Part shown: in pieces, positions 1 to 64,000 of the stretch | How the letters are laid out: each line of letters begins with the position of its first letter | Position numbering within the stretch: the first letter of the stretch is position 1 | DNA from: Polynucleobacter sp. MWH-Berg-3C6 | Lineage (GTDB): Bacteria > Pseudomonadota > Gammaproteobacteria > Burkholderiales > Burkholderiaceae | Assembly: GCF_018881855.1 (NCBI RefSeq) | Contig: NZ_JACVPN010000001.1 | Location: 186,001 to 250,000, forward strand | Reading direction: 5' to 3' | Length of the DNA stretch: 64,000 nt | Position numbers and translations under genes: made by a program | The notes under the pieces: generated by a model | Told to the model about the DNA's origin: nothing | The model's input: the letters and a program-made list of their open reading frames with translations, nothing else | Databases searched by the model: none

Positions 1-324
1 CAACGTTTCAGCTTTATGGAACTTTTTTCAAAAATTGCTTTCTTGCCAGGTGTGATCCAACTTGTTCGTCAAATTTATCGCGAGCCTATTTTAGAGATGG
101 GGCACATTAGTTTACGAACGGCGACGGAACTTCGCACCTCTATAGCGGATTGTGGATTTGAGTTTCTGAGTGAAGATAAATTCGGCCTCTATTTACCATT
201 TTTGGCTGAGTTTGGCGGTGCATGGGGAGGCAGAAGAATAGCAACTATAGAGAGGCTCATAAAAAGTTCGCCATTGAATTGGGTGCTATGGACTCAAGCT
301 TATATTCTTCGTAAGCCAATTTAA
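1..324 (+). CDS. C-terminal end of a probable SAM-dependent methyltransferase (partial)
   Basis: The reading frame is open to the left edge, so only the last ~107 codons are present and the internal ATG at 16 is probably not the start. The end of the protein (tryptophan-leucine then a YILRKPI tail) looks like the C-terminus of class I methyltransferases found in lipopolysaccharide and O-antigen clusters. The catalytic, SAM-binding part lies outside the window, so this call rests on the tail and on the glycosyltransferase neighbours. It could equally be another small glycan-modifying enzyme. Confidence 0.45.
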   Translation, partial: QRFSFMELFSKIAFLPGVIQLVRQIYREPILEMGHISLRTATELRTSIADCGFEFLSEDKFGLYLPFLAEFGGAWGGRRIATIERLIKSSPLNWVLWTQAYILRKPI

Positions 325-434
325 TCAGATTAGCAAGACAATAGACGGGTTATTGCTGCTTGAATAAATTTATTTCTTTGGCCACCATTAACCCTTCTTT
401 TTGTTGCAATTCTCAGTAGAGTGAGGTATTAATC

Positions 435-2033
435 ATGGAGTTCAATAAGGTAGGGTTTTACTGGAGCAAGAGAGAGTTCATTTATTCCTTATGTGGAGCA
501 TTCGCCCTACTTTTTTGGAATTTGAAAAACTCGTTTGAATTCGGAAGGCTGGCATTTATACCTACATATGACGATGTTAGTTATTTCCTGGATGCGTTGA
601 CCCGCTATATTAAATTTATTAATGGCGATATTTTCTTGGTTTTTCTAGATGCGGTTGCCAATCCTCCCCATGCCCCAATTATTGCTCTTCAAGCTATTTT
701 TTCTTATATGGTGTTTGGCGTTAATGATTGGGCTCCCTATGTTACTAATATCTGGATTCTTCTCTTTGCATTATTGGGTGCGGCGACAGTAATACGTGGA
801 ATTGCAATGGGTCGCTGGATATTATTTCTTTATATCTTAACTGCCCCGGCCTTAGGTGCTGCTGTAGTTGAATTTCGTCCTGACATTGCTGCGGGAATGC
901 TTACGGCGATATCCGTAACAATGGCTATATACGGAGTAACTGATAAAGCGAGAGGCATTTTAATTCGTCAAGTCACATGGAGCGGGCTAATTTTTGGGTG
1001 CGCCTTATGGGCAAAACCCTCAGCATTTATATATACCCTAGGGCTAATGACATTTGGTTTGATTCTTTCCTTTATATTTGTTAGTGTAAATTCACGATAT
1101 TTTTCAGTTCAAAGCTTTAAACGTGCTGCAGTAATTTTAGCAATTGGAGCTGTGCTGTCAGCACCATATTATCTTTTGGCCGGTCATAGAGTGATTGAAT
1201 ATACCTGGGATGCTATCGTACGCGATAAGTCTATCTGGGCCATCGACATGGATTGGGGTACACACGTAAGATTTTATCTTTTTGGCCAAGGTGGGCGTTT
1301 TATGATGGGATTGCATGTGTGGGCAGCCATGCTATCGATTGGAATTGCGATAATGTGTCGATGGGCTAATCCACTGCAGCGGATACGTTTTTTTATCCTA
1401 ATTTTCGTAATACTTGTTGGGTACATAGTCGTTACAGTTAATTCAGTGAAAACCCACTTTCTTGGGGTTAGTTTTCAGTTGCTACTATTAATTTTTTCGT
1501 TACTTGTTTTTAGCGACCTCATGAGGCAATCAAAAATATGGACGATAAGGTTGCTTATGACTTTTTTGGTTTCTATCAGCCTGCTTTCTATACAGCCTGC
1601 CGGGTTTTGGGGATTTAAAAATTCAGCGCAAACTCAGTCTATCAACAATGTAGTTGCTACCGTTATAGATAGGCTGGCAATTCTCTCGAATAAAAATAGT
1701 CACCCAAAAACCGTCTTCATTACTTTTACAGGATTTTTAAATCGAGATGTTTTGTTGTATGGTCTTCTGAAGCAAGGAATTAGTTCAATGAAGATCGACT
1801 CTTGGTTTTTTAGACCACAAGAAGAAGATCCTAACCAGGTATTTGGCCGCGCTATTGATAGAGCCGATATTGTGATTGCTGCATCAGAAGGTGCGTCAGT
1901 TTCTTCTTCGGGGATGCCATCAAATAAAATTCTTCCGTTAACCCTATCTTTGGTTAAGCATAATAACAATTTTAAACTTCTAGAAATAATTCCAGCCGGC
2001 CAGGGAAATATTTACCTATATGTCCGAAAATAA
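435..2033 (+). CDS. Multispanning membrane protein, GT-C-type glycosyltransferase-like
   Basis: A 532-residue protein with about ten to twelve hydrophobic segments and a C-terminal soluble domain from about residue 420. An acidic pair (D46-D47 in YDDVSY) sits in the first external loop after the first hydrophobic stretch, where GT-C enzymes (ArnT/PMT-like, using polyprenyl-phosphate sugars) carry their catalytic acid. A second loop has the RPD motif near residue 153. It is followed after 11 bases by a small ORF and then a GT2 gene, consistent with an O-antigen or capsule operon. No close family is recognised; the substrate is unknown. A polysaccharide polymerase is an alternative. Confidence 0.6.
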   Translation: MEFNKVGFYWSKREFIYSLCGAFALLFWNLKNSFEFGRLAFIPTYDDVSYFLDALTRYIKFINGDIFLVFLDAVANPPHAPIIALQAIFSYMVFGVNDWAPYVTNIWILLFALLGAATVIRGIAMGRWILFLYILTAPALGAAVVEFRPDIAAGMLTAISVTMAIYGVTDKARGILIRQVTWSGLIFGCALWAKPSAFIYTLGLMTFGLILSFIFVSVNSRYFSVQSFKRAAVILAIGAVLSAPYYLLAGHRVIEYTWDAIVRDKSIWAIDMDWGTHVRFYLFGQGGRFMMGLHVWAAMLSIGIAIMCRWANPLQRIRFFILIFVILVGYIVVTVNSVKTHFLGVSFQLLLLIFSLLVFSDLMRQSKIWTIRLLMTFLVSISLLSIQPAGFWGFKNSAQTQSINNVVATVIDRLAILSNKNSHPKTVFITFTGFLNRDVLLYGLLKQGISSMKIDSWFFRPQEEDPNQVFGRAIDRADIVIAASEGASVSSSGMPSNKILPLTLSLVKHNNNFKLLEIIPAGQGNIYLYVRK

Positions 2034-2044
2034 TTTGAGACTTA

Positions 2045-2224
2045 ATGACCATTAAATCGCTATTTAATATATCTATATTATATATAGATCTGGTGGATGC
2101 TAGATTATATGATGAAGGTAACGTCTCCAAAAGATTTATCGGCCGACTTATTCAAGTGATGGACTTCTGCGGTTTAAGTGGTGGTACAGATTTTTGTTGC
2201 CCGCCCGTGAAGTGGCTAGAGTAA
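2045..2224 (+). CDS. Small hypothetical protein translationally coupled to the GT2 gene
   Basis: An ATG at 2045 opens 59 codons without interruption; the TAA stop overlaps the ATG of the next gene as TAATG. The stop of the preceding gene is only 11 bases upstream, so the frame fills the gap between the two neighbours exactly. The product has a hydrophobic N-terminal third and a Cys-rich end (CGLSGG, then FCCPP). I do not recognise it. It may be a genuine coupling peptide or the remnant of a larger deleted gene; no strong ribosome-binding site is seen before it. Confidence 0.4.
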   Translation: MTIKSLFNISILYIDLVDARLYDEGNVSKRFIGRLIQVMDFCGLSGGTDFCCPPVKWLE

Positions 2225-3003
2225 TGCTGCCATTTTATTCGCCGCTGGTGACCGTTGTTATTCCATCAATGAATCAAGGGCGCTTCCTTGAGAAAGCGCT
2301 TGATTCTATATTTTCTCAAAACATTCCAGTTGAGGTTTTTGTTATTGATGGGGGTTCAACTGATGAAACTCTAAGCATAATTAACAGGTGGGAAGATAGA
2401 ATTTCAGGATGGAGAAGTTATCCTGATTTAGGCCAGTCATCAGCCATTAATGAGGGGGTTGCATGGGGTAGGGCGCCTTACGTATGCTGGATTAATAGTG
2501 ATGATTGGATGTTGCCGGGATCATTGGAGGTTCTTATTAGAGCATTGGATGCTAATCCAACTTCCCCAGCAGTTTACGGTCAAGTTTTGAGTTATCACCA
2601 AAACTCTGGCAAAGAAAATTATGTATGGGTTGAGAAATTTTCAAAAAATAGATTATCTATTCGATGCATTATTTCTCAGCCTGGAACTTTGATACGTCGC
2701 TCTGCATGGGAGGCGGTAAATGGACTTGACGCAAGCTTATTTATGGCAATGGATTATGACTTATGGTGGCGATTATTTATAACAATAGGCCCCTTGAAAT
2801 ATATTGATAAATTAGTAGCGGTAAATCGTGAGCATTCAGAAACTAAAACTAAAAATTTTAGATTAAAGCATTATGTAGAGGCTATGAAAATTGTAAAAAA
2901 ATACAATGGTTATTTGCCTATCAAATGGTGGTTACTGCAGCCTTATTCGATCTGGTTTAAATCTTTGAAAAATATATGTTACAAGTTTTTTAGAATGGAA
3001 TGA
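2224..3003 (+). CDS. Glycosyltransferase family 2
   Basis: A GT-A-fold glycosyltransferase transferring a sugar from a nucleotide donor, probably to a lipid-linked glycan at the inner face of the membrane. The N-terminus reads VTVVIPSMNQG, followed by DGGSTDE (from residue 42) and the metal-binding NSDD at residues 91-94, where GT2 enzymes have their DXD. The C-terminus (AMDYDLWWRL about residue 176) matches the family's ED/W region. The frame extends upstream to a TTG at 2194, but the ATG at 2224 overlaps the previous stop as TAATG and directly precedes the first beta strand, so it is preferred. At 259 residues it is a short, single-domain member. Confidence 0.85.
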   Translation: MLPFYSPLVTVVIPSMNQGRFLEKALDSIFSQNIPVEVFVIDGGSTDETLSIINRWEDRISGWRSYPDLGQSSAINEGVAWGRAPYVCWINSDDWMLPGSLEVLIRALDANPTSPAVYGQVLSYHQNSGKENYVWVEKFSKNRLSIRCIISQPGTLIRRSAWEAVNGLDASLFMAMDYDLWWRLFITIGPLKYIDKLVAVNREHSETKTKNFRLKHYVEAMKIVKKYNGYLPIKWWLLQPYSIWFKSLKNICYKFFRME

Positions 3004-3119
3004 ATCATTTAAGCGCCCCTTTTACTTTAATTCAATGATGTGTTTTTCTGAAATTAATTTAGTTATCAGGTTATGTGTATACAAAAGTTAAATATGATCT
3101 TTCTTGGATTTCGTTTTAA

Positions 3120-4241
3120 ATGAAAGTTTTACACTTTTATAAGACTTGCTACCCAGATTCATTTGGCGGGGTCGAGCAGGTTATCCATCAATTAGCGCAT
3201 GGATCAGCCGTTTTGGGAGTAGAGACAACTATCTTATCTTTAACCCCCAAAAGAGATGATAGGATTATTGAGGTAGGCGGATATAAGGTTGTACGTTGCT
3301 ATAGCAATTTCAAGCTGGCCTCCACTGATTTTTCTTTGAGCGCTTTTTGGAGCTTCAATGAGTTAGTAAAAAATGCTGATATTGTTCATTATCATTTTCC
3401 ATGGCCATTTATGGATTTAGTGCATCTACTATTAGGTATAAAAAAGCCATCGATCGTTACATATCACTCTGATATTGTTAAGCAAAAAAATCTAGTAAAA
3501 CTTTATAGACCATTAAAAAATAAATTTCTTAAAAGTGTCGGTTCAATTGTTGCTACTTCCCCAAATTATTTGGAGACAAGTGATGTTTTGCAGTTTTATA
3601 GAGATAAGGTCGAAGTTATTCCAATTGGACTTGATAAGAGTTTATATCCATCTGTGAATGTTGAAAGGTCGAAATTTTGGCAAAATAAATTGGGAGGTAA
3701 ATTTTTTCTTTTTATAGGGGTGCTTAGATATTATAAGGGCTTACATATCTTACTGGATGCATTAGCCTTGGGAGATCTGCCTACGGTCATTATTGGCGCG
3801 GGTCCCATAGAGTTAGAATTAAAACTTAAAGCAGCTTCGTTGGGATTAAAAAATATTATTTTCTTAGGGCGGGTATCTGAAGAAGATAAGATTGCCATAC
3901 TTGACTTATCTTATGCAATAGTGTTTCCATCGCATTTGCGGTCTGAAGCATTTGGCATCTCTCTTTTAGAGGGAGCAATGTTTGGTAAGCCCATGATATC
4001 TAGCGAAATTGGGACTGGTACCTCTTTCATTAATAGCGACCACGAGACAGGTATCGTTATTCCGCCATCCTCCCCTAAAGATTTACATGCGGCAATGGTT
4101 TATTTATGGAATAACAAAACAGCTGCAAGTATGATGGGTTTGAATGCTTTTGTTCGATATAAAAAGTTTTTTACTGCGGACAAAATGTGTCAAAGCTATA
4201 AATCTCTATATCAACGCTTAATCTATGAAAAGTCGAAATAA
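3120..4241 (+). CDS. Glycosyltransferase family 4 (GT-B fold)
   Basis: A 373-residue retaining glycosyltransferase. GGVEQ at residues 17-21 forms the N-terminal acceptor-side glycine loop. The donor domain has GVLRYYKG near residue 200 and the E-x7-E signature of GT4 enzymes (E276 to E284 within EAFGISLLE). Mannosyl- and galactosyl-transferases of O-antigen clusters share this plan; the actual sugar cannot be told. It is the last gene of the glycan segment. DNA here is clearly richer in A+T than the wecA gene downstream, a common sign of horizontally acquired surface-antigen genes. Confidence 0.88.
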   Translation: MKVLHFYKTCYPDSFGGVEQVIHQLAHGSAVLGVETTILSLTPKRDDRIIEVGGYKVVRCYSNFKLASTDFSLSAFWSFNELVKNADIVHYHFPWPFMDLVHLLLGIKKPSIVTYHSDIVKQKNLVKLYRPLKNKFLKSVGSIVATSPNYLETSDVLQFYRDKVEVIPIGLDKSLYPSVNVERSKFWQNKLGGKFFLFIGVLRYYKGLHILLDALALGDLPTVIIGAGPIELELKLKAASLGLKNIIFLGRVSEEDKIAILDLSYAIVFPSHLRSEAFGISLLEGAMFGKPMISSEIGTGTSFINSDHETGIVIPPSSPKDLHAAMVYLWNNKTAASMMGLNAFVRYKKFFTADKMCQSYKSLYQRLIYEKSK

Positions 4242-4556
4242 TTATTAATTTGGATTGACCCCTTTTAAATAGTCCGTCGCCGTATCCGTCTTTGACCTGT
4301 GCCCTCTGCTCATGATTGCAGCCAAGCTATCTCCAGACCTCAGAAGATCCTGGATTGCCCAACGCTTATGGTGTGGCTACTGATGTGGTTAATTATCTCT
4401 TGGGGAGTTTTGTATCTTTGGTTAAATCTCTTCTTTTTATGGGGTAAAAGTATTTGAAAAAGAGAATGGATTTGGTGGTGGAATAGAGAGCTAAGAGCGC
4501 TAATACTCCTCAGAAAGTAAATGAGCAAGCCCCCTGAATTAGTCTAGAATCGAAGT
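4242..4556. other. Gene-poor junction between glycan segment and wecA
   Basis: No intact gene is seen in these ~315 bases. The left third, read on the minus strand, resembles the C-terminal end of a tyrosine recombinase (separate entry). The remainder has only short frames without ribosome-binding sites. The position, at the boundary between A+T-rich glycan genes and the conserved wecA gene, suggests a recombination scar. Confidence 0.5.
4245..4376 (-). pseudogene. Possible remnant of a tyrosine recombinase C-terminus
   Basis: Read on the minus strand from 4376, an open stretch of 43 codons ends in TAA at 4245. It contains H-x-x-R (residues 2-5), a GD-x-L turn, then RGH at 24-26 and a tyrosine at 36. 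XerD has H/R separated from the second H by 23 and the nucleophilic Tyr 9 further on; here the spacings are 21 and 10, so the fit is close but not exact. An in-frame stop lies immediately upstream (4377-4379) and no catalytic N-terminal half is present, so any such gene is dead. The call is tentative. Confidence 0.33.
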
Positions 4557-5657
4557 ATGTCTGCATTAATTGCCTCATTTCTAACTTCACTTCTGGTCAC
4601 TTTGTGGGTGGTTCGCTATAGCCATTTACATTCTCATTTGACGGCTGATTCTGATTTATCTGGTGTGCAAAAGTTTCATACTGTTGCTGTTCCTCGTGTG
4701 GGCGGTATTGGTATTTTCTTAGGTATATTGCTTGCGTTGTCTATGCGTTATTTTCAGAACTCAGAGGTAGGTACTTTTGGCTTGCTTCTGATCGCCGCAT
4801 CCTTACCGGCTTTTCTATCGGGCTTAATTGAGGATCTCACTAAGAGAGTGGGCGTGCGTGTACGCCTCTTGGCCACCGTTGCTTCTGCAGGACTAGCCGG
4901 CTACTTCTTAAATGCTTGGCTCAGTAGCGTGCAGATCTTGGGTATTGATAATTTGATGCTGGCCTACCCGTTTGTAGCGATTGCCATTACTTGCTTTGCT
5001 GTAGGTGGCGTAGCCAATGCATTCAATATCATTGATGGATATAACGGCTTATCTGCAATGGTAGCCGTGATTATTCTGTCTGGTATTGCTTATGTTGCTT
5101 TTCAGGTAAGTGACTTCCTTATCATGATTGCAGCGCTAGCCATGATTGGTGCTTTATTGGGCTTTTTAGTATGGAACTACCCACGTGGCTTAATCTTTTT
5201 GGGTGATGGCGGGGCTTACTTTGTCGGCTTCTGGATTGCGGAGCTCTCAGTTTTACTCACTTCACGCCATCCTGAAGTATCAAAATGGTTTCCGCTACTG
5301 CTGTGCTTGTACCCCATCTTTGAAACACTCTTTACGATCTATCGCCGCGTCATTCTCAAAAGAGTTCATCCAGGCATGCCTGATGCTTCTCACTTGCACC
5401 AATTGATTTATATGCGCATTGTGCGCTGGTCTATAGGCGGTGAAGATGGTTTACCAACCACCCAACGTAATGCCATGACTTCACCTTATTTATGGGTATT
5501 AGCGGCTTTATCTGTGATTCCGGCAATTCTGTTTTGGCGCTATCACCTTGTCTTAAAGGCTTTTGCTGTTCTATTTGCCATTACCTATGTCTGGATCTAT
5601 TGGAGCATTGTGCGCTTTAAGGCTCCCGAGTGGATACGTATTCGCAACAGCAATTAG
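4557..5657 (+). CDS. wecA: Undecaprenyl-phosphate GlcNAc-1-phosphate transferase family (MraY/WecA)
   Basis: An integral inner-membrane enzyme that transfers a HexNAc-1-phosphate from UDP-sugar to undecaprenyl phosphate, starting O-antigen or related glycan synthesis. About eleven hydrophobic segments are visible. Family motifs appear in order: VPRVGGIGI (~45), EDLTKR with the Mg-binding region (~91), NAFNIIDGYNGLS (~154), FLGDGGAYF (~217) and the HLHQL cytoplasmic loop (~281). At 366 residues the length is normal. It could use UDP-GalNAc, QuiNAc or FucNAc rather than GlcNAc. It follows the glycosyltransferase genes but is separated from them by a 315-base gap and has ordinary local base composition. 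Confidence 0.85.
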   Translation: MSALIASFLTSLLVTLWVVRYSHLHSHLTADSDLSGVQKFHTVAVPRVGGIGIFLGILLALSMRYFQNSEVGTFGLLLIAASLPAFLSGLIEDLTKRVGVRVRLLATVASAGLAGYFLNAWLSSVQILGIDNLMLAYPFVAIAITCFAVGGVANAFNIIDGYNGLSAMVAVIILSGIAYVAFQVSDFLIMIAALAMIGALLGFLVWNYPRGLIFLGDGGAYFVGFWIAELSVLLTSRHPEVSKWFPLLLCLYPIFETLFTIYRRVILKRVHPGMPDASHLHQLIYMRIVRWSIGGEDGLPTTQRNAMTSPYLWVLAALSVIPAILFWRYHLVLKAFAVLFAITYVWIYWSIVRFKAPEWIRIRNSN

Positions 5658-5830
5658 TGTTCGTAGTTAGTCTCTGCAGTAAGTTGTTGTATCAAGTCTT
5701 CAGACTAAATACCTTCATCCGCATCTCCTACTTTTTCAGTAGCTTCTTTCACCTCTATCAAGCTTAGCTTTCACAGATAGGGTCAGACAGTATTTACGCT
5801 CTTTCTCTAAAACAACAGAAGGAGATCTCA

Positions 5831-5962
5831 ATGCTTTCAATTGAATATACCCATAAACGCGCCAAATTATTTCGACTTGAGCTCAGCTTGCTAATGGTAA
5901 GTGTCTTGGCTGTGATTATTTTGTTCTGGCAGGTCTTGAGTATTCTCAAAATCGTCAAGTAA
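5831..5962 (+). CDS. Small single-span membrane protein (43 aa)
   Basis: A 43-codon frame starting at ATG 5831 has one of the best Shine-Dalgarno sequences in the window, AGAAGGAGA at 5817-5825, with five bases to the start. The product begins with a basic amphipathic stretch (HKRAKLFRLE), followed by about 20 hydrophobic residues (LLMVSVLAVIILFW) and a short LKIVK tail: a single transmembrane helix with positive residues inside. No family is recognised. It stands alone between wecA and convergent chaA. Confidence 0.55.
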   Translation: MLSIEYTHKRAKLFRLELSLLMVSVLAVIILFWQVLSILKIVK

Positions 5963-6049
5963 AGCAAATACAGAAAAGTAACTATTTTCTATTTTTATTG
6001 CTTTAATTATGTTGTCTTGCTCTACTTGTCTTTGTTTTATATCTAGACC

Positions 6050-7069
6050 TTAAGGCACTAAGCTCAAGAACAAATACTCAAAGAAGATAATGAGATGTAC
6101 CACCCCTTGTAATAGCGTAGTTCTGCCAATGGCCAGCGTGAGTGCGCCAATAAAGAAGGTCAGATACATGAGGGTGACATTGAGGCTGCTAATGCCTAGA
6201 CTGAGCGGTAAATCAAAGAAGATCGCAATGGCTGCAATCGTTGGAATAGATAAACCAATACTTGCTAGTGCTGACCCTAAGGCCAAGTTCAGACTACTTT
6301 GTAATCGATTAGCCTTAGCTGCCCGCACAGCTGCAAAGCCTTCTGGAAGAAGTACTAGCATTGCAATGGCAATGCCAACAATGGTCTTAGGCGCACCAGC
6401 AGCTTTTACTCCTGCCTCAATGGCTGGGCTCAGTAACTCAGCAAGCCCTACCACCACAATCAAAGAAGCAATCAGCAATAAAGCACTGACTGTAGTCTTG
6501 AGATTGCTCGGCTTAGGCGCATGAAAATTAATATCGGTTTTTTTCTCTTCGGTCTTTGGCAGGTAGTAGTCGCGATGACTGACTGTCTGAAAGAATAAAA
6601 ATGCGCCGTACAGCACAAAAGAAGCAATCCCCGCAAAAGCCAATTGGCTTTTCGTAAAGTCTGGGCCAGGGGTGCTCACGGTCACAATCGGCATGACCAA
6701 AATAAAGGTAGCCAAGGCAGTCAGAACTGCCAAAGCAGAGTTGGTGCCCTCATTACGAAAGCTCATTTCATGATGGTGCAAGCCGCCAATAAAAATACAT
6801 AGACCAATCACGCCATTGAGAACAATCATGACAGTTGCAAACACGGCATCCCTGGCAATAAATTGCGATCCTTCATGGCCTGAGAGCATCATGGAAATGA
6901 TTAAGGACACTTCAATGATAGTGACGCTAATGGCGAGGATTAAAGCGCCATAGGGCTCACCCGTTTTATGGGCAATGACTTCAGCGTGGTGAACAGCCGA
7001 TAGAACGCCCCCAATGAGGGTAATGCTCATGATGGCAATAAACCAAGTTTGGCTCAGAAGGTCAGTCAT
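6050..7069 (-). CDS. chaA: Calcium/proton antiporter ChaA family
   Basis: An inner-membrane cation/proton exchanger of the CaCA superfamily, thought to extrude Ca2+ (and Na+/K+ in E. coli) at alkaline pH. Two homologous halves are visible. The first alpha repeat contains GEPYGALILAISVTIIEVSL with its conserved Glu (residues ~36-55); the second has PEGFAAVRAAKANRLQSSLN and GSALASIGLSIP (~240-275). Between the halves is a charged hydrophilic loop (KTEEKKTD). At 339 residues it is slightly shorter than the E. coli protein. A 144-codon frame on the opposite strand is only its shadow. Confidence 0.88.
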   Translation of the reverse strand: MTDLLSQTWFIAIMSITLIGGVLSAVHHAEVIAHKTGEPYGALILAISVTIIEVSLIISMMLSGHEGSQFIARDAVFATVMIVLNGVIGLCIFIGGLHHHEMSFRNEGTNSALAVLTALATFILVMPIVTVSTPGPDFTKSQLAFAGIASFVLYGAFLFFQTVSHRDYYLPKTEEKKTDINFHAPKPSNLKTTVSALLLIASLIVVVGLAELLSPAIEAGVKAAGAPKTIVGIAIAMLVLLPEGFAAVRAAKANRLQSSLNLALGSALASIGLSIPTIAAIAIFFDLPLSLGISSLNVTLMYLTFFIGALTLAIGRTTLLQGVVHLIIFFEYLFLSLVP

Positions 7070-7158
7070 ATCAGCTATCAGTGAAAAGTATTGGATTGGT
7101 TTAAGCTAGCAGGATCTATTGATGAATAATCTATATAAATGAGAGTGTATAGCCTTCC

Positions 7159-7521
7159 ATGAAAGCCATTATTTTATTTGGGCATGGTGCCCGTGATGCC
7201 CGCTGGCGTGAGCCGTTTGATCGCTTGGCTGCTCTTTGGAAAGCGCAACATCCACAGGTATTGGTGCAACTCGCCTTCTTAGAAATGATGGAGCCTAGCT
7301 TATCTAGCGCTATTGGTGATTTAGCAAGCCAAGGTGTTCATCAGATTACTGTAGTGCCTGTCTTTTTTGGCCAAGGTGGCCATCTTCGAAATGACTTTCC
7401 GATACTGCTAGAAGAGTGTCGTACTCAATACCCACAAATTCAATTAAGCACAACGCTGGCTGTTGGCGAGAATGATGCTGTCTTGCAAGCCATTGTCGAT
7501 TTCGCTGCTAAGGCTCTCTGA
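7159..7521 (+). CDS. cbiX: Sirohydrochlorin chelatase CbiX, short single-domain form
   Basis: A class II chelatase that inserts Fe2+ or Co2+ into sirohydrochlorin. The 120-residue protein has the N-terminal histidine of the active site (H9 in LFGHGARD), the FLEMMEP segment with E42, and the second histidine H75 in GQGGHLRND. This is the small CbiX type that acts as a homodimer. With cobA on the opposite strand and cysI nearby, iron insertion to make siroheme for sulfite reductase is the likely job. Its last 78 bases overlap the 3' end of the convergent cobA gene. Confidence 0.88.
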   Translation: MKAIILFGHGARDARWREPFDRLAALWKAQHPQVLVQLAFLEMMEPSLSSAIGDLASQGVHQITVVPVFFGQGGHLRNDFPILLEECRTQYPQIQLSTTLAVGENDAVLQAIVDFAAKAL

Positions 7522-8295
7522 GTTTTCTCTTAAGGCCTCGCCAATCATGATCAGCGCTGGTGAGCTGCTATCAAACCAGTCATCTGCTTTACCTTGAGCT
7601 AACCCACCAAGATTACTCGACCAGTGACGCTCTTTAGGGGTACTAACAGCCTCCAGAATATGGACGGGGGTATCTGCAGTGTGATTAACTCCGGATTCAA
7701 TTAGCTGCTTTGCAATACGCGCAGCATCTTTGCGACCCATGTAATACACCAAGGTATCCGCTGAGGGATTTTGCATCGGTCCAGTAGTAGATGTGACAGC
7801 AGACCCAATAGCCTCCAAATCACCATGGGTATTCTCAGTACCCTGAGCTAAAGTCACAAAGGCCACACTGCGACTCACTCCGCGTAAGGTAAGTGATTGT
7901 TGGAGGCTTGCTGCGCCAGCTAGAGCAGCAGTAATGCCGGGAACCACTTCAACTGCAATGCCCGCCTCTTTAAGGGCAGTGATTTCTTCATCAGCCCTAC
8001 CAAAGAGCATCGGGTCACCACCCTTCAGACGGACAACTGTTTGGTATTTTTGTGCAGCATCGACTAAGCGTTTATTAATAAAGTGCTGAGCAGAAGATAA
8101 TTTGCCACAACGCTTGCCAACTGCCACTTGAACAGCTTGCGGACAAAGATCGAGCATTTCAGGGCCAACTAAAGCATCATAAAAAACAATATCAGCCTGT
8201 GCTAATAGTTTTGCACCACGCACAGTAATGAGATCAGCTGCACCAGGACCAGCACCAACTAAATAGACTTTGCCAAGAGGTGAATGGGTATTCAT
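7444..8295 (-). CDS. cobA: Uroporphyrinogen-III C-methyltransferase
   Basis: A cytoplasmic SAM-dependent enzyme that methylates uroporphyrinogen III at C2 and C7 to give precorrin-2, the branch to siroheme and cobalamin. The N-terminal VYLVGAGPGAADLITVRG is the family signature; VVRLKGGDPMLFGR (about residues 86-99) and VPGITAALAGAASLQQSLTLRG (about 117-138) line the substrate and SAM sites. It is a stand-alone methyltransferase without the CysG oxidase/chelatase domain. It follows DUF934 and cysI in the same direction with a 9-base gap, as in the betaproteobacterial sulfur-assimilation operon. The C-terminal ~25 residues lie in the overlap with cbiX. Confidence 0.9.
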   Translation of the reverse strand: MNTHSPLGKVYLVGAGPGAADLITVRGAKLLAQADIVFYDALVGPEMLDLCPQAVQVAVGKRCGKLSSAQHFINKRLVDAAQKYQTVVRLKGGDPMLFGRADEEITALKEAGIAVEVVPGITAALAGAASLQQSLTLRGVSRSVAFVTLAQGTENTHGDLEAIGSAVTSTTGPMQNPSADTLVYYMGRKDAARIAKQLIESGVNHTADTPVHILEAVSTPKERHWSSNLGGLAQGKADDWFDSSSPALIMIGEALRENSESLSSEIDNGLQDSIILANSQRCA

Positions 8296-8304
8296 AAGAG
8301 GTGC

Positions 8305-8919
8305 TTAGGCGCTCTGCAAAGTTTGGACAGTGCGCTTATCACGCCAGCTGTTTTGAGTTGTCACGCTAAATAAATCAAACTGCTTTAAGGCAACATCCAT
8401 ATTTTGATCAGGGCGCAATGCAAAGCTATCAAAGCCAACGCGGGCACCTTGTAGGAGTTGATCAATCAGCACATCACCAATCGCGCGGATCTCACCAGTC
8501 CATTGAAAGCGATCACGCAAGAGGGCTGCAGTACTAAAGCTTCTACCATCTCTGAAGATAGGGAAGTGCGCTACTACCAAAGGCCATACTTGCTTGCCAG
8601 CTTCGATCACCTCTGCATGCTTGAGAATGTCATCATCCGCCGCAAACCAAACACCGATTTGGCTATTTTTTGCTTTAGCTCGGATGTCAGACTCATGGTG
8701 ATGTGAATCCAGTTGACTCAGCCACCAGGCAAATGGCACCAGTACTTTCTGTTTGCTGTGTTCCAGGTCGGGCAGCGTCAAATCACCACCTTCATCTTTG
8801 TTTGCATTCTGATCACCACCCCAAATCAACCACTCATTAGTAGCTAAACTGGGTTTGCCACCTTTAGGAAAATGCAAAATCTGATCATGCGCTGCAATGA
8901 TATTTGTTATCAAGCTCAT
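8305..8919 (-). CDS. DUF934 protein of the sulfite-reductase operon
   Basis: A 204-residue cytoplasmic protein whose C-terminal ~110 residues (FPIFRDGRSFSTAALLRDRF onward, including GEIRAIGDVLIDQL and GFDSF) match DUF934, almost always encoded right after cysI in Beta- and Gammaproteobacteria. Its start codon overlaps the cysI stop by four bases (ATGA), implying translational coupling. The biochemical role is not established; a structural or assembly partner of the reductase is usually proposed. Confidence 0.85.
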   Translation of the reverse strand: MSLITNIIAAHDQILHFPKGGKPSLATNEWLIWGGDQNANKDEGGDLTLPDLEHSKQKVLVPFAWWLSQLDSHHHESDIRAKAKNSQIGVWFAADDDILKHAEVIEAGKQVWPLVVAHFPIFRDGRSFSTAALLRDRFQWTGEIRAIGDVLIDQLLQGARVGFDSFALRPDQNMDVALKQFDLFSVTTQNSWRDKRTVQTLQSA

Positions 8920-10619
8920 GCTACATCTCCTACTGTTTCAGCCTTCTCTTTCTTCTTGGCATTTATGTAGGCAGCCTCTTTAAATGGTGCTACCCCAAGA
9001 CGACGATAAGCCTCAATGAAGGATTCATCTTCATTGCGCTGCTTTACATAGGTGTTGATGATATTGCTCATGACATCGGGGATTTCATCAGCGTAGAAAG
9101 AGGGGCCGATTACTTTGCCGATCGCAGCCTCATTGCCTTGCTCTCCACCAAGAGTGATTTGATACCACTCTTCACCGTCTTTATCGACACCTAAAACACC
9201 GATATTGCCCACGTGGTGATGGCCACAAGAGTTAATACATCCTGAAATGTTTAAGCTGATATCACCTAGATCAAATAGGTAGTCCAGATCATCAAAGCGC
9301 TCCTGAATCGCCTTGGCAATGGGCAGTGATTTGGCGTTAGCTAAAGAGCAGAAGTCACCACCAGGGCAGGCAATGATGTCAGTGAGTAGGCCAATATTAG
9401 GTAATGCTACTTTTTGTCTTTTCGCTTCTTGCCAAAGCTTGTAGAGCTTAGATTGCTCTACATCAGCTAGCACTAGGTTTTGTTCATGGGTTGCCCGCAA
9501 TTCACCAAAGCTATATTGATCTGCAAGATCTGCAATAGCCAACATCTGCGCAGTAGTGGCATCACCAGGCGCTACTGTGCCATGAGGCTTGAGTGAGAGA
9601 ATGACGCTGGCATAGCCCGGCACTTGATGGGCTTTGACGTTGCGCTCCAGCCATCTTGCAAATGCCGCTCTTTCTGCTTCATTTGCCGTATTAATGACTT
9701 GCTCGTCAGAGAGCTTGGGCAAAGTCTGATAATTGGGCTTAGTAAAGTGTTTGGCAACACGATCCCACTCTGCTTGAGTGAAGTTGTCATCACCTGCTTT
9801 GTTGTGGAGCCATTCGCCTTCAATCTGGCGCGCAAACTCTGCTGGTCCCAGGGCCTTGACAAAGATCTTGATGCGGGCCTTATACAGATTGTCTCTGCGG
9901 CCAAAGCGGTTATATACCCGTAAGAGGGCAGTGAGGTAACTGGGTAGTAACTGCCATGGCAAGTTAGTTTTAATAAGTGAGCCCAAGATTGGGGTACGAC
10001 CCATGCCGCCACCAGCGTAGATATCTGCAGTCAACTCACCATTGCTCTTTTTAAGCTCAATACCCACATCGTGGCAAAGCAAAATCGTGCGATCTTCTTT
10101 AGCACCATTGATTGCAAACTTAAATTTACGAGGCAAGTGAGCAAACTCCGGATGGAGCGTTGACCATTGACGTAGCAGCTCACAAACGGGGCGTGGATCT
10201 ACATATTCATCAGCGGCCACCCCTGCAAATGCATCACTTGTAATATTGCGGATGCAATTGCCGGATGTTTGAATAGCATGCATTTCGACTTTGGCTAGTT
10301 CAGCCAAAATATCGGGTGTACCTTCTAAGGTAACCCAGTTGAACTGAATGTTTTGTCGGGTAGTGAAGTGCCCATAGCCACGATCATATTTGTCAGCAAT
10401 GAACGCCAGGGTGCGCAATTGTTTGGAGTTAAATAGACCATATGGAATGGCAATACGTAGCATGTAGGCATGGCGCTGGTAATAAAGACCGTTCTGCAAT
10501 CTCAGTGGACGAAACTCTTCCTCAGCTAAGCTGCCATTCAGGCGCCTAGCAACCTGGTCTCTAAATTGGGCAACCCGTTGATCTACCAGGGTTTGGTCAA
10601 TATGGTCATATCTATACAT
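8916..10619 (-). CDS. cysI: Sulfite reductase hemoprotein (nitrite/sulfite reductase family)
   Basis: A siroheme and [4Fe-4S] enzyme that reduces sulfite to sulfide in assimilation. The 567-residue length is usual. Two ferredoxin-like half domains start at about residues 55 (LQNGLYYQRHAYMLRI) and 340. The cluster ligands are C418 and C424 (CPGGDFC) and C461 and C465 (GCINSCG); C465 bridges to siroheme. RHAYMLRIAIPYG and TTRQNIQFNW form siroheme-binding strands. Nitrite reductase is possible in principle, but coupling to DUF934 and cobA favours sulfite. No flavoprotein subunit (CysJ) is next to it, so ferredoxin is a plausible donor. The start has no clear Shine-Dalgarno. Confidence 0.9.
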   Translation of the reverse strand: MYRYDHIDQTLVDQRVAQFRDQVARRLNGSLAEEEFRPLRLQNGLYYQRHAYMLRIAIPYGLFNSKQLRTLAFIADKYDRGYGHFTTRQNIQFNWVTLEGTPDILAELAKVEMHAIQTSGNCIRNITSDAFAGVAADEYVDPRPVCELLRQWSTLHPEFAHLPRKFKFAINGAKEDRTILLCHDVGIELKKSNGELTADIYAGGGMGRTPILGSLIKTNLPWQLLPSYLTALLRVYNRFGRRDNLYKARIKIFVKALGPAEFARQIEGEWLHNKAGDDNFTQAEWDRVAKHFTKPNYQTLPKLSDEQVINTANEAERAAFARWLERNVKAHQVPGYASVILSLKPHGTVAPGDATTAQMLAIADLADQYSFGELRATHEQNLVLADVEQSKLYKLWQEAKRQKVALPNIGLLTDIIACPGGDFCSLANAKSLPIAKAIQERFDDLDYLFDLGDISLNISGCINSCGHHHVGNIGVLGVDKDGEEWYQITLGGEQGNEAAIGKVIGPSFYADEIPDVMSNIINTYVKQRNEDESFIEAYRRLGVAPFKEAAYINAKKKEKAETVGDVA

Positions 10620-10789
10620 AGGAGACGATTGTCTAGGGCTTTTGATATTGCTACAAATACTTAAAAGTCGTTTCCATATAGCGATTTAGATATATAACGG
10701 GGTATTGATTCGCCTGCCTAAACCCCCTTCTTTGGAAAAGTAACAAAAGTTCCGTTTGACAGAATCTGTTATGCAGAATATTATGGGTG

Positions 10790-11069
10790 ATGATCCACTC
10801 TTTCTCATGTAAAGCGACTGAAGCCCTATTTCATAGCAAAGCCATCAGTCAGATTTAGAAGTATTGAGAGGCTGGCTCGAAGAAAGTTATTACAAATTCA
10901 TGCTGCGACTGTTTTATTAGATCTGCGTATCCCGCCCGGAAACATGTTGGAGTCTTTACATCGAAATCGGAAGGGCCAGCACAGTATTCGAATTAATAAC
11001 CAGTGGCGCATTTGTTTTATTTGGAAAGAAGATGGCGCATACAGTGTAGAGATTGTGGATTATCACTAA
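10790..11069 (+). pseudogene. higB: higB-type toxin gene with a frameshift
   Basis: From ATG 10790 the frame encodes a HigB start (MIHSFSCKATEALFHSK) but then hits a stop at 10856. From base 10842, one position over, a frame runs to TAA at 11069 and encodes the rest of HigB: SVRFRSIERLARRKL, AATVLLDLRIPPGN, GQHSIRINNQWRICF and the terminal VEIVDYH. Joining the parts after AAA at 10838-10840 and skipping one base gives about 92 residues, the normal HigB length. HigB is a RelE-fold, ribosome-dependent mRNA endonuclease. Either the toxin is inactivated by one inserted base, or the site is a sequencing error or recoded. Confidence 0.75.
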
Positions 11070-11074
11070 GGCAT

Positions 11075-11383
11075 ATGACGATGACAAAATTACTCGATGA
11101 AATTCACCCAGGAGAAATTCTGCTAGAGGACTTTATGAAGCCTATGGGCATCACTGCGCGTCAATTAGCTGCCGACATAGATGTCTCTCCAAGTCGCATT
11201 AGTGAGATTGTTCATGGAACTCGACCAATTACTGCTGATACAGCCTTACGACTAGGATTATTTTTCTCTATGGAGCCCCGCTTTTGGCTCAACCTTCAGT
11301 CAGAATACGATATGAGAATAGCAAAGAGAACGCTACAAAAGGAAATAGAGCCTAGGATACGTGTGTTCCAGATGGCTACTTAA
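11075..11383 (+). CDS. higA: HigA-family antitoxin (XRE helix-turn-helix)
   Basis: A DNA-binding antitoxin that would neutralise HigB and repress its own operon. It starts five bases after the higB stop. I chose ATG 11075 (MTMTKLLDEIHPGEIL); ATG 11081 is equally possible. Upstream codons of the longer open frame (from 11003) lie inside higB. The family features are the N-terminal IHPGEILLEDFMKPMGI, a helix-turn-helix at about residues 28-55 (ITARQLAADIDVSPSRISEI) and the HGTRPITADTALRL stretch with LGLFF. It appears intact while its toxin is broken. Confidence 0.88.
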   Translation: MTMTKLLDEIHPGEILLEDFMKPMGITARQLAADIDVSPSRISEIVHGTRPITADTALRLGLFFSMEPRFWLNLQSEYDMRIAKRTLQKEIEPRIRVFQMAT

Positions 11384-11400
11384 TCAAAAGCAAGAAAGAC

Positions 11401-11772
11401 TTAAAACCGAAATTCCCGATAGTGCCTATAGAGGTTGGCAATCGATGCAAAGCCCAGAATGACGATCAAGATTGAAAAGACGTAATCAATCGTTAGGTAA
11501 GTAAAGATGCCCATTTGAATGAGGATTGCAATGCCGACAAAGGCGGCAATCGACCCCAAAGCTACAAGCTTAAAGTTCGGAATAAAAGCACCCAAAGTAA
11601 TGGCGATAAAGACAATATATAAGTCTGAGACGAGTTGATCTGCTGTAACGAATACCGTGTTGGTAAATTCAGGGTGGGTAAATTTTCCAATAACGGCTAA
11701 TGCCAGGATGCCAGCCAAAATAGCAAAGTTCAACTTTGCTTTAATAATCATTTCTTTGAGCTGATTATTCAT
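11401..11772 (-). CDS. Four-span membrane protein of unknown function
   Basis: A 123-residue protein with four hydrophobic segments (about residues 15-30, 45-65, 68-88 and 92-112) and a basic, Arg-rich tail (YRHYREFRF). No family recognised. It lies 14 bases downstream of another small membrane protein and reads in the same direction as the tctC-amidohydrolase genes, so it may be the last gene of that operon. Its few charged residues suggest an embedded accessory subunit rather than an enzyme. Confidence 0.6.
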   Translation of the reverse strand: MNNQLKEMIIKAKLNFAILAGILALAVIGKFTHPEFTNTVFVTADQLVSDLYIVFIAITLGAFIPNFKLVALGSIAAFVGIAILIQMGIFTYLTIDYVFSILIVILGFASIANLYRHYREFRF

Positions 11773-11786
11773 GATGAATAACTCTT

Positions 11787-12011
11787 TTAAGAGCCGCTAC
11801 CATTAAATACTAAGGTCATCCCAAGCCACAGCAGGATAAAGGCAACCAATATGGTGAGGCCAATTTTCTTGAGAAAATATTCTAGGGTATCCATATAGGC
11901 TTCATCGTTACGACCAAACCAGCGATCAAAACGTTTCCAAACCAGGCGTCCCACTACTAGCGGCAGGAGCATGGCAACAATGCCAAAAATAATGGTGAGG
12001 GTGTTATCCAT
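11787..12011 (-). CDS. Small two-span membrane protein
   Basis: A 74-residue protein with hydrophobic helices at about residues 5-24 and 50-70, separated by a charged loop (WKRFDRWFGRNDEAYMDTLEYFLKK) with aromatic and acidic residues. No family recognised. It sits 53 bases after the amidohydrolase gene and 14 bases before the four-span protein, so the two small proteins could form one membrane unit. Confidence 0.55.
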   Translation of the reverse strand: MDNTLTIIFGIVAMLLPLVVGRLVWKRFDRWFGRNDEAYMDTLEYFLKKIGLTILVAFILLWLGMTLVFNGSGS

Positions 12012-12064
12012 CAGTTGATTTCTTTCTTACTAAATACTGTTTGTACTGTTTGGTTAGCGCTTGT

Positions 12065-12976
12065 TTATGAATTCGGTGCTGCAAAGTCATACAGGATACA
12101 GGGGTTGTCGACCAGGATCGATTTTCTAAGATTTTCATCGACAACCCAGGATCCCAATAGATCACATAGATCGGCATCATGGGGCATTTGCTTCTTGACC
12201 ATGACATGGGGCCAATCGGTTCCCCAAACGAGCCTACTGGGGTTTGCCTTGATCACAGCGTCATTCAATGGGCGCATATCTACGTAGGGAAGATCACCAT
12301 CGCAAATCCGATAAGGCCCCGTCATTTTGACCCAAGCATGGTTGCTTTTGAGAAGCTCTAAAAGCCCTAAGAAACCCTCATCTTTAACACCATGTTTTGC
12401 ATGGGAGTAACCAAAATGCCCAAAGACTAAATCTACCGGAAAGTTTTCAAACACTTTAGCGAGATCGGGATATTCATTCACATGCATCAGTAACTCTAGA
12501 TGCCAGCCAAAAGGTTTGATGCGGTTGGCCAAATCTTTTAAATTTTTAATGGGTAGCCCAGCAGATTTATCGGCAACATCAACAATATTGCAGCGAATGC
12601 CACGGACGCCAGCACTGTGCAGTTCTTCTAAGTAGGCATCAGTGATTTCTTGAGGATTGCTCGGAATCACTGCAACCCCGCGCAATTGCTCAGGATGGCT
12701 ATTGAGTGCAGCAAGCATCGCGCGATTGTCTGTGCCGTACACACTGGGTTGTACTAGCACTGCGCGATCTACCCCCAGCATCTTGAGTAAGTTTTGGTAA
12801 CTTTCTAGTGTGGCATCAGGCGGTGTATAGATGCGCTCTTGCGCATACGGATATTGGCCAGCTGGCCCACAAACGTGGGCATGACAGTCCACCGCCCCGG
12901 ATGGAAATACGATTTTGGGAGATCGTATTTCGTAATCAGGGGCTTGGCACAGTGGTGCAAAAATAGCTTGATTCAA
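12065..12976 (-). CDS. Amidohydrolase-2 family hydrolase (2-pyrone-4,6-dicarboxylate lactonase-like)
   Basis: A TIM-barrel metal-dependent hydrolase. The metal-binding DCHAHV near the N-terminus, a barrel with VLVQPSVYG, a VFGHFGYSHAKHG segment and WGTDWPHVM near the C-terminus (with the catalytic Asp) match the family that opens lactone rings such as 2-pyrone-4,6-dicarboxylate. The frame extends to ATG 13066 but that overlaps the upstream gene by 74 bases. TTG at 12976 removes the overlap and gives about 303 residues; it is the preferred but uncertain start. Pairing with a Bug/TctC receptor suggests uptake and breakdown of a small carboxylate or aromatic ring-cleavage product. Confidence 0.78.
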   Translation of the reverse strand: MNQAIFAPLCQAPDYEIRSPKIVFPSGAVDCHAHVCGPAGQYPYAQERIYTPPDATLESYQNLLKMLGVDRAVLVQPSVYGTDNRAMLAALNSHPEQLRGVAVIPSNPQEITDAYLEELHSAGVRGIRCNIVDVADKSAGLPIKNLKDLANRIKPFGWHLELLMHVNEYPDLAKVFENFPVDLVFGHFGYSHAKHGVKDEGFLGLLELLKSNHAWVKMTGPYRICDGDLPYVDMRPLNDAVIKANPSRLVWGTDWPHVMVKKQMPHDADLCDLLGSWVVDENLRKSILVDNPCILYDFAAPNS

Positions 12977-12992
12977 AATGAGCTCTACTACT

Positions 12993-14000
12993 TTATTGCG
13001 GTTCGATATTCGCTTCTTTGGCAATCTTTTGATACTTGGCCATTTCTTCACGAACAAACTTAGCAAATTCAGTAGGGCTCATTGGAGTTGCTTTGATGCC
13101 TTTGGTTTCATAAGCAGTTTTGACTTCGGGATCTTGCATCGATTGATTAATATCAGTATTGATCTTTTTCACTACCGCAGCTGGAGTGCCTGCGGGAGCC
13201 CACACACCAAACCAAAGACCGATTTCAAAAGCAGGGTAGCCTTGCTCAGCAATGCTAGCAATCTCTGGAACTGCGGCATTACGAGTTTTGCTCGTCACGC
13301 CTAATGCTCGCACTTTGCCGCCCTTAAGTTGACCAATCGCAGTATCGAGTGGCGCCATATAAAAAGCAGTGCGACCAGACATGGTGTCAGCAATGGCTTC
13401 TGGGGATCCTTTGTATGGCACATGAATCAGCTTGATACCCATCACTTGATTAAAGTACTCAGCAGCTAAATGGGTAGAGCTACCAACCCCAGCAGAAGCG
13501 AAGGTAATTTCTCCTGGTTTGGATTTAGCGGCAATCACCAAATCTCGAATACTTTGATAAGGGCCATCTGCTGCGGTAATCATCACGTAAGGAGTTTGCC
13601 CAAGAATGGCGACATCAACCAAGCTCTTGAGTGGGTCATAAGGTAGCTTCTTATAAATCGCTGGATTGGCTGCATACGATGCGGATTGCACCAGTAAGGT
13701 ATAGCCATCGGGCTCCGAGTTCACGACCACACCAGTGCCAATTAATCCGCCCGCACCAGGGCGATTTTCAATAATGACCGATTGCTTCCAGGTTTCAGAA
13801 AGACTTTTTGCAACTACCCGACCAGCGATATCCGCGCCAGAGCCGGTAGTTAATGGCACCACCATTTTGACGGTGCGGTTAGGATAGTTTTGCGCATGGC
13901 TTTGCTGGTTAAGACTTGCTAGCGTAAGAAAGCTCAAGGCCAAGAAGGCTTTTCCAAGCTTGAGGGCGCCCTGACCCTGATTAGGTAATGTAAACATCAT
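12993..14000 (-). CDS. Tripartite tricarboxylate transporter receptor (Bug/TctC family)
   Basis: A periplasmic binding protein that captures carboxylates. A signal peptide ends near SHAQ (about residue 36), followed by NYPNRTVKMVVPLTTGSGADIAGR and ENRPGAGGLIGTGVV, the two loops that bind the ligand in Bug proteins. No TctA/TctB membrane subunits are beside it; orphan Bug receptors are abundant in Burkholderiales. The start could be the second ATG (13997), which is better spaced from the AAGGAG sequence upstream. The ligand is unknown. Confidence 0.88.
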   Translation of the reverse strand: MMFTLPNQGQGALKLGKAFLALSFLTLASLNQQSHAQNYPNRTVKMVVPLTTGSGADIAGRVVAKSLSETWKQSVIIENRPGAGGLIGTGVVVNSEPDGYTLLVQSASYAANPAIYKKLPYDPLKSLVDVAILGQTPYVMITAADGPYQSIRDLVIAAKSKPGEITFASAGVGSSTHLAAEYFNQVMGIKLIHVPYKGSPEAIADTMSGRTAFYMAPLDTAIGQLKGGKVRALGVTSKTRNAAVPEIASIAEQGYPAFEIGLWFGVWAPAGTPAAVVKKINTDINQSMQDPEVKTAYETKGIKATPMSPTEFAKFVREEMAKYQKIAKEANIEPQ

Positions 14001-14105
14001 GTCTCCTTGGAGTTTTTATCGTTTTTTATAGTTTCATCGGATAATCTAACATGCTCTAGTCAATAGATAAATAGAAGCTAGTAGAAATAGAGAAGGTGGA
14101 GACAA

Positions 14106-14921
14106 ATGACACAAATGCATGATGCCCAGACCGTCAAGGTAAATGGGGTAGATATCGCCTACCGATTTGATGGCCCCAAAGATGGCCGCGTTTTATTGGT
14201 AGCAAATAGTTTGATGGCCAATGGCAGTATGTGGGATTGGAATGTGCCGGCATTGGCTGATCGCTATCGCGTACTGCGCTATGACAAAAGAGGGCATGGA
14301 CAATCGGCAGTCAGCCCCGGTCCATACACGATTGCTCAATTAGCAGATGATGCGGTGGGATTATTAGATGCACTCGGAATTGCAAAAGCCCACTTTATGG
14401 GTTTATCTATTGGCGGCATGATTGGTCAGCAATTAGGCGCTCGTTATCCAGAGCGTATTTACTCCCTATCACTTTGTAACACCGCCTCTGAAATGCCACC
14501 ACGCAGTTTGTGGGAAGAGCGTTTTGAGATTGCACGTACACAAGGTATTGCTGGCTTGGTTGATGGCACGATCAAGCGTTGGTTTACTGCACCATTCATC
14601 GAGCGTGCTCCAGGTGATATTGAAAAAGTACGTCAAATGATTTTGGCTACTAATGTGGATGGCTATATGGGTTGCGGCAGTGCCGTGCGCGATATGGCGC
14701 AAAGCACGATGCTTCTCAAGATTAAAACACCTACTTTGGTTCTCTCAGGCAGGCATGATCCAGCCTGTACAGTAGATCAGGGCACTGTTTTGCATCGCCT
14801 CATTGATGGCTCTAAGATGGTGGTGCTGGAAGATGCAGCGCACTTATCTAATATTGAGCAGCCTGCCGCATTTAATCGCACAGTACGAGAATTCATGGAC
14901 TCTGTAGATCAGACTTTGTAA
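14106..14921 (+). CDS. pcaD: 3-oxoadipate enol-lactonase-like alpha/beta hydrolase
   Basis: An alpha/beta hydrolase of 271 residues resembling PcaD, which hydrolyses 3-oxoadipate enol-lactone in protocatechuate/catechol breakdown. The nucleophile is S101 in GLSIGG, the acid is about D218 (SGRHDPACT) and the base histidine is in EDAAHLSNIEQP (about 246). The RYDKRGHGQS segment forms the oxyanion region. No other pca genes lie in the window, so the substrate may differ. It is divergent from tctC with an A+T-rich gap, and a GGTGGAGA sequence precedes the start. Confidence 0.75.
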   Translation: MTQMHDAQTVKVNGVDIAYRFDGPKDGRVLLVANSLMANGSMWDWNVPALADRYRVLRYDKRGHGQSAVSPGPYTIAQLADDAVGLLDALGIAKAHFMGLSIGGMIGQQLGARYPERIYSLSLCNTASEMPPRSLWEERFEIARTQGIAGLVDGTIKRWFTAPFIERAPGDIEKVRQMILATNVDGYMGCGSAVRDMAQSTMLLKIKTPTLVLSGRHDPACTVDQGTVLHRLIDGSKMVVLEDAAHLSNIEQPAAFNRTVREFMDSVDQTL

Positions 14922-14971
14922 GACCCAATATTTATTCAGAAATTTAATCGCATTAACTTTAGAAAGCACCC

Positions 14972-15562
14972 ATGACCGAACTATCTAGCACTCAAATACA
15001 AGAGATCCGCACACAAGTATTGGGCGCAGCCGCAAAGGTGCCTGGTGCGCTCATTGGTCTGGGAATCTTGTTTGTCGTACTGGGGATGATTGGCGTTGCT
15101 GGACAAACACTCTTCTCATTTGTATCCATTAATGTGTTGGGCATCTTTTTGTTTGCTGGCGGTGTTTTACAAGCATTGCATGCAATGAAGTCCAAAGGCT
15201 GGAAGAGTGTGGGCGTACAAATGCTCCTGGCTATTTTGTATATAGCCGCTGCAATCTTTACCTGGGCATTTCCGATTCCTGCATTGGAGGCCATTACCTT
15301 ATGGATGGCAGCGATTTTCTTTGCAACCGGTGTACTGCGTTTAATTGCTGCATTTCAACATCGCCATTTCAATGAATGGATTTGGTTGGCACTTTCTGCT
15401 GCGCTGTCGATCTTGATGGGTGTACTTATTATGAATAGCTATCCAGCATCAAGCTTATGGCTACCAGGTCTGCTCATCGCTATTGAATTAATATTGCAAG
15501 GCTGGTCCCTACTATTCCTGGGCTTGGCAGCGAAGTCGGTAGCAAAGTCATTTACTAAGTAA
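14972..15562 (+). CDS. HdeD-like (DUF308) membrane protein
   Basis: A 196-residue protein with six predicted membrane helices arranged as three similar pairs, each with a GxxxxxxG-type small-residue pattern (for example GIGILFVVLGMIG-like and SAALSILMGVLIM). This matches the HdeD/DUF308 family; E. coli HdeD contributes to acid resistance. It begins 50 bases after pcaD in the same direction. The N-terminal ~30 residues are hydrophilic. The function in this organism is not shown. Confidence 0.75.
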   Translation: MTELSSTQIQEIRTQVLGAAAKVPGALIGLGILFVVLGMIGVAGQTLFSFVSINVLGIFLFAGGVLQALHAMKSKGWKSVGVQMLLAILYIAAAIFTWAFPIPALEAITLWMAAIFFATGVLRLIAAFQHRHFNEWIWLALSAALSILMGVLIMNSYPASSLWLPGLLIAIELILQGWSLLFLGLAAKSVAKSFTK

Positions 15563-15589
15563 TTTCACAAGTTATCAAGAGTAGCCATC

Positions 15590-15769
15590 ATGGCAATGAA
15601 AAAAACGGATCTGTATAAGAACCTAGCCTTAACTACTGCTCAGCGTATGAAAAATGCTGCCAAGACTCCTAAACTTGGGGCTGCTGAAGCAAAAGCGAAA
15701 ACTAAAAAAGAGCTAGCAGAGGCAAACCCGATGCTAGCTTCTTTAATGGGCAAGAAAAAAGCAAAGTAA
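15590..15769 (+). CDS. Small Lys/Ala-rich basic protein (59 aa)
   Basis: ATG 15590 opens a 59-residue frame, 27 bases after the HdeD-like gene and 5 bases before the acyltransferase start. It has many Lys and Ala residues (KTKKELAEAN, a GKKKAK tail) and a likely helical centre. It is highly basic with no membrane segment, suggesting nucleic-acid or anionic-surface binding. No family recognised. The second ATG (15596) is also possible. The tight fit between its neighbours supports a real gene. Confidence 0.5.
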   Translation: MAMKKTDLYKNLALTTAQRMKNAAKTPKLGAAEAKAKTKKELAEANPMLASLMGKKKAK

Positions 15770-15774
15770 TTCTC

Positions 15775-16839
15775 TTGAAGCAATCCTCACCATTTCTTCT
15801 GATTGATTTCTTAAGGGTCTTTGCAGCCCTTTTAATTATTCTTCATCATTTATCAAGCTATGGACAAATAGCGCAAGACGCACTTACTGTATTGCCGGGA
15901 CTGATGAATTGGCTGTTTGAGTATGGTCGTTATGCTGTGCAAATTTTCTTGGTGATGGCGGGCTACTTGGCTGCCCAGTCATTAACTCGCTATGCTAACG
16001 TCAAATTTAGCGCTCAAGGCTTGCTCAAGGTCATCCTCAATCGCTATCTACGTCTCTTTACTCCTTATGCTGCGGCATTAATCTTGACGATGGCTTGTGC
16101 TTACATCGCTCGTTTTTGGGTGAATGATGAATTCGTGGGCGAATCAGAAACGCTCTCACAATTTTTAGCCCATCTCTTTTTTATTCAGGGGATCTTGGGT
16201 TTGGATTCTATCTCGGCAGGCGCTTGGTATATCGCAATTGATTGGCAGCTGTATTCAGTCTTAGCTATTTTGCTGATTTCTTTTCCAAGATATCAAGCGG
16301 TCATTTGGGTTATTAGTGTGCTAGCAGTGAGTTCACTTTTATTTTTCAATCGCTCAGGAATTTATGAGGCTTACTTCATTTACTTTATCGGCTCTTATGG
16401 CTTGGGAGTCTTGGTTTATCTGGCTAAGTCCTTTGAGAACCAGGGCGTCAATCGCTTAGCTAAGATTGCGTTATTGCTGATCGGGTTGATCATTGCTATT
16501 TCTTCGTTCCAGCAAATTTGGCTCAGAAACTTCTTGGCGTGGTTTGTTGCGATGGCATTGCTATTTTGGGGAAATCAATCCTATCAATCTATGGGCGAGG
16601 GCAAAAGCGCTTTCTTGAGGGCGGTCACCTGGGGTAGCCAGCGCTCCTACTGTGCATTTCTGATTCACTTTGCATTTATCTTGCTCGCCAACACCCTATA
16701 TATAGCGACAGGAATGTATGCCCATGAAAGTGGAGCACTAGCAATTGCATTCATGTTGGGGGTAGTGGGGTGCAGCACGATTGCCGCTAATTATTTATAT
16801 CGCGCCGTTGAAGTTCCAGCACTGCGCCTGAAGATCTAA
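15775..16839 (+). CDS. Acyltransferase family 3 (OafA/ExoZ-like) membrane protein
   Basis: An integral-membrane acyltransferase that adds acetyl or similar groups to surface polysaccharides or lipids. About ten hydrophobic segments are present in 354 residues. The family's catalytic signature is at the N-terminus: DFLRVFAALLIILHH, with R and the two H residues spaced as in OafA. A TTG start at 15775 is needed to include this motif, as no upstream ATG is in frame. The C-terminus lacks the SGNH domain of the longer OafA type, making it ExoZ-like. The target glycan is unknown. Confidence 0.82.
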   Translation: MKQSSPFLLIDFLRVFAALLIILHHLSSYGQIAQDALTVLPGLMNWLFEYGRYAVQIFLVMAGYLAAQSLTRYANVKFSAQGLLKVILNRYLRLFTPYAAALILTMACAYIARFWVNDEFVGESETLSQFLAHLFFIQGILGLDSISAGAWYIAIDWQLYSVLAILLISFPRYQAVIWVISVLAVSSLLFFNRSGIYEAYFIYFIGSYGLGVLVYLAKSFENQGVNRLAKIALLLIGLIIAISSFQQIWLRNFLAWFVAMALLFWGNQSYQSMGEGKSAFLRAVTWGSQRSYCAFLIHFAFILLANTLYIATGMYAHESGALAIAFMLGVVGCSTIAANYLYRAVEVPALRLKI

Positions 16840-16856
16840 TTCTAGACTTACGTTAT

Positions 16857-17384
16857 CTAGAGTCCCATGTCCTTTAAAACACGGAAGATCTCGCGATAAG
16901 CCTTAGGCGGCTTGTTTTGCTCTTTTTCTCTACGGGCATTTCGAATAAGTGTGCGCATATTCTGAATATCCATATCAGGATACTGCTCAATCATTTTGGT
17001 GAAAGCGTCATCGTTAGCAATGAGTCTATCGCGATAGCTTTCTAAAAAATGCAGCTTGGCAGTCTCTGCCTTGCTCACTCCTTGAATGGCATCTAAACGT
17101 TTTTGAATGGCATCTAACTCTTCTTCATCCAAAAAACGCATGAGCTTGCCAAGATACTGTTTGTGGCGACGAATCGCTTCAAAACTCTTGATCTTGTTGG
17201 TTTCTGCAATCGCTACTTTGATGGCTTCATCTAAGGGGATGGTTTTGAGGGCATCGCTACTTAAGGCCGCCAAGACTTCCGCCAATTTCTGGCGTTCCGT
17301 CATTTGGCGCTTTAGCTCAGACTTGCTAGGGCCTTCATCAGCCTCAACAACTTTGGGTGTGCGATTCTTCTCATTAATATGCAT
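16857..17384 (-). CDS. darP: Ribosome-associated factor DarP (YjgA, DUF615)
   Basis: A 175-residue, highly charged, all-helical protein that in E. coli promotes late 50S subunit assembly. Family features: PSKSELKRQMTERQKLAE (about 19-36), LDEAIKVA (~51), KSFEAIRRHKQYLGKLMR (~67-84) and the C-terminal RNARREKEQNKPPKAYREIFRVL. In other betaproteobacteria it is next to pmbA; here its neighbours are an acyltransferase and a toxin-antitoxin pair, so the gene order has been rearranged. Confidence 0.9.
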   Translation of the reverse strand: MHINEKNRTPKVVEADEGPSKSELKRQMTERQKLAEVLAALSSDALKTIPLDEAIKVAIAETNKIKSFEAIRRHKQYLGKLMRFLDEEELDAIQKRLDAIQGVSKAETAKLHFLESYRDRLIANDDAFTKMIEQYPDMDIQNMRTLIRNARREKEQNKPPKAYREIFRVLKDMGL

Positions 17385-17415
17385 ATGACTATTTTAGACG
17401 GGTATTGGAGTTTGG

Positions 17416-17733
17416 CTATTCTTTGTTGATTTTCTGCTTCAGTAGTTTCAGATCGGCACTAGAAAATAATTGGCTTCTTCCAATAATCGATGTGGGTTTT
17501 AATCTACCCGCCTGAACATATCTGCGTAAGGTTGGAAGTGAGACCTCTAAAAATTCTGCAGCCTCTTCTGCTGAAAAGGTCGCATTTCTTAGATGCCCAA
17601 ACACTTGTTCATGCGTATATTCAGTTTCCTGGAAGGCATTTATCGCAATTAAAGAAAAAAACTTAACACGTTCTTTTGACGGCATCCTTTGAACGTGAGC
17701 AAATAAATCTTCTGCACTCATGTATTGAGTCAT
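17416..17733 (-). CDS. Antitoxin-like helix-turn-helix protein (excisionase/MerR-type)
   Basis: A 105-residue protein. The C-terminal half (FSAEEAAEFLEVSLPTLRRYVQAGRLKPTSI, then RSQLFSSADLKLL; about residues 52-98) is an excisionase-type winged helix-turn-helix. The N-terminal half (MSAEDLFAHVQRMPSKERVKFFSLIA) is helical and could wrap a toxin. It is encoded 40 bases downstream of a RelE/ParE-like toxin gene on the same strand. This toxin-first order with a HTH_17-type partner is less common than the XRE, Phd or MazE classes. Its role as antitoxin is inferred from the pairing. Confidence 0.72.
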   Translation of the reverse strand: MTQYMSAEDLFAHVQRMPSKERVKFFSLIAINAFQETEYTHEQVFGHLRNATFSAEEAAEFLEVSLPTLRRYVQAGRLKPTSIIGRSQLFSSADLKLLKQKINKE

Positions 17734-17773
17734 ATATAGACCTCACTTTCTGTATTGAAGTGGCTTGAACTTA

Positions 17774-18076
17774 TCATTTGAATCGCATAGATTTTTTTAA
17801 TTGTGTATAAAAATTTTCATGAGGTCCGATTTTGGAAAATTCTATCCAAGTTATTTCGGTAGCACCTTCAAAGTGATCATATTGATAAGCCATCAAATAT
17901 TCCTGTGTATTAAAGCGAAATTTATAAACAAATACTCCCTGGAGATCCCCATGCTTTTGTTGGCCTATCCTGGGGTTATTGCAAACTTCAGTAACTCTGA
18001 TTTCAATTGCTAACTGCAAAGGCTTAGAGGCTTTTTTTACATATTGGGCAAAAGCTTTTTTAAAGGTAGTTCTCAT
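17774..18076 (-). CDS. RelE/ParE superfamily toxin
   Basis: A 100-residue basic protein with the RelE/ParE fold order: two N-terminal helices (FKKAFAQYVKKASKPLQLAIEIRVTEV), then the NNPRIGQQKHGDLQGVFVYKFRFNTQEYLMAYQYD strands, and an ITWIEFSKIGPHENFY end. The GPHENFY-KxL segment is typical of a ParE-related toxin subgroup whose genes precede an antitoxin. It would act on mRNA at the ribosome or on gyrase; the sequence cannot decide which. No inactivating mutation is visible, unlike the higB locus 7 kb away. Confidence 0.78.
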   Translation of the reverse strand: MRTTFKKAFAQYVKKASKPLQLAIEIRVTEVCNNPRIGQQKHGDLQGVFVYKFRFNTQEYLMAYQYDHFEGATEITWIEFSKIGPHENFYTQLKKSMRFK

Positions 18077-18174
18077 GATCTAATATTAGATCAAAATTGA
18101 TTCTATAACAAATCAACAAAAGTGACAAGAAATACTCGATTTTTTGTATTGGTAAATAATAGGCAGCAAAGCAT

Positions 18175-19800
18175 ATGACTCAAGCAAATACCTACGACTA
18201 CATCATTATTGGGGCAGGCAGCGCTGGCTGTATGTTGGCCAAGCGTTTGACTGAAAACCCCCAAAAGAAGGTTTTACTGATTGAGGCGGGTAAGAGTGAT
18301 AACTACATTTGGATTCATATTCCGGTGGGTTATCTGTACTGCATTGATAACCCGAGGGCGGATTGGCGTTTTAAGACCGCCTCTGAAACAGGTCTTAATG
18401 GCCGCTCATTAATTTATCCCCGCGGCAGAGTTCTGGGCGGCTGCTCTTCGATTAACGGCATGATTTATATGCGTGGCCAAGTTGGTGATTATGACTCTTG
18501 GGTAGAGGCTACTGGTGACGATGCATGGTCTTGGCAAAACGCACTAGGCCGCTACAAAAAGTTTGAGGATTATCACAGCGCTGCTAATGAGTGGCATGGC
18601 AAAGGTGGTGAATGGACAGTATCCAAGCAACGCTTACGCTGGCCCATTATGGATAAATTCAGAGAGGCTGCTGTAGAAGCTGGCATCCCTGCATCGGATG
18701 ACTTTAATCGCGGTGATAACTTTGGAGTGGGCTACTTTGATGTTAGTCAGCGCGCTGGTTTACGATTAAATACTGCTAAAGCTTTTTTAAAAGATGCGGC
18801 CAAGCGTAGTAATCTCACGGTGATCACTGAAGCAATGGTCACTAAGCTCAAAATTGATCCCGCCACCAAGAATTGCTATGGCGTGGAGTATCGCAAGGAT
18901 GGCGTTCTCAGTGAGGCTTTGTGTGCAATTGAGCGGGGTGGTGAAGTGTTGCTCAGCGCAGGTTCTATTGGTAGCGTACAAATACTGGAGCGCTCTGGAG
19001 TTGGAGCTGCTGCACATCTTGCTGCATTAGGCATTCCGGTAATAGCGGATTTGCCAGGGGTTGGTGAGAATCTACAAGATCATCTGCAACTGCGCATGAT
19101 CTACAAAGTCGATGGAATTAAGACACTCAATACCAAAGCCAACTCTTGGTTTGGCAAGATGATGATTGGTTTGGAATATCTCTTCAAACGCTCTGGGCCG
19201 ATGTCGATGGCACCTTCCCAGTTGGGTGCTTTTGCCTATAGCTCACCATTGCAAAAGAGTGCCAATGTTGAATATCACGTACAACCGCTCTCATTAGAAA
19301 AATTTGGTGAAGACCTCCACTCATTTAATGCTTTCACGGCTAGCGTTTGCAATCTACGACCCACATCCCGCGGCAGTGTGCATATTCATTCTGTCGATCC
19401 TGAGGCGCCACCAGTCATTTCCCCAAATTATTTATCCACTGAGGAAGATCGCAGAATTGCGGTGGAGTCTTTGCGTTTAACGCGCAAGATTGTGCAAAGT
19501 CCAGCACTCCAGCCCTACTCACCAGAAGAATACAAGCCCGGCGTACAGTACCAAACTGAAGCAGAGCTGGTTAAAGCTGCAGGTGATATCGGCACTACTA
19601 TTTTTCATCCGGTTGGCACATGCAAAATGGGTCGTGCAGATGATCCGATGGCAGTACTAGATTCTCAATTGCGAGTGAGAGGTATTCATCATCTGCGCGT
19701 GGTTGATGCTTCTGCTATGCCCACAATCACTTCGGGTAATACCGCCGCTCCAACGATGATGATTGCAGAGCGTGTTGCGGAGTTACTCGCTGGTGAATAG
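18175..19800 (+). CDS. GMC-family flavoprotein oxidoreductase (choline dehydrogenase-like)
   Basis: A 541-residue FAD-dependent alcohol dehydrogenase or oxidase. The dinucleotide fold is at residues 10-18 (IIIGAGSAG). GMC signature 1 is seen in PRGRVLGGCSSINGMIYMRG (~80-99) and signature 2 in LSAGSIGSVQILERSGVG (~260). The C-terminal FHPVGTCKMG and VVDASAMPTITSGNTAAPTMMIAE supply the active-site His and the FAD end. Similar enzymes oxidise choline, polyethylene glycol or long-chain alcohols; no betaine aldehyde dehydrogenase is adjacent, so choline is not assured. The following EamA gene overlaps its end. Confidence 0.88.
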   Translation: MTQANTYDYIIIGAGSAGCMLAKRLTENPQKKVLLIEAGKSDNYIWIHIPVGYLYCIDNPRADWRFKTASETGLNGRSLIYPRGRVLGGCSSINGMIYMRGQVGDYDSWVEATGDDAWSWQNALGRYKKFEDYHSAANEWHGKGGEWTVSKQRLRWPIMDKFREAAVEAGIPASDDFNRGDNFGVGYFDVSQRAGLRLNTAKAFLKDAAKRSNLTVITEAMVTKLKIDPATKNCYGVEYRKDGVLSEALCAIERGGEVLLSAGSIGSVQILERSGVGAAAHLAALGIPVIADLPGVGENLQDHLQLRMIYKVDGIKTLNTKANSWFGKMMIGLEYLFKRSGPMSMAPSQLGAFAYSSPLQKSANVEYHVQPLSLEKFGEDLHSFNAFTASVCNLRPTSRGSVHIHSVDPEAPPVISPNYLSTEEDRRIAVESLRLTRKIVQSPALQPYSPEEYKPGVQYQTEAELVKAAGDIGTTIFHPVGTCKMGRADDPMAVLDSQLRVRGIHHLRVVDASAMPTITSGNTAAPTMMIAERVAELLAGE

Positions 19801-20704
19801 TCATAAAAGCAATCAACTTCCCTTAAGCCATCTTCTTCTCGCTTTAGCAATTGTGGCTGTGTGGGGTACCAACTTTGTAGTGATCAAGCTCTCCTTGGAT
19901 GCTTTTCCACCATTCTTGTTTGCAGCACTACGTTATACCTTTGCGTTTTTACCCTTAGTATTTTTTATACCCAAGCCCAAGGTCTCATGGACCAATATGT
20001 GCGCATATGGTGTTGCTATTGGGGTTGGACAATTCGGCATCTTGTTTTTTGCAATTGATGGGCGGATTTCTCCAGGCTTAGCCTCCTTGGTGGTGCAGAC
20101 ACAGGTATTTTTCACCATTGGTTTTGCCATGTTCTTTGCAAAAGAGCGTTTGAAACTTTATCAAGCAGTTGCTGTCTCAGTATCGATGACTGGCCTTGGA
20201 GTTATTGCGCTCCATACCGATGCAAGTACTACTTTTTTAGGAATCGCTTTGGTAGTCATCGCCGGGCTTTCGTGGGGGATTGGTAATACAGTGAGTCGGC
20301 GCGCTGGCTCTATCAATATGCTCTCTTATGTAGTTTGGGCAAGCGGATTTTCATTGCCGCCACTCTTTTTAATCTCTTGGATTTTTGAAGGTGGCTGGCA
20401 GCAGATGAGTTCTTCAATCGGTTCTGCACCGATGAGTGCATGGGCTGGTGTGTTTTGGCAATCATGGGGCAACACCGTCTTTGGATACGCTGCTTGGGCC
20501 TGGCTGCTCTCAAGACATCCTGCCGCAGTAGTAGCGCCGGCTCCACTATTGGTGCCTATCTTTGGAATGGGTGCTTCGGCTTATTTCTTGAGCGAGCCAT
20601 TACCTTTATGGAAACTGTTGGCTGCTGGCTTGGTGATTGCTGGACTTATCGTCAACTTATTTTGGCCAAACCTAGAAAAGTTCTTCAGAAAGCTAAGCCG
20701 ATAA
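19793..20704 (+). CDS. EamA (DMT) family metabolite exporter
   Basis: A ten-helix inner-membrane transporter with two EamA repeats (about residues 8-138 and 150-290). The first has AIVAVWGTNFVVIKL and the second has GLSWGIGNTVSRR. The open frame extends to TTG 19763, but GTG at 19793 is preceded by GCGGAG and overlaps the upstream stop by only eight bases, indicating coupling to the GMC oxidoreductase. Relatives export amino acids or other metabolites. Its 3' end overlaps the convergent next gene by 12 bases. Confidence 0.85.
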   Translation: MNSHKSNQLPLSHLLLALAIVAVWGTNFVVIKLSLDAFPPFLFAALRYTFAFLPLVFFIPKPKVSWTNMCAYGVAIGVGQFGILFFAIDGRISPGLASLVVQTQVFFTIGFAMFFAKERLKLYQAVAVSVSMTGLGVIALHTDASTTFLGIALVVIAGLSWGIGNTVSRRAGSINMLSYVVWASGFSLPPLFLISWIFEGGWQQMSSSIGSAPMSAWAGVFWQSWGNTVFGYAAWAWLLSRHPAAVVAPAPLLVPIFGMGASAYFLSEPLPLWKLLAAGLVIAGLIVNLFWPNLEKFFRKLSR

Positions 20705-21256
20705 AAGTTTAATGGCTTCCCGAATGAGGAGGGCGCGATATCCCATATAGATCGCTACTAAAGTAAAGCCAAATAAGAATAGCTTGGGAATCAGCGCACC
20801 TTCTGCAACTAACTCGCTATTCAGCAATCCAAGAGCAACTGCAGCAAAGAATACGGCGCCCAGACCCAGCATGATCCAGTTTTCATAACCACTGACTTGC
20901 TGAGTAGTATTTTGGTAAGCAAGTACCTGAAAAGTATCGCCTTTAGGGTAGCCCGATACTGTTAATGTGTCACCATCAGCAATCTTCATAGGGGTGGAGA
21001 ATTTTGCTTCAATTGCCTTATCGCCTAAATTGAATTTGGATATATAGAAGCGCGTGTAATAAATGGATGAATGATCATGCGTTGGCTTTTCTGGATTGAC
21101 GTATTCCAGTAACTCATGATTCAGATTGCCGACCGTGCCTGAGATGGCATGCAGTGATGTCGATAAGAATGTACTTGGCTTGCTAACAGTCATCAGTAAA
21201 ACTCCTAAAAGGCTCAAGCTCAGTATAAAGAGCAAGGAATAGAGAGGCTTTTTCAT
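20693..21256 (-). CDS. Membrane protein of unknown function beside tauE
   Basis: A 187-residue protein with an N-terminal membrane anchor (residues ~5-25), a soluble extracytoplasmic domain of about 90 residues (~35-130, including GYPKGDTFQVLAY) and two C-terminal helices (~133-155 and 160-180). No family recognised. It starts three bases after the TauE/SafE gene on the same strand, so it is almost certainly cotranscribed. The soluble domain has no conserved cysteines. Confidence 0.65.
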   Translation of the reverse strand: MKKPLYSLLFILSLSLLGVLLMTVSKPSTFLSTSLHAISGTVGNLNHELLEYVNPEKPTHDHSSIYYTRFYISKFNLGDKAIEAKFSTPMKIADGDTLTVSGYPKGDTFQVLAYQNTTQQVSGYENWIMLGLGAVFFAAVALGLLNSELVAEGALIPKLFLFGFTLVAIYMGYRALLIREAIKLLSA

Positions 21257-21259
21257 GGC

Positions 21260-22081
21260 TCAGTAGTAGCTGCTGAGACCTTTAACCATGAGGCTAATGG
21301 CCACCGTAAAAGTGAGAACTGCAAAAATTTGCTGTAAGCGTGGGCCACTCATTTTTTTACCAAATGCCCCTCCAATCAAAAGCCCCGTGAGAGCCCCCAA
21401 AGAGAATGGCGCTGCCAGGAGTAAATCTAGATTTCCTGCAGCAGCAGAAAATACAGCACCACCCGCTGAAACAATCGCAAGTACGCCTAAAGAAGTTGCC
21501 ACTATTGATTGAACTGGTAAATCGGTATAGCGCTTTAGTGCAGGAACAATCACAAAGCCACCCCCAACCCCGAGAAGCCCCGACAGAAAGCCTGCTATTC
21601 CACCTGAAAACATGAGCGCTCTTGCGCAAGGAATATTCCAAGCCAATTTACCAATCGATGGGTCCAATAAACAGGGTGGAGGTTTGCTAGCGCTATCGGT
21701 TATGCCTAAAATTTCTCGTCTGGCTTGTCTGTAGAGATTGGTGGATGAGTAAAAGAGTGTGCAACTAAATAAAATTAATAGTGGCCCATTGGGTACGCGC
21801 TGTGCCAACCAAAGACCTACTGGTGAAAGCAGCAATCCAAAGACCGCCATAAATCCAGCAGCTTTATATCTCAATATTTTGTTTTTCAGTCCTAATAGTG
21901 CGCCAACGCCAGCAGCAAGTGCTATGGCAGATAAAGCGACCGGCGCAGCTTCTGCTACCGATAAGTGCAGAGCAAAAACCAGCAATGGGACAGACAAAAT
22001 TCCGCCGCCAGCGCCAGTAAGCCCCATGAGGAGGCCTACGAGCACGCCTAGGGCCGGGCTGATCAATATTGAGTAATCCAT
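21260..22081 (-). CDS. TauE/SafE-family sulfite/organosulfonate exporter
   Basis: A 273-residue permease with eight hydrophobic segments in two repeats: GLLMGLTGAGGGILSVPLLVFAL at ~16-38, and GFLSGLLGVGGGFVIVPAL at ~163-181. The paired GxxxGGG motifs are diagnostic of the family, which exports sulfite, sulfoacetate or related thio-compounds. It is transcribed divergently from a persulfide-dioxygenase-like gene and a BigR-like repressor gene, the classic arrangement in which the exporter removes sulfite made from persulfides. Confidence 0.87.
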   Translation of the reverse strand: MDYSILISPALGVLVGLLMGLTGAGGGILSVPLLVFALHLSVAEAAPVALSAIALAAGVGALLGLKNKILRYKAAGFMAVFGLLLSPVGLWLAQRVPNGPLLILFSCTLFYSSTNLYRQARREILGITDSASKPPPCLLDPSIGKLAWNIPCARALMFSGGIAGFLSGLLGVGGGFVIVPALKRYTDLPVQSIVATSLGVLAIVSAGGAVFSAAAGNLDLLLAAPFSLGALTGLLIGGAFGKKMSGPRLQQIFAVLTFTVAISLMVKGLSSYY

Positions 22082-22084
22082 TGC

Positions 22085-22150
22085 AATTTATTTTATATTA
22101 AGATAGTATATAAATATATATATTAATTAGCTAGAGCAATCATGGAAAAA
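22085..22150. promoter_or_regulatory. Divergent A+T-rich promoter/operator region (BigR-like candidate)
   Basis: The short gap between the two divergent sulfur genes is almost pure A+T and contains a perfect 12-base palindrome, AATATATATATT at 22113-22124, in a longer run of TATA repeats. BigR, SqrR and YgaV repressors bind A+T-rich inverted repeats overlapping the -10 of such genes. The position fits; sequence specificity cannot be shown here, and A+T runs give palindromes easily. Confidence 0.45.
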
Positions 22151-22155
22151 CCATT

Positions 22156-23028
22156 GTGAACCTAAAAGTAAACGCTGACATTAAATCCTTTTTTGATCCA
22201 GAAACCTGGACTTTCACCTATGTAGTGTATGCGGGTGAGGGCAGTGCTTGTGTAGTGATTGACTCCGTTCTGAACTATGACCCCAAGTCAGGTCGAGCCA
22301 CCACCAAATCTGTAGATATGGTGGTGCAATTTATTGCTGAGAAAAAGTTGCAGCTAGCTTGGATATTAGAAACCCACGCACATGCAGACCATCTCACTGC
22401 GGCCCCGTATTTACAAAACAAGCTTGGCGGCAAGATTGTGATTGGTGATCACATTACCAATGTACAGAATGTTTTCAAGGGCATCTTCAACTTAGACGAG
22501 CACTTTGCAGTTGATGGTTCGCAATTTGATCGCTTGCTGAGAGATGGTGAATCGCTGGCTTTTGGCGAACTCTCTTTAAGGTCAATATACGTTCCGGGCC
22601 ACACCCCGGCTTGTATGGCTTATGAGATTGGGGGCGCCTTATTTGTGGGTGATACCTTGTTTATGCCGGATGTTGGCACGGCGCGATGTGATTTCCCGGG
22701 TGGAGATGCGAGGGCTTTATATCAATCGATTCAGAAAATCTTGAGCTATCCCAATGAAACCAAGCTGTATATGTGCCACGATTACCCGCCAACCAATCGA
22801 CCGGCGGCCCATCTGACCACTGTGGGGCAAGAAAAGCAAAATAATATTCATGTGCATGATGGCATCACTGAAGATGCATTTGTACAAATGCGTAGTAAGC
22901 GCGATGCTACTTTAGAAGTGCCTCATCTCATCCTGCCATCGATCCAAGTCAATATACGGGCAGGCCACTTTCCTGAGCCTGAGGCGAATGGCAAGTCCTA
23001 TCTCAAAATCCCACTGAATACTCTCTAA
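22156..23028 (+). CDS. MBL-fold persulfide dioxygenase-like hydrolase (Blh/ETHE1 group)
   Basis: A 290-residue metallo-beta-lactamase fold protein. The metal motif is H74-A-H76-A-D78-H79, followed by GHTPACMAYEIG (~154) and the MCHDY histidine (~213). The TVGQEKQNNIHV segment and the C-terminal FPEPEANGKSYLKIPLN are typical of Blh-like persulfide dioxygenases, which convert glutathione persulfide to sulfite. Start is GTG 22156; no in-frame ATG lies upstream. The next gene begins two bases after its stop. Function is assigned jointly from family and from the exporter/repressor neighbours. Confidence 0.85.
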   Translation: MNLKVNADIKSFFDPETWTFTYVVYAGEGSACVVIDSVLNYDPKSGRATTKSVDMVVQFIAEKKLQLAWILETHAHADHLTAAPYLQNKLGGKIVIGDHITNVQNVFKGIFNLDEHFAVDGSQFDRLLRDGESLAFGELSLRSIYVPGHTPACMAYEIGGALFVGDTLFMPDVGTARCDFPGGDARALYQSIQKILSYPNETKLYMCHDYPPTNRPAAHLTTVGQEKQNNIHVHDGITEDAFVQMRSKRDATLEVPHLILPSIQVNIRAGHFPEPEANGKSYLKIPLNTL

Positions 23029-23029
23029 T

Positions 23030-23347
23030 ATGAATATCCCCATTTCAAAAGCGGAACTCAAAAAAATGCAAGCATCTGCAGAAGATGCTTGCAAGCTCAT
23101 GAAAGTCCTTTCAAATCGTGATCGCATGATGCTCTTATGTGAGATTGGCCAAGGTGAAAAATGTGTTGGTGAACTAGAGGCTGCTCTAGATATTCATCAG
23201 CCAACGCTTTCACAACAGTTAACCGTTTTACGAAAAGAAAAACTAGTGAAGACTCGTAGAGATGGCAAACAAATCTACTACTCACTGGCTAGCCAGGTAG
23301 CAATAGCAGTCATGGGATTGCTATATAAGCACTATTGTAAGAAGTAG
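23030..23347 (+). CDS. bigR: ArsR-family repressor of the BigR/SqrR reactive-sulfur type
   Basis: A 105-residue winged-helix repressor. The recognition helix is QPTLSQQLTVLRKEKLVKTRRDGKQIYYSL (~57-86). Cysteines lie at C21, C37, C45 and C103. The pair C37 and C103 is 66 residues apart, exactly the spacing of the sensing cysteines in BigR (42/108) and SqrR (41/107), which form a polysulfide bridge and release DNA. It follows the persulfide-dioxygenase gene by one base and presumably controls the divergent promoter. C21 and C45 are additional. Confidence 0.85.
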   Translation: MNIPISKAELKKMQASAEDACKLMKVLSNRDRMMLLCEIGQGEKCVGELEAALDIHQPTLSQQLTVLRKEKLVKTRRDGKQIYYSLASQVAIAVMGLLYKHYCKK

Positions 23348-23375
23348 AACGTTTTATCAAAAGAAGAGGCTAACT

Positions 23376-23588
23376 ATGAAATGCAACGTCGGTGGTATTG
23401 ATCGTATTTTAAGAATCGCAGTTGGTGCATTGTTGGTGGCACTTGCGGCGAGTAATGTTATTGGATTGTGGGGATGGTTGGGCGTGATTCCTTTAGCAAC
23501 AGGATTATTTCGTTTTTGCCCGGCCTATACTTTGCTTAGTGTGAATTCTTGCGGAGTATCTTCCGATAAGAGTTCTGGCTCCAAGTAA
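23376..23588 (+). CDS. DUF2892 (YgaP transmembrane-like) protein
   Basis: A 70-residue protein with N-terminal MKCNVGGIDRILRIAVGALLV and a second hydrophobic helix (GWLGVIPLATGLFRFCPAYTLLSVNSC), the DUF2892 signature with cysteines at 3, ~49 and ~59. In other bacteria the domain is fused to or encoded beside rhodaneses such as YgaP and in BigR operons. It probably forms the end of this sulfur operon; a weak hairpin follows its stop. No rhodanese is adjacent. Confidence 0.8.
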   Translation: MKCNVGGIDRILRIAVGALLVALAASNVIGLWGWLGVIPLATGLFRFCPAYTLLSVNSCGVSSDKSSGSK

Positions 23589-23608
23589 AAGTAATCAGCG
23601 CCTTGCAA

Positions 23609-23645
23609 CAAAGGGATACATTCTAAAAATATCTCTTTGTTTTTC
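23609..23645 (+). terminator. Probable intrinsic terminator after the sulfur operon
   Basis: CAAAGGGATA (from 23609) can pair with TATCTCTTTG (ending 23639) with one mismatch, followed by a T-rich run. The loop is 11 bases. Stability is modest, so termination may be partial. Confidence 0.4.
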
Positions 23646-23672
23646 TTTCTTGTAAGTACTTAGGAGTTCCAA

Positions 23673-24191
23673 ATGAACATGACCCATTACATGCAATTGT
23701 TGGCTGACAATCAGCCTTGGAATTTAATGCTATTTATGGCGATACCCATTGTGCTTGCAGAAACTTTGGCGATCACTGAGCTCTATATTTTGTTTACAAG
23801 AAGATTCCACGGCTTTATTTGGGGTCTCAATCGTTTTTCTGGCGCAGCTGTTGGCCTTTACTTTATTGGAGTCATTATTTATTTAATGACCACGGCAGTT
23901 GTTCCAATTACGCAAGCCGGTCAATGGAGAACTGTGATTGATGTGATAGCGGTTGGATCCTATCTGATTGGTGGCTTACCTTTGATTTGGATTGCATTGC
24001 AAGAGTTTGGCCTGGTTAATAAAAGCCTAAATCAAGAGGGTAAGCTCAAGATCCATGCAATCTGTGTCGCATTATTTTTAGTATTTGGTCACGTAGCAAT
24101 GATTAGCGGTATGTTGGATCCTGGTTTGCTGGGCTATCAAGGTACTGCGCACGCCGTTGATGGTGCAATGCCTGCTGCTCACGGACACTAG
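23673..24191 (+). CDS. Four-span membrane protein with a His-rich C-terminus
   Basis: A 172-residue protein with four hydrophobic helices (~15-40, 50-75, 90-112, 127-150) and a C-terminal tail ending AAHGH. It resembles a family of uncharacterised proteobacterial membrane proteins (DUF6803-like, from memory). GGAGTTCC with short spacing precedes ATG 23673. It converges on, and overlaps by 89 bases, the last gene of the flavin operon. Histidines in the helix containing FGHVAMISG and at the tail could bind metal or heme, but nothing proves it. Confidence 0.65.
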   Translation: MNMTHYMQLLADNQPWNLMLFMAIPIVLAETLAITELYILFTRRFHGFIWGLNRFSGAAVGLYFIGVIIYLMTTAVVPITQAGQWRTVIDVIAVGSYLIGGLPLIWIALQEFGLVNKSLNQEGKLKIHAICVALFLVFGHVAMISGMLDPGLLGYQGTAHAVDGAMPAAHGH

Positions 24192-24633
24192 TAGACCGTA
24201 GTAGCTTTGCTATGAAGGTAGGTAATAGGCTGATTCTCATAAGGCTATGCAATAAAAAAATAGCAAAGAACAGCAGCCCTAAGATCCAGTGGGTACTAAT
24301 AACCTCGTCTCGCATTTCAGCGGGCCCGTAATACAGCAAGGCCCCAGTAAGTAGTAGCGCCACTAAGAAGCCCAGCTGGCTAAGTCCACTCAACCATTTT
24401 TGTTTGGATTTAAGCCCAGCCTTTAAGTGAAAAGGCAGCACTGATCCCAAGGCGAGAGTTGCAATCATCGCAAAGACCCCATGTAAAGCCAGTATGTTGT
24501 GATTTCCTAAAGCCGCTCTTTGAATTTGAAACTCATGGCCAAGTAAATATAGGGTGCCGCTAATAGAGCAGGCAAGCATGCCGCCAATCACAAACGATCT
24601 TTGCCAGCTAGGCATTTTTCCCAAACGACTCAT
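24103..24633 (-). CDS. Four-helix membrane protein with paired histidines (cytochrome b-like candidate)
   Basis: A 176-residue protein with four hydrophobic helices (~14-31, 48-68, 86-101, 115-132) and a basic C-terminal tail. Helix two has H51 and H69 near its two ends, and helix four has H115 and H129, 14 residues apart. Helices carrying histidines near both membrane faces are how diheme b-type four-helix bundles bind heme. It is the last gene of the flavin operon; its start overlaps the apbE stop (ATG at 24633, apbE ends at 24630). A role in passing electrons across the membrane to the flavoprotein is inferred. No family is firmly recognised. Confidence 0.65.
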   Translation of the reverse strand: MSRLGKMPSWQRSFVIGGMLACSISGTLYLLGHEFQIQRAALGNHNILALHGVFAMIATLALGSVLPFHLKAGLKSKQKWLSGLSQLGFLVALLLTGALLYYGPAEMRDEVISTHWILGLLFFAIFLLHSLMRISLLPTFIAKLLRSTSVREQQALHHQRRAQYLDSPANQDPTYR

Positions 24634-25448
24634 GCGGCAATCCTGATGGCCTTTGCTGAGAAGTGATCAAAGCAAGCATGATCATGGGTCCCCGAGAGTG
24701 CAAGGACCTTAGTAAGGGCATCTGCATAAACACATTTACTGGCCAATACAGAACAAGAGCCTGAGAAATGGAGATAAGCCTCAGATTCATCTTGCGCAAA
24801 GGGATTGATGATGTGACTTTGCTCTTGATCACGATTGGAAAAGTACAAGCCACTTGTAGCGATAGCCCCATTTTGTAAGGCGCCAATGTCGATTAATTGG
24901 TTTGGTAGGCTTGGATTTCGAATTTGAATTGATCTTGGCGCTCCAAATACTCGTAGATCACCGCCTGCATTAACGCAGCCAGATTTGATGCCGCTTGCTA
25001 TCAAACTCTCCACCGCCTTATCAACTGCAAAGCCTTTAGCAATCCCCCCGAGATCCAAACATAAGGGCTTAGAGGCTCTGAGTGTTTGTGGGTCTATCAG
25101 GTGAATATCTTCAATGCCGCCTAGCTCATATGGAGATAAATCAATATGGCGAGGTAATAATCCAGCAGAGACTAATCGATGTCCAATGCCGCAATTAAAT
25201 AAACCATTTGATTGTCGATAAATTTCTTGGGCAATCTGAATAATTTCAGCGGTCCAGGGGTGAACTACTAGTGATACTTGATGGGCCCAGCGATTTATTT
25301 GATTGAGTTCACTCAAGGGATCGTAAAAACTCATCAAGTTCTGAACTTGCCCTATCGCAGTAAATGCTTGATTGATTGCCTTATCACTTTCTTGATCGAT
25401 GGTGATTTCTACAAATGTTCCCAAAAGAGCTTGGCAACGCATTGTCAT
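24630..25448 (-). CDS. apbE: FAD:protein FMN transferase
   Basis: A 272-residue Mg-dependent enzyme that covalently attaches FMN to a Thr of an exported acceptor protein. Family features: the N-terminal ALLGTFVEI, MSFYDPLSELNQIN, the FNCGIGHRL segment, DLGGIAKGFAVDKAVE (~147) with the FAD/Mg residues, NAGGDLRVFG, and a C-terminal ADALTKVLAL. There is no signal peptide or lipobox, unlike the periplasmic E. coli form, so it may flavinylate before export, or the start may be misplaced. It overlaps the upstream FMN-binding gene by four bases, pointing to that protein as substrate. Confidence 0.9.
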   Translation of the reverse strand: MTMRCQALLGTFVEITIDQESDKAINQAFTAIGQVQNLMSFYDPLSELNQINRWAHQVSLVVHPWTAEIIQIAQEIYRQSNGLFNCGIGHRLVSAGLLPRHIDLSPYELGGIEDIHLIDPQTLRASKPLCLDLGGIAKGFAVDKAVESLIASGIKSGCVNAGGDLRVFGAPRSIQIRNPSLPNQLIDIGALQNGAIATSGLYFSNRDQEQSHIINPFAQDESEAYLHFSGSCSVLASKCVYADALTKVLALSGTHDHACFDHFSAKAIRIAA

Positions 25449-25978
25449 TTAGCCTTCAAAGCTAAGTCATATAAGACTGCTACTCGCTTGACTCCATCGG
25501 TGATATGTTTGCAAGAAAGAGTTGCTCCGCCAATATTCTGGATATCTTGATTCAGCTTGATTGGGTCTTTGGCAGATTTACCTACAAATTGTTTACGCCA
25601 CTGAGGTTCTGCAACTTCGTAGCCATAAGACTCTACGTATTCCAAAATCTCGATACCTAAAATACTGCCGTTGGGAGCGATCCCCACGGCGTAAGTAATC
25701 ATTTCATGTTTGCCGACAACTTCATCAATGACTAGCCAGCTACCATCAGATGCTTTCCAGATCCGATCTCCTTGAAAAGGATGGCGAATGCTAGATGCCG
25801 CTCGCATTCTTTCTTGGAGGTCATCGGTAATGATGATGGGTGCTTTTGTGAGCTGCTTATTGGGGAACAGAATTTTCTGTACCTGATCTGCTGTGACATA
25901 AATCTTTGCATGAGCAATAATGGGCGCGCTTATCATTGCTAAGCCAACTATTGCAAATGGGTTGGGTTTCCAGTTCAT
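25445..25978 (-). CDS. Exported FMN-binding domain protein (flavinylated electron carrier)
   Basis: A 177-residue protein with a signal peptide (N-terminal hydrophobic stretch, cleavage likely after AHA near residue 24). The C-terminal FMN-binding domain resembles NqrC/RnfG: ITYAVGIAPNGSILGIEILEY strands (~94-114) and GGATLS at 150-155, with T153 as the candidate flavinylation site. Coupling to apbE supports covalent FMN. It would lie in the periplasm and shuttle electrons. It follows the barrel gene by 15 bases. Confidence 0.87.
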   Translation of the reverse strand: MNWKPNPFAIVGLAMISAPIIAHAKIYVTADQVQKILFPNKQLTKAPIIITDDLQERMRAASSIRHPFQGDRIWKASDGSWLVIDEVVGKHEMITYAVGIAPNGSILGIEILEYVESYGYEVAEPQWRKQFVGKSAKDPIKLNQDIQNIGGATLSCKHITDGVKRVAVLYDLALKAK

Positions 25979-25993
25979 TTGATATCTCTATCT

Positions 25994-26908
25994 TTAGTTC
26001 AGTGGAAAACCCACTTTGAGGATGAATTCATTTACGGTGTGGCTATCCCATACCCGGGCGTTAGAACATTCAGCTTCACCGCCGCCCATACAGTTACCGC
26101 CCGCCAGTTGATAGCGCCAGGCACCGGTTACCCACCAGTCTTTGGAGGCATAGTGCAAGTTAGGCCCTACAAAGGTGGCACGTTGTACCTGGTTACGCAG
26201 ATTGAGTTCTGAGTAATCGTTATGAAAGCGCGCCTCTACACCTGCAGACCACTTAGGGGCGAAGCGATAACTAGCCCCCACTAAAAAATCAAGCATTGAT
26301 TCGGGGACATTGCCATTCTCAATAAATTTCAAGCGTTCATTTGCCACAACAACGTTGCCAGCAAGGATTAAGCGATCATCCATAAAATTGGACTGCAATA
26401 AGAGTCGAGCTTCGAGCTCATCTTTATTTTTACCCCAGGTAGGTTCCAAATAGAATCCCACTCCAACAGGGGAGGTCACTGGATTGGTGAGTCGATAAAT
26501 GGCTTCAAGGGAGACACCCTCAATGCCACCCTTCTTATATGCTGATGCAGGATTATGCGAGGAGGGTACTGCATAGCCGCCAGTGCAGCTTGGCGCATCG
26601 CCGCATGCTTCAGGATTGGTGTAGTTCTGATTTGCATTGGTGTAGTAGGAATTGATATAGCCCGCAATTTGTAAATCATTTGTTAAGCCGTACTCCAATT
26701 CTGATCGGGCAGTCCATGCCTCATAAGTTCCAGCTGCCTGTTGTTGATTGAGCTGTAGGCGTTGTTCAAACTCCAACTTCCCTTTGGGCTGAAGATCTAG
26801 CGTATAGATCCAGCCGAATACTCCTTCGCCGGCATTGGCAAAAGAGAAATGAAGGGCGCTTGCGATGATGAAACTAAAGGCAATCAGTCTTTTGATGGTT
26901 ATTTTCAT
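25994..26908 (-). CDS. Putative outer-membrane beta-barrel protein (DUF6662-like)
   Basis: A 304-residue protein with a cleavable signal peptide (ending FANAG near residue 27) and repeated alternating amphipathic strands ending in an aromatic/hydrophobic C-terminus (EFILKVGFPLN), the usual barrel-assembly signal. Strands such as LEFEQRLQLNQQ, WTARSELEYGL, DLQIAGYINSYY and KWSAGVEARFHNDY support a barrel. Four Cys in two loops (ACGDAPSC and NCMGGGEAEC) could form disulfides. It is the first gene behind two Fur-box-like sites. It may be a pore or a scaffold for the flavin module; substrate unknown. Confidence 0.72.
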   Translation of the reverse strand: MKITIKRLIAFSFIIASALHFSFANAGEGVFGWIYTLDLQPKGKLEFEQRLQLNQQQAAGTYEAWTARSELEYGLTNDLQIAGYINSYYTNANQNYTNPEACGDAPSCTGGYAVPSSHNPASAYKKGGIEGVSLEAIYRLTNPVTSPVGVGFYLEPTWGKNKDELEARLLLQSNFMDDRLILAGNVVVANERLKFIENGNVPESMLDFLVGASYRFAPKWSAGVEARFHNDYSELNLRNQVQRATFVGPNLHYASKDWWVTGAWRYQLAGGNCMGGGEAECSNARVWDSHTVNEFILKVGFPLN

Positions 26909-26940
26909 GGTCGTATCAGGTCAGTGGTGGATAAAGTCTA

Positions 26941-26988
26941 AATGAGAATGGTTCTCAATATACCACTAAATGAGAATGATTCTCAAAT
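26941..26988 (-). promoter_or_regulatory. Promoter with two Fur-box-like palindromes
   Basis: Two near-identical sites, AATGAGAATGGTTCTCAAT (26941-26959) and AATGAGAATGATTCTCAAA (from 26969), match the Fur consensus of inverted AATGAGAA repeats, 28 bases apart. On the minus strand a -35 like TTGAGA (26981-26986) and a -10 like TATATT (26957-26962) are 18 bases apart and lie within the two boxes. The start codon of the barrel gene is at 26908. Repression by iron-loaded Fur of the four-gene flavin operon follows; the divergent DUF3820 gene at 27062 could also be affected. Confidence 0.8.
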
Positions 26989-27061
26989 AAAAAATGACCC
27001 ATTTCTGATAAATGGCGTTTCTTGTAAGACTTTTCCGTATTGCTTGTAAGATTTCCATTCA

Positions 27062-27295
27062 ATGAATGCAGAAGACCTCGAGAAACTTGTCTTAATGAAA
27101 ATGCCTTACGGTAAACATGCTGGGCGTGCTCTAGCAGACTTGCCAGGAAATTACTTAGCCTGGTTTGCAAGAGAGGGGTTTCCCAAGGGGGAGTTGGGGC
27201 AGTTGCTAGAGCTGATGCATACGCTCGATCACAATGGCTTGCGTGGACTGTTGGCACCCATACAGCGGGCGCATGGTTTAAAAACTAGACCGTAA
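27062..27295 (+). CDS. DUF3820 family small protein
   Basis: A 77-residue protein with the family pattern KMPYGKHAGRALADLPGNYLAWFAREGFPKGELGQLL. The domain appears alone or fused to DNA polymerase III epsilon-like exonucleases and is suspected to bind nucleic acid or nucleotide; no activity is proven. It converges end to end with the NUC1 nuclease gene, whose last base directly follows its stop. Confidence 0.85.
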   Translation: MNAEDLEKLVLMKMPYGKHAGRALADLPGNYLAWFAREGFPKGELGQLLELMHTLDHNGLRGLLAPIQRAHGLKTRP

Positions 27296-28324
27296 TTACT
27301 GTGAGCGAACGATTGCAGTAACTCGGTTTCGTTCGTAAGTCACCATTGCCGAATCTGGCGGGCTGCTGTGAAGCAGGCTAGGAGTAATAGATGTTTGCGC
27401 TCCAATTTGAGCGGCAATTTTTTTAGCCAGATCACTATTGCGGTCGTATTGAATTTCAATACTCGCTACACGACCTTCTTTAATACTCTTGATAAGTTGA
27501 TCTACCTTGATGGATGAGTACTCATCAAAGAAGATCGGATACCAGCCGCCCACCATCGCCTTAGCTGGCCTGGGCTCTGTGGTAGTGACTATAGTTGCAG
27601 CTGCGCCTGTATTCATGAGTGGTAGCTGAAAATCAATCCCTGTTTTCTGAATCAAATCCTGATAGGAGATCGGTGGAGTCATGGCGGCCTCATTGGTATT
27701 CTCAATCCAATAAGCCCATGCCAAATTTTTGCTTGGGTCGTAAACCAGTTTGTATAGATGGCTTGGAATGGTGACACGACCACTGCCGATACTTCCGCTA
27801 TTACCAGTTGAGCCGGTAAAGACATAAACATCGCCCGTTGCTCTTTTAACGTAAAGCCGGGTCGGCTCTTCCACATTCTTAGCCCAAATGCCCTGATTAT
27901 TTTGTCTTGCTTGGGGCATCATGTTTGCCAATGAGAATGACTGAGCCATTGATCTTTCATTCGTCATATCTCCAGCCGGGGCATTATGGCCGCGGTCATA
28001 ACCGCTCCCGCGGTAGTCGGAAAGGAGTGAGCGCTCGGCCAACGGCAATCTCGCTTCTTCATAAAATTGGTTGCTTCTTTTGGGGTGAGGAGCCAATAAC
28101 TGATCTCTACTTAACTTCTCTACTGTGTAGATAGGCTTTTTGTCTGAGGGCGAGTAATAGATCGCAAAGCTATCAAAGCAGAGGTCACGCCCTGCTTGCT
28201 GGGTGCTCGGAATTTTCTGCCCCGGAAATAGATCCTTGCAATCTTCGAATAAGGCAAAGGCACTGAGTGGGTTTAGAAGACCAAGTAGTGCTGCCAGGAC
28301 AAGAAACTGACGAAGGGATTTCAT
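27296..28324 (-). CDS. Exported DNA/RNA non-specific endonuclease (NUC1 family)
   Basis: A 342-residue secreted or periplasmic nuclease with a signal peptide (to about residue 24, SAFA). The beta-beta-alpha-metal active site is YDRGHNAPAGDM with catalytic H113, and the Mg-binding Asn lies in ANMMPQARQNNQGIW (~142). The core fold ends near 260. A C-terminal extension of about 80 residues (from SIKVDQLIKSIKE, with a Lys/Ala-rich part) is not usual for Serratia-type nucleases. Physiological roles may include DNA scavenging. No immunity gene is adjacent. Confidence 0.85.
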   Translation of the reverse strand: MKSLRQFLVLAALLGLLNPLSAFALFEDCKDLFPGQKIPSTQQAGRDLCFDSFAIYYSPSDKKPIYTVEKLSRDQLLAPHPKRSNQFYEEARLPLAERSLLSDYRGSGYDRGHNAPAGDMTNERSMAQSFSLANMMPQARQNNQGIWAKNVEEPTRLYVKRATGDVYVFTGSTGNSGSIGSGRVTIPSHLYKLVYDPSKNLAWAYWIENTNEAAMTPPISYQDLIQKTGIDFQLPLMNTGAAATIVTTTEPRPAKAMVGGWYPIFFDEYSSIKVDQLIKSIKEGRVASIEIQYDRNSDLAKKIAAQIGAQTSITPSLLHSSPPDSAMVTYERNRVTAIVRSQ

Positions 28325-28831
28325 AGGATGTAAGTGTAGGGCGAGCCATCAACATCCTCGCCCAATTTTTACCAAAGCTAGCCATGCAGCTAATGAGAAA
28401 TTGCCCCAATCAGAGAGCTCAGCATCTGTTTATCTGACTGTATTGAATCAGAAATGCTTTAGAAATAATGCCTTGCAACAATTTGGTATAGCTACTACCG
28501 GTAGAAACTAGGGCAGGCTGAAACACTAGATATATGGTTTTTGAGTCCATTTTTTTATCTCAAATCGCAAAAAAGTCCGAATTTAGCCATTTTTTTACAG
28601 TGTGAAATTAGTGCCCCCTAACTTTTATAAGTGATTGATTTAAATAGATTAAATATCACTACTGGAAAGCTTCTAAGGGAGATCCCGTATTTTGAGATCA
28701 AAAAGTTATTGAAATCATCTTTGTTATTCTTGACTTGATATAAGAACCTTTTTAGGATGACCCATGTTTTTTAGATATTGCGCTGCAACATAAATCAGTA
28801 GCTGGGGTTTATGGGTAACGCAAATAAATAG
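28325..28831. other. Long intergenic region between nuclease and transglycosylase genes
   Basis: About 507 bases without a supportable gene. Two elements stand out: an imperfect inverted repeat at 28630-28660 (AGTGAT-TG-ATTTAA facing TTAAATATCACT) and a sigma-70-like promoter at 28730-28758 for the downstream gene. The central part is A+T-rich. A small RNA or regulated leader is possible but not shown. Confidence 0.5.
28730..28758 (+). promoter_or_regulatory. Candidate sigma-70 promoter for the lytic transglycosylase gene
   Basis: TTGACT at 28730-28735 and TAGGAT at 28753-28758 are separated by 17 bases and lie about 75 bases before the start codon. The -35 is close to consensus; the -10 is weaker. 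Confidence 0.45.
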
Positions 28832-29818
28832 ATGAGTAAATGTTTAACGAACAATTTGAGCGAGACGCAAGATCAGCAGCCAGCAATCCTGGCCGCTAAA
28901 GATCTGCTGACGCATGCCATGGCTCCGGTTTACCGTGTGATCAATGGCATCCTCGTTGTTAGCGTATTTATGGTGGTCGGTCTATGGCTTTCTGGTAACG
29001 GTACCAATGCCGGCGCTTTTGATTTGGCCCGCATCTTAGTTCCGGATGAAGCCCGCCATATTGTTTGGAGCAATGGCTTTGGCATGCTCGAGCAATACAA
29101 AACTGCAAACGATAGTTCTACCCAGATGGCAGATTCTGAAATCGCCGCGGTGATCTATAGTAAATCGAATTCCCACTTTGCTGGTTTCAACGGCGCCAAG
29201 CAGCAGACAGTTGCGTTGTTGATGCCTTCCGTTGCGCAGATGCAGGTGAAATCCATTTCTCATTTAGCCGATCGCATTCCGACATCCAAGATTGATCCAC
29301 AAGCTTTGGATGGCAACTTGATGGGCTCTATTCAAAATCAACGTGCAGTTGCTGATTTCTTTGAGAAGAAATACAAGCTCGATCGCGCCAAGATTGAAGA
29401 GTATGTATCGAATACGATTTTGATTGCTAAAGAAGTCAATATTGATCCAGTTCTCTTATTGGCTGTGATTTCTATCGAGTCAAACTTCAATCCAAACACC
29501 AAGAGTCATGCTGGTGCTGAAGGTTTGATGCAGGTGATGACATCAGTACATAAAGATAAGTACGCTTTATATGGCGGCACTACAGAAGCCGTTAAGCCTG
29601 AAGTGAATATTCGTGTCGGTGCCTATATTCTGAAATACCTCATCGCCACCGCAGGCTCATTGCGTAATGGTTTGAAGTACTACGTTGGCGCTGCTAATGC
29701 TGAAGATGATGGCGGTTATGCTGATAAAGTCATGGCCGAAAGAAATCGCATCATCAGTCTATGCCAAACCCGTCCTGCAAATCGTTTGACTTCAAACGGC
29801 AAGGATGTGCGCTCTTAA
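28832..29818 (+). CDS. Membrane-anchored lytic transglycosylase (SLT domain)
   Basis: A 328-residue enzyme cleaving peptidoglycan glycan strands with 1,6-anhydro product formation. An N-terminal membrane helix (~37-58, ILVVSVFMVVGLWL) anchors it to the inner membrane. The SLT domain is at ~195-315, with catalytic E216 in ISIESNFNP, followed by GLMQVM and a Y-x-AxNxxD-like region (VGAANAED). The middle (~60-190) is an uncharacterised linker. It may be dedicated to a secretion or cell-division machine; nothing adjacent tells which. A strong terminator follows. Confidence 0.85.
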   Translation: MSKCLTNNLSETQDQQPAILAAKDLLTHAMAPVYRVINGILVVSVFMVVGLWLSGNGTNAGAFDLARILVPDEARHIVWSNGFGMLEQYKTANDSSTQMADSEIAAVIYSKSNSHFAGFNGAKQQTVALLMPSVAQMQVKSISHLADRIPTSKIDPQALDGNLMGSIQNQRAVADFFEKKYKLDRAKIEEYVSNTILIAKEVNIDPVLLLAVISIESNFNPNTKSHAGAEGLMQVMTSVHKDKYALYGGTTEAVKPEVNIRVGAYILKYLIATAGSLRNGLKYYVGAANAEDDGGYADKVMAERNRIISLCQTRPANRLTSNGKDVRS

Positions 29819-29842
29819 TTTGAGTAAAGTACCGGACAAATA

Positions 29843-29872
29843 AAAAGACCACCCTAGGGTGGTCTTTTGCAT
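29843..29872. terminator. Bidirectional intrinsic terminator
   Basis: A perfect 26-base palindrome (29843-29868) with a GACCACCCTAGGGTGGTC core flanked by A4 and T4. It lies between the convergent transglycosylase and FKBP genes and can terminate both. Confidence 0.88.
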
Positions 29873-29897
29873 TCCATCAGAGCGAATCTAATAGAAA

Positions 29898-30248
29898 TTA
29901 ATTTACGCCATGCAATTCAACATCAAATACTAATGTTGCATTTGGTGGAATAACACCGCCTGCACCACGAGGGCCATAGCCCATATCCGAAGGAATAATC
30001 AGCGTGCGTTTACCACCGATCTTCATGCCAGCAACACCTTCATCCCAGCCCTTAATGACATGACCAGCCCCAAGGGGGAAGCTAAACAGTTGGCCGCGAT
30101 CTAATGAGCTATCAAACTTCTGGCCCTTATGGTCTTCTGCATTTTCGTCATAGAGCCAGCCTGTGTAATGCACATCAACGTGATTACCAGCTACCGCTTC
30201 TTTGCCGTCGCCTACAACGGTATCGATTTTCTTGAGTTCACTCATCAT
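29898..30248 (-). CDS. FKBP-type peptidyl-prolyl cis-trans isomerase
   Basis: A 116-residue single-domain cytoplasmic FKBP. The fold's active-site residues are visible: VHYTGWLYD (~26), [42 protein letters not shown] (~45-86), [23 protein letters not shown]. There is no signal peptide. ATG 30248 and ATG 30245 are adjacent alternatives; the second has better spacing from AGGAA. Divergent from the following gene. Confidence 0.9.
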
Positions 30249-30317
30249 GTTTTCCTATTTCACGCAAATTGATCGGCTAGTATATTCTGAGCCTTATTGA
30301 TTTTGATGGTGAGCCTC

Positions 30318-31349
30318 ATGTGGCTCTATGACATGACAAATTATTGGCCCAATTCCGCATACAATACCCTTTTAATTAGCCCAGACCGGCAGCTGTTGGT
30401 CACGGACGACTTTTTACGTACCTACCTGCTCCGGCCAGAACTCAGCTTGGTTCCAGAGTCCTGCGCCATTGAGCAAGCCCTGCATCAGCGTTTGATGCAG
30501 AACCCTCGTGCTGAGATTGCCGACTCTGAAATTGCCACTATGGCCGATGAGGATATTCAGGAGAACTATCGGGTTTGGATGCGTTACAGAGCCCGCTTGT
30601 TGGCAGCTAGCTCTTTAGAGAGTTTTTATATGAGCTTGTTTAGAGGTGAGGGTGTTGATGTTCCCCCCTTGTTTGTGACTCAACTGGCACAGATCTTTGT
30701 GCGACATATTTTGGGAGATGAAGTTCATCCTTTGGAGGCACGCATGGGCGAGCTGTTCTTTAGGGCCCAAAAGATTACAGTGCTTGAGGATTCCATTGTG
30801 ATGGGTGCAGACGAGGAAACAGTCTCTCGTAATGCCCAAGCAGGCGATACCGGCAACATCATGGATTTATTAAAAGGTAAATCCATGACGATGCGGTCGG
30901 CAGACTTGGATGTCTTGCATGAAGAAAACGCTACCGAGTACTGGGCTCGAAATACTGATTTTGATTTTGCGGTACAGCTGAACTTCGGTCATGAGCCTAT
31001 CAATCATTTTTGCCGTGCTCTGGAAAAGTGGATTGAGCATTTTCTGGGGGCAAAAGTACGCATTACTCCAATGCAACAAATTAGTGATCCCAAGTGGTCA
31101 TGGCATGTGGGCTTAGATGCCGCGGCGACAGAGATACTCAATAAGCTTTACAACAAGGAAACAGTCGAGGCTGATGAGCTAGAGAAAGTCATCTGTTTAT
31201 TCCGCCTAGACTTTGTGGATGAGGCCGCTGTGGCTAAGGCGCAGGCAGGTAAGCCAGTCTATATGGCAATCGCCATGAATGAGCAGCAGCAACTCAAGTT
31301 AAAACCTCAAAATCTCTTGTTTAACTTGCCGCTCGCAAAAGCTTCCTAA
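30318..31349 (+). CDS. Conserved Burkholderiales protein of unknown function (DUF6352-like)
   Basis: A soluble protein of about 343 residues, acidic, with no signal peptide or membrane segment. Features include NYWPNSAYNTLL, LLVTDDFLRTYLLRPEL near the N-terminus and an FHPLEARMGELFFRAQKI-like helix (around residues 130-155). I recall relatives in betaproteobacteria under DUF6352; no function is known. The open frame extends to TTG 30297 with ATGs at 30306, 30318 and 30333; 30318 is chosen because GGTGAG lies just upstream. It converges with the MFS gene, with a 4-base gap. Confidence 0.7.
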   Translation: MWLYDMTNYWPNSAYNTLLISPDRQLLVTDDFLRTYLLRPELSLVPESCAIEQALHQRLMQNPRAEIADSEIATMADEDIQENYRVWMRYRARLLAASSLESFYMSLFRGEGVDVPPLFVTQLAQIFVRHILGDEVHPLEARMGELFFRAQKITVLEDSIVMGADEETVSRNAQAGDTGNIMDLLKGKSMTMRSADLDVLHEENATEYWARNTDFDFAVQLNFGHEPINHFCRALEKWIEHFLGAKVRITPMQQISDPKWSWHVGLDAAATEILNKLYNKETVEADELEKVICLFRLDFVDEAAVAKAQAGKPVYMAIAMNEQQQLKLKPQNLLFNLPLAKAS

Positions 31350-31353
31350 GTCT

Positions 31354-32547
31354 CTAAGCATTTTTTACTTTCCGATTTTGGCTAGCCAGCCAGAGGAGTG
31401 CCGCCGCAGTCACAAAGACAGGAATGAGTGAGCCTAGGTTGAGGATATTCCAGCCTTGCGAGGTAATGAGAGCGCCAGATCCAAACGAGGTGAATGCCAT
31501 CGTCCCGAAGACAAAGAAGTTAATAGCAGCTTGAGCTTTGTCTCGTTCGTTGGGTTTGTAGGCAGTCATTGCTAAAGAGGTGGAGCCGGTAAACAAAAAG
31601 TTCCAACCAACCCCTAGCAAGAAAAGTGCGATGAAGAATTGATGAAGATCTGTACCGGTTAATGCAATCAGGATACAAATTAAATTGAGAGCCACTCCAA
31701 CGCCCATAATTTTGAGGGCACCAAAACGCTGAATGAGCGAGCCTGTAAAAAATCCCGGTGCGAACATGCCAATCACGTGCCACTCCAGAACAAGGGCTGT
31801 ATCTGAAAAAGGAAGCCCACAAATTTGCATTGCTAGCGGGGTTGCCGCCATCAGTAAATTCATGACGCCATAACCAAGAGCGGCGCCAATAATGGCAACC
31901 ATAAATACGGGCTGTTGCAGAATGCTCTTGAGGGCACGCCCATCTGAAAGTGCATGCGAAGTTTTGAATTCTTCTGGAAAGTGAATGAACTGCATCACAA
32001 AGATGCCAATGAAGGCGGCAATAGATAGAGTGAGATAGGCTCCTAAAAAGGCGGTATCAAATACATCACGGGTCCACGATGCAAGGTTGGGTCCCACGAC
32101 TGCCCCTAAAATGCCGCCTGCTAAAACCCAGGAGACTGCTTTATCGCGCTGGCTAGTTTCAGTGAGTTCGGCAGCGGCGAAACGATAGAGCTGTCCATTT
32201 GCGCTGTAGTAACCGGCAATGAAAGTGCCCGTTACCAAGAGCCAAAAATTCTGACTAATGGCTGCATAGGCGCATAAGAGGGCGGAGAGCATTGCTACTA
32301 ATAGCCCCAGCTGAAAAGAAACCTTCCTGCCAAAGTAATTCTGGGATTTCGCCACAATGGAGGTGGAGAAGGCGGCGCCTACTACATAGCCCATTACCGG
32401 CAAAGTGGCCATCCAGGCAGCAGGCGCCAGACTGAAGCCAACCAAACCATTGATGGCGATAAAGGTGACGTTATTAGTCAGGAATAGGCCCTGGCAAATA
32501 ATGAGAAGCACCAAATTTTTATTGAGTAAGGGGTGCTTGTTGGGCAT
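31354..32547 (-). CDS. Major facilitator superfamily transporter
   Basis: A 397-residue inner-membrane protein with twelve hydrophobic segments and a cytoplasmic loop in the middle (around residues 195-210). The conserved loop 2-3 is represented by KSQNYFGRKVSFQLGLL (~65-81). The C-terminal half has NPNERDKAQA-like charged residues (KPNERDKAQAAINF) typical of drug/metabolite MFS proteins of the YcaD/UMF type. Substrate unknown. No regulator is next to it. Confidence 0.85.
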   Translation of the reverse strand: MPNKHPLLNKNLVLLIICQGLFLTNNVTFIAINGLVGFSLAPAAWMATLPVMGYVVGAAFSTSIVAKSQNYFGRKVSFQLGLLVAMLSALLCAYAAISQNFWLLVTGTFIAGYYSANGQLYRFAAAELTETSQRDKAVSWVLAGGILGAVVGPNLASWTRDVFDTAFLGAYLTLSIAAFIGIFVMQFIHFPEEFKTSHALSDGRALKSILQQPVFMVAIIGAALGYGVMNLLMAATPLAMQICGLPFSDTALVLEWHVIGMFAPGFFTGSLIQRFGALKIMGVGVALNLICILIALTGTDLHQFFIALFLLGVGWNFLFTGSTSLAMTAYKPNERDKAQAAINFFVFGTMAFTSFGSGALITSQGWNILNLGSLIPVFVTAAALLWLASQNRKVKNA

Positions 32548-32783
32548 GAGATGGAGTTTACGGCGAATTCAGACCTTTGGTTGCCTTGGTGGATTCCCTT
32601 AAATAGGGCCTTATTGGCAGGTTTTGGCTGTAAATCTGGCAATTTTGCCAACCCCGATGATTTAAAATAGAGAGCTCCCTTCGCTGGCAATGGGCGCGCT
32701 AAAAGCGGCCTGCAAAATGCGGATGTGAGGCTGGTTGGTTAAAAACCTAACCCTGTAAATTTTTCAAAATTGAGGAAACGTTA

Positions 32784-35018
32784 ATGGCTTCAGAGAAATC
32801 AAAGATTTATTACACGCTGACAGATGAAGCGCCACTTTTGGCGACTTGTGCATTTCTGCCAATCATTCGTACCTTTACGGCACCTGTGGGCGTTGAGATT
32901 GTGAAGAGCGACATTTCTGTTGCTGCCCGTATCTTGGCTGAGTTTTCTGATTGCTTAACGGCTGAACAAAAAGTGGCTGATAACCTGGCTGAGCTCGGCA
33001 AAATGACTTTGATGCCAGATACCAACATTATTAAGTTGCCGAACATTAGTGCCTCAGTGCCCCAGTTACTTGCGGCGATTAAAGAATTGCAAGGCAAGGG
33101 CTACAAAATCCCTAATTTCCCAGATGATCCTAAGAATGATGAAGAAAAAGCCATTCGTGCTCGTTACTCTAAATGCTTAGGTAGTGCAGTAAATCCAGTC
33201 TTGCGTGAAGGTAACTCCGATCGTCGCGCACCAAACGCTGTGAAACAGTTTGCGCGTAAACATCCGCACTCAATGGGTGAGTGGAGTCAAGCATCCCGTA
33301 CTCACGTATCTCATATGCACGGCGGTGATTTCTACGCTGGTGAAAAGTCAATGACGATGACCAAAGCCTGTGATGTGAGGATGGACCTCGTTACTAAGAG
33401 TGGCAAGACTATTGTGCTCAAGCCAAAAGTCTCTTTACTGGCTGGCGAGATTATCGATAGCATGTATATGAGCAAGAAGGCATTGTGCGAGTTCTATGAA
33501 AAAGAAATCGAAGATGCTTATAAGACAGGCATAATGTTGTCCTTGCACGTCAAGGCAACCATGATGAAGATCTCCCATCCAATCGTGTTTGGTCATGCTG
33601 TGAAGATTTTCTACAAAGACGCTTTTGCGAAACACGGCAAGCTTTTTGAAGAATTGGGTGTCAATGTCAATAATGGTATGAGTAGTCTTTACGACAAGAT
33701 TAAGACTCTGCCAGAGTCAAAGCGTGAAGAAATCATTCAAGATGTACATGCATGTCATGAGCACCGCCCAGCATTAGCAATGGTGGACTCTGCTAAAGGC
33801 ATTACCAACCTCCATTCTCCAAGTGATGTGATCGTTGACGCTTCTATGCCAGCAATGATTCGTGCTGGTGGCAAGATGTGGGGGGCGGATGGACGCTTGC
33901 ACGATACCAAGGCAGTGATTCCAGAGAGTACCTTTGCGCGTATCTATCAAGAAATCATTAATTTCTGTAAGACCCATGGTAACTTTGATCCAACAACGAT
34001 GGGCACTGTGCCTAACGTCGGCTTGATGGCCCAGCAGGCCGAAGAGTACGGTTCACACGATAAGACTTTTGAAATCCTGGAGGCTGGCGTAGCTCGTATC
34101 GTTGCTGATGACGGTACTGTATTGCTCGAACAGCATGTAGAAGAGGGTGATATTTGGCGTATGTGCCAAGTCAAAGATGCACCGATTCGTGATTGGGTGA
34201 AGTTGGCCGTTAATCGTGCGCGCCTCTCTAATACTCCAGCAGTATTTTGGTTAGATGAGTACCGTCCACACGAAGCTGAGCTCATTAAGAAGGTCAATAC
34301 CTACCTCAAAGACTACGATCTTAAAGGTGTGGATATTCAGATCATGTCCCAGACTCGCGCAATGCGTTACACGCTTGAGCGCGTGATTCGTGGCAAAGAC
34401 ACGATCTCTGTCACTGGCAACATCTTGCGTGACTATCTCACCGACTTGTTCCCAATCATGGAGCTAGGCACTAGTGCCAAGATGTTGTCTATCGTGCCTT
34501 TAATGGCAGGTGGCGGTCTCTTTGAAACTGGGGCTGGTGGTTCTGCTCCTAAGCACGTTCAACAGTTGGTTGAAGAAAATCACTTGCGCTGGGATTCACT
34601 GGGTGAGTTTTTGGCTTTAGCGGTATCTCTAGAAGATATTAGTGATAAGACAGGCAATCCTAAAGTGAAGATTCTGGCTCGCACCTTGGATGAGGCCACT
34701 GGTAAATTGTTGGATAACAACAAGTCACCTTCTCCGCGTACCGGTGAATTAGATAATCGTGGCAGCCAGTTCTACTTGGCGATGTATTGGGCAGAAGCAT
34801 TGGCAGCTCAGACTGAAGACAAAGAATTGCAAGCTTACTTCGCACCTTTAGCTAAATCTTTACAGGCAAACGAGCAGAAAATTGTGAGTGAGTTCCAGGC
34901 AGTTCAAGGTAAGCCAGCGGATATCGGTGGATACTTTGCAATTGACTCAGAAAAGTGCAAGGCAGTAATGCGCCCTAGCGCTACTTTTAATGCAGCTTTG
35001 AAGGCGGTTAGAGCTTAA
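32784..35018 (+). CDS. icd: NADP-dependent isocitrate dehydrogenase, monomeric type
   Basis: A 744-residue enzyme of the TCA cycle converting isocitrate to 2-oxoglutarate with NADPH formation. The length and the start ([23 protein letters not shown]) identify the ~80 kDa monomeric family rather than the dimeric one. Recognisable stretches are [21 protein letters not shown], the Mg/isocitrate region [16 protein letters not shown], and [15 protein letters not shown]-like [16 protein letters not shown] (~585-600). AGGAAA precedes the start. A terminator follows, so it is likely monocistronic. Confidence 0.95.
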
Positions 35019-35050
35019 TGGGTCAGTGAGACTTATTCAGTGACACAGTG

Positions 35051-35080
35051 AAAAGGCGAACTTTCGGGTTTGCCTTTTGC
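35051..35080 (+). terminator. Intrinsic terminator after icd
   Basis: AAAAGGCGAAC pairs with GTTTGCCTTTT around a six-base TTTCGG loop, followed by a T-rich tail. An 11-base-pair stem with one G-T pair. Confidence 0.8.
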
Positions 35081-35159
35081 TTTTGGGCGCAATAAAACTG
35101 GCAAGCAATAAATTGTTATCAGTAGCAAAATAAGCTAATTACATTAACGGGGATATCCC

Positions 35160-36122
35160 ATGCGCTTTATTGACAAGACTATTCTTCCGAGCGACATCAC
35201 TCCGCAAGCTATTTTTGAGAACCGTCGCAATCTCATTAAGGCTGCGGCAGCAGGCAGCTTCGGGATGGCGCTAGCCCCTTGGTTTTCAAGAGAGGCCCTG
35301 GCTGCCAATTCAGAAAAGCTAAGTGCGGCCCTCAATCAGGCTTATGCACCCAAAGATGAGTTAACTCCCTATAAATATGTAACGGGCTATAACAACTTCT
35401 ATGAGTTTGGCACCGATAAAGCTGATCCAGCTGAGTATGCGCATACCTTGCAAACTCGCCCATGGACTATTTCGATTGAGGGCTTAGTTAAAAAACCCGT
35501 CACGCTAGATATTGATGCGTTATTAAAACTGGCACCAATAGAAGAACGTATCTATCGCATGCGCTGCGTTGAGGGTTGGTCAATGGTGATCCCTTGGGAT
35601 GGCTACTCATTATCAAAACTCATTAATAAAGTAGAGCCTCTAGGTTCTGCAAAGTATGTGGAATTTATTTCTCTGGCTGACCGCAAGCAAATGCCAGGAC
35701 TTAAGAGCAATATTATTGATTGGCCCTATCGTGAAGGCTTACGTATGGATGAGGCCATGAATCCTTTAACACTGCTGACCCTTGGCCTGTATGGTGAAGT
35801 ACTGCCAAAGCAGAACGGTGCACCAGTACGCATCGTAGTTCCATGGAAATATGGTTTTAAGAGCGCTAAATCCATTGTAAAAATTCGGTTTACAGAAGAA
35901 ATGCCGAAAACAAGTTGGAGCCAGTTTGATGCGCGCGAATATGGTTTCTATTCCAATGTGAATCCTCAGGTAGATCATCCACGTTGGAGTCAGGCAACTG
36001 AGCGACGGATAGGTGATGCCAAGGGTATGTTTGCACCGAAGATTAAAACTCAGATGTTTAATGGCTATAGCGAGCAAGTTGCCAGCATGTACGCTGGCAT
36101 GGATCTGAAGAAGTACTATTAG
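35160..36122 (+). CDS. msrP: Periplasmic methionine-sulfoxide reductase catalytic subunit
   Basis: A 320-residue molybdoenzyme that repairs oxidised Met in envelope proteins. The N-terminus has a twin-arginine signal ([19 protein letters not shown], ~21-39). The Mo ligand is C136 in [12 protein letters not shown]; the [10 protein letters not shown] motif (~79) and the C-terminal [13 protein letters not shown] and [17 protein letters not shown] are specific to MsrP/YedY. Its heme partner msrQ is not adjacent but about 7.2 kb downstream. The lipocalin gene begins three bases later, suggesting a new operon partner. Confidence 0.93.
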
Positions 36123-36124
36123 CC

Positions 36125-36697
36125 ATGATAAAAATACAAGGTGCTTTATTCAGCCTCCTCCTCTTGATTTGTTTGCCTGCTTATAGTCAAAGCAATAGTC
36201 AAGCAAACGATGATTCAGTAAAGACTATTCCAGCTTTGGACGTACCAAAGTACTTGGGTGCTTGGTATGAGATTGCCAAGTTTCCAAACTGGTTTCAGAG
36301 GAAATGCGTTAGTAATACCAAAGCAGTTTATTCAGTAAGACCTGATGGAAATTTAAAGGTCCTCAATAGCTGCAAAGCTGCTGATGGTGAACTCTTGGAT
36401 GCTGAAGGTACAGCACGGCAAATTGGTGCCAAAGACTCCCCCAAGCTCGAAGTGCGATTTGCCCCAGCATGGCTTTCTTTTTTGCCTATGGTGTGGGGTG
36501 ATTACTGGGTCATTGATTTGGATCCGCAGTATCAGGTCGCTGCAGTAAGTGATCCAAGACGTGAATACCTATGGATTCTTTCTAGAACACCGCAGTTAGA
36601 TAAAAAAGCCTATGACGATCTTTTGCAAAGACTACAAAGTCAGCAGTTTGATGTTCGTAAGTTAGAGCTTACCCCGCAAGCAAGCTTTAAAAATTAA
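36125..36697 (+). CDS. Blc-type bacterial lipocalin
   Basis: A 190-residue envelope protein with a signal peptide (ending near AYSQ, residue 22). The lipocalin hallmark GxWYEIAKFPNWFQR is at ~40-54, and the second conserved region DPRREYLWILSRTPQL at ~140-156. A Cys at 17 is preceded by Ile, not the Gly/Ala of a lipobox, so it is probably soluble periplasmic rather than a lipoprotein. Blc binds fatty acids and lysophospholipids and responds to envelope damage. Placed between msrP and an MBL gene, it fits an envelope-repair operon. Confidence 0.87.
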   Translation: MIKIQGALFSLLLLICLPAYSQSNSQANDDSVKTIPALDVPKYLGAWYEIAKFPNWFQRKCVSNTKAVYSVRPDGNLKVLNSCKAADGELLDAEGTARQIGAKDSPKLEVRFAPAWLSFLPMVWGDYWVIDLDPQYQVAAVSDPRREYLWILSRTPQLDKKAYDDLLQRLQSQQFDVRKLELTPQASFKN

Positions 36698-36698
36698 A

Positions 36699-37622
36699 GT
36701 GTCCACCCGTTTATTACCTCCAGGGATTGAAGTCTTTGAAAGAGGCTGGCTTTCTGCCAATAATATTTTTCACTTTGGTGATAAAGATGTTTCGCTTGTA
36801 GACACAGGCTATTGCGCACATCAAAGTCTCACGATTGATTTAGTACGCAATGCGCTCAATCAGAATTCATTGTCGCGATTGAATAAGGTCGTTAATACGC
36901 ACCTCCACTCAGATCACTGCGGCGGTAATAGTGCTCTTAGCAAAGCATTTGATTGTGAAATACTGATTCCAGTTGCGGAAGAAAAGGCAGTGAGCAATTG
37001 GAATGAAGATTTATTAAGTTATCAAAATCTAGGGCAAGAGTGTCCACGTTTTACTCATGATGGATTACTTATTCCTGGCCAGGAAATATTACTGGGCCGC
37101 TACGTTTGGCAGGTTTTGGCGGCTCCAGGGCACGATCACCATTCGGTCATGCTCTATCAGCCAGATCATCGCATTCTGATTTCTGCCGATGCGCTATGGG
37201 AAGAGGGCTTTGGCGTCATTTTCCCCGAGCTCTGGGGTGAGCCTGGCTTTGAAGAAGTTGCGCAGACCTTAGACCTGATTGAGGCGTTACCGGTGAATCT
37301 GGTGATTCCGGGGCATGGCAAACCCTTTTTAGATACTGCCAAATCCATCGCCACGGCGCGATCAAGATTGGATTATTTGGCCTCTAACCCCGATCGAAAT
37401 GCCCGTCACGGCGCAAAAGTCTTGCTGAAATACAAGTTGATAGAGTGGCGTACAAAGGGCCTTGACGAAGTGAATCATTGGATTGCGAGCACGCCAGCAT
37501 TAAAGAGTGCTGCCAAGCAATTGAATATGGATTTAGAGGATTTCATCAAATGGCTGCCCCAGGCTTTGGTAAAGTCGGGAGCTGCTAAGCTTGAAGATCA
37601 GAAATTAATAGACCTAGCTTAA
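36699..37622 (+). CDS. MBL-fold metallo-hydrolase
   Basis: A 307-residue cytoplasmic hydrolase. The dinuclear metal motif is H68-L-H70-S-D72-H73, with further ligands in APGHDHHSVMLY (~144), SADALWEEGF and IPGHGKPF (~200). The C-terminal ~90 residues are helical. It resembles glyoxalase II-like and lactonase-like enzymes; no specific substrate can be assigned. The start is GTG 36699, one base after the lipocalin stop, implying coupling. Confidence 0.85.
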   Translation: MSTRLLPPGIEVFERGWLSANNIFHFGDKDVSLVDTGYCAHQSLTIDLVRNALNQNSLSRLNKVVNTHLHSDHCGGNSALSKAFDCEILIPVAEEKAVSNWNEDLLSYQNLGQECPRFTHDGLLIPGQEILLGRYVWQVLAAPGHDHHSVMLYQPDHRILISADALWEEGFGVIFPELWGEPGFEEVAQTLDLIEALPVNLVIPGHGKPFLDTAKSIATARSRLDYLASNPDRNARHGAKVLLKYKLIEWRTKGLDEVNHWIASTPALKSAAKQLNMDLEDFIKWLPQALVKSGAAKLEDQKLIDLA

Positions 37623-37643
37623 ATCATTGGAGTTAATAGAGAT

Positions 37644-38414
37644 ATGGAACATACCGTTTTAGTAACAGGCGCAACCGCTGGATTTGGTGAAGCAACTGCA
37701 AGACGTTTTTTGGCACATGGTCATAAGGTCATCGCTGCTGGCAGAAGAGGCGAGCGCTTAGAGGCACTCAAAGCATCACTGCCGATAGAGCAGCAAAAGA
37801 AGCTTCATATCTTGGTATTGGATGTATGTGATAGCGCTCAGGTTGATTCTTTAGCATCATCTTTACCTTTGGAGTTTTCAAAGGTAACTATTCTCGTCAA
37901 TAACGCTGGGCTTGCATTGGGCTTGGAGCCGGCGTATCAAACTAGTATTGCTGATTGGGATCAAATGATCGATACCAATATTAAAGGCCTTGTTCATATG
38001 ACTCGCGCCTTTTTACCCGGCATGGTTGAGCGTAAATGTGGTCACGTGATTAATGTTGGCTCTGTCGCAGGACTCTACCCTTATCCTGGTAGCAACGTGT
38101 ATGGGGCTTCTAAAGCATTCGTAAAGCAATTTAGCTTGAACTTGCGGGCTGACTTGATAGGTACTCGTTTACGCGTCACCTGTGTAGAGCCTGGTTTGAG
38201 TTCGGGAACCGAGTACTCTAATGTTCGCTTTAAGGGTGATGATGCAAAGGCTGAAAAAGTGTATGAGGGCGTTGCAGCTCTCAGTTCTGATGATGTGGCT
38301 GAGGCAATTTTCTGGTCAGCAACTTTACCTGCGCATATGAATATCAACGCTGTTGAAATTATGCCTATTCAGCAATCATTTGCTGGAACTACAATCCATC
38401 GCGGAGAGTTATGA
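37644..38414 (+). CDS. Short-chain dehydrogenase/reductase (YdfG-like)
   Basis: A 256-residue NAD(P)-dependent oxidoreductase. TGATAGFGEA (8-17) is the cofactor loop, with AGRRGERL favouring NADP; NNAGLA is at ~90 and the catalytic triad is in VINVGSVAGLYPYPGSNVYGASKAF (Ser, Tyr, Lys; ~136-160). YdfG oxidises L-allo-threonine, serine and 3-hydroxy acids. It is the last of four consecutive genes from msrP, 21 bases after the MBL gene, and is followed by a terminator. Confidence 0.87.
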   Translation: MEHTVLVTGATAGFGEATARRFLAHGHKVIAAGRRGERLEALKASLPIEQQKKLHILVLDVCDSAQVDSLASSLPLEFSKVTILVNNAGLALGLEPAYQTSIADWDQMIDTNIKGLVHMTRAFLPGMVERKCGHVINVGSVAGLYPYPGSNVYGASKAFVKQFSLNLRADLIGTRLRVTCVEPGLSSGTEYSNVRFKGDDAKAEKVYEGVAALSSDDVAEAIFWSATLPAHMNINAVEIMPIQQSFAGTTIHRGEL

Positions 38415-38420
38415 ATAATG

Positions 38421-38451
38421 GAGGCGGCTTAATGCTGCCTCTTTATTTTTT
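38421..38451 (+). terminator. Intrinsic terminator after the SDR gene
   Basis: GAGGCGGC pairs with GCTGCCTC over a five-base loop (38421-38441), followed by TTTATTTTTT. Its right end reaches into the stop region of the convergent DUF2889 gene. Confidence 0.75.
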
Positions 38452-38975
38452 CCACTGATAAAACTGAGGATAAACGCGCATGACTACTGGGCCATCAAAA
38501 TCCCAAGACTTGCAGTTCCCTAAATATAAAGGCGGTTTATTTTCATCAGGGTCAAAGAGTGCGCCAGGAATAGATTGATAAGCCGCAGTGGCAATGTTAT
38601 TGAGGAGTTCGCGCAAGTGAGTGCAACCTTTAATTCCGCCAAGGTGAGTCTCGATTGTTTTGCGCCAACCCTTGCCAATACGTGCGCCAATTAATGCATC
38701 CATTGGTGGAATGACGAGTGGACATTCGGGGTGAGGGTGGCTATCCATTGCGACTTCAATATCTTTATGGTGAGCTCATCATCTACCGTGACTCTCACCC
38801 ACATATCGTGGATCGCCTCTCCAGAGGCCCAAGTTCTTGAGCCTGTAACAAAGGGGTGTGACTTGGTATCCTTCAGGTGCCCTTCAATATCCCACAGACC
38901 ATCTTCTCTTGAGTAGCCATTAAAAGTGACTTCGCGTTTGTGTAGCGGCTTACGTGGTTTTGGTTCAGAAAGCAT
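38443..38975 (-). pseudogene. DUF2889 gene split by a one-base frameshift
   Basis: The first frame (from ATG 38975) encodes the N-terminal half (LHKREVTFNGYSREDGLWDIEGHL, then DMWVRVTVDDELTIK) and runs on out of frame. The rest lies in a second frame ending at 38443: DIEVAMDSHPHPECP, IGARIGKGWR, GCTHLRELL and ATAAYQSIPG, all typical of DUF2889. Joining needs one extra base at the A-run opposite 38763-38766: a fourth A would restore TIKDIEV. So one base of a homopolymer is missing. It may be a genuine pseudogene, or a sequencing error in an intact ~177-residue gene. The function of DUF2889 is unknown. Confidence 0.78.
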
Positions 38976-39078
38976 GGCAGATGTTGGTGGTTATTGAGAA
39001 TACTCAATCATAATGAATTGAGATCGCAGGAGACCGGATGCCCAAAACATGAGCTCTCTATAGTATTCTCTGCAACAT

Positions 39079-39804
39079 ATGGCAAAACCTATTTCCCTCG
39101 AGAAAATTCTCTTTAGCCAAGGCTTTGGAACACGTCGCTACTGCAGCGATCTGGTCTATGCCGAGTTAGTGAAGGTAAATGGTGTTCTAGCCGAAGATCC
39201 CGAGGAGCGTATTGCCACGGAGGGACTAGTTTTAAATGTCCACGGGCAAGATTGGGAGTATCACGAAAAGGCCTATATTGCTTTTCATAAGCCAGCCAAT
39301 TACGAGTGTTCTCATAAAACAACCCATCATCCCAGTGTGTATAGTTTGTTGCCAGCGCCGTTTGTGGAGCGCGGTCTGCAATGCGTAGGGCGCTTAGACT
39401 TTGATACTACTGGCCTCTTATTGATTTCAGATGACGGTCAGTTTATTCATAAAATGACAACACCCAAAAAGAATATCGGCAAAGTATATGAAATCACTAC
39501 CCCCGATCCAATTACCTCAGGACAAATAGAGCACCTCTTAAATGGTGTTGTATTGGATGATGATCCAAAGCCTTGTTTTGCTACAGCATGTCAGCAGCTT
39601 TCAGACAATGTACTTGCGATGACAATTGTTGAAGGGCGCTATCACCAAGTTAAGCGCATGATGGCTGCAGTTGGTAATCATGTTGCTAAACTCCATCGCG
39701 TAGAAATCGGGGCATATGTGATGCCTACAGATCTCGTGGAGGGCCAATGGCGCTGGCTTTATCCAGGTGACTTAAAGCAACTCTCACAAAGCGTAAGCTC
39801 TTAA
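39079..39804 (+). CDS. rsuA: 16S rRNA pseudouridine synthase, RsuA family
   Basis: A 241-residue enzyme that isomerises a uridine (U516 in E. coli) of 16S rRNA. An N-terminal S4 RNA-binding domain spans ~5-55 (LEKILFSQGFGTRRYC). Catalytic D107 lies in VGRLDFDTTGLLL. The KVYEI and EGRYHQVKRMMAAVGNHVAKLHR motifs (about 135-210) complete the fold. RluE or RluF specificity cannot be excluded. Confidence 0.88.
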   Translation: MAKPISLEKILFSQGFGTRRYCSDLVYAELVKVNGVLAEDPEERIATEGLVLNVHGQDWEYHEKAYIAFHKPANYECSHKTTHHPSVYSLLPAPFVERGLQCVGRLDFDTTGLLLISDDGQFIHKMTTPKKNIGKVYEITTPDPITSGQIEHLLNGVVLDDDPKPCFATACQQLSDNVLAMTIVEGRYHQVKRMMAAVGNHVAKLHRVEIGAYVMPTDLVEGQWRWLYPGDLKQLSQSVSS

Positions 39805-39818
39805 ATCCAGCACATCCT

Positions 39819-40118
39819 ATGAGACCATCATTAATAGCAAGTGATTTTGATTTTCAGAAAAATCTCCCTCTGTGGATGCTCAATGAAGTTAAAACCACCA
39901 TCTATCGAGAGTTTGTCTTTGCAGATTTTCAGCAGGCCTTTAGATTTATGAGCTTATGTGCTCAATATGCTGAGGAGCTTGATCATCATCCCGATTGGTC
40001 AAACTCTTGGAATAAAGTGGTAGTACATTTAACTACACACTCAAGCAAGGGTTTGACGGACTTGGATATTCAGATGGCTAAAGCGATGGACGCATTTGCA
40101 TTAGAAGTTATCGGCTAA
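39819..40118 (+). CDS. 4a-hydroxytetrahydrobiopterin dehydratase
   Basis: A 99-residue pterin carbinolamine dehydratase that recycles tetrahydropterin oxidised by aromatic amino acid hydroxylases. The signature LDHHPDWSNSWNKVVVHLTTHSSKGLT (~54-80) contains the active-site His pair and Asp. It follows rsuA by 14 bases in the same direction. No phenylalanine hydroxylase is in the window; in such cases the protein may serve molybdopterin or other pterin dehydration. Confidence 0.87.
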   Translation: MRPSLIASDFDFQKNLPLWMLNEVKTTIYREFVFADFQQAFRFMSLCAQYAEELDHHPDWSNSWNKVVVHLTTHSSKGLTDLDIQMAKAMDAFALEVIG

Positions 40119-40133
40119 GGCAGCACTTACAAA

Positions 40134-40349
40134 TTAATGCTCGTCACCTTCGTGATCTTCTTCATTGATGCTCATTAAGATCGTTGCGAGTAGGCCGTAA
40201 ACCACTTCAGTTGAAATCATGCCATCTTCATCGAGCTCGTCAATTAAGTCATTCAGACAATCTTCTGTAGGCTCGTTTAGCAAGGTCATTGCGCATTCGC
40301 AGCCATAGTCAAAATCTTCATCATTTTGGTTTTGGTCGTTGTCAGTCAT
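40134..40349 (-). CDS. Small acidic protein with a Cys pair
   Basis: A 71-residue, very acidic protein (EDFDYGCECAMTLL near residue 12, EDCLNDLIDELDEDG, a HEGDEH end). No membrane segment. A CxC and a further Cys could bind metal. No family recognised. Convergent with the dehydratase gene and separated by 15 bases. Confidence 0.55.
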   Translation of the reverse strand: MTDNDQNQNDEDFDYGCECAMTLLNEPTEDCLNDLIDELDEDGMISTEVVYGLLATILMSINEEDHEGDEH

Positions 40350-40542
40350 ATTTATCCTTAAATGAGCCTTCAGGATAGCAAATTACCGTGATATTCGGTG
40401 GTTTTTGACCGATCCCAAACGGACCCCTCAGTTTTGCTTGGGCCCTAGGCTGGCTCGATTTTTCATTTGGTGAAATCCTTGTGCTATTGCAGCAAGTAAA
40501 TAATCATTTATAGTGATTTCATAATAAAAAACGGGAGGCAGC

Positions 40543-41040
40543 ATGCAGCTTAATGTGAATGGTCAAATTCATAATATTGACGTCGAATCCAATATGCCTT
40601 TGTTATGGGCAATACGTGAAGTAGTTGGCCTGACGGGTACTAAATATGGCTGCGGTGTTGCGCAGTGCGGCGCTTGTACGGTCTACCTGAATGGGCAACC
40701 CGTTCGCTCTTGCTCAATACCGGTTTCTTCAGTTGGCTCTGCCAAGATCACCACGATTGAGACGCTCTCAAAAGACAATTCTCATCCAGTGCAAAAAGCC
40801 TGGATTGCATTAGACGTTCCCCAGTGCGGCTATTGCCAATCTGGTCAGGTAATGGCTGCAGCTGCTCTATTAAAGCGAATTCCAAAACCGACTGATGCTG
40901 ATATTGATAGTGCCATGGCCAACGTATGTCGTTGCGGTACCTATCAAAAGATTCGCGATGGTATTCATGTTGCTTCTGGCCAGAAGAAATTGGCAGATGT
41001 CCTGGCGCAGTACGATGCTTCTCTTGCAACACGCGGTTAA
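40543..41040 (+). CDS. [2Fe-2S] subunit of a molybdenum hydroxylase (IorA-like)
   Basis: A 165-residue iron-sulfur protein of the xanthine oxidase superfamily. A plant-type ferredoxin domain has [15 protein letters not shown] (~45-59) and a closing C; the second, all-helical domain has [16 protein letters not shown] (~100) and [10 protein letters not shown]. These eight Cys bind two [2Fe-2S] clusters. GGGAGGCAGC precedes ATG 40543. Two-subunit enzymes without an FAD subunit include isoquinoline 1-oxidoreductase and aldehyde dehydrogenases; a cytochrome is often the acceptor, but none is adjacent. Confidence 0.9.
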
Positions 41041-41050
41041 GGAGAGCGAG

Positions 41051-43282
41051 ATGACATCTAATAATCAAAACGTCTCACTAGAGAATGTTTCTCGTCGCGA
41101 CTTTATTATCAAAGGCACCTTAGTTGGCGGTGGTTTGATGCTTGGGGTCGGCGCTATACCTGAACTTGCTTTTGCACAAGCAGGCAGTCAATATGATCCA
41201 AACTCCCCAACCAAGTACGGCGAAGCTGAGGTAAATGCCTGGGTCAGCATTCTGCCTGATGAAACTGTGATGATCAGAATTGCCCGCTCAGAAATGGGGC
41301 AGGGTACGCGCACTGGTTTGGCTCAACTTGTCACCGAAGAGTTAGAGTGCAATTGGCGAAAAGTAAAAACCCAATCAGCTACACCGGGCCAAAGTCTAGC
41401 TCGTAAAAGAGTATGGGGTGAGCATGGCACTGGCGGTAGCCGTGGCATCCGAATTTCAGAAGACTATGTCCGTCGTGGCGCCGCTGCGGCTCGCATCATG
41501 CTGCTAGAGGCGGCAGCCAAGCAATGGAACGTTGCTGTCGGTGAACTCAAAGTTGATAAAGGTGTGATTACCCACATCCCCTCGGGCCGCAAAACCACTT
41601 ATGGCAAGGTAGCTGAATTAGCCTCCACCTTGACTCCTCCTGATCCTAAATCGATTACCTTGCGAGATCCTAGAGAGTGGAAGGTGGCTGGACAGCCTTA
41701 TGCTCGTATTGATACGGCGGCTAAGGTAAATGGCACTAAAGTCTATGGAGTTGACTTGCAACTTCCTGGCATGCTTTGTGCATCCATTAAAGCCTGCCCT
41801 GTATTTGGTGGCAAGTTAGTCAGTTATGACGAAGCGAAGATCGCAAGCATGCGCGGTGTTAAAGGCGTAGTCAAAATTAATGACAGTACTGTTGCTGTCG
41901 TTGCAGATACCTGGTGGCATGCTAATACAGCCTTAAATGCCTTACCAATTGTTTGGGATGAGGGTGCAGGTGCGAGCACATCGCAAGCAGGTATTGAAAA
42001 AATGTTGCGCGCTGGTCTTGAAGAGCAAGGTGATTTTTGGCAGCGTAAAGTTGGTGATGCTCCGGAAGCCATTAAGACTTCTGCGAAAAAAGTGGAGGCT
42101 ATCTACTACACACCATTTAGAGCTCACGTCACTATGGAGCCGATGAATGCAACCGTCAAAATTGTTGGGGATCGCGCGATAGCATGGGTTCCAACCCAAA
42201 ATGGCGAAGGGTCTCTTGCAGCTTTATCGGAAGCAACTGGTATTCCGCTGAGTAATTGCGAGGTCTTTAAATTGGATTCTGGCTGTGGCTTGGGTCGCCG
42301 CGGGTCTACTCAAGATTTCACAACCTATGCAGCCAAAATTGCTCAAAAATTCCCAGGCGTTCCTATCAAGGCAATCTGGAGTCGCGAAGAAGATATGACG
42401 CATGACTTTTATCATCCCATTGCGATGGCAAAGATGTCTGCTGGTATCGATGCTGGCGGTAATGTAACTGGGATGCATATCAAAGTATCCGGTCAGTCTA
42501 TTAACGCTACCCTTGCACCAACTGCTATTAAAAATGGTAAAGATGAGCGTCAGCTGCAAGGGTTTTATGAGAAAGGGCCAGACGCGCAGTTGGGATACAC
42601 CTTCCCAACACTCCTGACAGAATATGTCATGAAAAATACGCATGTGCCTGTAGGTCCATGGCGTGGAGTGAATACCAATCAGAATGGTTTGTTCATGGAG
42701 TGCTTCATGGATGAATGTGCCAAGGCAGCAGGCAAGGATCCTGTGCAATTTCGTCAAGCCTTAATGCAAAGCCATCCTAAGCATCTTGGCGTTTTGAATG
42801 CAGCTGCTAAGAAGGCTGAATGGGATAAACCTTTGCCGGCTGGAACTTATCGTGGCGTTGCGCAGTTCATGGGCTACGCCAGTTATTCTGCTTGCGTTGC
42901 TGAGGTCTCAGTCAAGAACAATGTTGTCAATATTAACCGCTTGGTCTTTGCATTAAATTGTGGTCATGTGGTTAATCCTTATTTGACCCGTGAGCAGATA
43001 GAAGGTTCTGTTGCGATGGCCTTGGGGGCAATTTTTAATCCCGAGATCACGGTTGAGAATGGCCGAATTAAGCAGCAAAATCTGGATACCTATCCATTGC
43101 TCAAGTTATCTTCAACCCCCAGAATCGAAAGTGTTCTCATCCCTAGTTATGACTTTTGGGGCGGCGTAGGCGAGCCAACGATCTGTGTGGTTGGGCCTGC
43201 AGTTGCCAATGCCATTTCTGCAGCCATTGGTAGGCCAGTGAGAAGCTTCCCATTGAGCAAAGAGGGTCTGAGCTTGGCATAG
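41051..43282 (+). CDS. Molybdopterin-binding subunit of a molybdenum hydroxylase (IorB-like)
   Basis: A 743-residue catalytic subunit. It has a twin-arginine signal near the N-terminus (SRRDFIIKGTLVGGGLML), so the heterodimer is probably exported by Tat together with the small subunit. ARSEMGQGTRTGLAQLV (~80), WGEHGTGGSRGIR (~124) and GVGEPTICVVGPAVANAI (~705-725, with the active-site Glu) match IorB-type enzymes. I chose ATG 41051, directly after GGAGAGCGAG; the open frame upstream to 40895 overlaps the small-subunit gene. Substrate could be an aldehyde or N-heterocycle. Such enzymes normally need a cytosine dinucleotide form of the cofactor. Confidence 0.88.
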   Translation: MTSNNQNVSLENVSRRDFIIKGTLVGGGLMLGVGAIPELAFAQAGSQYDPNSPTKYGEAEVNAWVSILPDETVMIRIARSEMGQGTRTGLAQLVTEELECNWRKVKTQSATPGQSLARKRVWGEHGTGGSRGIRISEDYVRRGAAAARIMLLEAAAKQWNVAVGELKVDKGVITHIPSGRKTTYGKVAELASTLTPPDPKSITLRDPREWKVAGQPYARIDTAAKVNGTKVYGVDLQLPGMLCASIKACPVFGGKLVSYDEAKIASMRGVKGVVKINDSTVAVVADTWWHANTALNALPIVWDEGAGASTSQAGIEKMLRAGLEEQGDFWQRKVGDAPEAIKTSAKKVEAIYYTPFRAHVTMEPMNATVKIVGDRAIAWVPTQNGEGSLAALSEATGIPLSNCEVFKLDSGCGLGRRGSTQDFTTYAAKIAQKFPGVPIKAIWSREEDMTHDFYHPIAMAKMSAGIDAGGNVTGMHIKVSGQSINATLAPTAIKNGKDERQLQGFYEKGPDAQLGYTFPTLLTEYVMKNTHVPVGPWRGVNTNQNGLFMECFMDECAKAAGKDPVQFRQALMQSHPKHLGVLNAAAKKAEWDKPLPAGTYRGVAQFMGYASYSACVAEVSVKNNVVNINRLVFALNCGHVVNPYLTREQIEGSVAMALGAIFNPEITVENGRIKQQNLDTYPLLKLSSTPRIESVLIPSYDFWGGVGEPTICVVGPAVANAISAAIGRPVRSFPLSKEGLSLA

Positions 43283-43313
43283 TTCAGTAAAGCACCAGTA
43301 GTTCGAAGTCTTG

Positions 43314-43351
43314 ATTAAACGACCCATCCTTTAAACGGTGGGTCGTTTAAT
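43314..43351 (+). terminator. Terminator-like hairpin after the hydroxylase operon
   Basis: ATTAAACGACCCA pairs perfectly with TGGGTCGTTTAAT around a 12-base loop. It lies between the hydroxylase stop and msrQ. The T-tract after it is weak, so it may act as an mRNA-stabilising element. Confidence 0.6.
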
Positions 43352-43359
43352 ATGCGCTT

Positions 43360-43953
43360 ATGAAGTATTTAAAGAGCGCTCTGTTTCTCACATCCCTATT
43401 GCCATTAGGTCGCTTGATATGGCTTGGCTCTTATGATGATTTAGGCGCCAACCCAATAGAGTTTATTACTCGCTCCACTGGCACCTGGGCACTCGTATTT
43501 TTATGTATCACTCTCGCCATGACACCAATGCGCCTCATTACTGGTTGGTCTGCTTGGATTCAGTGGCGTCGTATGTTCGGGCTCTTTTGTTTCTTCTATG
43601 CTTGCATTCATTTTTCTATTTGGTTCTGGCTTGACCAAAATTTAGATCTTCAGACAATGTGGGCTGATGTGCTAAAGCGCCCATTTATTACTATGGGCTT
43701 TGTAAGCTTTGTGCTCTTAATTCCTTTGGCTATTACATCGAATAACTGGGCTGTGCGTTCTCTAGGCAGGCGCTGGAGCCTGCTTCATAAATTAGTTTAT
43801 GTGATTGCTTGTACAGCAGTAATACATTATTGGTGGCATAAGGCCGGTAAGAATGATTTGCAGACGGTCTCTATCTACGGGTCGATCATTTTGCTATTGC
43901 TACTATGTCGCTTGCCTTGGTTAAGGGTGCGCCTTCAGAAAATAAACCTCTGA
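43360..43953 (+). CDS. msrQ: Heme-binding membrane subunit of the methionine-sulfoxide reductase
   Basis: A 197-residue six-helix b-type cytochrome of the ferric reductase-like family which passes quinol (or flavin-derived) electrons to MsrP. Visible features: TGTWALVFLCITLAMTPMRL (~41-60), RRMFGLFCFFYACIHFSIW with a heme His (~70-88), RRWSLLHKLVYVIACTAVIHYWWH (~137-160) with further His ligands. Normally msrP and msrQ are adjacent; here they are on the same strand but about 7 kb apart. Confidence 0.9.
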   Translation: MKYLKSALFLTSLLPLGRLIWLGSYDDLGANPIEFITRSTGTWALVFLCITLAMTPMRLITGWSAWIQWRRMFGLFCFFYACIHFSIWFWLDQNLDLQTMWADVLKRPFITMGFVSFVLLIPLAITSNNWAVRSLGRRWSLLHKLVYVIACTAVIHYWWHKAGKNDLQTVSIYGSIILLLLLCRLPWLRVRLQKINL

Positions 43954-43956
43954 TTT

Positions 43957-44847
43957 TTAGAACTCAGTCGTATAGCGAAGAATAAAACGACGCGTTTCTA
44001 CAAAACCATTTTTGATTTCCATATCACGACCATATTGCATGCTAATTCTGCCAAATGGGTAGTAGGCTAAACCACTCAGTAAAAATCGTTGTGTATTGAC
44101 GACGTTATTTTGATAGCTATTACCAATAGTAGTTGCACCTCCGGCAACATAAAAGTAAGAGGCGCCAACAGTGTAGGTCTGATTGATTTTATAAATTGGT
44201 CCCAATTGAGTTGAAGTCAATGGCTTTTGATTTAATGAAGTATTGCTTAGTGAATTGCATGCTGCCGCACACTGACTATTCCCCCCAAACCACATGGTAT
44301 CGACTGCAACCATGCCATCGAGGTTGCCGGCAATTGGTTGCTGATAACCCATCTGAATATCCGATTTATATCGATTTTCACCAGGGTTAAAGGGCTGCTG
44401 GCTGTTATAACTTCCTGTCGGAAGGGTTAGGTAGCCCGCGACACCCAAATAGCGCCTATTAACTCTATCTGAGTAGGGCCAAAATGCGCTAGCAAGCGTG
44501 AGATCTCCAATGCCAGTAGCAGTGGGGTATGTCGCTAAGGAGCCCCCTGGCTTAATTGTTCCGTATGGCAGTTGAAGATAAGAGACTGCCGGCAAGCCCT
44601 GAAAGGTATAGGAGGTAACTAGGCGAAGGTTTACCAGTTGAGTACCAATATCTGGGTTGCCATACGGCCTAGCGCTGACTACAGAGCCGTTTCGATAATA
44701 GCTTGTGTTATCGGTGTTGACGTAACTGATCATTGCATGATTTTTATCGGGCAATGGCGCAACAATATCGTTAGGTTGTAAGTCAATGGCCAACGAAATC
44801 ACTGGCTGCATCACGAGAGCAATGAGAAGAAGACGGAAAATCTGCAT
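43957..44847 (-). CDS. Outer-membrane transporter of the MetA-pathway (Phenol_MetA_deg) family
   Basis: A 296-residue beta-barrel with an N-terminal signal peptide (to about residue 20). Sequence features: GIGDLTLASAFWPY (~117), YLTLPTGSYN (~145) and repeated amphipathic strands, ending in RRFILRYTTEF with terminal Phe, the barrel-assembly signal. The family is linked to uptake of aromatic compounds near degradation genes, but many members have no such context. The convergent msrQ gene ends three bases away. Confidence 0.8.
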   Translation of the reverse strand: MQIFRLLLIALVMQPVISLAIDLQPNDIVAPLPDKNHAMISYVNTDNTSYYRNGSVVSARPYGNPDIGTQLVNLRLVTSYTFQGLPAVSYLQLPYGTIKPGGSLATYPTATGIGDLTLASAFWPYSDRVNRRYLGVAGYLTLPTGSYNSQQPFNPGENRYKSDIQMGYQQPIAGNLDGMVAVDTMWFGGNSQCAAACNSLSNTSLNQKPLTSTQLGPIYKINQTYTVGASYFYVAGGATTIGNSYQNNVVNTQRFLLSGLAYYPFGRISMQYGRDMEIKNGFVETRRFILRYTTEF

Positions 44848-44904
44848 TCAGGGATTGTAATCAAATTGTCGGTATTTCATCTGCGACTCCCATACAATGG
44901 GCTC

Positions 44905-45225
44905 ATGAAAATCTCCCTAAGGCTCGCCCTCTGTTTTGTATTGGTGGGGTGCTCAACAGCACAGCAAGGGCCACCGCCAAAGGGATCACAAACTTCCTCG
45001 GCTTATTCTCCTGAGCAATTGAGAGAATTTAACAATCAACCTGTTGCATTTGCTGAAGGGCCTTTTGGTCCGGTGGATACCCCACCCCAAAAACAGGGGC
45101 TGAGCAAACAGTCGGCCGAAGATTCAAAATACTTTAGTCAGCCGCAGGGCGAGCAAGAAGCAGAGGCCATCGAAACCCAATCGGCCGATCCTTATATGCC
45201 AAGTACCCCCGTTTATCGGTTCTAG
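44905..45225 (+). CDS. Small outer-membrane lipoprotein
   Basis: A 106-residue lipoprotein. The signal LALCFVLVGC ends in a good lipobox (L-V-G-C, Cys at about residue 16); the mature part is Pro/Gln/Ser-rich and probably disordered. The open frame begins at 44866, but ATG 44905 places the lipobox correctly. No family recognised. The PPIase gene follows by 50 bases. Confidence 0.7.
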   Translation: MKISLRLALCFVLVGCSTAQQGPPPKGSQTSSAYSPEQLREFNNQPVAFAEGPFGPVDTPPQKQGLSKQSAEDSKYFSQPQGEQEAEAIETQSADPYMPSTPVYRF

Positions 45226-45275
45226 TGCCAGGCTGCTGTTACCATTGAGGCTCATTTTGAGAAAGATCTAGCCTT

Positions 45276-46118
45276 ATGAATCCAGCTATTCAGTTATTTA
45301 AATCCAAGTGCAATGTATTGCTTGCTGCCAGTCTTTTTTCTGCGGTACTGATCAGTGGCGCGCAAGCTCAGCAAAGTGGCTTACCAATTAATGCTGCTGC
45401 TTCGGTAAATGGCACCATTATTACCAATGATATGGTTGAGCAGGGTATCAAGATGGCGATTTCGCAAGGACAGAAAGATAGTCCTGAGTTGCGACAAGCA
45501 GTTGTTCAGAAATACATTGAAGTGTTGATGCTATCGCAGCGTGCAGAACGCGATGGTTTGGCGAACTCTGAAAAAGCAAACACGCAATTGATGTTGATTC
45601 GTCAAAATTACTTGGCGGATCTTGAGTTATCCACCTTTATGGCGCAAAACCCAATTAGTGATGCTGATGTGCAGGCTGAGTACAACAAAGAAATTGCCTC
45701 ACTGGGTCCACAAGGCATGTTGGTTGAATATAAGGTGAGCGATATTGCGACCGCTAGTGAAGCGGATGCGCAAGCAGTATTGAGTCGTATTAAAAGGGGC
45801 GAGCCCTTTGATAAGGTAGCGAAGAGTGTTTCTCTTGCGCCAAATAGAGTTCAAGGCGGCGCTGTTGGCTGGGTTCAGGCAGGGCAGCTCCCCCCACAAA
45901 TTTCAGCAGTATTGGTAAATCTATCTAAGGGGCAAGTCTCTCAAGCTCCAATCCAAGTTCAGCAAGGCTGGTATTTGGTGAAGCTGGAAGATAAGAGATC
46001 TAGTAAGCCGCCTACATTTGATCAGGCTAAGGCTGCGATTCGTAATGGCTTGGCACAACGAAAACAATTTGAGTTTTTATCTCAGGTCGCTAAAGAATCT
46101 AAGATCATCATTCAGTAA
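45276..46118 (+). CDS. Periplasmic parvulin-type peptidyl-prolyl isomerase
   Basis: A 280-residue PpiC/SurA-like foldase. A signal peptide ends in AQAQ (~32). The N-terminal SurA-like helical region covers ~40-130 (VNGTIITNDMVEQGI). The rotamase domain at ~145-240 includes EYKVSDIATASEADAQAVLSRIKRGEPFDKVAKSVSLAPNR and GGAVGWVQAGQLPPQI. It likely helps outer-membrane proteins fold. A strong terminator follows. Confidence 0.88.
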   Translation: MNPAIQLFKSKCNVLLAASLFSAVLISGAQAQQSGLPINAAASVNGTIITNDMVEQGIKMAISQGQKDSPELRQAVVQKYIEVLMLSQRAERDGLANSEKANTQLMLIRQNYLADLELSTFMAQNPISDADVQAEYNKEIASLGPQGMLVEYKVSDIATASEADAQAVLSRIKRGEPFDKVAKSVSLAPNRVQGGAVGWVQAGQLPPQISAVLVNLSKGQVSQAPIQVQQGWYLVKLEDKRSSKPPTFDQAKAAIRNGLAQRKQFEFLSQVAKESKIIIQ

Positions 46119-46136
46119 GATACACTTTCAGTGATG

Positions 46137-46166
46137 AAAAAAGAGCTCTATGGAGCTCTTTTTTGT
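46137..46166. terminator. Bidirectional intrinsic terminator
   Basis: AAAAAAGAGCTC pairs perfectly with GAGCTCTTTTTT around a four-base loop (46137-46164). It separates the convergent PPIase and folA genes. Confidence 0.9.
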
Positions 46167-46192
46167 TGTTTGCTAATTGGCTGCAAACATTC

Positions 46193-46684
46193 TTATTTGC
46201 GCTCAAGCGTTACAAAATGAAAAGTAATATCACCTTCGGATCCTGGGGTGCGCTCGACTTCTTTCCAAGAGGCTGCATCGGGGACCTCAAAGAAAGTATC
46301 CCCGTCATTCACATCGATATCGATTTCAGTGATGTAGAGACGATCTGCTCGAGCAAAGGCCTGGGTAAAGAGCTGCTCACCACCAATCACAAATACTCTC
46401 TGTGCTTCGCTTAAGCGGTTCAGGGCTTCGTCTAGCGATCCTGCAAGCTCTCCACCTTCAGGCTGGAACTGCGCATTACGACTCACCACAATATTGCGAC
46501 GGCCGGGAAGTGGACGGCCAATGGATTCCCAGGTCTTACGTCCCATGATGACCGGATGGCCCATAGTTACTCGCTTAAAGAATTGCAAGTCTGCAGAAAT
46601 CTTCCAAGGCATTTGGTTGTCGCGACCGATAACGTGATTGCGCGAGCGCGCAACAATCATAGAAATAGCAGGTTGTGTCATCAA
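46193..46684 (-). CDS. folA: Dihydrofolate reductase
   Basis: A 163-residue NADPH enzyme that regenerates tetrahydrofolate. Family landmarks: ISMIVARSRNHVIGRDNQMPWKISADLQFFKRVTMGHPVIMGRKTWESIGRPLPGRRNIVVSR (about residues 6-68), VFVIGGEQLF (~97) and the ITEID strand (~117). The catalytic acid is the Asp in the ISADLQFF helix. It lies 13 bases after thyA in the same direction, a common folate pair since thymidylate synthase produces dihydrofolate. Confidence 0.95.
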   Translation of the reverse strand: MMTQPAISMIVARSRNHVIGRDNQMPWKISADLQFFKRVTMGHPVIMGRKTWESIGRPLPGRRNIVVSRNAQFQPEGGELAGSLDEALNRLSEAQRVFVIGGEQLFTQAFARADRLYITEIDIDVNDGDTFFEVPDAASWKEVERTPGSEGDITFHFVTLERK

Positions 46685-46697
46685 TACTCTCTTGTTC

Positions 46698-47492
46698 TTA
46701 AATAGCTACTGGAGCTTTGATATGTGGGTGTGATTCATAGCCCAGGATTTCAAAATCTTCGAATTCATAATCAAAAATAGAATCCGGCTTTCTCAAAATA
46801 TTGAGTTTTGGTAATGGGAAGAAATCCCTGGATAGCTGCAGATCTACTTGCTCCAAGTGATTGCTATACAAATGACAATCACCGCCAGTCCAAATAAAGT
46901 CACCCACCTCTAAATTGCATTGTTGGGCCATCATGTGTGTGAGCAAAGCGTAGCTAGCAATATTGAATGGCACGCCTAAGAAAATATCAGCGCTGCGTTG
47001 GTAGAGTTGGCAAGAGAGCTTCCCATCAGCAACATAAAACTGAAAGAAAGCATGGCAAGGCGCTAAAGCCATGCGGGGAATATCGGCCACGTTCCAAGCG
47101 GAAACAATGATGCGACGTGAATCCGGATTTTTCTTGATCGTCTCAACTACCTCAGAAATCTGATCAATGTGTTTGCCATTCGGCGCTGGCCATGAACGCC
47201 ATTGATAACCATAAATGGGGCCAAGCTCACCATCGGGAGCTGCCCACTCATTCCAAATCGATACACCACGCTCTTTAAGCCAGTTGTTATTAGTGCTACC
47301 TTTGAGGAACCAGAGCAATTCATAAATGATGGACTTGAGATGAAGTTTCTTGGTGGTCACCATCGGAAAGCCTTCAGCCAAGTTAAAGCGCATCTGGTGA
47401 CCAAATACGGAGATAGTGCCTGTGCCGGTCCTATCGGACTTCTGGACACCTTTGGCAAGGACTTCTTTCATGAGATCGTGATATTGGCGCAT
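46698..47492 (-). CDS. thyA: Thymidylate synthase
   Basis: A 264-residue enzyme methylating dUMP to dTMP using methylenetetrahydrofolate. The length matches E. coli ThyA (264). The nucleophile C146 lies in [31 protein letters not shown] binds phosphate, and [20 protein letters not shown] and [12 protein letters not shown] are present. It is upstream of folA in a two-gene unit. Confidence 0.96.
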
Positions 47493-47527
47493 ATAAATAT
47501 TGGCAAAAATGAGTGATTAGGGATAGC

Positions 47528-48574
47528 TTACTCGAATGTGGGCGGGCTCACCCCAAGAACCTTATGTAGCTTTGGTGAGGTGGTGGTGTACTGGAGCTGG
47601 ATAGGCTTTTCTGGGTTGAGATAAGCGGCTGCAGCAAAGGCTGCCAAAGCCGCCTCATGAAAGCCTGACAAAATGAGTTTTTTCTTGCCTGGGTAAATAT
47701 TGATATCTCCCACGGCATAAATTCCGGGAATGCTCGTCTGAAATTTCTCGGTATCGACGGTGACTTGCTTGCGCTCGATATCTAAACCCCAATCTGCAAT
47801 TGGTCCTAATTTAGGTGACAGTCCAAAAAAGATGAGGAGATCATCTACCGCTATCTTTTGATCTTGACCATCAATATTAGTCACAACTATTTTTGAAATG
47901 TGATCATGCTCAACTTCGTAGCTTGTCACTTGTCCAATCAATAGTTGCATTTGTTTGTTTTTGCAAAGCTCGCGCATTTTGGCAATTGATGCTGGTGCCG
48001 CTTTAAAGTCATCACGTCGATGGATGAGCGTGACACTGGCAGCTTTATCTACAAAATGCAGTGCCCAATCCAATGCAGCATCTCCACCACCGCAAATCAC
48101 AATCTTTTTTCCATTAAATTGTTCTGGATGCTTAACGCTATAGAAAACCTGCTTACCTTCAAAAGCCTCTATGCCATCAAGCTTGAGAGTGCGGGGTTGG
48201 AAGGCTCCTACGCCGCCGGCAATAAAGACAGTCTTGCTCAAGAAATGATTGTCTTTAGAGGTACTAATGAGAAAGCGCCCATCAGCTTGTTTCTCAAGCT
48301 GGGTAACCTCTTGGCCTAAATGAAACTGCGCACCAAATGGCTCAATTTGTTTCAGTAGGTTATTGGTGAGCTCGCGTCCAGTACAAACCGGAATCGCTGG
48401 AATATCGTAGATAGGTTTATCTGGATAGAGTTCGATGCATTGACCGCCAGCTTCGGGAAGGGAGTCAATCACATGGGCTTTGATTTCTAGAAGACCAAGT
48501 TCGAAGACTTGGAAAAGACCCACAGGTCCGGCGCCAATGATGACAGCGTCGGTTTGTGTAGGTGAGTGCAACAC
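47528..48574 (-). CDS. Ferredoxin-NADP reductase, thioredoxin-reductase-like type
   Basis: A 348-residue flavoprotein exchanging electrons between NADPH and ferredoxin. The FAD fold is [16 protein letters not shown] (~12-27), the [11 protein letters not shown] loop (~41-51) is typical of this ferredoxin reductase group, and the NADPH fold is [15 protein letters not shown] (~157-171). There is no CxxC redox pair as in true thioredoxin reductase. The C-terminal GVSPPTFE tail carries the stacking region. The fdxA gene, 26 bases upstream on the same strand, is its likely partner. Confidence 0.88.
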
Positions 48575-48600
48575 GAATTCTCGAAAAGGCTATTAAAGAA

Positions 48601-48924
48601 TTACTTTACGAGCTGATCGAGTTTGTTTTTTACATCTTTCCATTCATCCGCATCAGGAAGAGCGCCCTTGGACTTGGTGATAGAAGTCCAAGTTGGGGAA
48701 AGGTCAGCATTGAGTTTGATAAATGACTGTTGATCACCAGGAACGTCATCTTCAGCATAAATCGCATTTACTGGACATTCTGGAACGCAGACGGCGCAGT
48801 CAATGCACTCATCTGGATCGATGACTAAAAAATTAGGACCTTCGCGAAAGCAATCAACTGGGCAAACATCTACACAGTCGGTGTATTTGCAGCGGATGCA
48901 GGATTCGGTAACAACGTAAGTCAT
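48601..48924 (-). CDS. fdxA: 7Fe ferredoxin FdxA
   Basis: A 107-residue ferredoxin carrying one [3Fe-4S] and one [4Fe-4S] cluster. Cys ligands are in [18 protein letters not shown] (~9-26) and [12 protein letters not shown] (~40-51). The long C-terminal extension ([20 protein letters not shown]) is typical of FdxA. I use ATG 48924; the open frame to 49017 adds a non-homologous leader. It may supply CysI as well as the adjacent reductase. Confidence 0.92.
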
Positions 48925-49081
48925 GGCGTTTATTCTAAATAGCCCTAAAACTGGGGCTGCTAAGTTATAAAAGCTCAATTTTAGCCGAAATAGCCAAGTT
49001 CTTAGCCCAAAGACCATTTTGGCGGCTTTGGAAAATTAGAACTATCCTCAGGGGTGAAATTTAAGCAAAAAGGCATTTATT

Positions 49082-49996
49082 ATGAAAATACTCATTGTTG
49101 GGGCGGGCGGAATCGGTGGCTTTTTTGGCGCCAAACTTCACCAGGCTGGCGCAGACATCACCTATCTATTGCGTGAGAAGCGGCAAAAGCTGATTCAACA
49201 GCAGGGGCTTGTCATAGAGACGCCTAAGGCCAGCTTCACAATCCATCCAAAAACGGTCTTGGCCAATCAGTTAGAGCCGGTTTACGACTTAATTATTTTG
49301 GCTTGCAAGGCCTTTGATTTGAGTGACTCATTGGAGTCAATTGCCAAGGCAAGTTCAAAAGGGCTCATCCTGCCATTTTTGAATGGACTTACCCATCTTG
49401 ACACCTTAGACCATCAATTCGGCAAAGATCGTGTGATGGGTGGCGTAGCGCATATTGCGGCAACTATTTCTGAGTCCGGATCTGTAAAGCAGCTTACTGA
49501 ACTGTGCTCATTCACAATAGGTCCGAGAACTCCAGCGCAGGAATCATTGAGTCAGGAATTTTTTGCGCTGTGCAAAAAAGCCGATTTCGATTCCTTTTAT
49601 AAGGAGAATATTGAACAGACTCTATGGGATAAGTGGGTATTTTTGGCGACCTTGGCAGGCATGACAACTATCTGTCGTGGCTCAATTGGAGATATTGCAG
49701 CTACTCCCTACGGAAAAGATCTTAGTAAGCGTATGTTTGCGGAATCCTGTGCTATCGCTGCTGGCTGTGGATATGCGATTGCCGAGCCTTCACAGGCTAG
49801 CTCCCAAGAAATCCTCACCAAGGAAGGATCACCTTTTACCGCCTCAATGTTGAGGGATTTGCTTGCTGGCAAGAGGGATGAGCATCAGCATATCCTAGGC
49901 GATTTGATTGGCTTTGCAGATTTAAAGTCGATAGACTGCCCTCTATTAAAAGTCGCCTATACCCATATGGCAGTGGAGAGCAAAAATAGACTCTAA
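49082..49996 (+). CDS. panE: 2-dehydropantoate 2-reductase family protein
   Basis: A 304-residue NADPH-dependent reductase of coenzyme A biosynthesis. The nucleotide fold is ILIVGAGGIGGFFGAKLHQAG (3-23). The catalytic Lys is in LWDKWVFLATLAGMTTICRG (~184, KWVF), with the S/E residues in the C-terminal helical domain (TASMLRDLLAGKRDE). Some organisms have several paralogues with other 2-keto-acid roles, so the pantothenate role is likely but not certain. Divergent from fdxA. Confidence 0.83.
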   Translation: MKILIVGAGGIGGFFGAKLHQAGADITYLLREKRQKLIQQQGLVIETPKASFTIHPKTVLANQLEPVYDLIILACKAFDLSDSLESIAKASSKGLILPFLNGLTHLDTLDHQFGKDRVMGGVAHIAATISESGSVKQLTELCSFTIGPRTPAQESLSQEFFALCKKADFDSFYKENIEQTLWDKWVFLATLAGMTTICRGSIGDIAATPYGKDLSKRMFAESCAIAAGCGYAIAEPSQASSQEILTKEGSPFTASMLRDLLAGKRDEHQHILGDLIGFADLKSIDCPLLKVAYTHMAVESKNRL

Positions 49997-50095
49997 GCAA
50001 GGGCTTTCCCTAGACTTTACATTTCCAAATATAAAGCTCAATTGATTACACTTTAAGAATTGGCATTAATAAAACCCACTAGGAAAGAATGGATT

Positions 50096-50635
50096 ATGGA
50101 AGAGTATCGGCTACAGATCGATAAAACAGCAAAACCACTATTGATTATTGATTACACCTTTGGGGGTGACCGTAGTCTGGAGCAAATGAAGTCTACCCAT
50201 CTGCCTACCCCATTACAAAATGCCAAGGTGAAGACCGAGTTTGATTTGGCATATGCCTGGAGCGAATTTGCACGCAAGTATTTAGAAAGCACTAAAGAGA
50301 TTGCAGGTACCCCTTTATGCTGGAGTGGACATTACGATCAGCTGGGCAGGGTAATGCTCGAAATGATGCGCTTGAGTCGTGATAAGCACGGGATGGTCGA
50401 CAAGGAAGGCGTTTATGAAATGATTCCTAACCTGGAAGAAATTCCTTTTGTCAGCAAACCCTCCACTCTGGAAGACAAAATGTTTTGCCGAATCTGGCTT
50501 TCTTTAATTCGCCATCCCGCCTTTATTGAGATGGAGTTAGACGAAGACGAGCTCACTGCATTTAACTACTGGCAGGGTTTGTTTACAGTTGCTTTGGGCA
50601 AAACCAATAGTGAGTTATTGAACCAGGTCGCCTAG
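50096..50635 (+). CDS. Hypothetical soluble protein
   Basis: A 179-residue acidic cytoplasmic protein. Sequence features: IIDYTFGGDRSLEQMKST (~17), LAYAWSEFARKYL and LEDKMFCRIWLSLIRHPAFIEMELDEDELTAFNYW in the C-terminal half. No family recognised. The open frame goes back to TTG 50060, but ATG 50096 is preceded by AGGAAAG and is preferred. Followed by a good terminator. Confidence 0.6.
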   Translation: MEEYRLQIDKTAKPLLIIDYTFGGDRSLEQMKSTHLPTPLQNAKVKTEFDLAYAWSEFARKYLESTKEIAGTPLCWSGHYDQLGRVMLEMMRLSRDKHGMVDKEGVYEMIPNLEEIPFVSKPSTLEDKMFCRIWLSLIRHPAFIEMELDEDELTAFNYWQGLFTVALGKTNSELLNQVA

Positions 50636-50666
50636 GCAGGTCAATTAGTTCAACTAGTAGATATAA

Positions 50667-50698
50667 AAAAAGCGCTCCGTTTGGAGCGCTTTTTCTTT
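50667..50698. terminator. Bidirectional intrinsic terminator
   Basis: AAAAAGCGCTCC pairs perfectly with GGAGCGCTTTTT around a four-base GTTT loop (50667-50694), with T-runs on both strands. It ends both the hypothetical gene and the convergent TRAP operon. Confidence 0.9.
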
Positions 50699-50715
50699 TA
50701 CTAGAACTACCTCAA

Positions 50716-52596
50716 TCAACCTCCGTAGAGGAATCTTGGTAGCCACAATGTCATTCCTGGCCAGACATACATGAAGGCCATACAAGCGATCACGATGAAC
50801 ATGTAAGGCATCATGCCTGCAAAGATCTGGTTGAGCGTGACGCCTGGTGGCGACACACCCTTCAGGTAGAAGGCAGACATTGCAACCGGTGGTGACAAGA
50901 ATGCTGCTTGCAAGTTGACAAACACCAATGTTCCCCACAAGAGTGGATCGATATTGAAGTGAGCCAAGATTGGCAAGAAGATCGGAACGAAAATAACAAT
51001 AATTTCAGTCCACTCTAAAGGCCATCCAAGGAAGAAGATGATTGCTTGAGAGAGCAGCATGAACTGAATTGGTGTTAGGTCTAGCATGAGCACCCATTTT
51101 TCGATAATCGACTGACCACCCAAAATAGTAAACACAGCAGAGAACAGCGCTGAGCCTACAAATAACCAGCACACCATCGAGGTTGTCTTGGCAGTTAAGA
51201 ATACCGCCTGCTTAGTACGTTCGAAGTCGAGAGTGCCTGCTTGAAGCGCCAGAATGAAAGCACCCAACGCGCCTACTGCCGCAGATTCGGTAGCGGTAGT
51301 AATACCCAGCAAGATCACTGCCAAAACTAAGAGTGTTAGAACACCTAACGGCATCACTGATTCAATCAACAGCTTGAGAATCTCAAACTGCTCTTCATCA
51401 AACTTGATGTAGTAGTAAATCAATAGCAGACCGAAAAGGACGCAAGTTAAGGCAAAGTACAACTCAAAGTTTTCAGGTGGTCCAGCAGCAGCTTCTGGTG
51501 TGGCACCAGCTGCAGTCGGGTCATCTCCGGCGGCAGCATCTAAAGCAACCAAAGGAGTATCCTCTTCAACTTCTTTAGATTTAATTTTGCTAGAGGTAGC
51601 ATCAATAGATACCAATTCTTCTTCAACTGGCTCGGCCGCCGCAGTAGAAGCTTTAGCAACTTGAGTTGCAACTGGAACCACGTTCATCGCATCTTTTTCA
51701 GCTTGCTGATGAATGATCACATACCACCATACGCCCCACATCGTGACAGCCACCAAGAGGAATGGTGTTAATGCAGCCAATACGTTCTTGAAAATTTTGC
51801 CAAAAGAAAGTCTTGCATCAGCAGGCGCATTCATGAGCTTGGCTGGTGAAAACAAAGCTTTAAATGTGGCAACCAACATATTGTGTGAATAGTTCTCACG
51901 CAAGAAATGAATCGGCGCAGGAACTGGCACGATCAGTTGCTCAGCAGGCAGCTTAGGAGCTACTTTAGGATTAATTAAAGCCCAACCAATGATGTAAACC
52001 AAATACAAGAATGCAAGGAAGAATCCTGGCACCATTGCAGCAGCATAGAGCTTAACCACAGATTGGCCTGCAACCGCTGCGTACACAATGATCATCACTG
52101 AAGGCGGGATCAAGATGCCCAAGGTACCGCCGGCAGTAATAACGCCAGCAGCCAAACGGGTGTCGTAGCCTGCATTGAGCATCGGCTTCATGGCAATCAC
52201 GCCCATGAGAACCACAACAGCGCCAACGAGACCGCTTGCAATACCCCAGAAGGTACAAACAATCAAAGTAGCTACTGCTAATGAAGCTGGTAAACGACGG
52301 AATGCTAATTGGATACTGTAGAACATCTTGTCTACCAGTGCCCCTCGTTCCATCACATAACCCATTAAGACAAAGAGCGGAATAGATAGCAGGACATCAT
52401 TCGTCATACCTCCGAACGTTCTTTGCACCATCAGGGTAAATACTTTGTTTGCAGTCCAGCTTTGGGAAGGATCATAGAAGGCTGCAAAACCAAACATCAT
52501 GCCCAGACCCATGAGGGTAAAGGCTGTTGGGAAGCCCAGCATGATTACAACAATAATCAAGCCTAGCATTACTAAGCCAAGAATTGGATCACTCAT
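50716..52596 (-). CDS. TRAP transporter large permease (DctM family) with a long insertion
   Basis: A sodium-coupled carboxylate permease of the inner membrane. The DctM core is clear at both ends: LGFPTAFTLMGLGMMFGF (~20), GTLGILIPPSVMIIVYA (~155) and the second half from LTLLVLAVILLGITTATESAAVGALGA. Typical DctM proteins have about 430 residues; this has 626, with an extra ~200 between residues ~205 and ~420, comprising two membrane segments and an acidic Ala/Glu-rich linker. ATG 52596 overlaps the small-permease stop by eight bases; the longer frame to 52689 is not needed. Confidence 0.88.
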   Translation of the reverse strand: MSDPILGLVMLGLIIVVIMLGFPTAFTLMGLGMMFGFAAFYDPSQSWTANKVFTLMVQRTFGGMTNDVLLSIPLFVLMGYVMERGALVDKMFYSIQLAFRRLPASLAVATLIVCTFWGIASGLVGAVVVLMGVIAMKPMLNAGYDTRLAAGVITAGGTLGILIPPSVMIIVYAAVAGQSVVKLYAAAMVPGFFLAFLYLVYIIGWALINPKVAPKLPAEQLIVPVPAPIHFLRENYSHNMLVATFKALFSPAKLMNAPADARLSFGKIFKNVLAALTPFLLVAVTMWGVWWYVIIHQQAEKDAMNVVPVATQVAKASTAAAEPVEEELVSIDATSSKIKSKEVEEDTPLVALDAAAGDDPTAAGATPEAAAGPPENFELYFALTCVLFGLLLIYYYIKFDEEQFEILKLLIESVMPLGVLTLLVLAVILLGITTATESAAVGALGAFILALQAGTLDFERTKQAVFLTAKTTSMVCWLFVGSALFSAVFTILGGQSIIEKWVLMLDLTPIQFMLLSQAIIFFLGWPLEWTEIIVIFVPIFLPILAHFNIDPLLWGTLVFVNLQAAFLSPPVAMSAFYLKGVSPPGVTLNQIFAGMMPYMFIVIACMAFMYVWPGMTLWLPRFLYGG

Positions 52597-53257
52597 GATT
52601 AATCTCTTTAGTTTGGCCAATACGATGGTGTGCTGCTTCATCGATTGATTTGGCGTTTTTAATTGCTTGTTGACGTGCTTCTTCGTCAACGTGAGTTGAG
52701 GAGGCTAATTGCTGCTCAATCACATCGATTTCCTCAGCATCTTTCAGGCGTGCTGGCCATTCGCCGGTTCTCAAGCAGATGATGCAACGCATGATTTCCA
52801 CAACGCCTTGCAAGAGTACAAAAGCTCCAGCGACTGGAATAATCGTTTTGAATGGATAGAGCGGAGGACCATTTGCGATCTGAGTGGTGTGCTCACCAAT
52901 GCGCCAGGATTCTGCGGCATAGGTATAGCCGGCATAAACCAAAGCGGTGATTCCTGGAAGGAAGAAGGTGATGTACAAAATCAAATCTAAGGTTGCCTGT
53001 GTGCGTGGCTTCATTGACCCGTATAAGAAGTCGCCGCGAACGTGGCCATTTTGTGCCAGGGTATACGCGCCGCACATCATAAATAGAGTGCCGTATGCCA
53101 TCACTGATAATTCACCAATCCATGCGGATGGGGAATTGAATGCATAGCGCCGCACAACGTCTGTAAAGACCATCAGCATTAGTAGAACTACAAGCCAAGC
53201 AGCAGCCTTACCTACAAAGGTGCTGATCTCGTCTACTCTTAGCATGAATTTATCCAT
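52589..53257 (-). CDS. TRAP transporter small permease (DctQ family)
   Basis: A 222-residue four-helix membrane protein. LVVLLMLMVFTDVVRRYAFNSPSAWIGELSVMAYGTLFMMCGAYTLAQNGHVRGDFLYG (about 20-78) is the DctQ signature. A hydrophilic C-terminal tail of ~55 residues extends beyond the usual domain. It precedes, and is coupled to, the large permease. Confidence 0.9.
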   Translation of the reverse strand: MDKFMLRVDEISTFVGKAAAWLVVLLMLMVFTDVVRRYAFNSPSAWIGELSVMAYGTLFMMCGAYTLAQNGHVRGDFLYGSMKPRTQATLDLILYITFFLPGITALVYAGYTYAAESWRIGEHTTQIANGPPLYPFKTIIPVAGAFVLLQGVVEIMRCIICLRTGEWPARLKDAEEIDVIEQQLASSTHVDEEARQQAIKNAKSIDEAAHHRIGQTKEINHE

Positions 53258-53316
53258 AACTAATCTCCTAAAACAACTTTCTAACTATCTATTTCACCAG
53301 GGGGAAATATAAAAAA

Positions 53317-53339
53317 ACCGGACGGGGATGCCGTCCGGT
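53317..53339 (-). terminator. Hairpin with T-run between dctP-like and permease genes
   Basis: ACCGGACGG pairs perfectly with CCGTCCGGT around a five-base loop. On the minus strand it follows the receptor gene and is trailed by seven T, then A+T. It would terminate most transcripts after the receptor... unless read through into the permeases starting at 53257. Confidence 0.8.
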
Positions 53340-53372
53340 CAAGATGCATACTGCCAGTATTATAAAAGCATT

Positions 53373-54488
53373 TTAGCCTTTGAAGTAATGGTCGTAGGCG
53401 ATCTTCATATCAACGTTAACTAGCAAATCCCAGCGAACTGCGCGCTGAGCGAAGGCTTTCTGGGAATCCAGGACTTTCTTGAACATTGGGAGTTCAGAGG
53501 CCTTTTTGGCAATAATCTTGTCCCAAGCGTTCAACTGGGCTACCAAAATGGACTTCGGTGTAGCGTAGAACTTGACCTTGTCCTTAGTTTGGAGTTCAGC
53601 GAAGTCTTTGGAGTAGCGATCAATCGCCTTCCATGACATATCTGCAGAAGCTGCCTGGGTTCCGTATGAAAGGATAGCCTGGAGGTCTGCTGGCAAGGAG
53701 TTGAATTTCTTCTTATTGAAGATAATTTCAAATTGCTCTGAAGACTGGTGGAAACTCTGGAGCATGTTGACTTTAGAAACGTCTGGGAAGCCCAAGATAC
53801 GGTCTGAAGTTGCGTTATTGAACTCAGCTGCATCGAGAACGCCACGGTCCATTGCTGGGATGATCTCGCCACCAGGCAATGCTTGTACTGATGCACCCAT
53901 ATCTGTGAAGATCTCAATAGAGAGACCAACAGTACGGTACTTCAAGCCCTTCAAGTCATCAGTCTTAGCGATTGGCTTTTTAAACCAGCCTAATGGCTGT
54001 GTAGGCATTGGGCCATAAGGGAATGAGACTACGTCGAGCTTGAGGTCGTTGTAGATTTCATTGAGTAACTGTTGGCCACCACCGTATTGGTTCCAGGACA
54101 GGAGAGTGTTAGCGTCCATACCGAAAGCAGGACCAGATCCCCAAAGCGCTAGGGCTGGGCTCTTGCCGTACCAGTAGGCCAAAACGCCATGGCCGCCGTC
54201 CAATGTTCCACTGGAAACTGCGTCCAACATATCAAATGCCTTCACTACTGAACCAGCAGGAAGCACTTCAATTTTGAGGCGACCACCTGACATTGCATTT
54301 ACTTTAGTTGCATAGTCATTGGCGTACTCATGGAAAATATCTTTAGCTGGCCAAGTTGATTGGAAACGCAAATTAATAGTTTGCGCTGTAGAAATCATTG
54401 GGAAGCCCATTGCAGCTGCGCCGGCGCTGCCAACTGCAGCGTTCTTTAGAAACTTACGGCGTGGGCTAGTCTTATTCGTATCTGACAT
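53373..54488 (-). CDS. TRAP transporter solute-binding protein (DctP/TakP-like)
   Basis: A 371-residue periplasmic receptor with a Tat-like signal (PRRKFLKNAAVGSAGAAAMG, ~9-28). Mature features include RFQSTWPAKDIFHEYANDYATKVNAMSGGRLKIEVLPAG (~40-80), the conserved Arg in GLKYRTVG (~170) that clamps the substrate carboxylate, and GGEIIPAMDRGVLDAAEFNN (~190). It is closer to the TakP/2-oxo-acid group than to C4-dicarboxylate DctP. ATG 54488 is preceded by AGGAG; the codon before it is TTG. Confidence 0.88.
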   Translation of the reverse strand: MSDTNKTSPRRKFLKNAAVGSAGAAAMGFPMISTAQTINLRFQSTWPAKDIFHEYANDYATKVNAMSGGRLKIEVLPAGSVVKAFDMLDAVSSGTLDGGHGVLAYWYGKSPALALWGSGPAFGMDANTLLSWNQYGGGQQLLNEIYNDLKLDVVSFPYGPMPTQPLGWFKKPIAKTDDLKGLKYRTVGLSIEIFTDMGASVQALPGGEIIPAMDRGVLDAAEFNNATSDRILGFPDVSKVNMLQSFHQSSEQFEIIFNKKKFNSLPADLQAILSYGTQAASADMSWKAIDRYSKDFAELQTKDKVKFYATPKSILVAQLNAWDKIIAKKASELPMFKKVLDSQKAFAQRAVRWDLLVNVDMKIAYDHYFKG

Positions 54489-54710
54489 CAAAAATCTCCT
54501 AAGGTCATTTTTATAAAATTAACTACTGGATGAAACAAATCCTACAAAGAGAATATTCTAAATCGGGGTAAATAGGGTTGAGGGTTTCCCCTCGATAAAG
54601 TGGTCTTTTTATTGTGCAGTGCATCAAAATTCTGCCATCATTTTTTGCAAGATCAATTTAATATACGGGATCCCCGGGGTGCCGGTGAGCAGATAAATAC
54701 AAGGACGCAG

Positions 54711-55697
54711 ATGAGTAACAAAGCAAAAATTTTAGTGGCAAGAGCGATATTCCCGGATTTACTTGCCAAATTGGAAGAATCTTTTGACGTTCGCTCCAAT
54801 CAAGCCGATCAAGTCTTCACGCCAGAGGAGCTACAAAAGGAATTGGCAAACGTAGAGGGTGCGCTAGTGACTGGTAGTGAGCGTATTGACGCAGCCGCGC
54901 TAGCCAATGCCAAAAACCTCAAGATCGTAGCCAATATCTCAGTGGGGTATAACAATTTTGACGTGCCTGCGATTACTGCAGCTGGCGTGATGGCAACGAA
55001 TACCCCGGACGTATTAACTGACACCACAGCCGATTTTGGTTTTGCATTATTAATGGCAACAGCACGTCGCGTAACCGAGTCTGAGACTTGGATCAGAGAT
55101 GGCAAGTGGGATAAGTGGTCCATCATCACAAATCCGCTGGGTATGGATTTACATCACAGTACGCTAGGCATTATTGGTATGGGCCGCATTGGTCAGGGAA
55201 TTGCAAAGCGCGCCTTAGGTTTTGGAATGAATGTGATTTATCACAATCGTAGTCGTTTGCCTGAAGCTGATGAAAAAGCATGCGGTGCGAGCTATGTATC
55301 CAAAGAAGAATTACTCCGTACTGCTGATCACGTTGTCTTGGTATTGCCATACACAGCAGAAAATCATCACACTATTGGTGCAAAAGAAATTGCCCTCATG
55401 AAACCGACTGCAACCCTTGTGAATATTGCTCGGGGCGGTATTGTGGACGATGCAGCACTAGCGCAAGCGCTCAAAGAGAAGAAAATTTTTGCTGCTGGCT
55501 TAGATGTGTTTGAGGGCGAGCCTAAAGTTCATCCAGAGCTATTGAAATTAAGCAATGTTGTCTTAGCTCCGCATATTGCTAGCGCAACTGAGAAGACGCG
55601 TCGAGCGATGATCGATTTAGCAGTGGAGAATTTGCGTGCTGCAATAGCAGGTAAGCAACCTCCAAGTCTGATTAATAAAGAAGCATTCAAGGCTTAA
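54711..55697 (+). CDS. D-2-hydroxyacid dehydrogenase (glyoxylate/hydroxypyruvate reductase-like)
   Basis: A 328-residue NAD(P)H enzyme. The cofactor loop GMGRIGQG is at 156-163; the catalytic Arg is in NIARGGIVDD (~230), Glu in FEGEPKVHPEL and His in APHIASATEKTRR (~290). It resembles GhrB and gluconate 2-ketoreductase. I use ATG 54711; the frame extends to 54600 without homology. It is divergent from the TRAP receptor, whose TakP-like nature suggests that the transporter brings in 2-oxo or 2-hydroxy acids that this enzyme handles. Confidence 0.87.
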   Translation: MSNKAKILVARAIFPDLLAKLEESFDVRSNQADQVFTPEELQKELANVEGALVTGSERIDAAALANAKNLKIVANISVGYNNFDVPAITAAGVMATNTPDVLTDTTADFGFALLMATARRVTESETWIRDGKWDKWSIITNPLGMDLHHSTLGIIGMGRIGQGIAKRALGFGMNVIYHNRSRLPEADEKACGASYVSKEELLRTADHVVLVLPYTAENHHTIGAKEIALMKPTATLVNIARGGIVDDAALAQALKEKKIFAAGLDVFEGEPKVHPELLKLSNVVLAPHIASATEKTRRAMIDLAVENLRAAIAGKQPPSLINKEAFKA

Positions 55698-55741
55698 AAA
55701 CGAATCTAGTTTGCATTAGTAAATTATTAAGATGGTAAAAA

Positions 55742-55770
55742 AATAAAGCCGAGCATTGCTCGGCTTTATT
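55742..55770. terminator. Bidirectional intrinsic terminator
   Basis: AATAAAGCCGAGC pairs perfectly with GCTCGGCTTTATT around an ATT loop. It lies between the dehydrogenase and the convergent small membrane protein. Confidence 0.88.
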
Positions 55771-55795
55771 CATTTTTAGTCACTGAAGTTTTTAA

Positions 55796-56089
55796 TTACT
55801 CGGCTTCAATCTCTTCTGGTAAGTCGCGCAGCGCTAATTCGATACCACCGAATTTGCCAGCAACCCAGTTATAAACCTTGCAGGCAATCCACAGCAAGCC
55901 AAAGCCTAACAAGGCATTGAGAATGAGAGCAGATAACACTGTAAATCCTGGAATGGCACCGTCACGAATGAAGGCTACAAAAAGAGCCAGTAAGACGATC
56001 GGAACGGAGAAACAGAGATAAACCAAAACGAGCGTTTTGGCAGTGTGCATTGGGTCCAGAAAGACGAGTTCTTTTTTGCTAAGTTTCAT
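55796..56089 (-). CDS. Small two-span membrane protein after moeA
   Basis: A 97-residue protein with hydrophobic helices at ~18-40 and ~50-70 and a charged C-terminus (ALRDLPEEIEAE). No family recognised. It starts 12 bases after moeA on the same strand and may belong to the molybdenum-cofactor operon, though no functional link is visible. Confidence 0.6.
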   Translation of the reverse strand: MKLSKKELVFLDPMHTAKTLVLVYLCFSVPIVLLALFVAFIRDGAIPGFTVLSALILNALLGFGLLWIACKVYNWVAGKFGGIELALRDLPEEIEAE

Positions 56090-56101
56090 GATGACGCAAT
56101 C

Positions 56102-57418
56102 TTAAAGCAGTCCATCAAAAAGCGCTATATCTACCCAGTCCCCAGCAGCAATATTTCCTTGGTCATGAGCAAGAATGACAAAGCAATTTGCCTCACTCAT
56201 GGAGCGCAAAATGCCAGCACCTTGACTGCCGGTGAGTCTGACAGTTGGACGGCCATCGGCATTGCGTCCCAAGATGGCGCGTTGAAACTCTGTGCGACCG
56301 GGTTTCTTGCGGATTGGCGCTTCAGAGATTGCCTGAGTAATGGGCGGTTCAGTCTGGTTTGCGCCATTGAGTTGCAAGAGCGCGCTTCGAACAAACTGGT
56401 AAAAGGTCACCATGACTGCTACTGGATTGCCTGGCAATCCAAAGAACAGTGTTTTGCGAGCAGGTGACTTTCCAGGAATGGGTTTCAACACTCCAAAAGC
56501 CATTGGGCGACCAGGGCGCATCGCAATTTTCCAAAAGCCGACGTCTCCCAGCTCTTGCATGATTTGCTTAGTGAAGTCAGCCTCACCAACAGAGACGCCA
56601 CCGGAAGAGATTAAGACATCCGCTTTGCTAGCGGCATCAATAAATGCTTTTTTAAGAGATGTTGGATCATCGCGCACAATCCCACAGTCAATGATTTCTA
56701 GATTGAGGCGATTGAGTAAGCCGGTAAGGCTATACCGATTACTGTCATAAATACTACCCGCGTCTAATGTTTGGCCTAGTGATCGCAACTCATCTCCAGA
56801 AGATAGAATCGCTACCTTGAGTTTGCGCTTCACTTTAAGAGAGGCTATCCCGAGAGATGCTGCTAAGCCTAAATCTGAAGGGCGCAATAAACGACCTGCG
56901 CTAATCGCGGGTTTACCTTGTTGTAAATCTTCACCGCGCAAGCGACGATTTTCCCCGGGCTTCAATTGATTCTGAGGAAACTCAATGTGCGTATCGGTTT
57001 GAGCGCTAGTGAATTCTTGTGGAATGACGGTGTCACAACCGGCTGGCATGACGGCGCCAGTCATAATCTTGAGACATTCACCGGGATTGATCTTGCCTTC
57101 ATAAGGCTTGCCCGCAAATGCGGTACCCATGATTTTGAGGGAGACCGTAGCATCCTCCGTGCCAAGGCACTTGCCGTCAAAGGCATAGCCGTCCATCGCT
57201 GAGTTGTCAGCCGCAGGAACGTCAATTGGCGAGAGTAAATCCTCAGCAAGAATGCGGTTGATTGCTTGGTCTAAAGAAACAGTTTCAGTATCACTCGCAT
57301 CACCAATTGCATTGGATTCTGCAATGAGCTCATTCACCAATTGTGCAATGGCTTTACGGGCTTCATCCACATGCAGCGATGAAGTGAGAAGAATGGGGTT
57401 ATTGGGTGAGTGCTTCAT
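56102..57418 (-). CDS. moeA: Molybdopterin molybdotransferase
   Basis: A 438-residue enzyme inserting molybdate into adenylated molybdopterin. Domain III has DNSAMDGYAF (~70), domain II lies around MTGAVMPAGCDTVIPQE (~117-133), the MPT-binding MoaB-like domain has ILSSGDEL (~207) and SSGGVSVGEADFTKQ, with FGLPGNPVAVMVTFY (~325-340). Its start overlaps the mobA stop by four bases (ATGA). The cofactor serves MsrP and the molybdenum hydroxylase. Confidence 0.93.
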   Translation of the reverse strand: MKHSPNNPILLTSSLHVDEARKAIAQLVNELIAESNAIGDASDTETVSLDQAINRILAEDLLSPIDVPAADNSAMDGYAFDGKCLGTEDATVSLKIMGTAFAGKPYEGKINPGECLKIMTGAVMPAGCDTVIPQEFTSAQTDTHIEFPQNQLKPGENRRLRGEDLQQGKPAISAGRLLRPSDLGLAASLGIASLKVKRKLKVAILSSGDELRSLGQTLDAGSIYDSNRYSLTGLLNRLNLEIIDCGIVRDDPTSLKKAFIDAASKADVLISSGGVSVGEADFTKQIMQELGDVGFWKIAMRPGRPMAFGVLKPIPGKSPARKTLFFGLPGNPVAVMVTFYQFVRSALLQLNGANQTEPPITQAISEAPIRKKPGRTEFQRAILGRNADGRPTVRLTGSQGAGILRSMSEANCFVILAHDQGNIAAGDWVDIALFDGLL

Positions 57419-58020
57419 GCGAAGGCCCCTTCTAATACTTTTAATTCTTCTGGGGTGTTGACGTTGGCAAATGCTTGCGCGTCATCAAACACTACAGTGC
57501 TGCTGCGCAATTCTTTAAACCAACGATCGATCTTGAGATCGCCTTTTTGTAAAAATTTTTCTAATGACTCTTGCAAGCTAGTACGCATTAAACAAAAAAC
57601 GGGTTGCGCCCATACTTTGCCATCCACTTCTTTACTTGAGGCATATACCAATTCAAAGTCGCCGTGGGCCATTTCAGATGCTAGCCTAGCGCCCAAATCT
57701 TTGGGTAGCAAAGGCGAATCACAAGGTGCAGTCAGCATGTAAGGAGTTTTGCAAACCTTGAGGCCTGCAGAAAAACCGGCTAGTGGCCCTGAGAAGTCAG
57801 GGGTCTCATCCATGATGACGGGGTAGCCATGAATGGCGTATTTCGTAATGTTGCGATTGGCATTAATCAGAATTGGACCCACTTGGTCCTTCAGTCTGGT
57901 AATGGCTGATTCAATGAGGGGTTTGCCGAGAAACGGAATTAATCCTTTATCTATACCGCCCATGCGCTGGGCGCGTCCACCAGCGAGGATCAGACCGGTA
58001 ATTTGATCGGAAGAAATCAT
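57415..58020 (-). CDS. mobA: Molybdenum cofactor guanylyltransferase
   Basis: A 201-residue GTP:Mo-cofactor guanylyltransferase. GLILAGGRAQRMGGIDKGL (~9-27) is the nucleotide loop; PVIMDETPDFSGPLAG and CDSPLLPKDLG (~97) bind metal and GTP. It makes the guanine dinucleotide form, used by DMSO reductase-family enzymes; none is in this window. A cytidylyltransferase role is less likely but the family is similar. Its ATG overlaps the moaA stop as TAATG. Confidence 0.9.
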   Translation of the reverse strand: MISSDQITGLILAGGRAQRMGGIDKGLIPFLGKPLIESAITRLKDQVGPILINANRNITKYAIHGYPVIMDETPDFSGPLAGFSAGLKVCKTPYMLTAPCDSPLLPKDLGARLASEMAHGDFELVYASSKEVDGKVWAQPVFCLMRTSLQESLEKFLQKGDLKIDRWFKELRSSTVVFDDAQAFANVNTPEELKVLEGAFA

Positions 58021-59147
58021 TAGCCGCCGATATAAGACATTTCGACTTTACGAGAACCAGTCGATTGATTTGCAGTATTGGAGCCGCGGATTTCAGAGTA
58101 ATGATCATCACGCGCTGCCCAAGTATTCATAATGGCATTGGCAATCTCTAAATCACTTTTACCTGAACGTAATAAGGTTTTGAAATCAAAACCTTCATTT
58201 GCAAAGAGGCAGAGATACATCTGGCCATCAGTAGAAATACGCGCGCGGGTACATTCGTGACAGAAAGTTTGCGTCACGCTAGAGATCACACCGACTTCGC
58301 CTGAGCCATCTTTGTAGCGCCAGCGCTGCGCAACTTCACCTGAGTAGTTTGCTTCAATTGCTTCTAATGGAAATACTTCATTGATTCTGGCAATCACTTC
58401 TTTGGAGGGCAGTACCTCTGCCATATTCCAGCCATTGGAGCTGCCCACGTCCATGAACTCAATAAAGCGTAAGATGACGCCACTACCTTTGAAGTGTTTT
58501 GCCATCGCGACGATTTCATGATCGTTTGTACCTTTTTTAACCACCATATTCACTTTGATATTTTCAAAGCCAACTTCTTGAGCGGCGGCAATGCCATCCA
58601 AAACATCCGCTACTGGAAAGTCAACATCATTCATCTCTTTGAAGATGACATCATCTAAGCCATCTAAGCTCACAGTGAGTCTTTGTAGGCCAGCAGCTTT
58701 TAAAGCAGCAGCTTTCTTGCGCAGAATGCTGCCATTGGTTGTTAAGGTGAGATCCAGTGGTTTGCCATCAGGTGTGCGCACTTGTGCCAACATGTCGATC
58801 AGCACTTCTAAGTTTTTGCGCAGTAGCGGCTCACCACCAGTTAAACGAATCTTCTCAACGCCTAAGCTAGCAAAGATTGAAGTTAAGCGAGTGATTTCTT
58901 CAAAGCTCAGCAGTTCTTTGTGTGAGAGGTAAGGGTAATTCTGATCAAAGACTTCTTTAGGCATGCAATAGGTGCAGCGGAAGTTGCAACGATCCGTTAC
59001 CGAAATGCGGAGATCACGTAAGATGCGACCGCGTTTATCTTGGGTATTGCCATGAGGTGCATGGAGTTGCGCGCCAATAGACGGCATAAGGCCGCTGCCT
59101 TCGTCGATGCGTATGGGGATTACCTTTGGGATTGCTTTGTCAACCAT
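58020..59147 (-). CDS. moaA: GTP 3',8-cyclase (radical SAM)
   Basis: A radical-SAM enzyme catalysing the first step of molybdopterin synthesis. With ATG 59147 it is 375 residues; the SAM cluster ligands are C54, C58 and C61 (CNFRCTYC). [12 protein letters not shown] (~99) is the SAM loop, and the second cluster ligands include [11 protein letters not shown] with the downstream Cys (YLCLF). The C-terminal GG (SYIGG) binds MoaC-linked substrate in the E. coli enzyme. The open frame extends to 59192, but those extra residues are not family-like. Confidence 0.94.
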
Positions 59148-59240
59148 GTTCGCAATTATGGCTGTGAAACGGTGTTTCTGCCAAACCGCCAAATATCCTT
59201 TTGGGATAAATGACGGTCTGGAGAAAACTGTTAGATAGCG

Positions 59241-61856
59241 TTAAACCGTTTTTTCTTGGCCGCCGGTTTCAACTAAAACCATTGGGCCTTCTGGTCGGGC
59301 TGCTGCAGGCTTAGGCGTTCTGCCCAAGTTGGTTGACTCAGGTTGAATCTGGCTTTGGGCTTCTGCATGCTTAGAGGCATCAGTAGCAACCCAGATCATG
59401 CCGGCAGACTGCACAACACTATGTAAAGGAGTTTCTTCAAGCGCCTGGAAAGCAACCTTCGGAAGCTCTGGTGCAGGCTTAGCAATTACTTCAACAGTTG
59501 AAGTGGCTACTACTGCCACTGCTGTAACGGGAGCTGCAGCTGGAGTACTTTGAGTGCCTTGCGCTGGACGATTAGATTGACGTGGAGGGCGTGGTGCTCT
59601 CTCTTGTCTTTGCGCAGCAGGTTTTGCATTACCAAAGCTATTAGCAAGATTCTGAATCGGCATTGATGCAGATGCGCCAGCCATACCTACAGGGGGGCCT
59701 GCAAATGGACTTGCTGATGTCATTGCTGTTGCTGAAGTAGATGCTTCACCATTCTCTGCGCGTTCGCCACGATCATTGCGATTGCGACCACGACCACGAC
59801 GATTGCGACCACGACCACGACGCTCTTCGCCATCAGCAGTTGGTGCAGCCTCGCCTGGAGCAGCTTCGGTTGCAGGCGTTACTGCAGCTGGGTTTGCTTG
59901 GCGCTCTGGTTTTGGACCATTGCGATTACCGTTACGGTTATTGCCTTGGTTGCGATTGCCGTTGCGATTGTTGTTCGCTTCAGCAGTGCCTTCAGCAGCA
60001 GTTGCTGCTGGGCGCTCTGTACGCTCACCATTACGTTCGCCACGACGATTGCGACCACGGTTGCGATCACCACCATTGCCATTGCGGCCTTGGTTACGAC
60101 CACGCACATTGCTTGGTGCTGGCTTCTCTTCAGCTGCAGGAGAAGATGAGAACATCTTTTTAATAAATCCAAAGAAGCCACCAGAGCTTTCAGCTTGTGC
60201 TTTTTCGGTACGTGCTGGACGAGGTTGGCTAATTGGTGCTGGTTGAGTTGGGGTAATGCCTTTAACAGCTGCTTCAGGACGCGCCTTCACATCAGCGTCC
60301 TTACGGCTCACAGTAGTATCGGTCTCAAGCTCACGTGCAGCTTCTTCCGCCATCACATAACTCGCCTTTTGATCATCTAAACGTGGATCGTCATGACGTA
60401 AACGCTCTAACTTGTAATGTGGAGTTTCCAAATGCTTATTTGGAACCATCAAGACATTCACTTTGAAGCGAGTTTCAATCTTGATCACTTCAGCACGTTT
60501 TTCATTCAAGAGGAATGCAGCCACTTCGACTGGTACCTGGGTATGAATCGCCGCTGTGTTCTCTTTCATTGCTTCTTCTTGAATGATGCGTAGAACTTGC
60601 AATGCTGAAGATTCGGTATCACGGATGTGACCAGTGCCATTACAACGTGGGCAGGTTACATGGCTTCCCTCAGAAAGGGCAGGGCGCAAGCGCTGACGTG
60701 ACATTTCCATCAAGCCGAACTTGGAGATCTTGCCCATCTGAACGCGAGCGCGGTCATGGCGCAGAGCATCGCGGAGGCGATTCTCAACATCTTTCTGCGC
60801 TTTGCTCGACTCCATATCAATAAAGTCGATCACGATCAAACCACCCAAGTCACGTAAACGTGCTTGACGGGCGATTTCATCAGCAGCTTCTAAGTTGGTG
60901 CGGGTTGCGGTTTCTTCAATATCAGAACCACGGGTTGCACGTGCAGAGTTCACGTCCACAGAAACCAAGGCTTCAGTGTGGTCGATCACAATGGCGCCAC
61001 CAGATGGCAGTGGCACTGTGCGTGAGTATGCAGTTTCGATTTGATGCTCAATTTGGAAACGAGAGAACAAAGGCACATCATCCTGATAGCGCTTTACTCG
61101 TGGCAAATTGTCCGGCATCACTACTGACATAAATGCTGCAGCTTGTTCGTAGATGTCATCGGTATCGATAAGGATCTCGCCGATATCTGGCTGGAAGTAA
61201 TCGCGAATGGCGCGAATCACTAAGCTAGATTCGAGATAAATCAGTAATGGGGCTGAATTGCCTTTGGCAGCTTCATCAATCGCTTTCCACAACTGCATTA
61301 GGTAACTTAAGTCCCATTGCAATTCAGTAGCATCACGACCAATACCGGCGGTACGAGCAATGATGCTCATACCATCAGCCACTTCTAATTGAGCCATGGC
61401 TTCGCGGAGTTCTTGACGGTCTTCACCTTCAATGCGACGGGAAACGCCGCCTCCACGTGGGTTATTTGGCATCAATACCAAATAGCGGCCAGCCAAGGAG
61501 ATAAAAGAAGTTAAAGCGGCGCCTTTTTGGCCACGCTCTTCTTTTTCTACTTGAACAATGATTTCTTGACCTTCGCGTAGCGCATCCTTGATGGAGGCAT
61601 TGCGAACATCGATACCCTCTTTGAAATAGGTTCTGGCAACTTCTTTAAATGGCAAGAAGCCATGACGCTCTTCACCATAGTTGACAAAGCAAGCCTCCAG
61701 GGAAGGCTCAATGCGGGTAATAACACCTTTGTAAATATTGCCTTTGCGTTGTTCGCGACCGGCGGCTTCGATATCAATATCGATGAGTTTTTGACCATCA
61801 ACGATGGCAACTCGCAACTCTTCTTGTTGAGTTGCATTAAACAACATGCGTTTCAT
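59241..61856 (-). CDS. rne: Ribonuclease E
   Basis: An 871-residue endoribonuclease central to mRNA decay and rRNA/tRNA processing. The S1 domain is at ~38-120 (GNIYKGVITRIEPSLEACFVNYG). Catalytic Asp residues are in VSVDVNSARATRG (~303) and VIDFIDM (~346). The Zn-link is CPRC at 402-405. After residue ~510 the C-terminal half is disordered: an Arg/Gly/Asn-rich RNA-binding zone and Ala/Pro-rich segments, expected to scaffold a degradosome. Length and start fit RNase E rather than the shorter RNase G. The transcript has a long leader. Confidence 0.95.
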   Translation of the reverse strand: MKRMLFNATQQEELRVAIVDGQKLIDIDIEAAGREQRKGNIYKGVITRIEPSLEACFVNYGEERHGFLPFKEVARTYFKEGIDVRNASIKDALREGQEIIVQVEKEERGQKGAALTSFISLAGRYLVLMPNNPRGGGVSRRIEGEDRQELREAMAQLEVADGMSIIARTAGIGRDATELQWDLSYLMQLWKAIDEAAKGNSAPLLIYLESSLVIRAIRDYFQPDIGEILIDTDDIYEQAAAFMSVVMPDNLPRVKRYQDDVPLFSRFQIEHQIETAYSRTVPLPSGGAIVIDHTEALVSVDVNSARATRGSDIEETATRTNLEAADEIARQARLRDLGGLIVIDFIDMESSKAQKDVENRLRDALRHDRARVQMGKISKFGLMEMSRQRLRPALSEGSHVTCPRCNGTGHIRDTESSALQVLRIIQEEAMKENTAAIHTQVPVEVAAFLLNEKRAEVIKIETRFKVNVLMVPNKHLETPHYKLERLRHDDPRLDDQKASYVMAEEAARELETDTTVSRKDADVKARPEAAVKGITPTQPAPISQPRPARTEKAQAESSGGFFGFIKKMFSSSPAAEEKPAPSNVRGRNQGRNGNGGDRNRGRNRRGERNGERTERPAATAAEGTAEANNNRNGNRNQGNNRNGNRNGPKPERQANPAAVTPATEAAPGEAAPTADGEERRGRGRNRRGRGRNRNDRGERAENGEASTSATAMTSASPFAGPPVGMAGASASMPIQNLANSFGNAKPAAQRQERAPRPPRQSNRPAQGTQSTPAAAPVTAVAVVATSTVEVIAKPAPELPKVAFQALEETPLHSVVQSAGMIWVATDASKHAEAQSQIQPESTNLGRTPKPAAARPEGPMVLVETGGQEKTV
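59781..59822 (-). repeat. Tandem duplication of a 21-base unit in rne
   Basis: Two perfect head-to-tail copies of a 21-base unit, 59781-59801 and 59802-59822, encode consecutive RRGRGRN heptapeptides on the minus strand. Neighbouring DNA (59740-60110) has degenerate copies of similar Arg/Asn/Gly codons, so the RNA-binding tail appears to expand by slippage. Confidence 0.85.
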
Positions 61857-62320
61857 AACACTCTCCTATGGGGGAGGATGTCGTTGCGCGCTGCGTTAGG
61901 GGACAAGTTAGATACCGCTTAAGGCATAGCCAATGGCGGTTTAAGAGTGTGGATCATGCAAATCTAGGCATTTATTACCCAGTTCACCAAGTTAACGGTT
62001 GGTTAAATTGGTGCCACACTTGACGATCGCCGCAGAGACCTCCTTTAGGTCATCAATGCAGGCGCGCGCCTGAAAACTGTCTTCTAATCGCGGGTCGCGG
62101 CATACGGCACACCAACCCTGCGCCTCATTACAACGGGGGAGGGGCAACCCCGGGAGTCTTTTAAAGGGCGACTCCAAGCTCCACGATTTAAACCTGACCT
62201 CAGGCTCATATCGGGCCAATAAATTGGCTAGAGCGTTGATTATACGGCACAAGTTGAATGACAATGGGGTATTGTTAAGTCCCTTATCGTCTCAGAACGA
62301 GGCGATAAGAGAGATAAATC
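61857..62320 (-). promoter_or_regulatory. Long 5' leader region of rne, shared with rluC promoter
   Basis: 464 bases without a supportable gene between the divergent rne and rluC genes. On the minus strand a perfect -10, TATAAT, lies at 62239-62244; a -35 with normal spacing is weak. Transcription from there would give a leader of about 375 bases, similar to the ~360-base autoregulatory leader of E. coli rne. G+C-rich blocks capable of pairing are present in it (for example CGGGGTTGCCCCTCCC on the minus strand near 62139-62155). Confidence 0.6.
62283..62309 (+). promoter_or_regulatory. Hairpin in the rluC leader
   Basis: CTTATCGTCTC pairs with GAGGCGATAAG (11 bp with one G-T pair) around a five-base loop, ending 11 bases before ATG 62321. 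It may modulate translation initiation or mRNA stability; no T-run follows, so it is not a terminator. Confidence 0.5.
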
Positions 62321-63346
62321 ATGAAATCTGAACCCATTTCCAAGCCTTTAAAGGTAAAAACGCCTGCTTCTTCAGCGCCTGCTGCAGTGCATCTTCAGAC
62401 TATTGGTCCTGAAGAGGCTGGTCAGCGCTTGGATAACTATTTGCTCCGTTGGGCCAAGGGCGTTCCTAAAAGTCACGTTTACCGGATTATTCGTTCGGGC
62501 GAGGTGCGGGTCAATAAAAAGCGAGCCGAGCCAACCACCCGACTGATTGAGGGTGATGTTGTGCGCCTTCCCCCAGTCAGAATTGCTGAGCCTGCCCAAA
62601 TGGCAGCAGTCAATAGTGCTCAAACCAAATCTAGAGCCCATGGTTACTCAGACAAAATGCCCATCCTTTTTGAGGATGAGGCTCTCCTAATAGTAGATAA
62701 ACCACCTGGCTTAGCTGTACATGGCGGGTCTGGAATTGCTCTGGGGGTGATTGAGACGTTGCGTATCACTCGCCCAGAATTGAAGTTCCTGGAATTAGTT
62801 CACCGTTTGGATCGAGACACCTCTGGTGTATTGCTGCTTGCTAAGAAGCGTAGTGCTCTGGTGGAGTTGCACCGTCAAATTCGTGAAGGCCAAACAGATA
62901 AGCGTTACTACTTGCTAGCCCATGGAGAAATTCAGCAGGGTGCGCAAGTGATGCAACTAAAGTATCCATTGCACAAATACCTCTTGGCTAATGGCGAACG
63001 TAGAGTGCGAGTTGATCCTGAGGGCTTGCCAAGCCACACAGCTTTGCGCGTGACCAAAACCATGAAGCGTGAAGATGCTGCGATTACTTTGGCTGAGGCT
63101 CAGTTAAAAACAGGCCGCACTCATCAGATCCGTGTACATCTTCAGAAACTGGGTCATGCAATCTTGGGCGATGACAAATATGGCTTTGAAGATCAAGACA
63201 AAGTAATTAAATCCAAGCGACTTTATCTCCATGCCCATCTTGCGGGCTTCACACATCCGCGTACTGGTGAGAAGATGCGGATTGAGTCCCCACTGCCAGC
63301 TGAGTTTGCGGCGATGATGAAAAATTTTGAACCAATAGAAGCGTAA
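62321..63346 (+). CDS. rluC: 23S rRNA pseudouridine synthase, RluC family
   Basis: A 341-residue enzyme forming pseudouridines at 23S rRNA positions 955, 2504 and 2580 in E. coli. The S4 domain is at ~33-95 (GQRLDNYLLRWAKGVPKSHVYRIIRSGEVRVN). Catalytic D164 is in VHRLDRDTSGVLLLAK. KTGRTHQIRVHLQKLGHAILGDDKYG (~262-287) closes the fold. It is divergent from rne, as in many proteobacteria, and its stop overlaps the next start as TAATG. Confidence 0.93.
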   Translation: MKSEPISKPLKVKTPASSAPAAVHLQTIGPEEAGQRLDNYLLRWAKGVPKSHVYRIIRSGEVRVNKKRAEPTTRLIEGDVVRLPPVRIAEPAQMAAVNSAQTKSRAHGYSDKMPILFEDEALLIVDKPPGLAVHGGSGIALGVIETLRITRPELKFLELVHRLDRDTSGVLLLAKKRSALVELHRQIREGQTDKRYYLLAHGEIQQGAQVMQLKYPLHKYLLANGERRVRVDPEGLPSHTALRVTKTMKREDAAITLAEAQLKTGRTHQIRVHLQKLGHAILGDDKYGFEDQDKVIKSKRLYLHAHLAGFTHPRTGEKMRIESPLPAEFAAMMKNFEPIEA

Positions 63347-64000
63347 TGACCCAAAAAAGTACATTCGGAGATAAACCCGATCGCCGCTATGACCTGATTG
63401 TGTGGGATTGGGATGGAACTATTATGGATTCCACGCCAACCATCGTGTATTGCATTCAGCAGGCTTGTCGCGATTTAGGTTTTAAAGAACCTGATGATGC
63501 ATTGGCAAGTTCAGTCATTGGCTTGGGTATTCAGGATTCATTACGAAGAGCGGTCCCCTGGATTGAGCCGGCACACTTTCCAAAACTGACAGATCGCTTT
63601 CGTTATCACTACCTAGCCAAAGATCATGAACTTGATTTATTTGTAGGCATTCGTGAGCTGCTCGAGAATTTACGGGAAGATAAATATCTATTGGGTGTTG
63701 CTACAGGTAAATCCAGAGTGGGTTTAGATCGTTCTTTAAAACACCATCAAATTGGCCATCTCTTTCATGAAACACGAACAGCTGATGAATCCTTCTCAAA
63801 GCCCCATCCAGGAATGTTGCTGGAGTTATCTGATGTGACTCAGGTGCCTACGCGTCGCATGTTGATGATTGGGGACACTACGCACGATTTAGATATGGCA
63901 GCCAATGCTGGCGTAGATGCTGTTGCAGTGACCTACGGCGCGCATCCTCTGGATACTTTAAAAACATCCCCTTCATTGGCTCATATAGATGATGTGGCAC
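63346..64000 (+). CDS. HAD-family phosphatase, Gph-like (partial at right edge)
   Basis: ATG 63346 overlaps the rluC stop (TAATG). The 218 codons seen have no stop before the end of the window. HAD motif I is DWDGTIMDS with D21 and D23; the cap has LRRAVPWIE; motif II is VATGKSR (~122), motif III Lys is in FSKPHPGML (~151) and motif IV is MIGDTTHDLDMAANAG (~176). Phosphoglycolate phosphatase or a related sugar-phosphate phosphatase is likely. Only the last few residues are probably missing. Confidence 0.87.
   Translation, partial: MTQKSTFGDKPDRRYDLIVWDWDGTIMDSTPTIVYCIQQACRDLGFKEPDDALASSVIGLGIQDSLRRAVPWIEPAHFPKLTDRFRYHYLAKDHELDLFVGIRELLENLREDKYLLGVATGKSRVGLDRSLKHHQIGHLFHETRTADESFSKPHPGMLLELSDVTQVPTRRMLMIGDTTHDLDMAANAGVDAVAVTYGAHPLDTLKTSPSLAHIDDVA

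Follow-up and report, generated by a model that had tools for sequence, protein, structure and literature searches.

Four genes lie on the minus strand at 24103-26908 of the window, the whole 64,000-nucleotide stretch of DNA that we analyzed, which comes from Polynucleobacter, a common freshwater genus. The first gene (25994..26908, minus strand) encodes a DUF6662 outer-membrane protein of 304 aa with a hydrophobic leader (Pfam PF20367, 51.1 bits, cut-off 27) and is followed by the gene for a secreted FMN_bind protein of 177 aa (25445..25978, minus strand; PF04205, 42.7 bits, cut-off 22) that carries GGATLS at residues 150-155. The gene for an ApbE-family FAD:protein FMN transferase (24630..25448, minus strand; PF02424, 148.5 bits) overlaps the FMN_bind gene by 4 bases and is itself overlapped by 4 bases by the last gene (24103..24633, minus strand), which encodes a four-helix membrane protein of 176 aa, a putative dihaem b-type cytochrome with histidines at positions 51, 69, 115 and 129. 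A preliminary description made from the DNA alone had treated these genes as one unit and proposed looking for the same order in other genomes; the domain matches, the overlaps and the conserved order confirm the unit. The order OMP-FMN_bind-ApbE-TM4 was kept in every surveyed locus whose contig extends far enough, beyond the genus as well, since it spans Polynucleobacter, Sheuella, Pseudacidovorax, Duganella, Herminiimonas and Acinetobacter. This is a real and coherent operon that belongs within the known flavinylation systems, new as a variant and not as a kind. Among the papers that one library listed on flavinylation, FMN-binding proteins, ApbE and DUF4405, on Fur and iron limitation, on ferric reductases and on iron in Polynucleobacter, no title or beginning of an abstract describes such an operon.

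The region upstream of the first gene contains a promoter-like TTGAGA-18-TATATT (26957..26986, minus strand, 10 of 12 positions matching) and the two near-perfect Fur-like palindromes that had been reported around it. The distal one, TGAGAATCATTCTCA (26971..26985, minus strand), is perfect and shares bases with the -35-like TTGAGA. The proximal one, TGAGAACCATTCTCA (26943..26957, minus strand), has one mismatch; its first base is the final base of the -10-like TATATT, and it lies 28 bases from the distal one. In the 1.99 Mb genome only TGAGAATCATTCTCA matches the core perfectly, and TGAGAACCATTCTCA is one of five matches with one mismatch; when up to two mismatches were allowed the core occurred at 18 places, whereas its reversed form, used as a control, occurred at 7. 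The promoter-like sequence is among the two best in 23600-27300, a region in which such matches are about as numerous as chance predicts (8 found against 7.1 expected).

The palindromes are also conserved. Upstream regions scored at least 15 of 18 in 69 of 78 relatives and in none of 2953 control tiles from the same loci. Counting as a site any stretch within 200 bases that departs from the core at no more than 3 positions, we found two sites in 66 relatives, always 27-30 bases apart (66/66), one in 10 and none in 2 (L071 and L079); the palindromes, too, are conserved beyond the genus. In L177 and L178 (two genomes of one genus), where the barrel is missing, a site stands immediately upstream of the FMN_bind gene. 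L173 likewise has no Fur-like site upstream. Together with the genome-wide counts and the feoA shuffles described below, the scores of the relatives led us to reject a chance origin of the palindromes. In an alignment of 65 upstream regions (the window plus 64 loci), column conservation was 0.916 in the sites and 0.644 in the rest of the region, and the TATATT columns reached 0.92-0.98. Fifteen loci were left out of this alignment because they came from other genera or diverged MAGs or had shifted spacing (L038, L058, L059, L066, L068, L069, L071, L072 and L075-L081), and L067, whose contig does not carry the barrel gene, is also missing. Conservation by descent alone is unlikely because the site columns exceed the upstream average, although two other short blocks, near -143 to -135 and near -91 to -85, show roughly the same degree of conservation as the palindromes.

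The consensus of the operon recurs upstream of feoA, with scores of 14-16 of 18 in 20/20 Polynucleobacter genomes (20 of 30 feoA loci were used; 90 genomes have FeoB) and of 16 in the own genome. Among 400 shuffles three reached 14 and none reached 15. The genome encodes one Fur-family protein (141 bits, a match that does not discriminate between Fur, Zur and PerR). Because the motif is common to feoA and one Fur-family protein is encoded, the predicted control of the operon by Fur is well supported. The preliminary description is thereby upheld in part: its operon, its Fur-type control and its flavin/haem electron-transfer reading withstood the sequence tests that it named, while the ferric-reductase function is still an inference. 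Outside the operon the core occurs with up to two mismatches at 16 places. One precedes feoA, two an OprB-type porin and one a cytochrome b561, and another is situated some 190 bases upstream of a HiPIP gene. The remaining eleven lie within genes, ahead of genes that have no plain link to iron, or away from any listed gene. The genome has three TonB receptors; in the TonB-receptor stretches examined no sequence matched the core with 2 mismatches or fewer, which leaves a siderophore link unsupported.

The FMN_bind protein is the only FMN_bind match in the genome, and T153 in its GGATLS is the putative site of covalent FMN, with G151, A152, T153, L154 and S155 invariant in 16/16 aligned proteins. 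The available text of PMC12052999 gives the flavinylation acceptor motif as D-x-x-[S/T]-G-A-[S/T]. In the 16 stretches GAT is invariant: the window protein and four others read Q-N-I-G-G-A-T, with no D at -6 and G at -3, five read [E/Q]-N-I-S-G-A-T and six vary further. RnfG and NqrC are the nearest solved relatives of the domain (7zc6, E 6e-8; 9eri, E 1e-7; 4xa7, E 0.0014), but the operon has no other Rnf/Nqr-type gene, the ETPGLG-type stretch is ESYGYE in the window protein and a His stands five residues past the acceptor Thr.

The window ApbE, again the only match of its kind in the genome, has an LGTFV motif at residue 9. In 78/78 relatives the ApbE domain starts within the first 16 residues, which leaves no room for a signal peptide, and in 71/78 the frame before the start is open for at most 25 codons; the judgement rests on these two features, the hydropathy ranges overlapping those of FMN_bind. 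The signal-less ApbE contrasts with its secreted, leader-bearing acceptor, a point absent from the preliminary description. By alignment and motif, S199, H212 and D243 were taken as the equivalents of Vc Ser241, His257 and Asp285. The Ser and Asp of this presumed triad are conserved among the relatives; the position of the catalytic His is H in 34 of 75 rows, Y in 22, A in 9, F in 6 and another residue in 4. ApbE with its FMN acceptor had been called established chemistry. Both domains do occur in one cluster here. The assumption is nevertheless weaker than it looked, since this chemistry is known mainly from ApbEs that are secreted and keep a catalytic His (PMC12052999, available text), whereas the present ApbE lacks room for a signal peptide and the His is often replaced in its clade. 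A cytosolic Klebsiella ApbE described in the same text also has no signal peptide; its target, however, is a soluble fumarate reductase, whereas the partner here is a secreted FMN_bind protein.

The histidines across the helices of the membrane protein, already pointed out in the preliminary description, proved nearly invariant (H51 and H69 in 75/75, H115 in 74/75, H129 in 73/75), and all four are invariant in a 42-row alignment. They are placed as putative ligands of two b-haems. AlphaFold2 predicted four long helices (9-34, 45-76, 80-102 and 105-133) and a C-terminal one (136-165, missing in most aligned relatives) with a pLDDT of 89. No Pfam family matched the protein above its cut-off. DUF4405 (PF14358) reached 15.9 bits, under its cut-off of 26.7, and matched 13/42 aligned members weakly (best E 0.00024); the protein is at most weakly related to this flavinylation cytochrome. 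Three of the 42 members also weakly matched cytochrome b561 (PF01292, best E 5e-6), two NnrS and one PF01794 (E 0.0094); the matches to further families look like chance. PepSY matched neither the window protein (E up to 1) nor any of the 42 members (E up to 0.01), and membership in PepSY, MsrQ, Rnf or Nqr systems was rejected on the Pfam and NCBIfam searches. The profile of the protein found nothing among PDB sequences, and Foldseek gave no match at E 0.001 or better. Structure comparison mixed b-type cytochromes with unrelated helical bundles at Z 10-12, the range of any helical bundle; these matches therefore only agree with the cytochrome idea. The operon offers what may be a small class of transmembrane cytochromes.

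Two further groups of known systems come close. According to the available text of PMC11334425, DUF4405 cytochromes are also apbE-linked membrane proteins with four conserved histidines, but six helices are reported for them against four core helices here, and their partner is Flavodoxin_4 where ours are FMN_bind and DUF6662. The PepSY-like/DUF2271/DUF4198/ApbE clusters, which Fur represses in Caulobacter and in Shewanella (PMC8238504, PMC3751524, available text), likewise combine ApbE, a flavin carrier and a membrane protein and are iron-responsive, as is predicted for the present operon; a table of iron-responsive and Fur-regulated Caulobacter genes in PMC3751524 includes the ApbE-DUF2271 cluster with a 'Transporter' beside it. 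The window operon, in contrast, has no PepSY, DUF2271 or DUF4198 domain, and the one cognate ApbE described for those clusters has a signal peptide, as it was cloned without it (PMC8238504, PMC3751524).

For the barrel, AlphaFold2 built 12 strands (pLDDT 86), and 15/15 aligned members matched DUF6662 (E up to 0.01). Foldseek placed FapF first (5o67, E 1e-10), and a further match was the COG4313 channel (4rl8, E 4e-7). The Pfam search detected no TonB-type plug domain. The literature search found no paper on DUF6662, and the operon gives a hint at the function of such barrels.

From these features we propose, with about an even chance of being right, an assimilatory Fe(III) reductase derepressed through Fur. 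Iron shortage would release Fur from both palindromes and the operon would be expressed. The four-helix protein would draw electrons from the quinone pool, quinol being assumed as the donor because no cytosolic electron-donor domain was found in the operon. The electrons would cross two b-haems, bound by H69/H129 on the cytoplasmic side and H51/H115 on the periplasmic side, and pass to the FMN that ApbE would have attached to the secreted FMN_bind protein. The latter would reduce free or chelated Fe(III) in the periplasm, while the barrel would serve as a passive channel that lets an Fe(III) chelate in or gives the flavoprotein access to it. The resulting Fe(II) would be imported by FeoB where present, and by other importers. 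Iron-linked flavinylation clusters are known, including Fur-repressed PepSY-like ones (PMC8238504, available text). Only ferrous-uptake systems such as FeoAB are named as known in Polynucleobacter in the available text of PMC6629928; to the question of how members of the genus use Fe(III), the operon may provide a concrete and testable answer.

Under iron starvation the electrons might instead reach a different acceptor in the periplasm or the outer membrane (for example in the repair of proteins or sulfur groups, or haem or humic substances), with flavin replacing iron-rich c-type cytochromes, so that Fur control would spare iron and not fetch it. We regard this as rather unlikely. In its favour, flavinylation could be advantageous where iron is poor, as Meheust et al. 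propose (PMC8238504, available text), the Pfam/NCBIfam domain search of the operon genes found no iron transporter, and the module occurs without a FeoB match in 28 of the 113 genomes that carry it. On the other hand, the membrane partner itself resembles a dihaem protein, the regulator motif is common to feoAB, ferritin-like genes occur as neighbours and the operon contains no further oxidoreductase gene. It is improbable, in our judgement, that the barrel specifically takes up one chelate, either ferric (humate, citrate) or of haem, and that the flavin arm strips or reduces this complex as siderophore-iron reductases do. The barrel gene comes first in the operon and was found in 79/80 loci, its plug-less fold is FapF/COG4313-like, and in L174/L175 a different barrel-like protein takes its place, all of which would suit such a channel; but L177/L178 have the other three genes, and the 1.5 kb upstream of these showed no DUF6662 barrel.

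The ApbE-like protein may also have ceased to transfer FMN, leaving an acceptor that binds flavin non-covalently or stays unflavinylated. The signal-less relatives (78/78), the His kept in just 34/75, the G in place of S/T three residues before T153 and the fact that the genome has only this ApbE would fit, but the invariant acceptor Thr (16/16), the conserved Ser and Asp, H212 in the window protein and the tight linkage through 4-base overlaps make this very doubtful. The operon also poses a puzzle: in which compartment could an ApbE that has no signal peptide act on a protein that is exported? One answer, speculative and in our view unlikely as a whole, is that a clade of signal-less ApbEs, in which the His is partly abandoned, attaches FMN to its partner while this is still in the cytosol or in the course of Sec export. 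The flavinylated partner would then be the FMN arm of a compact electron conduit with four helices and two haems. Such a conduit would form a new class beside NapH, MsrQ, PepSY, DsbD, Nqr/Rnf-like and DUF4405 and would act as ferric reductase in Polynucleobacter and in other, scattered proteobacteria.

With regard to import by FeoB in the proposed Fe(III) reductase, we counted FMN_bind and FeoB in 151 Polynucleobacter genomes, and their co-occurrence speaks for this reading. Both were present in 85, FMN_bind only in 28, FeoB only in 5 and neither in 33, as raw counts uncorrected for phylogeny and incomplete assemblies. The corresponding table for near-complete genomes is 72/19/3/23 (Fisher p 4e-10), derived from tallies and not from genome-by-genome counts; a few-contig subset was dropped as biased, most genomes with no match being unlisted in it. 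Since the module occurs in those 28 genomes without a FeoB match, its role would not be just to supply FeoB. Also in favour of the proposed reductase, each of the two second-copy loci, L064 and L065, has a ferritin-like gene divergent from the operon.

Among the claims about this operon, putative Fur control has the strongest support. Two Fur-like palindromes, distal (26971-26985) and proximal (26943-26957), lie 28 bases apart upstream of the first gene; the distal one overlaps a -35-like TTGAGA and the proximal one starts at the end of a -10-like TATATT. The preliminary description had proposed looking for these palindromes in relatives and, allowing up to three mismatches to the core, we found two sites in 66 of the 78 relatives with upstream DNA (27-30 bases apart in all 66), one in 10 and none in 2 (L071 and L079). 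Scores of at least 15 out of 18 were reached in 69/78 upstream regions versus 0/2953 control tiles from the same loci. In a 65-row alignment, column conservation was 0.916 in the sites versus 0.644 in other upstream columns, two further short upstream blocks being conserved about equally to the sites. Because the consensus was derived from this operon, we examined the region before feoA, a canonical Fur target, as an independent control. In 20/20 Polynucleobacter genomes the consensus scored 14-16 there, with the best site lying at -49 to -85, and the own genome, which encodes one Fur-family protein, reached 16; 3/400 shuffles reached 14 and 0/400 reached 15. In distant lineages a site precedes the unit's first gene in L176, L177 and L178 (14/18 each) and L179 (15/18); none was seen in L173-L175, the DNA before the different barrel-like gene of L174 and L175 being hardly covered.

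Gene calls bore out the proposed four-gene anatomy. All on the minus strand and in transcription order, the genes encode an outer-membrane protein (25994-26908; 304 aa; Pfam DUF6662, 51.1 bits), an FMN_bind protein (25445-25978; 177 aa; Pfam FMN_bind, 42.7 bits), ApbE (24630-25448; Pfam ApbE, 148.5 bits) and a membrane protein, TM4 (24103-24633; 176 aa), with 4-base overlaps at the FMN_bind/ApbE and ApbE/TM4 junctions. TM4 matched no Pfam family above the cut-off, DUF4405 being its top match (E 0.019). In the own genome (1.99 Mb, 28 contigs) ApbE, FMN_bind and DUF6662 have one match each, all in the operon, so that the transferase has one visible substrate. A convergent DUF6803 gene (23673-24191, plus strand) shares 89 bases (24103-24191) with the 3' end of the TM4 gene. 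A metallo-beta-lactamase-fold/ArsR/TauE-SafE group (21260-23347), which we take to resemble persulfide detoxification operons, adjoins the operon here and in many relatives.

The operon is an old unit. Named genomes were scanned with the FMN_bind protein and the best 80 of 118 relatives were kept, mostly Polynucleobacter, together with Sheuella, Pseudacidovorax, Duganella, Herminiimonas, Acinetobacter and two MAGs labelled Reyranella and Beijerinckiaceae. The gene order, whose conservation had also been put forward as a check, is the same throughout these 80 loci (outer-membrane protein 79/80, ApbE 78/80, TM4 74/80), and where a gene is absent the contig ends before its place. The FMN_bind protein occurs in 113/151 Polynucleobacter genomes (91/117 of the near-complete ones). 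Class-wide, 26/370 genomes match it at E 1e-15, eight of them below 1e-50, the own genome included in both counts. FMN_bind-ApbE-TM4 is present in 7/7 other genomes below 1e-50 (DUF6662 barrel detected in 3/7), and none of the partners was found by profile in flanks up to 1.5 kb of the remaining 18 matches; distribution outside the genus is therefore patchy. In two distant genomes (L174, L175) a different barrel-like protein of ~450 aa replaces DUF6662 before FMN_bind-ApbE-TM4. Strains AP-Reno-20A-A9 (L064:4230-4842) and MG-27-Goln-C1 (L065:4228-4845) each have an additional, diverged copy. Some genomes have a disrupted operon: the outer-membrane protein and FMN_bind frames are short in isolate PPGSP2 of Polynucleobacter necessarius (L048), and the FMN_bind match contains in-frame stops in genomes G116 and G102.

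The FMN_bind protein begins with a hydrophobic leader. In most sequences inspected this leader closes with an A-x-A-like site, and a twin arginine was absent from the first 25 residues of the protein in 79/79. The G-A-T-L-S block with the putative acceptor T153 is invariant in 16/16 aligned sequences, as are H91 and H158, the latter five residues past the acceptor Thr and replaced by Asn in the distant relative L179. The window protein reads Q-N-I-G-G-A-T, a partial match to the D-x-x-[S/T]-G-A-[S/T] motif given in passages of a review (PMC12052999). The ApbE domain starts at or before residue 16 in 78/78 relatives, with at most 25 codons of open frame ahead of the start in 71/78, leaving no room for a signal peptide. 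Hydrophobic leaders are found on the FMN_bind and outer-membrane proteins, unlike ApbE (median best 12-residue hydropathy 2.15, 2.55 and 1.22, respectively, with overlapping ranges). Among distant relatives ApbE starts close to its domain in 4/7; L176-L178 have open frame ahead of the domain and no hydrophobic leader in the stretch inspected. The position aligned with the catalytic His257 is H in 34/75 rows, the window protein among them, and otherwise Y (22 rows), A (9), F (6) or another residue (4); the presumed Ser and Asp of the triad are retained. Both domains are present; the plain view that ApbE with its FMN acceptor is established chemistry is weakened by the missing signal-peptide room (78/78) and the often replaced His. 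Most ApbEs seem secreted according to parts of the same review (PMC12052999), which also describe a cytosolic Klebsiella ApbE; that enzyme acts on a soluble fumarate reductase, whereas the partner here is a secreted protein.

TM4 is likely the electron conduit. H51 and H69 are conserved in 75/75 rows, H115 in 74/75 and H129 in 73/75, and all four in 42/42 rows of a reduced set leaving out two disrupted and many near-identical copies. The AlphaFold2 model (pLDDT 89) has helices at 9-34, 45-76, 80-102 and 105-133. Basic residues mark the cytoplasmic side of membrane proteins (positive-inside rule); assessed by eye, the 71-80 loop contains lysines and the N-terminus has basic residues, which would place both on that side, and therefore H51/H115 periplasm-ward and H69/H129 cytoplasm-ward, an arrangement that would suit two stacked b-haems. 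Foldseek returned no match to the model at E 0.001. Realigned chains gave Z 10.5 for hydrogenase-1 cytochrome b, 10.4 for E. coli superoxide oxidase and cytochrome b6, and 9.9 for the formate dehydrogenase cytochrome subunit, unrelated helical bundles matching with equal or higher Z than b-type cytochromes. DUF4405, shown to bind haem B in PMC11334425, matches 13/42 aligned members weakly, and TM4 would be at most a distant, smaller relation of it. The 12-strand barrel model (pLDDT 86) resembles FapF and the COG4313 channel in predicted fold, which suggests a passive channel.

We give about even chances to the operon being an assimilatory periplasmic Fe(III) reductase, a reading favoured by association with FeoB, a ferritin-like neighbour and precedents among iron-linked flavinylation clusters; its main rival is iron-sparing electron transfer to another acceptor than Fe(III). 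FMN_bind and FeoB are associated across 151 Polynucleobacter genomes (both 85, FMN_bind only 28, FeoB only 5, neither 33; raw counts, uncontrolled for phylogeny or assembly gaps). A ferritin-like gene (PF00210) lies divergent from the operon across the Fur-like sites in both second-copy loci. For Polynucleobacter asymbioticus, sections of PMC6629928 describe only ferrous uptake as known, and feoAB as up ~4-fold in one co-culture, read by its authors as iron-limited. Flavinylation clusters linked to iron, some Fur-repressed, were earlier proposed as iron reductases in portions of PMC8238504; one such cluster is in a Caulobacter table of iron-responsive and Fur-regulated genes (part of PMC3751524). 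Systems of this kind are thus already known, and the combination of a putative cytochrome, a barrel and a signal-less ApbE is new.

Elsewhere in the own genome, a second double Fur-like palindrome (L098:412-455, contig C26; one mismatch each, 29 bases apart) precedes the genes of two proteins, a porin of OprB type (PF04966) and a barrel-looking one of 257 aa without Pfam match. A two-mismatch Fur-like palindrome (L103:2272-2286, C1:487271) lies ~34 bases ahead of a cytochrome b561 gene (PF01292), and a one-mismatch palindrome (L099:3640-3654, C1:162139) ~190 bases ahead of a gene for a small HiPIP-family iron-sulfur protein (PF01355). Another stretch (L100, C1:406000-411500) presumably carries photosynthesis genes, judged from the sequence of its bacteriochlorophyll and reaction-centre-like proteins.
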